A DNA stretch of 10,915 bases. Source: Bdellovibrionales bacterium RBG_16_40_8. GTDB taxonomy: Bacteria > Bdellovibrionota > Bdellovibrionia > Bdellovibrionales > UBA1609. The stretch covers positions 324-11,238 of the forward strand of contig MEPT01000017.1 in assembly GCA_001769925.1 (NCBI GenBank). Reading direction: 5' to 3'. The notes under the pieces were generated by a model, which was not told where the DNA came from, searched no databases, and saw nothing but the letters and a program-made list of their open reading frames with translations. Below are positions 1-10,915 of the stretch, piece after piece. Made by a program: the position numbers and the translations under genes. The first letter of the stretch is position 1. Every line of letters starts with the position of its first letter.

Positions 1-944
1 TTATAGATTTAGCCAAAGACGTAAAAAAGCAGGTTTTCGTAGCAACATCTGGCGGAGAGGTTGAGCTTGATAAAACTGTTATAGAAAAAATAATAGACCC
101 ACTTGCTCATTTAGTGCGAAACGCCGTAGATCATGGCATTGAAATACCAGAAGTTCGGCGGCAAAATAATAAAGAGCCATCTGGAGTTATCTTAATTACT
201 GCTACGCAAGACACGTTTGGTGTTGTTTTAACAATCAGAGATAATGGTTATGGGCTTTCAGCTGATAAAATATTAAAAAAAGCAATTGAAAAGAACATAG
301 TACAACACGAAAACAATCTTTCGCAAAATGAAATATTTAATCTAATAATGCTACCCGGGTTTTCTACAGCAGATACAATTACTGATTTATCTGGCCGCGG
401 TATTGGGATGAGTGTTGTTAGCAAGGCCGTTAAAGAATTGCACGGGACAATTGATATAGAAAGTTGTGAAAATAAGGGCACTGCATTTATTATTACACTA
501 CCAACCTCAGTTAATATTATCGATGGCATGCTTGTAAGGCTTTGTGGGCAAAATTATGTTATACCGGTCAATTCTGTTGAAGAGGTCATAAATACGCAAA
601 CTTGTCTTTTTAATTCAACAAATACGATGTTAAATTTGCGCGGACACGTAATACCAATTTATGACTTATCAGAAGCTCTTCATCATCAGATAAGTTTTGA
701 AAAATGCGAAATGCATACCTTGCTTATTTGTAGAGACCAGCATGAAAAAATTGGTTTTCGCGTAGAGAAAGTTATAGGTCAGCAACAAATTGTAATTCGC
801 TCACTTAATGAAAATATAAGTGGGGCTTTTGGTATTCTTGGAGGAACAATTTTAGGCAACGGAGAGCCAGGACTTATTGTCGATATACCTTTACTAGTAA
901 AACATTTTATTAGCGTAGTTAGACCACAGGAGATTGCGGCGTGA
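1..944 (+). CDS. cheA: Chemotaxis histidine kinase CheA, C-terminal part (5' end outside window)
   Basis: This is the C-terminal 314 codons of CheA, the kinase that phosphorylates receiver domains in response to receptor state. The frame is open from base 3 back to the window edge, so the GTG at 114 is internal and the gene starts upstream. Visible parts, counted from base 3: the end of the dimerization/ATPase junction; the N-box HLVRNAVDHGIE (about residues 36-47); the G1-box DNGYGL (about 80-85); GFSTA (about 119-123); and the G2-box GRGIGMSVV (about 132-140). After that comes the CheW-like regulatory P5 domain, ending in the typical GGTILGNGEPGLIVDIP stretch. The G2-box has Ser where CheA usually has Asp (GRGVGMDVV). 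No receiver domain is fused at the C-terminus. The P1 phosphotransfer domain cannot be seen. The stop overlaps the cheW start (GTGA), so the two are probably translationally coupled. Confidence 0.95.
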   Translation, partial: IDLAKDVKKQVFVATSGGEVELDKTVIEKIIDPLAHLVRNAVDHGIEIPEVRRQNNKEPSGVILITATQDTFGVVLTIRDNGYGLSADKILKKAIEKNIVQHENNLSQNEIFNLIMLPGFSTADTITDLSGRGIGMSVVSKAVKELHGTIDIESCENKGTAFIITLPTSVNIIDGMLVRLCGQNYVIPVNSVEEVINTQTCLFNSTNTMLNLRGHVIPIYDLSEALHHQISFEKCEMHTLLICRDQHEKIGFRVEKVIGQQQIVIRSLNENISGAFGILGGTILGNGEPGLIVDIPLLVKHFISVVRPQEIAA

Positions 945-1384
945 AAGATAATGAAATAAGATTTATTATTTATAAAATAGGAGAAGAGCTTTACGGAAGT
1001 CCTCTACTATCAGTAAGAGAAGTTCTTGAATTTCAAAAGCCTAAATACATGCCCAACATGGTAAAATATTTTTCAGGCGTAATTAATGTTCGCGGGGTAA
1101 TTGTCGGCGTTGTAGATATGCGAGTAAAATTTGGCTTCTCTGAAGATATAAGTCGAAAAACAGCCATGCTACTTTGCGATACTGACAATGGACTGGTCGC
1201 CGCCATCGTCGACAGCGTAGAATGCGTTTTGCAAATAACCGCAGAAGAATTAGATAAAAACCCCCCAATTAAATCAAGAATTGCTCGTGATTATCTTATT
1301 GGCGTTGCTAAAATTAAGGGCGATTTGATCACAATAGTAGATCTGCATAAGTCTTTAGCTAATGATGAATTGAAGGCTGCGTAG
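941..1384 (+). CDS. cheW: CheW coupling protein
   Basis: CheW is a cytoplasmic adaptor that links the chemoreceptor tip to the P5 domain of CheA. The 147-residue product is a single CheW domain of usual length. It begins with a strand IRFIIYKIGEELYG, carries the signature GVINVRGVIVGVVDMRVKFG at about residues 46-65, and ends with a typical GVAKIKGDLITIVDL strand. The common Pro in 'RGxIVPVIDL' is Gly here. The GTG start at 941 is supported by AGGAG at 928-932, 8 nt upstream, and by the 4-nt overlap with the cheA stop. A receptor gene follows within 10 nt. Assignment to CheW is secure; which receptor cluster it serves is inferred from the operon. Confidence 0.95.
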   Translation: MKDNEIRFIIYKIGEELYGSPLLSVREVLEFQKPKYMPNMVKYFSGVINVRGVIVGVVDMRVKFGFSEDISRKTAMLLCDTDNGLVAAIVDSVECVLQITAEELDKNPPIKSRIARDYLIGVAKIKGDLITIVDLHKSLANDELKAA

Positions 1385-1392
1385 GAGTGAAT

Positions 1393-2997
1393 ATGTATAA
1401 ACGACTCAAGAGTATATCCGCGAAAATAATACTACTTACGTCGGTTATTCTCTTTACCCAAATTATTACTGCATTTACCTCTTTATACTATACTAAAGTT
1501 GTACTTAATAATATAAAACATATAAATGAACTTGAACTTCCGATAACAAGAATACTAAATTATTCAAATATTCTTTATAGCAAAGTAAATCACACCGAAA
1601 TACCGAAAAATCAAAGAGATATAGAAAATATAGATTCGTATCTTGCAGCTCTTTCATTATTTAATACCAATGATATTAATAAAAATACTATCGAAAAATT
1701 AAATAATATACTTAATGAACTAACCAAAGTGAGCGTAAAGCTTACAGATACAGTTGTAACCGCTGACAATAAATTAACTGAAAATTTGCTACGAATTTTT
1801 ATAAATAATATGTCAGAACTTAATAAAATAACGTCAGATTTAACTGTAGTAATTGAAAATAAGAAGCATAAGGTTTCTGATATGAATCAGAGCATAGTAC
1901 AGACAATTATCTTTACATCTGTGCTTGGATTTGTGTTGAGCATAGCACTTGCCGGACTATTTTTAAAATTTATACAAAAAGAAATGCGTACTAGCATAAG
2001 TAAACTAAAAAATGCGGTACAAAGCACAGACAATCTCAGCATTACTTTAAGTAAAAACTCTATGGCGCTTAGCAGCGCCTCGCAAGAACAGGCGGCCGCT
2101 ATTCAAGAATCGGTCTCAGCACTAAGTGAAATGAGTAGTATGATATCGCAAACAGGTCAAAACGCAAAATATACTCTTACAACGTCTGAAGATGCTCTAC
2201 AAAAAAGCTTTGAAGGAAAACAAATTATGGAGCGCATGTTATTTAGTATGTCTTCGATTCAAAAATCTAATGTCCAATTGCAAGAGCTATCGCAAGTTAT
2301 AGATGATATAAATACCAAAACAAGCGTTATCAATGATATTGTTTTTAAAACACAGCTTCTTTAATTTAACGCCGCAATAGAGGCTGCGCGCGCTGGGCAA
2401 CATGGGCGAGGCTTTGCCGTCGTTGCAGAAGAAGTGGGCAATTTAGCCGAGATAAGTGGGCAATCCGCAAAAGAAATCGAAATATTGATTAGCGATAGCC
2501 AACGTAAAGTCAAAGAAACCCTAGAATCAATTCATCTACGCGTACACGAAGGAAATAAAGTTTGCGAGCAAGCAAGACAAGCTTTTAATATAATTTCTCA
2601 GAAAATTTCTGAGATAAATTCACAGGCTAGAGCAATTAATGAAGCCGCTGAGCAACAAGAAATGGGTGTTCAGCAAACTAATGCAGCTATGAAACAAATG
2701 GATCAAACATCGCAAATAAATAGTTCAAGCGCAAATTATTCTTACGAAACTAGCGATGAGCTTAAAAGGCAAAGTGAAAAATTGCAAAATATAACACAAG
2801 AGCTTCAGTTGCTAATAGGTGGCAAGACAGTGCTGCACGAAACAAAAACTGACGAATCATCACAAAATATATCAAGCTCAGATAATAGCGATATAACAGA
2901 AAATAAACGTCTTGAATTGCTAGCAGACGAAATTATAAGTCAGGGCGAAAAGCGCCTAAGACATTTAAATGCTGACGATAAGACAAAAGTGGCATAA
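1393..2997 (+). pseudogene. Methyl-accepting chemotaxis protein with an in-frame TAA in the signalling tip
   Basis: A membrane chemoreceptor interrupted by one stop codon (TAA, 2362-2364). The two halves, 1393-2361 and 2365-2997, are in the same frame, so there is no indel. Read through, it has 534 positions: TM1 at about residues 12-33; a periplasmic helical sensor of about 135 residues; TM2 at about 171-193; then, with no recognisable HAMP domain, a cytoplasmic coiled coil. The hairpin tip reads [22 protein letters not shown], then [15 protein letters not shown]. The stop is at codon 324, where related receptors have Ser, Ala or Thr, so one substitution such as TCA to TAA explains it. The truncated product would lack half of the tip that binds CheA and CheW. 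ATG 1393 is preferred over GTG 1387 because GGAG (1384-1387) sits 5 nt before it. There is no CheR/CheB tether pentapeptide at the C-terminus. It may be a pseudogene, a readthrough gene or a sequencing error. Confidence 0.85.
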
Positions 2998-3017
2998 CCG
3001 CCGCAAAGACGAGTCAC

Positions 3018-4874
3018 ATGGGACTATCACAAAAAGAAATCGACATTATATATCATCTAGCAGAAAAATTAACTGGCTCATCACATAAAGGTAATTATAA
3101 AAAAGAAGCCATTATAGGTAACGTAAAAAAAAGAATAGTAGCACTTAAAAAAAAATCCCTGCAAGAATACCTACAAATCGTTAGCCGTGATCCCATCGAG
3201 CATAAAAATTTTCTTTCTGCCCTGACCAATCACACTACTTCTTGGTTTAGAGAATCCCCACATTTTGAAGTATTATATAAATATATAAAAGATAATAAAA
3301 CTAAATTTGCCAATAAGCCGGTAAGAATATGGTCAGTCGCTTGTTCAACTGGTCAAGAGCCATACTCATTAGCTTTATTTTTAGAAAATATAAAACATGA
3401 GTTGGGGTTAACAGACTATAAAATATATGCAAGCGATATAGATCAAAAAAGTGTAGAAGCTAGCATGCAGGCACACTATCCGACAGAAGAGTTAGTGGCT
3501 ATACCTAGTCAATTTCACCAGTGGCTAGAATTAAGTCATAATAAAATCAATTCGTGTTTCAGCATTACAATGCAGATTAAGAAGCACTGTAAATTTTTTG
3601 TTCATAATTTATTTTTAAAGTTTCCTTATAAGAATGAACAGCCTTTTGATATATTGGTTTGCAGAAATGTTCTTATATATTTTGAGCCTAATGTCGTACA
3701 ACAAGTTATGAAAACATTATGTAGTAATATTTTAGATGATGGGCTTCTTATTCTCGGACATAGCGAAGCACTTACTAAGAAAAATGATCATTTAGTTTCA
3801 CTAGGACACGCTTGTTATAAATATTCGTCCTCGGCCATACATAATGCCGAATATAAAATCAGTAAAGAAATAAAAAAAACAGCCCTTATCATTGATGACT
3901 CTGCGACAATACGACTAGCACTAACTAAAATACTAGTTTCAGCCGGCATGAATGTTGTAGAGTGCGCAGATGCCGAAAGTGCTTCAGTAAAAATACGTTT
4001 ACATCAATTTGATATAATCATACTCGATCTTAATCTACCAGGCGAAAATGGCTCTAGCTGGCTAAAGAGAAGCCGCTCAATTGGCCTTAAAACACCTGTT
4101 GTAATAGTTAGTGATTCATCACCGAAAGAGGCAGAAAATATTTTTGGCATATTAGAGTGCGGAGCACAAGATTTTATGACAAAAAAACAACTAAGTGAAA
4201 AACCAGATAAATTCTCAGAAGTTGTAAAATCGATCACTGAAGATAAAAATGTAATATTATTCACTAAAAGTTTACTGCGAACATTCTTTTTTGATGATTT
4301 TAAACCTGAGGTTATCCTGATAGGAGCAAGTACTGGCGGACCTGGCGCATTAGCGCAGCTACTTGAAAGATTCCCCCTACCCTGCCCGCCAGTAATAGTA
4401 ATACAACATATTAATTCAGACTACGCAAAGGCGTTAAGCAGAAGACTTTCTGATGTTTCAGGTCTTATGCAAATAGATAATTTAAACTCACCTCTACTGC
4501 CAAACTCAATATACATTGCCCAGGGCGATTACCATCTTGAAATAGTTAGAAGAGGAAATTCGCTGCATATTAGAACTAATGAGGATGCAAAGCAATCTGG
4601 GCACAGACCCTGTATCGACAAATTATTTTTATCTGCGGCAAAGGCGCAAGCTAGTTCGATATCGATTCTACTTACTGGTATGGGCGAAGATGGCGCCGCA
4701 GGAATGCTTGAGCTAGCAAATAGTAAAAAATCATACACTATGGTGCAAGACGAATTGTCATCTGTTGTTTTTGGTATGCCGCGAAGTGCAATTGAACGTA
4801 AAGCGGTATCATTTATTGGAGATATAAAAACTCTGCGCGATGAAGTAATAAAACGCGTTCGAGAAAGCAAATGA
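3018..4874 (+). CDS. CheR-receiver-CheB fusion, copy 1 (receptor methyltransferase plus methylesterase)
   Basis: A 618-residue protein that should both methylate (CheR) and demethylate or deamidate (CheB) chemoreceptor glutamates. Residues 1-70 form the CheR N-terminal helical domain, ending in TSWFRESPHF. Residues 75-275 form the SAM-dependent methyltransferase, with ACSTGQEPYS (Cys109), ASDID, CRNVLIYF (Cys215-Phe222) and LGHSEAL. Residues 288-405 form a receiver with acidic pair Asp293/Asp294, phospho-acceptor Asp337 (LDLNLPG) and Lys389. Residues 430-615 form the CheB methylesterase, with Ser438 in GASTGG, His464 in IQHI and Asp558 in LTGMGEDGA; the 26- and 94-residue gaps fit the CheB family. 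All catalytic residues are present. Known CheB-CheR fusions normally put CheB first, so this order is uncommon. The gene starts 20 nt after the receptor frame with only a weak RBS (GACGAG) and overlaps copy 2 by ATGA. No single standard symbol fits. Confidence 0.93.
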   Translation: MGLSQKEIDIIYHLAEKLTGSSHKGNYKKEAIIGNVKKRIVALKKKSLQEYLQIVSRDPIEHKNFLSALTNHTTSWFRESPHFEVLYKYIKDNKTKFANKPVRIWSVACSTGQEPYSLALFLENIKHELGLTDYKIYASDIDQKSVEASMQAHYPTEELVAIPSQFHQWLELSHNKINSCFSITMQIKKHCKFFVHNLFLKFPYKNEQPFDILVCRNVLIYFEPNVVQQVMKTLCSNILDDGLLILGHSEALTKKNDHLVSLGHACYKYSSSAIHNAEYKISKEIKKTALIIDDSATIRLALTKILVSAGMNVVECADAESASVKIRLHQFDIIILDLNLPGENGSSWLKRSRSIGLKTPVVIVSDSSPKEAENIFGILECGAQDFMTKKQLSEKPDKFSEVVKSITEDKNVILFTKSLLRTFFFDDFKPEVILIGASTGGPGALAQLLERFPLPCPPVIVIQHINSDYAKALSRRLSDVSGLMQIDNLNSPLLPNSIYIAQGDYHLEIVRRGNSLHIRTNEDAKQSGHRPCIDKLFLSAAKAQASSISILLTGMGEDGAAGMLELANSKKSYTMVQDELSSVVFGMPRSAIERKAVSFIGDIKTLRDEVIKRVRESK

Positions 4875-6775
4875 ATAAAATTAAAGCTCATGAAAGAGAA
4901 ATTTTGTATAAGGTTGTTGAAGAACTTACCGGCACTAGTCAAAAGGGCCAATTTCGCAAAGAAATTTTTATCTCATCTATATCTTCGCGGATGAAAAAAC
5001 TAAATCTTGATACTCTCGCAGATTACCTGAGACGCGTACGAAACGATAATGCTGAGTTTGACTACTTTCTTTCATCAATAACAATTCATACTACGTCATG
5101 GTTTCGCGAGTCACCTCACTTTGATTTAACAATTAAATTTGTTAGTGATTATTTAAAAAATAATATTAATAAAACTTTACGTGTTTTAGTTCTCGGGTGC
5201 TCAACAGGACAAGAGGTCTACTCTTTAGGTTTATGCCTTGAAAAAATACGATGCGAGAATAATTTATTTAACTACGAAATTCACGGCCTAGATATAGATT
5301 CGAAAAGTATCGAGAAGGCAAAATTAGCTTTATACGATGAATCAGAACTTGAGCAAATACCAGAAGAATATTCTTTTTTTATTAATATTAATAAAAAATC
5401 TTATGGCGATAAATTTTCTTTAGGCAAAAATATTCTTGATCGTTGTAGATTTTATGTTGGAAATATAAAAGATGAGTTTAATTTAGGGTCATTTACCGAG
5501 TTTCAAATTATTTTTATACGAAATGTTCTAATTTATTTTGACCCTGATAAATGCTCGCAAATTATTGACCATATTTTAAAATTTTTAACTATAAACGGAC
5601 TATTAGTTCTTGGACATAGCGAGTCTCTTTCGATTATACCGCCTGAGCTAACTCAATATGGCCCCTCTTGTTATAAGAAAACAAATAAAAAAAATACCGA
5701 TATTAGTAAACGTGCTTATTTTGCTCCACGCACAATACAAAAAAAGCACCTACTAATAATTGATACATTGCCAACCATAAAAGCGCCGCTTAAAGCCTTA
5801 TTTGAAAAAAATGGGTACACTGTTGATTCTGCCGATATATTATCAGATGCCACTAAAAATATAGCAAATCAGCACTATGATTTAATAACTTTATGCCTAA
5901 ATTTAACAGCAGAAAAAGAGATCGCGTGGATAAAACAGCAATGCGGAAAAAACAATTTGAAAATACCTATAATTATATTATCTGAATCTGATGCCCATGA
6001 GGCAACATCAGTTTTTGACGCTCTAGCGTCAGGAGCACAAATTTATTTTACTAAAGACATTGTATTTTCAAGTCCAAATGAAATTATAGAAGCCGCTAAT
6101 TCTCTTACTAAAGAAAAACTACCTGCACATCTTAACTTTCCCTCGGCGCTTTCAAAACCGCACTTAAAACATATTTCACCAAAGTTAATTATAATTGGTG
6201 CATCAACTGGAGGCCCTAATGCAATTTGGCGCCTTTTGCGAAATATGCCACAAATTTGCCCACCTATTTTGATAGTACAACATATGCAAGCTTCTTTTTT
6301 AGCAGAATTTGCTAAAACAGTTAGTGAAATTTCAAATTTAAAACTTGGGAGCAGCAAAAATTTTGAAAAATTAGAGAATAATCATATCTATCTTGCTCAT
6401 GATGACTATCATATTGAAGTGAAAAAAAAAGACGGAGCACTTGTTCTGCACCATTCAACTGCCGAACCATTAAATAGACATCGCCCAAGCATTGACAAAC
6501 TTTTTTTGTCCGTGGCCGATCTTAAAATACCAGCAATTGCTATATTACTAACTGGTATGGGGCGTGATGGCGCCTATGGCCTTTTAAAACTTAGCCAAAC
6601 TGGGTTAGCCTATACTCTTGCTGAATCTGAGCAGTCATGCATGTTATACGGAATGTCTAAAGAGGCCATCGAGATAGGCGCAGTAAGCTATGTTGGCACA
6701 ATTGATGAGTTGCGCGACCAACTCGATATATGCCTTCGCCTAAAATATTCTAATAATATTGCCTCGGCGCAATGA
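4871..6775 (+). CDS. CheR-receiver-CheB fusion, copy 2, with a degenerate receiver
   Basis: A 634-residue tandem paralogue of the preceding gene with the same domain order. The CheR N-terminal domain ends in TSWFRESPHF. The methyltransferase keeps GCSTGQE (followed by VYS, not PYS), GLDID, IRNVLIYF (Ile replaces the usual Cys) and LGHSESL. The receiver spans about residues 293-410. The CheB domain (about 437-625) has the full triad: Ser445 in GASTGG, His471 in VQHM and Asp566 in LTGMGRDGA. The receiver is degenerate: the acidic pair is Asp298-Thr299, and the phospho-acceptor position is Cys342 (LCLNLT, aligned with LDLNLP in copy 1), while Lys395 is kept. It therefore should not be phosphorylated in the normal way, and its methylesterase may be constitutive, permanently inhibited, or controlled through partner contacts (inference). 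The ATGA overlap implies coupled translation and near-equal dosage. It is the last chemotaxis gene; ABC exporter remnants begin within about 10 nt. Confidence 0.92.
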   Translation: MNKIKAHEREILYKVVEELTGTSQKGQFRKEIFISSISSRMKKLNLDTLADYLRRVRNDNAEFDYFLSSITIHTTSWFRESPHFDLTIKFVSDYLKNNINKTLRVLVLGCSTGQEVYSLGLCLEKIRCENNLFNYEIHGLDIDSKSIEKAKLALYDESELEQIPEEYSFFININKKSYGDKFSLGKNILDRCRFYVGNIKDEFNLGSFTEFQIIFIRNVLIYFDPDKCSQIIDHILKFLTINGLLVLGHSESLSIIPPELTQYGPSCYKKTNKKNTDISKRAYFAPRTIQKKHLLIIDTLPTIKAPLKALFEKNGYTVDSADILSDATKNIANQHYDLITLCLNLTAEKEIAWIKQQCGKNNLKIPIIILSESDAHEATSVFDALASGAQIYFTKDIVFSSPNEIIEAANSLTKEKLPAHLNFPSALSKPHLKHISPKLIIIGASTGGPNAIWRLLRNMPQICPPILIVQHMQASFLAEFAKTVSEISNLKLGSSKNFEKLENNHIYLAHDDYHIEVKKKDGALVLHHSTAEPLNRHRPSIDKLFLSVADLKIPAIAILLTGMGRDGAYGLLKLSQTGLAYTLAESEQSCMLYGMSKEAIEIGAVSYVGTIDELRDQLDICLRLKYSNNIASAQ

Positions 6776-6782
6776 AAATTAA

Positions 6783-7372
6783 TTACTCATATACTTAGGC
6801 GCTCGCATTTCTGAGAACATTCTACTCTCAACAGGCAATGCCCCACCACAACCATATAAGGTCGTCGGAAGTTTGAAACTCGGTATACAACAAGTTTAAA
6901 TAGCTATGATAAAGTTCAAAGTTGGGATGAAGCAAACGCCAATTTTCTACAGGTATTTCGCTTTCAAGATATTTTTAGAATTTTTATTACAGTTGGTATT
7001 TTATTAATCGCTTCTTTCGGTATTTATAATGTATTGAGCATTATCGTAAATCAAAAACGAAGAGAAATAGCAATTTTGAGCTCATTAGGTTATCCTCCAC
7101 GAGATATTTTAAATCTATTTCTCATTCAAGGGGTAATTTTAGGATTTTCTGGTGCCGTTCTTGGATTATTTGTTGGATTTTTTCTTTGTGTTTATATGGG
7201 CTCTTTAGATTTTGATATGATGGGGCAAAAAGGTCTTTTAGTTTCATACAATCCAAGTATTTATATTGGCGCATTTCTAATGGCATTTATTTCTTCAATT
7301 ATGGCAAGTATTCTACCTGCACGAACAGCTAGTCGCATGACCCCAATTGATATTATTCGTATGGAGGGCTGA
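6783..7372 (+). pseudogene. ABC exporter permease remnant (FtsX/MacB/LolE-like), truncated and frameshifted
   Basis: Pieces of one permease lie in two frames. In frame 3 (6783-6896), a peptide containing LGARISENILLSTGN and YKVVGSLKLGIQQV resembles the periplasmic region of LolE/MacB/DevC-like permeases; it ends at TAA 6897-6899. In frame 2 (from about 6900 to 7372), the protein continues with SYDKVQSWDEANANFLQVF, then a transmembrane segment with the family motif ASFGIYNVL, then KRREIAILSSLGY, two more transmembrane segments, and the end LPARTASRMTPIDIIRMEG. The last part is the FtsX domain (PF02687-type). The stretch expected between GIQQV and the SW motif, roughly 50-60 residues in relatives, is missing, so the frame change probably marks an internal deletion near 6890-6905. 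The N-terminal half with TM1 is absent; cheRB copy 2 occupies its place. No good start codon or RBS serves the C-terminal open frame. An ATPase remnant follows directly. Confidence 0.8.
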
Positions 7373-7373
7373 A

Positions 7374-7464
7374 ATGGCAATAAAAGTGCAAAACATAACG
7401 AAAAGCTTATGCTAAAATGGCATCTCGCGAAATATATCTTACTGACGGCCAAATTAAAAACTAA
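7374..7464 (+). pseudogene. ABC exporter ATP-binding protein remnant (both ends joined, middle deleted)
   Basis: Two scraps of an ABC ATPase lie within 91 nt, 1 nt after the permease remnant. The first, from ATG 7374, reads MAIKVQNITKS, a typical ATPase N-terminus, and meets TAA at 7413-7415. The second, in the +1 frame from about 7411, reads AKMASREIYLTDGQIKN and stops at 7462-7464; it matches the usual C-terminal strand of exporter ATPases (…R-x-IYL-x-DG-x-I). Walker A, the signature motif, Walker B and the H-loop are all gone, a loss of about 200 codons. The order permease then ATPase fits DevBCA/MacAB-like exporter operons. The scraps are short, so the family call rests on position plus motif fit. 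Confidence 0.6.
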
Positions 7465-7471
7465 GTATCGA

Positions 7472-7505
7472 GTCATTTCGTCACATCAAAGTGTCATTTC
7501 GTCAC
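7472..7505 (+). repeat. Direct repeat GTCATTTCGTCAC, two copies 21 bp apart
   Basis: The 13-mer GTCATTTCGTCAC occurs exactly twice, at 7472-7484 and 7493-7505. The period is 21 bp, two turns of B-DNA, so both copies face the same side of the helix. Similarity continues past the 13-mer (ATCAA follows in both, shifted by one base). It lies between the ATPase remnant and the CBS-domain gene, about 77-110 bp before that gene's ATG. This arrangement suits an operator or activator site, but no regulator is identified. Confidence 0.6.
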
Positions 7506-7543
7506 GATCAACTTGCTCTAACTGTGCATACTACTGTGATTGT

Positions 7544-7559
7544 TGGCATTAGATGTGCA
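7544..7559 (+). promoter_or_regulatory. Possible sigma-54 (-24/-12) promoter element
   Basis: TGGCATTAGATGTGCA resembles the sigma-54 consensus TGGCAC-N5-TTGC: TGGCA and TGC are present and the GG and GC pairs have the required 12-bp offset. Mismatches are T for C after TGGCA and G for T before TGC. Transcription would start near 7570, leaving a leader of about 12 nt containing the GAGG ribosome site. The leader is short, and a match of this quality can occur by chance in AT-rich DNA. The 21-bp repeats lie about 65-98 bp upstream of that start, a plausible place for an enhancer-binding protein. Confidence 0.3.
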
Positions 7560-7581
7560 ACCAAATAAGATGAGGTGTGAT

Positions 7582-8493
7582 ATGGATAGCTCGATTGATT
7601 CTTTTGTTGATAAAAAAGTAATGGTGCTGCGCGAGACTGATGAGGTTATAAAGGCAGCTAGAGCTATGGGTGAGGGTCAGGTTGGATGTGTGGTTGTAGC
7701 AGATAATGAGGGGCATATAAGCGGGATTGTGACAGACAGAGACATAGCTTGCAATCTTGTCTCAAACGAAATGGATCCACATACGAAACTTAGCGAAATC
7801 ATGGAGACCGATGTCGTATCACTTTCTTCTGAAAGCACACTTGAACAGGCGATTATGCTACTTAAAGAAAATGGCATTAGAAGATTACCAATCATAGAAG
7901 AAACCAAACATAAAAAGCAGCGTTGCATTGGCATTTTGACTTTAGATGATCTAATTGCCGGACAATTCTTAAATATCAATGATCTTAGCGAGATTATTAA
8001 AACACAAATTCAACGTAAAAAACGTTTGTTAGGCAAAAGTAAAAATAATGAAAATAAATTAAGCAACGCTTATCACAAATTTATTTCACTGACGTCTATC
8101 GAAATTGATCTTAACGAAATTGAAACTGAAGAGGTTGTGCGATTCATTGTTGGCTCAATTGTACGTCGACTGCACTATACAGGAGGCGCTCATCTTATTG
8201 CTAACCTACCTAAGCAATTTCAAGAAGAAATGCTTGATTTACCAGCTGGCCCTGATCGAAATATTACCAGTAACTCGTTGATTCAAGGCGTCGCGCTGCG
8301 TACAGGTAAAAGTTTGCCTGAATCAGCTGAAATTATCTACAAATTTTGGCAAATTTTTCGTAAACTAATTGGTGTGGGTAGTGCAGATCATATTTTGCAC
8401 CAACTACCTGAGTCCATGCGCGAGGGTTTCGAAAAGTTAGTTAATTTAAACGACGAGGTAAATCATGAATCAAGACGTGAGCTTTCCGTATGA
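7582..8493 (+). CDS. CBS-domain pair protein with C-terminal DUF2267
   Basis: A 303-residue cytoplasmic protein. Residues 8-60 and 74-128 are two CBS domains, with the typical ends GIVTDRDIA (48-56) and GILTLDDLI (117-125); such pairs bind adenosine nucleotides and act as energy or stress sensors. A charged, Lys-rich linker (about 138-165) leads to a C-terminal DUF2267-like region in two halves (about 183-222 and 231-287), recognisable from the alternating VVRFIVGSIVRRL, GGAHLIANLP and SADHILHQLPE patterns. The biochemical role of DUF2267 is unknown. ATG 7582 is chosen because GAGG (7572-7575) lies 6 nt upstream; TTG 7540 and ATG 7570 extend the frame but lack a usable ribosome site. The gene overlaps the HPF-like gene by 29 nt, so the pair is co-transcribed. 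CBS and HPF proteins both fit a stress or stationary-phase unit (inference). Confidence 0.85.
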   Translation: MDSSIDSFVDKKVMVLRETDEVIKAARAMGEGQVGCVVVADNEGHISGIVTDRDIACNLVSNEMDPHTKLSEIMETDVVSLSSESTLEQAIMLLKENGIRRLPIIEETKHKKQRCIGILTLDDLIAGQFLNINDLSEIIKTQIQRKKRLLGKSKNNENKLSNAYHKFISLTSIEIDLNEIETEEVVRFIVGSIVRRLHYTGGAHLIANLPKQFQEEMLDLPAGPDRNITSNSLIQGVALRTGKSLPESAEIIYKFWQIFRKLIGVGSADHILHQLPESMREGFEKLVNLNDEVNHESRRELSV

Positions 8494-8821
8494 TATTAGT
8501 TTTCCAGATTTTAAACCATCAGAGGCTGTATCTGTAGATGTTGAGAAGTATTTAAAAAAATTAGAAAGACTTTATGACAGAATCGTCTCTTGTCATGTGG
8601 CGGTTCGTGCTCCACACAAACATCACAAAAATCATATTTATCATGTACACATTAGATTAAAAATTCCCGGAGAAGATATTGTGGTAAATCGTGAGCCTGA
8701 AAAAAATTATTCTCACGCTGACATGCACGTCGCTATTCGTGATGCATTCAACGCCCTTCATAAACAATTAAGAGAACGGGTTAAACAAATGAGGTCGCAC
8801 CATCACGGTGAGGACGAATAA
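8465..8821 (+). CDS. HPF/RaiA-type ribosome-associated protein (short form)
   Basis: A 118-residue protein of the S30AE family, whose members bind the 30S subunit near the decoding site and promote ribosome hibernation; the older name is sigma-54 modulation protein. Visible family features are the helix VEKYLKKLERLYDRIVSCHV, the strand HIYHVHIRLKIPGEDIVVNR with its preceding basic and His-rich turn HKHHKNH, and the second helix DMHVAIRDAFNALHKQLRE. The C-terminus is a short basic/His tail (MRSHHHGEDE) without the dimerizing domain of long HPF. ATG 8465 lies inside the end of the CBS gene and has GAGG at 8455-8458, 6 nt upstream. Its 3' end overlaps the convergent rhomboid gene by 41 nt. Confidence 0.88.
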   Translation: MNQDVSFPYDISFPDFKPSEAVSVDVEKYLKKLERLYDRIVSCHVAVRAPHKHHKNHIYHVHIRLKIPGEDIVVNREPEKNYSHADMHVAIRDAFNALHKQLRERVKQMRSHHHGEDE

Positions 8822-9386
8822 AAAAGTAGTAGTAGATAATACCGGTAAAAGCACCGCCTAGGTGGGCTCCATGACCGATTGGTAGCCCGCCTCCTTCGGC
8901 TTGTGCAACGAGGCCCCAAATATCAAGCCCGATAAATATAACTGCTCCCCACAAAGCCGGTAACGGAATAAAGCCAAAAATAAGTATTTTCTCTCTCGGA
9001 AACATAAGGCAAAAAATTAAAACTAAGCCAACTATTGCCCCTGATGCACCCAATGCCGGCAACTCTGGTTCATCTAAGAGCCAGGTTGAAACCACGGCGT
9101 GAGTTAATGAGCTTATCAAGCCAGCGATAATATAAAATTTAAGAAATTTTACTCTCCCTAAAACCATTTCTAGTAAATTACCAAAATTACTTAGCACCAA
9201 CATGTTAATAAGAAAGTGAAAAAACATATTATGCGAAAATACCGATGTAAGCGGCGTCCACCAGCGTCCTTCAGCTAAGGCTTGCCAGCTTACAAGAAAG
9301 TTTTGCTCCATATAGGGCATCCCGGCTTTGCCTGCTGCCTTCCACATAAAAAAAACGGCCATATTAATTATAATAATTATCGGCAT
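8781..9386 (-). CDS. Rhomboid family intramembrane serine protease
   Basis: A 201-residue inner-membrane protease of the minimal six-helix bacterial rhomboid size. Catalytic residues are Ser115 in GASGA and His175 in HGAHLGG; His57 and Asn61 in HFLINM match the oxyanion-side residues of GlpG (HxxxN). The RWWTPLTSVFSH stretch before the HFLINM helix matches the L1-loop WR-type motif of the family. The substrate is unknown. The start is ATG 9386; no clear Shine-Dalgarno precedes it, but the upstream phosphatase gene ends 13 nt before, so translational coupling is likely. An alternative ATG is eight codons further in and also has no clear ribosome site. The gene's end overlaps the HPF-like gene on the opposite strand. 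Confidence 0.92.
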   Translation of the reverse strand: MPIIIIINMAVFFMWKAAGKAGMPYMEQNFLVSWQALAEGRWWTPLTSVFSHNMFFHFLINMLVLSNFGNLLEMVLGRVKFLKFYIIAGLISSLTHAVVSTWLLDEPELPALGASGAIVGLVLIFCLMFPREKILIFGFIPLPALWGAVIFIGLDIWGLVAQAEGGGLPIGHGAHLGGAFTGIIYYYFFIRPHRDGATSFV

Positions 9387-9399
9387 TTATTTAACAACT

Positions 9400-10068
9400 C
9401 TAATGAAGGTAAGCCGCTGTCACACGGTAAAAATAATTATCAAGATCTTTAGTGAAAAAACGATGTATGCCGTTGCGGCCAGAATTTTGCCACTCTTTAT
9501 ATGCCGATACAGGTGACCACTTCTGATAAAATACACGATATAAGGCAACAACTAATCCCGTACGATCAATACCATATTCACAATGTATATAAGCTGGACG
9601 CTCGGGTGTCGCTTGTGACATAAGTTGCAAGGCCTCTTGAATATCTGATTCTTCTTTACTTGTTACTTCGGCATGACTATTAAGGGGGAAATTGGCAAAT
9701 CGCACTCCCCTGTTTTCAAAATAAACTCTTTCGGCCTCTATATTTTCACTTAATTCGCCTGGCTGAGTCAAAAAAGAATAAAAACCCTCTATAGTGTCAT
9801 CAATATCTCCGCCTTGAAGGTTAATGTCTAAAGCTATACCTAACCTCACCAATTGAAATGCCCCATCACCATTACGTAAACGCGTGAAAGGGTTTGCACC
9901 ACGATAAATGGCAGATGTTACTTGAGCAAAATTTGGGATATCACGGCGCAAATACTCAATAATTGAACTATTGCCAGCAGAATAGGCTTGCTTGGGGGAA
10001 AATAATAAATTAAGCGGCAAAATTAAAAAAATGAGTGAATATTTTAAACTCGCTTTAATCTTATACAT
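9400..10068 (-). CDS. Exported tyrosine/dual-specificity phosphatase-like protein
   Basis: A 222-residue protein with an N-terminal signal peptide: basic MYKIKASLK, a hydrophobic core at about residues 11-23, and a likely signal peptidase I site near QAYSA (27-31). The mature part has the cysteine-phosphatase P-loop HCEYGIDRTG (His162, Cys163, Arg169), the C-x5-R motif of PTP/DSP enzymes; the DRTG form is common in bacterial secreted relatives. The following helix LVVALYRVFYQKWSPVSAYKEW also fits that group. The exact substrate (phosphotyrosine, phosphoinositide or inositol phosphate) cannot be told. ATG 10068 is preceded by a strong AGGAGG at 10080-10075, 6 nt away. A downstream rhomboid gene is probably co-transcribed. 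The predicted location is periplasmic or outside the cell. Confidence 0.82.
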   Translation of the reverse strand: MYKIKASLKYSLIFLILPLNLLFSPKQAYSAGNSSIIEYLRRDIPNFAQVTSAIYRGANPFTRLRNGDGAFQLVRLGIALDINLQGGDIDDTIEGFYSFLTQPGELSENIEAERVYFENRGVRFANFPLNSHAEVTSKEESDIQEALQLMSQATPERPAYIHCEYGIDRTGLVVALYRVFYQKWSPVSAYKEWQNSGRNGIHRFFTKDLDNYFYRVTAAYLH

Positions 10069-10108
10069 TACTCTCCTCCTATTTTTTTGTCTTACATTTT
10101 GACCTAAA

Positions 10109-10138
10109 CATATCGCACCCCGAAGATTAAAACGTCAA
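10109..10138 (-). promoter_or_regulatory. Predicted promoter of the phosphatase-rhomboid unit
   Basis: On the minus strand, TTGACG (10138-10133) is followed after 18 nt by GATATG (10114-10109). That hexamer is preceded by TG plus one base, an extended -10. Transcription would start near 10102, giving a leader of about 33 nt with AGGAGG near its end. The -10 hexamer itself is weak. Confidence 0.35.
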
Positions 10139-10148
10139 CTTTATTGAC
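10134..10148. promoter_or_regulatory. Small palindrome GTCAA-N5-TTGAC in the divergent promoter region
   Basis: Perfect 5-bp arms, GTCAA at 10134-10138 and TTGAC at 10144-10148, are separated by CTTTA. One arm covers the predicted -35 of the minus-strand promoter, so a bound dimer could affect that promoter. Short arms make chance occurrence quite possible. Confidence 0.3.
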
Positions 10149-10173
10149 ACCTATAGATTGTTTACAGGGCGTC

Positions 10174-10201
10174 TTTAAAATTACGAAATTCTCTTTATAA
10201 T
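10174..10201 (+). promoter_or_regulatory. Predicted sigma-70 type promoter of the small exported protein
   Basis: A perfect TATAAT (10196-10201) is preceded at 16 nt by TTTAAA (10174-10179), a 4/6 match to TTGACA. Transcription would start near 10208, about 22 nt before the ATG at 10230. It would make the ATG at 10215 nearly leaderless, which supports the later start. Confidence 0.5.
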
Positions 10202-10229
10202 AGAGCAGTTACTTATGAAAGTAGGTCTT

Positions 10230-10670
10230 ATGAAGTATTTGGCGTTATATTTAATTATGAGGTTTTCGCCTTTGGCTCAAGCAGACTGCCGAGTTACTTA
10301 CGGGCTTTTCACCCAAGCCCTCCAAGAAGCTACTCAAGGATGCCTTAGTTCAACTGCCATTCATACGCTAGAGACAAAAAATAATAGGCCTTTGAAAGAA
10401 AGCGAAATTAAAAATTGTGGCTCACTCTGGTGGGTATCGCCATTTGCTCTTACAGAATATAAGAGAATAAATGCTATAATTTACCAAGCTTATAATAGTG
10501 AGTATTTTTTAGGAGGCGATCTTAAAAACTTAGCGAAAAAATTAAACGTTGAAGAAGATTATTTAGCCGAGATTGTGCGTAAAAATAATGAAGCAAAGGT
10601 TTTCTGCCCTAAAGGCAAGCAGCCGCTACGAAAAAGGGCATTTGAAAAATTATTAAAAAAGCAAATTTAG
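10230..10670 (+). CDS. Small exported protein of unknown function with four cysteines
   Basis: I do not recognise this 146-residue protein. It begins with a signal peptide, MKYLALYLIMRFSPLAQA, with a likely signal peptidase I site after AQA. The mature protein is about 128 residues, basic near the end (KGKQPLRKRAFEKLLKKQ), and has four cysteines (in ADC, GCL, NCG and FCP contexts), an even number that could form two disulfides in the periplasm. There are no further membrane segments and no catalytic motif I can name. ATG 10230 is chosen over ATG 10215 because an AGG-containing ribosome site (TAGGT, 10222-10226) and the predicted transcription start near 10208 favour it; the earlier ATG would add MKVGL. 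The gene has its own promoter and ends in a 4-nt overlap with the convergent livF. Confidence 0.7.
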   Translation: MKYLALYLIMRFSPLAQADCRVTYGLFTQALQEATQGCLSSTAIHTLETKNNRPLKESEIKNCGSLWWVSPFALTEYKRINAIIYQAYNSEYFLGGDLKNLAKKLNVEEDYLAEIVRKNNEAKVFCPKGKQPLRKRAFEKLLKKQI

Positions 10671-10915
10671 TGCTCACCTAAATAGGCTTTACGAACAGCA
10701 TCAGATAACAAAAGCTCTTGAGCCGGGCCACGCATTACAATACGACCAGTTTCAAGAACAAGCCCTTGATGGGCAATTTGCAGAGCCTGTTGGGCATTTT
10801 GTTCAACTAGCACAACAGTTGTACCCTCGCCGTTAATTTTTCTAATTATTGCAAATATTGTTTCAATAACTTGTGGCGCTAACCCAAGGCTAGGCTCATC
10901 AAGAAGTAAAATCTC
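10667..10915 (-). CDS. livF: Branched-chain amino acid-type ABC transporter ATPase LivF, C-terminal part
   Basis: The last 82 codons of an ABC ATPase of the LivF branch, which with LivG powers uptake of branched-chain amino acids or related substrates through LivH/LivM. The fragment opens in Walker B and the D-loop (EILLLDEPSLGLAP), passes the switch region TTVVLVEQNAQQAL, and ends GPAQELLLSDAVRKAYLGEH. The LVEQN form in place of LVEH, with the AYLG-type end, is typical of LivF rather than LivG. The 5' part with Walker A and the signature motif lies beyond the window edge. The substrate is not fixed by this fragment; urea or amide Liv-type systems have similar ATPases. Its TAA (10669-10667) overlaps the TAG of the facing gene within the shared TTAG. 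Confidence 0.85.
   Translation of the reverse strand, partial: EILLLDEPSLGLAPQVIETIFAIIRKINGEGTTVVLVEQNAQQALQIAHQGLVLETGRIVMRGPAQELLLSDAVRKAYLGEH

What the first reader, a model, noticed from the sequence alone, without database searches (positions are those of the whole stretch)
3018..6775. Tandem pair of CheR-receiver-CheB fusion genes
Two adjacent, ATGA-coupled genes each fuse the receptor methyltransferase, a receiver and the methylesterase in one chain, in the order CheR-REC-CheB. The catalytic residues of both enzymes are visible in both copies. Opposing activities in one polypeptide raise the question of how a futile methylation cycle is avoided, and whether the phosphorylated receiver switches between the two. 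Known CheB-CheR fusions generally have CheB first and lack this tandem duplication, as far as I know.
Basis: partly seen in the sequence, partly recalled or inferred. Interest (0 to 1): 0.72.

Follow-up and report, generated by a model that had tools for sequence, protein, structure and literature searches.

The report
Paired CheR-receiver-CheB fusions, one switch lost
Two neighbouring bacterial genes each join the enzymes that add and remove methyl groups on chemosensory receptors; the pair looks old rather than freshly duplicated, and the second copy has lost the aspartate through which such proteins are switched by phosphorylation.

Summary
Two ORFs (3018-4874, 4871-6775, ATGA overlap) each read CheR-receiver-CheB, with all checked CheR and CheB catalytic residues. 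(1) The order is not rare in this phylum (Bdellovibrionota by hit names): 31 of 368 genomes, this one included, and 217 of 243 retrieved proteins. (2) The pair is not a recent duplication: the copies fall in separate clades (AU p=0.0076 against sisterhood) and three other genomes carry both. In 3 of 3 other pair loci the fusions flank a hybrid histidine kinase and an Hpt-like gene; neither lies between the window's copies. I infer an ancestral cassette cheA-cheW-mcp-cheRB1-HHK-Hpt-cheRB2, copy 1 fed by CheA and copy 2 by its own phosphorelay, an input lost here together with the acceptor Asp. Caveats: four loci, no biochemistry, and an in-frame stop in the window's MCP, so local decay is a serious rival. 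Ten searches of an incomplete library found no paper on this architecture. Verdict: a new variant of a known kind.

The parts
3..944 (+). cheA, 3' part (HATPase_c and CheW-like domains); the gene runs to the contig edge upstream
   Evidence: Pfam HATPase_c and CheW; contig C17 ORF 2-1267
941..1384 (+). cheW
   Evidence: Pfam CheW E 2.1e-26
1387..2997 (+). mcp chemoreceptor, interrupted by one in-frame TAA at 2362-2364
   Evidence: two ORFs in one frame; MCPsignal profile 127.8 bits across 1 TAA, the only one of 5 MCP matches in the genome with a stop
3018..4874 (+). copy 1 (cheRB1), CheR-receiver-CheB fusion, 618 aa, receiver acceptor Asp intact
3234..3794 (+). copy 1 CheR domain
   Evidence: Pfam residues 73-259
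3885..4190 (+). copy 1 receiver; acceptor Asp337 codon 4026-4028
   Evidence: Pfam residues 290-391; residue check
4314..4841 (+). copy 1 CheB methylesterase domain
   Evidence: Pfam residues 433-608
4871..4874 (+). ATGA stop/start overlap of the two fusions
   Evidence: sequence
4871..6775 (+). copy 2 (cheRB2), CheR-receiver-CheB fusion, 634 aa, receiver degenerate
5090..5632 (+). copy 2 CheR domain
   Evidence: Pfam residues 74-254
5753..6088 (+). copy 2 degenerate receiver: Thr299 (5765-5767) at an acidic-pocket Asp, Cys342 (5894-5896) at the phospho-acceptor Asp
   Evidence: Pfam residues 295-406; alignments
6188..6724 (+). copy 2 CheB methylesterase domain
   Evidence: Pfam residues 440-618

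Best explanation
The two genes are an old pair of adaptation enzymes of one chemosensory operon (cheA-cheW-mcp-cheRB1-cheRB2). In each chain CheR methylates and CheB demethylates chemoreceptors at a fixed 1:1 enzyme ratio. In copy 1 the receiver covers the CheB active site until CheA phosphorylates it, as in ordinary CheB, so CheA activity tips the balance to demethylation while CheR runs constitutively; that handles the 'futile cycle' much as separate CheR and CheB do. Copy 2 descends from a paralogue whose receiver was probably fed by its own hybrid kinase-Hpt phosphorelay, encoded between the two fusions in relatives. In the window lineage those genes are not there and the acceptor Asp has become Cys, so copy 2 should be a phosphorylation-blind methylase with a closed or weakly active esterase. 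Shown: architecture, catalytic residues, separate clades, kinase and Hpt-like genes in the other pair loci, none between the window's copies. Inferred: enzyme activities, CheA as donor for copy 1, the relay as former donor for copy 2, the order of losses.
For: Domain order and cut-offs; residues. CheB-like geometry: VIA aligns receiver+CheB of the models with closed CheB 1a2o over 317 residues at 2.8 A (copy 1) and 317 at 3.1 A (copy 2) (pLDDT 91.1 and 89.7). Copies 1 and 2 in separate clades; AU p 0.0076 against sisterhood. Pair loci of G112, G215, G364 read cheA-cheW-mcp-fusion1-HHK-Hpt-fusion2. Of the CheW and CheA ORFs of 31 loci, the three best CheW matches and three of the four best CheA matches to the window come from these three loci. 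No match to the Hpt profile in the window genome at E 1e-5. In fetched loci 41 of 41 whole receiver-CheB ORFs without CheR keep the acceptor Asp. Unmodified CheB is mostly closed, about 7% open by one estimate (PMC8609364, passages).
Against: Only four pair loci in genomes, so the link between relay absence and Asp loss rests on one event; P0091 (Asp to Asn, paired with P0005) has unknown context. One of three Hpt-like ORFs is below the Pfam cut-off (15.5 against 24.6 bits). Copy 2 monophyly is weak (73/58). Relay-to-receiver pairing is inferred from gene order alone; the genome has other hybrid-type kinases (best 37% identity), is 93.8% complete, and a moved kinase is not excluded. The operon's own MCP carries a stop. 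Foldseek's own superposition on 1a2o is looser: 5.7 A over 349 columns and 5.3 A over 346. pTM 0.65/0.62 leaves the CheR position open, and both models came from alignments made mostly of intact receivers. G080, single copy 1, also has an altered acidic pocket.
Confidence: 0.5

Rival explanations
1. The cluster is decaying. The receiver change, the missing relay, the stop in the receptor and the gene fragment downstream are all steps of loss, and copy 2 has no distinct role.
For: In-frame TAA in the MCP; FtsX-type fragment downstream; the copy 2 receiver diverged more than its enzymes (z -2.6 against 223 fusions with intact receivers).
Against: Both fusions are open over more than 600 codons and keep every CheR and CheB catalytic residue checked; cheW and the part of cheA present are open.
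Confidence: 0.3
2. Copy 2's receiver is a working pseudo-receiver: it still binds CheB or a partner and signals without phosphate, perhaps through the Cys.
For: The receiver is still recognised by Pfam (36.2 bits, cut-off 30.2) and aligns with CheB's receiver; a second Asp to Cys case exists, P0217.
Against: P0217 has no Pfam receiver in the listing and strong receiver divergence (z -6.0); 26 of 243 retrieved proteins have no receiver at all, so the domain can be dispensed with.
Confidence: 0.12
3. The pair is a recent local tandem duplication in this lineage.
For: Adjacent, overlapping genes of equal architecture; no full-length fusion match in the five held genomes of the same genus, three of them only 76-78% complete.
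Against: 37% identity; copies lie in different clades and sisterhood is rejected, p 0.0076.
Confidence: 0.03

Closest known systems
Canonical CheB (receiver-methylesterase), e.g. 1a2o, 6ymz
   Same: Receiver, linker and esterase in the same order and a similar predicted arrangement; the Ser, His and Asp positions checked are kept
   Different: CheR is joined in front; in copy 2 the receiver lacks the usual acceptor Asp
Canonical CheR (1af7, 1bc5)
   Same: Sequence and fold match
   Different: Followed by receiver and CheB in one chain; CheR_N only weakly matched in copy 2 (20.2 bits, cut-off 27) and not listed in copy 1
CheB-CheR fusions (CheB first, often with PAS and kinase domains)
   Same: Both opposing enzymes in one chain; this genome has a 1616-aa example on C43; cheBR fusions are counted in Geobacter genomes (PMC8396549, passages)
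   Different: Order reversed, and the receiver sits between the enzymes
CheR-receiver-CheB single-copy fusions of the phylum
   Same: Same architecture and mostly the same operon partners
   Different: Most fetched loci have one copy; names given by sources include 'chemotaxis protein CheB'; no NCBIfam model over its cut-off among the 25 shown for copy 1 and the 15 for copy 2
CheB lacking a receiver (F3 class of Campylobacterota)
   Same: Precedent for a CheB without its own receiver (PMC9239204, passages)
   Different: There it is described as an auxiliary CheB, not as a CheR fusion

Membership tests
CheR-receiver-CheB fusion family | CheR, receiver, CheB in this order in one chain | tested here: met
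   Pfam, both copies
CheR-receiver-CheB fusion family | CheR and CheB catalytic residues kept | tested here: met
   positions checked
Phospho-regulated CheB | Phosphorylatable receiver (acidic pair, acceptor Asp, Lys), copy 1 | tested here: met
Phospho-regulated CheB | Phosphorylatable receiver (acidic pair, acceptor Asp, Lys), copy 2 | tested here: not met
   Thr299 and Cys342; copy 2 belongs by descent and architecture, not as a phospho-regulated CheB
CheB-CheR (CheB-first) fusion | CheB N-terminal to CheR | tested here: not met
Paired cheRB1/cheRB2 cassette | One copy from each of two clades in one operon with cheA-cheW-mcp | tested here: met
   copy 2 clade support weak (73/58)
Paired cheRB1/cheRB2 cassette | Hybrid kinase and Hpt gene between the copies | tested here: not met
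   Present in 3 of 3 other pair loci (one Hpt below the Pfam cut-off); the window's copies overlap with nothing between; no match to the Hpt profile in the genome at E 1e-5
Receptor methyltransferase/methylesterase | Measured methylation and demethylation of MCPs | not testable with these tools
   needs biochemistry

The most novel reading that the evidence does not exclude
A chemosensory array with two paired methylation/demethylation fusion enzymes, one under CheA and one under an independent hybrid kinase-Hpt phosphorelay, so that a second signal resets receptor methylation; the window shows the same cassette after that second input was cut out, leaving a phosphorylation-blind bifunctional enzyme.
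Probability: 0.4. Interest if true: 0.7.

Novelty: new variant of a known kind. Interest (0 to 1): 0.5.

Why it matters
Adaptation in chemotaxis is usually drawn as one feedback loop: CheA phosphorylates CheB, which opposes a constitutive CheR. A natural pair of fused CheR-CheB enzymes with separate phospho-inputs would be a ready system for asking how a second signal can set receptor methylation, and what happens when a bifunctional adaptation enzyme loses its switch. The series seen here (two receivers, one, a changed one, none) makes the role of the receiver directly testable.

Tried and rejected
Rare architecture: rejected. Recent duplication: rejected by tree. Receiver loss as a general feature of CheB here: 41 of 41 whole receiver-CheB ORFs without CheR in the fetched loci keep the acceptor Asp. 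A higher loss rate in fusions is not shown: 8 of 237 against 0 of 41 gives p 0.61, and the larger count (34 of 263 against 0 of 41, p 0.007) is inflated, because 21 of the 26 receiver-less proteins came from a search with a receiver-less query. In the fetched loci 33 of 35 whole CheR-receiver-CheB ORFs, the window's two included, keep the acceptor; window copy 2 and G138 do not. An earlier control of 58 units was replaced because some fetched stretches were cut inside larger two-receiver fusions. Receiver-less fusions as part of the copy 2 clade: seen with weak support, outside it in the 263-row FastTree, so left open. G112's second copy, a long branch, was left out of the careful tree; it lies with copy 2. 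Two fusions in G051 lie in other clades. Named-genome scan: one Alphaproteobacterial locus only, 36% over residues 331-389, not used. RNA families in the window: none over gathering score. Relay moved elsewhere: the relative's kinase finds 36 matches in the own genome, best 37% over residues 255-620; inconclusive. The context of the nine contigs with inferred pairs could not be read, as metagenome scans are capped at 0.

Full report
What is there. The window (contig C17 of a 2.47-Mb draft genome, 93.8% complete) holds the 3' part of cheA, cheW, an mcp, and two ATGA-overlapping genes of 618 and 634 aa. Pfam finds CheR, receiver and CheB in that order, above cut-off, in both. The catalytic positions checked in CheR and CheB are kept in both (position labels recalled). 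The organism is placed in Bdellovibrionota only from names that sources give to some homologues (Bdellovibrio sp., Pseudobdellovibrionaceae and others); the genome itself is unnamed.

In copy 2 the phospho-acceptor Asp of the receiver is Cys342 and one acidic-pocket Asp is Thr299. Among 120 proteins, the window's two included, the acceptor is Asp in 118, Cys in copy 2 and Asn in P0091. In a set of 263 fusions, 223 have an intact site, 26 have no receiver, 8 have lost the acceptor Asp and 6 have another change in the pocket or Lys, one of these an unresolved X. That set is not a fair sample of rates, since searched with a receiver-less query.

How common it is. Matches at E 1e-140 occur in 31 of 368 genomes of the phylum, this one included; one of these, G127, covers only part of the profile, and only 3 candidates per genome were scored. 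Of 243 retrieved proteins, the window's two included, 217 are CheR-receiver-CheB and 26 CheR-CheB. The operon partners cheA, cheW and mcp recur around the fusion in the fetched loci, with variations in order and presence. Other forms occur too, such as nine whole CheR-receiver-receiver-CheB fusions.

How old the pair is. In trees built without the receiver columns the copies fall in different clades. Copy 1 has support 92/89, copy 2 only 73/58; sisterhood of the window copies is rejected, p 0.0076. Three other genomes carry a copy 1 and a copy 2 in one locus (G112, G215, G364). Nine further pairs are inferred because two proteins list the same longest-contig length; in 9 of 9 one member is in each clade.

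The relay. In those three loci a hybrid histidine kinase (HisKA, HATPase, receiver) and a 114-124 aa ORF lie between the fusions. The small ORF is Hpt above the Pfam cut-off of 24.6 in two and below it in one (27.9, 27.0 and 15.5 bits), with a shared His in a HALxGA stretch. Among 40 loci scanned the strong Hpt matches are these three, from which the profile was built; two weak ones are 26.6 and 16.4 bits, the latter in a cheA. Over 368 genomes the next best match is 54.9 bits against 171.6-180.5, and the window genome has none at E 1e-5. G112's second fusion has a degenerate CheR (17.4 bits, cut-off 27) but keeps the receiver acceptor, the mirror image of the window's copy 2.

Mechanism. Passages of PMC8609364 describe closed, low-activity and open, phosphorylated CheB, with about 7% of unmodified enzyme open by their estimate. 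By analogy copy 1 should be an ordinary phospho-switched CheB with CheR attached, and copy 2 mostly closed or weakly active. That one chain fixes the CheR:CheB ratio is inference. The window's MCP has two methylation-type motifs in the part before its stop.

Literature. Ten searches gave no paper that, in the listings and in the passages read of nine papers (PMC2829493, PMC8067016, PMC10767990, PMC10924463, PMC3447774, PMC9239204, PMC8396549, PMC8609364, PMC2577667), describes CheR-receiver-CheB. The library lacks most subscription journals and no paper was read whole, so earlier description cannot be excluded.

Noticed in passing
2362-2364: In-frame TAA inside the MCP signalling domain; the other four MCP matches in the genome have none. 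Real nonsense or assembly error cannot be told apart here.
   Followed up: partly
7034-7372: FtsX-type permease C-terminal fragment (112 aa) downstream of the pair, looking like a gene remnant.
   Followed up: no
7540-8493 and 8465-8821: CBS-DUF2267 protein overlapping a small gene of the S30AE / sigma 54 modulation family.
   Followed up: no
9400-10068, minus strand: ORF with an HCxxGxxR motif like dual-specificity phosphatases (motif recalled); no NCBIfam match at E 0.001.
   Followed up: no
L087:11107-12876: Second fusion of G112 has lost CheR residues checked (R98, D154, Tyr positions) while CheB and the receiver acceptor are kept.
   Followed up: partly
L166-L169, L171-L174 (791-840 aa) and L184 (1181 aa): Nine whole CheR-receiver-receiver-CheB fusions, both receivers intact in 9 of 9.
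   Followed up: partly
P0019, P0020: Fusions with the CheB catalytic Ser replaced by Gly while the CheR residues checked are kept.
   Followed up: no
L105:6374-7816 (G003, same genus): CheR-CheB fusion of 480 aa with no receiver.
   Followed up: partly
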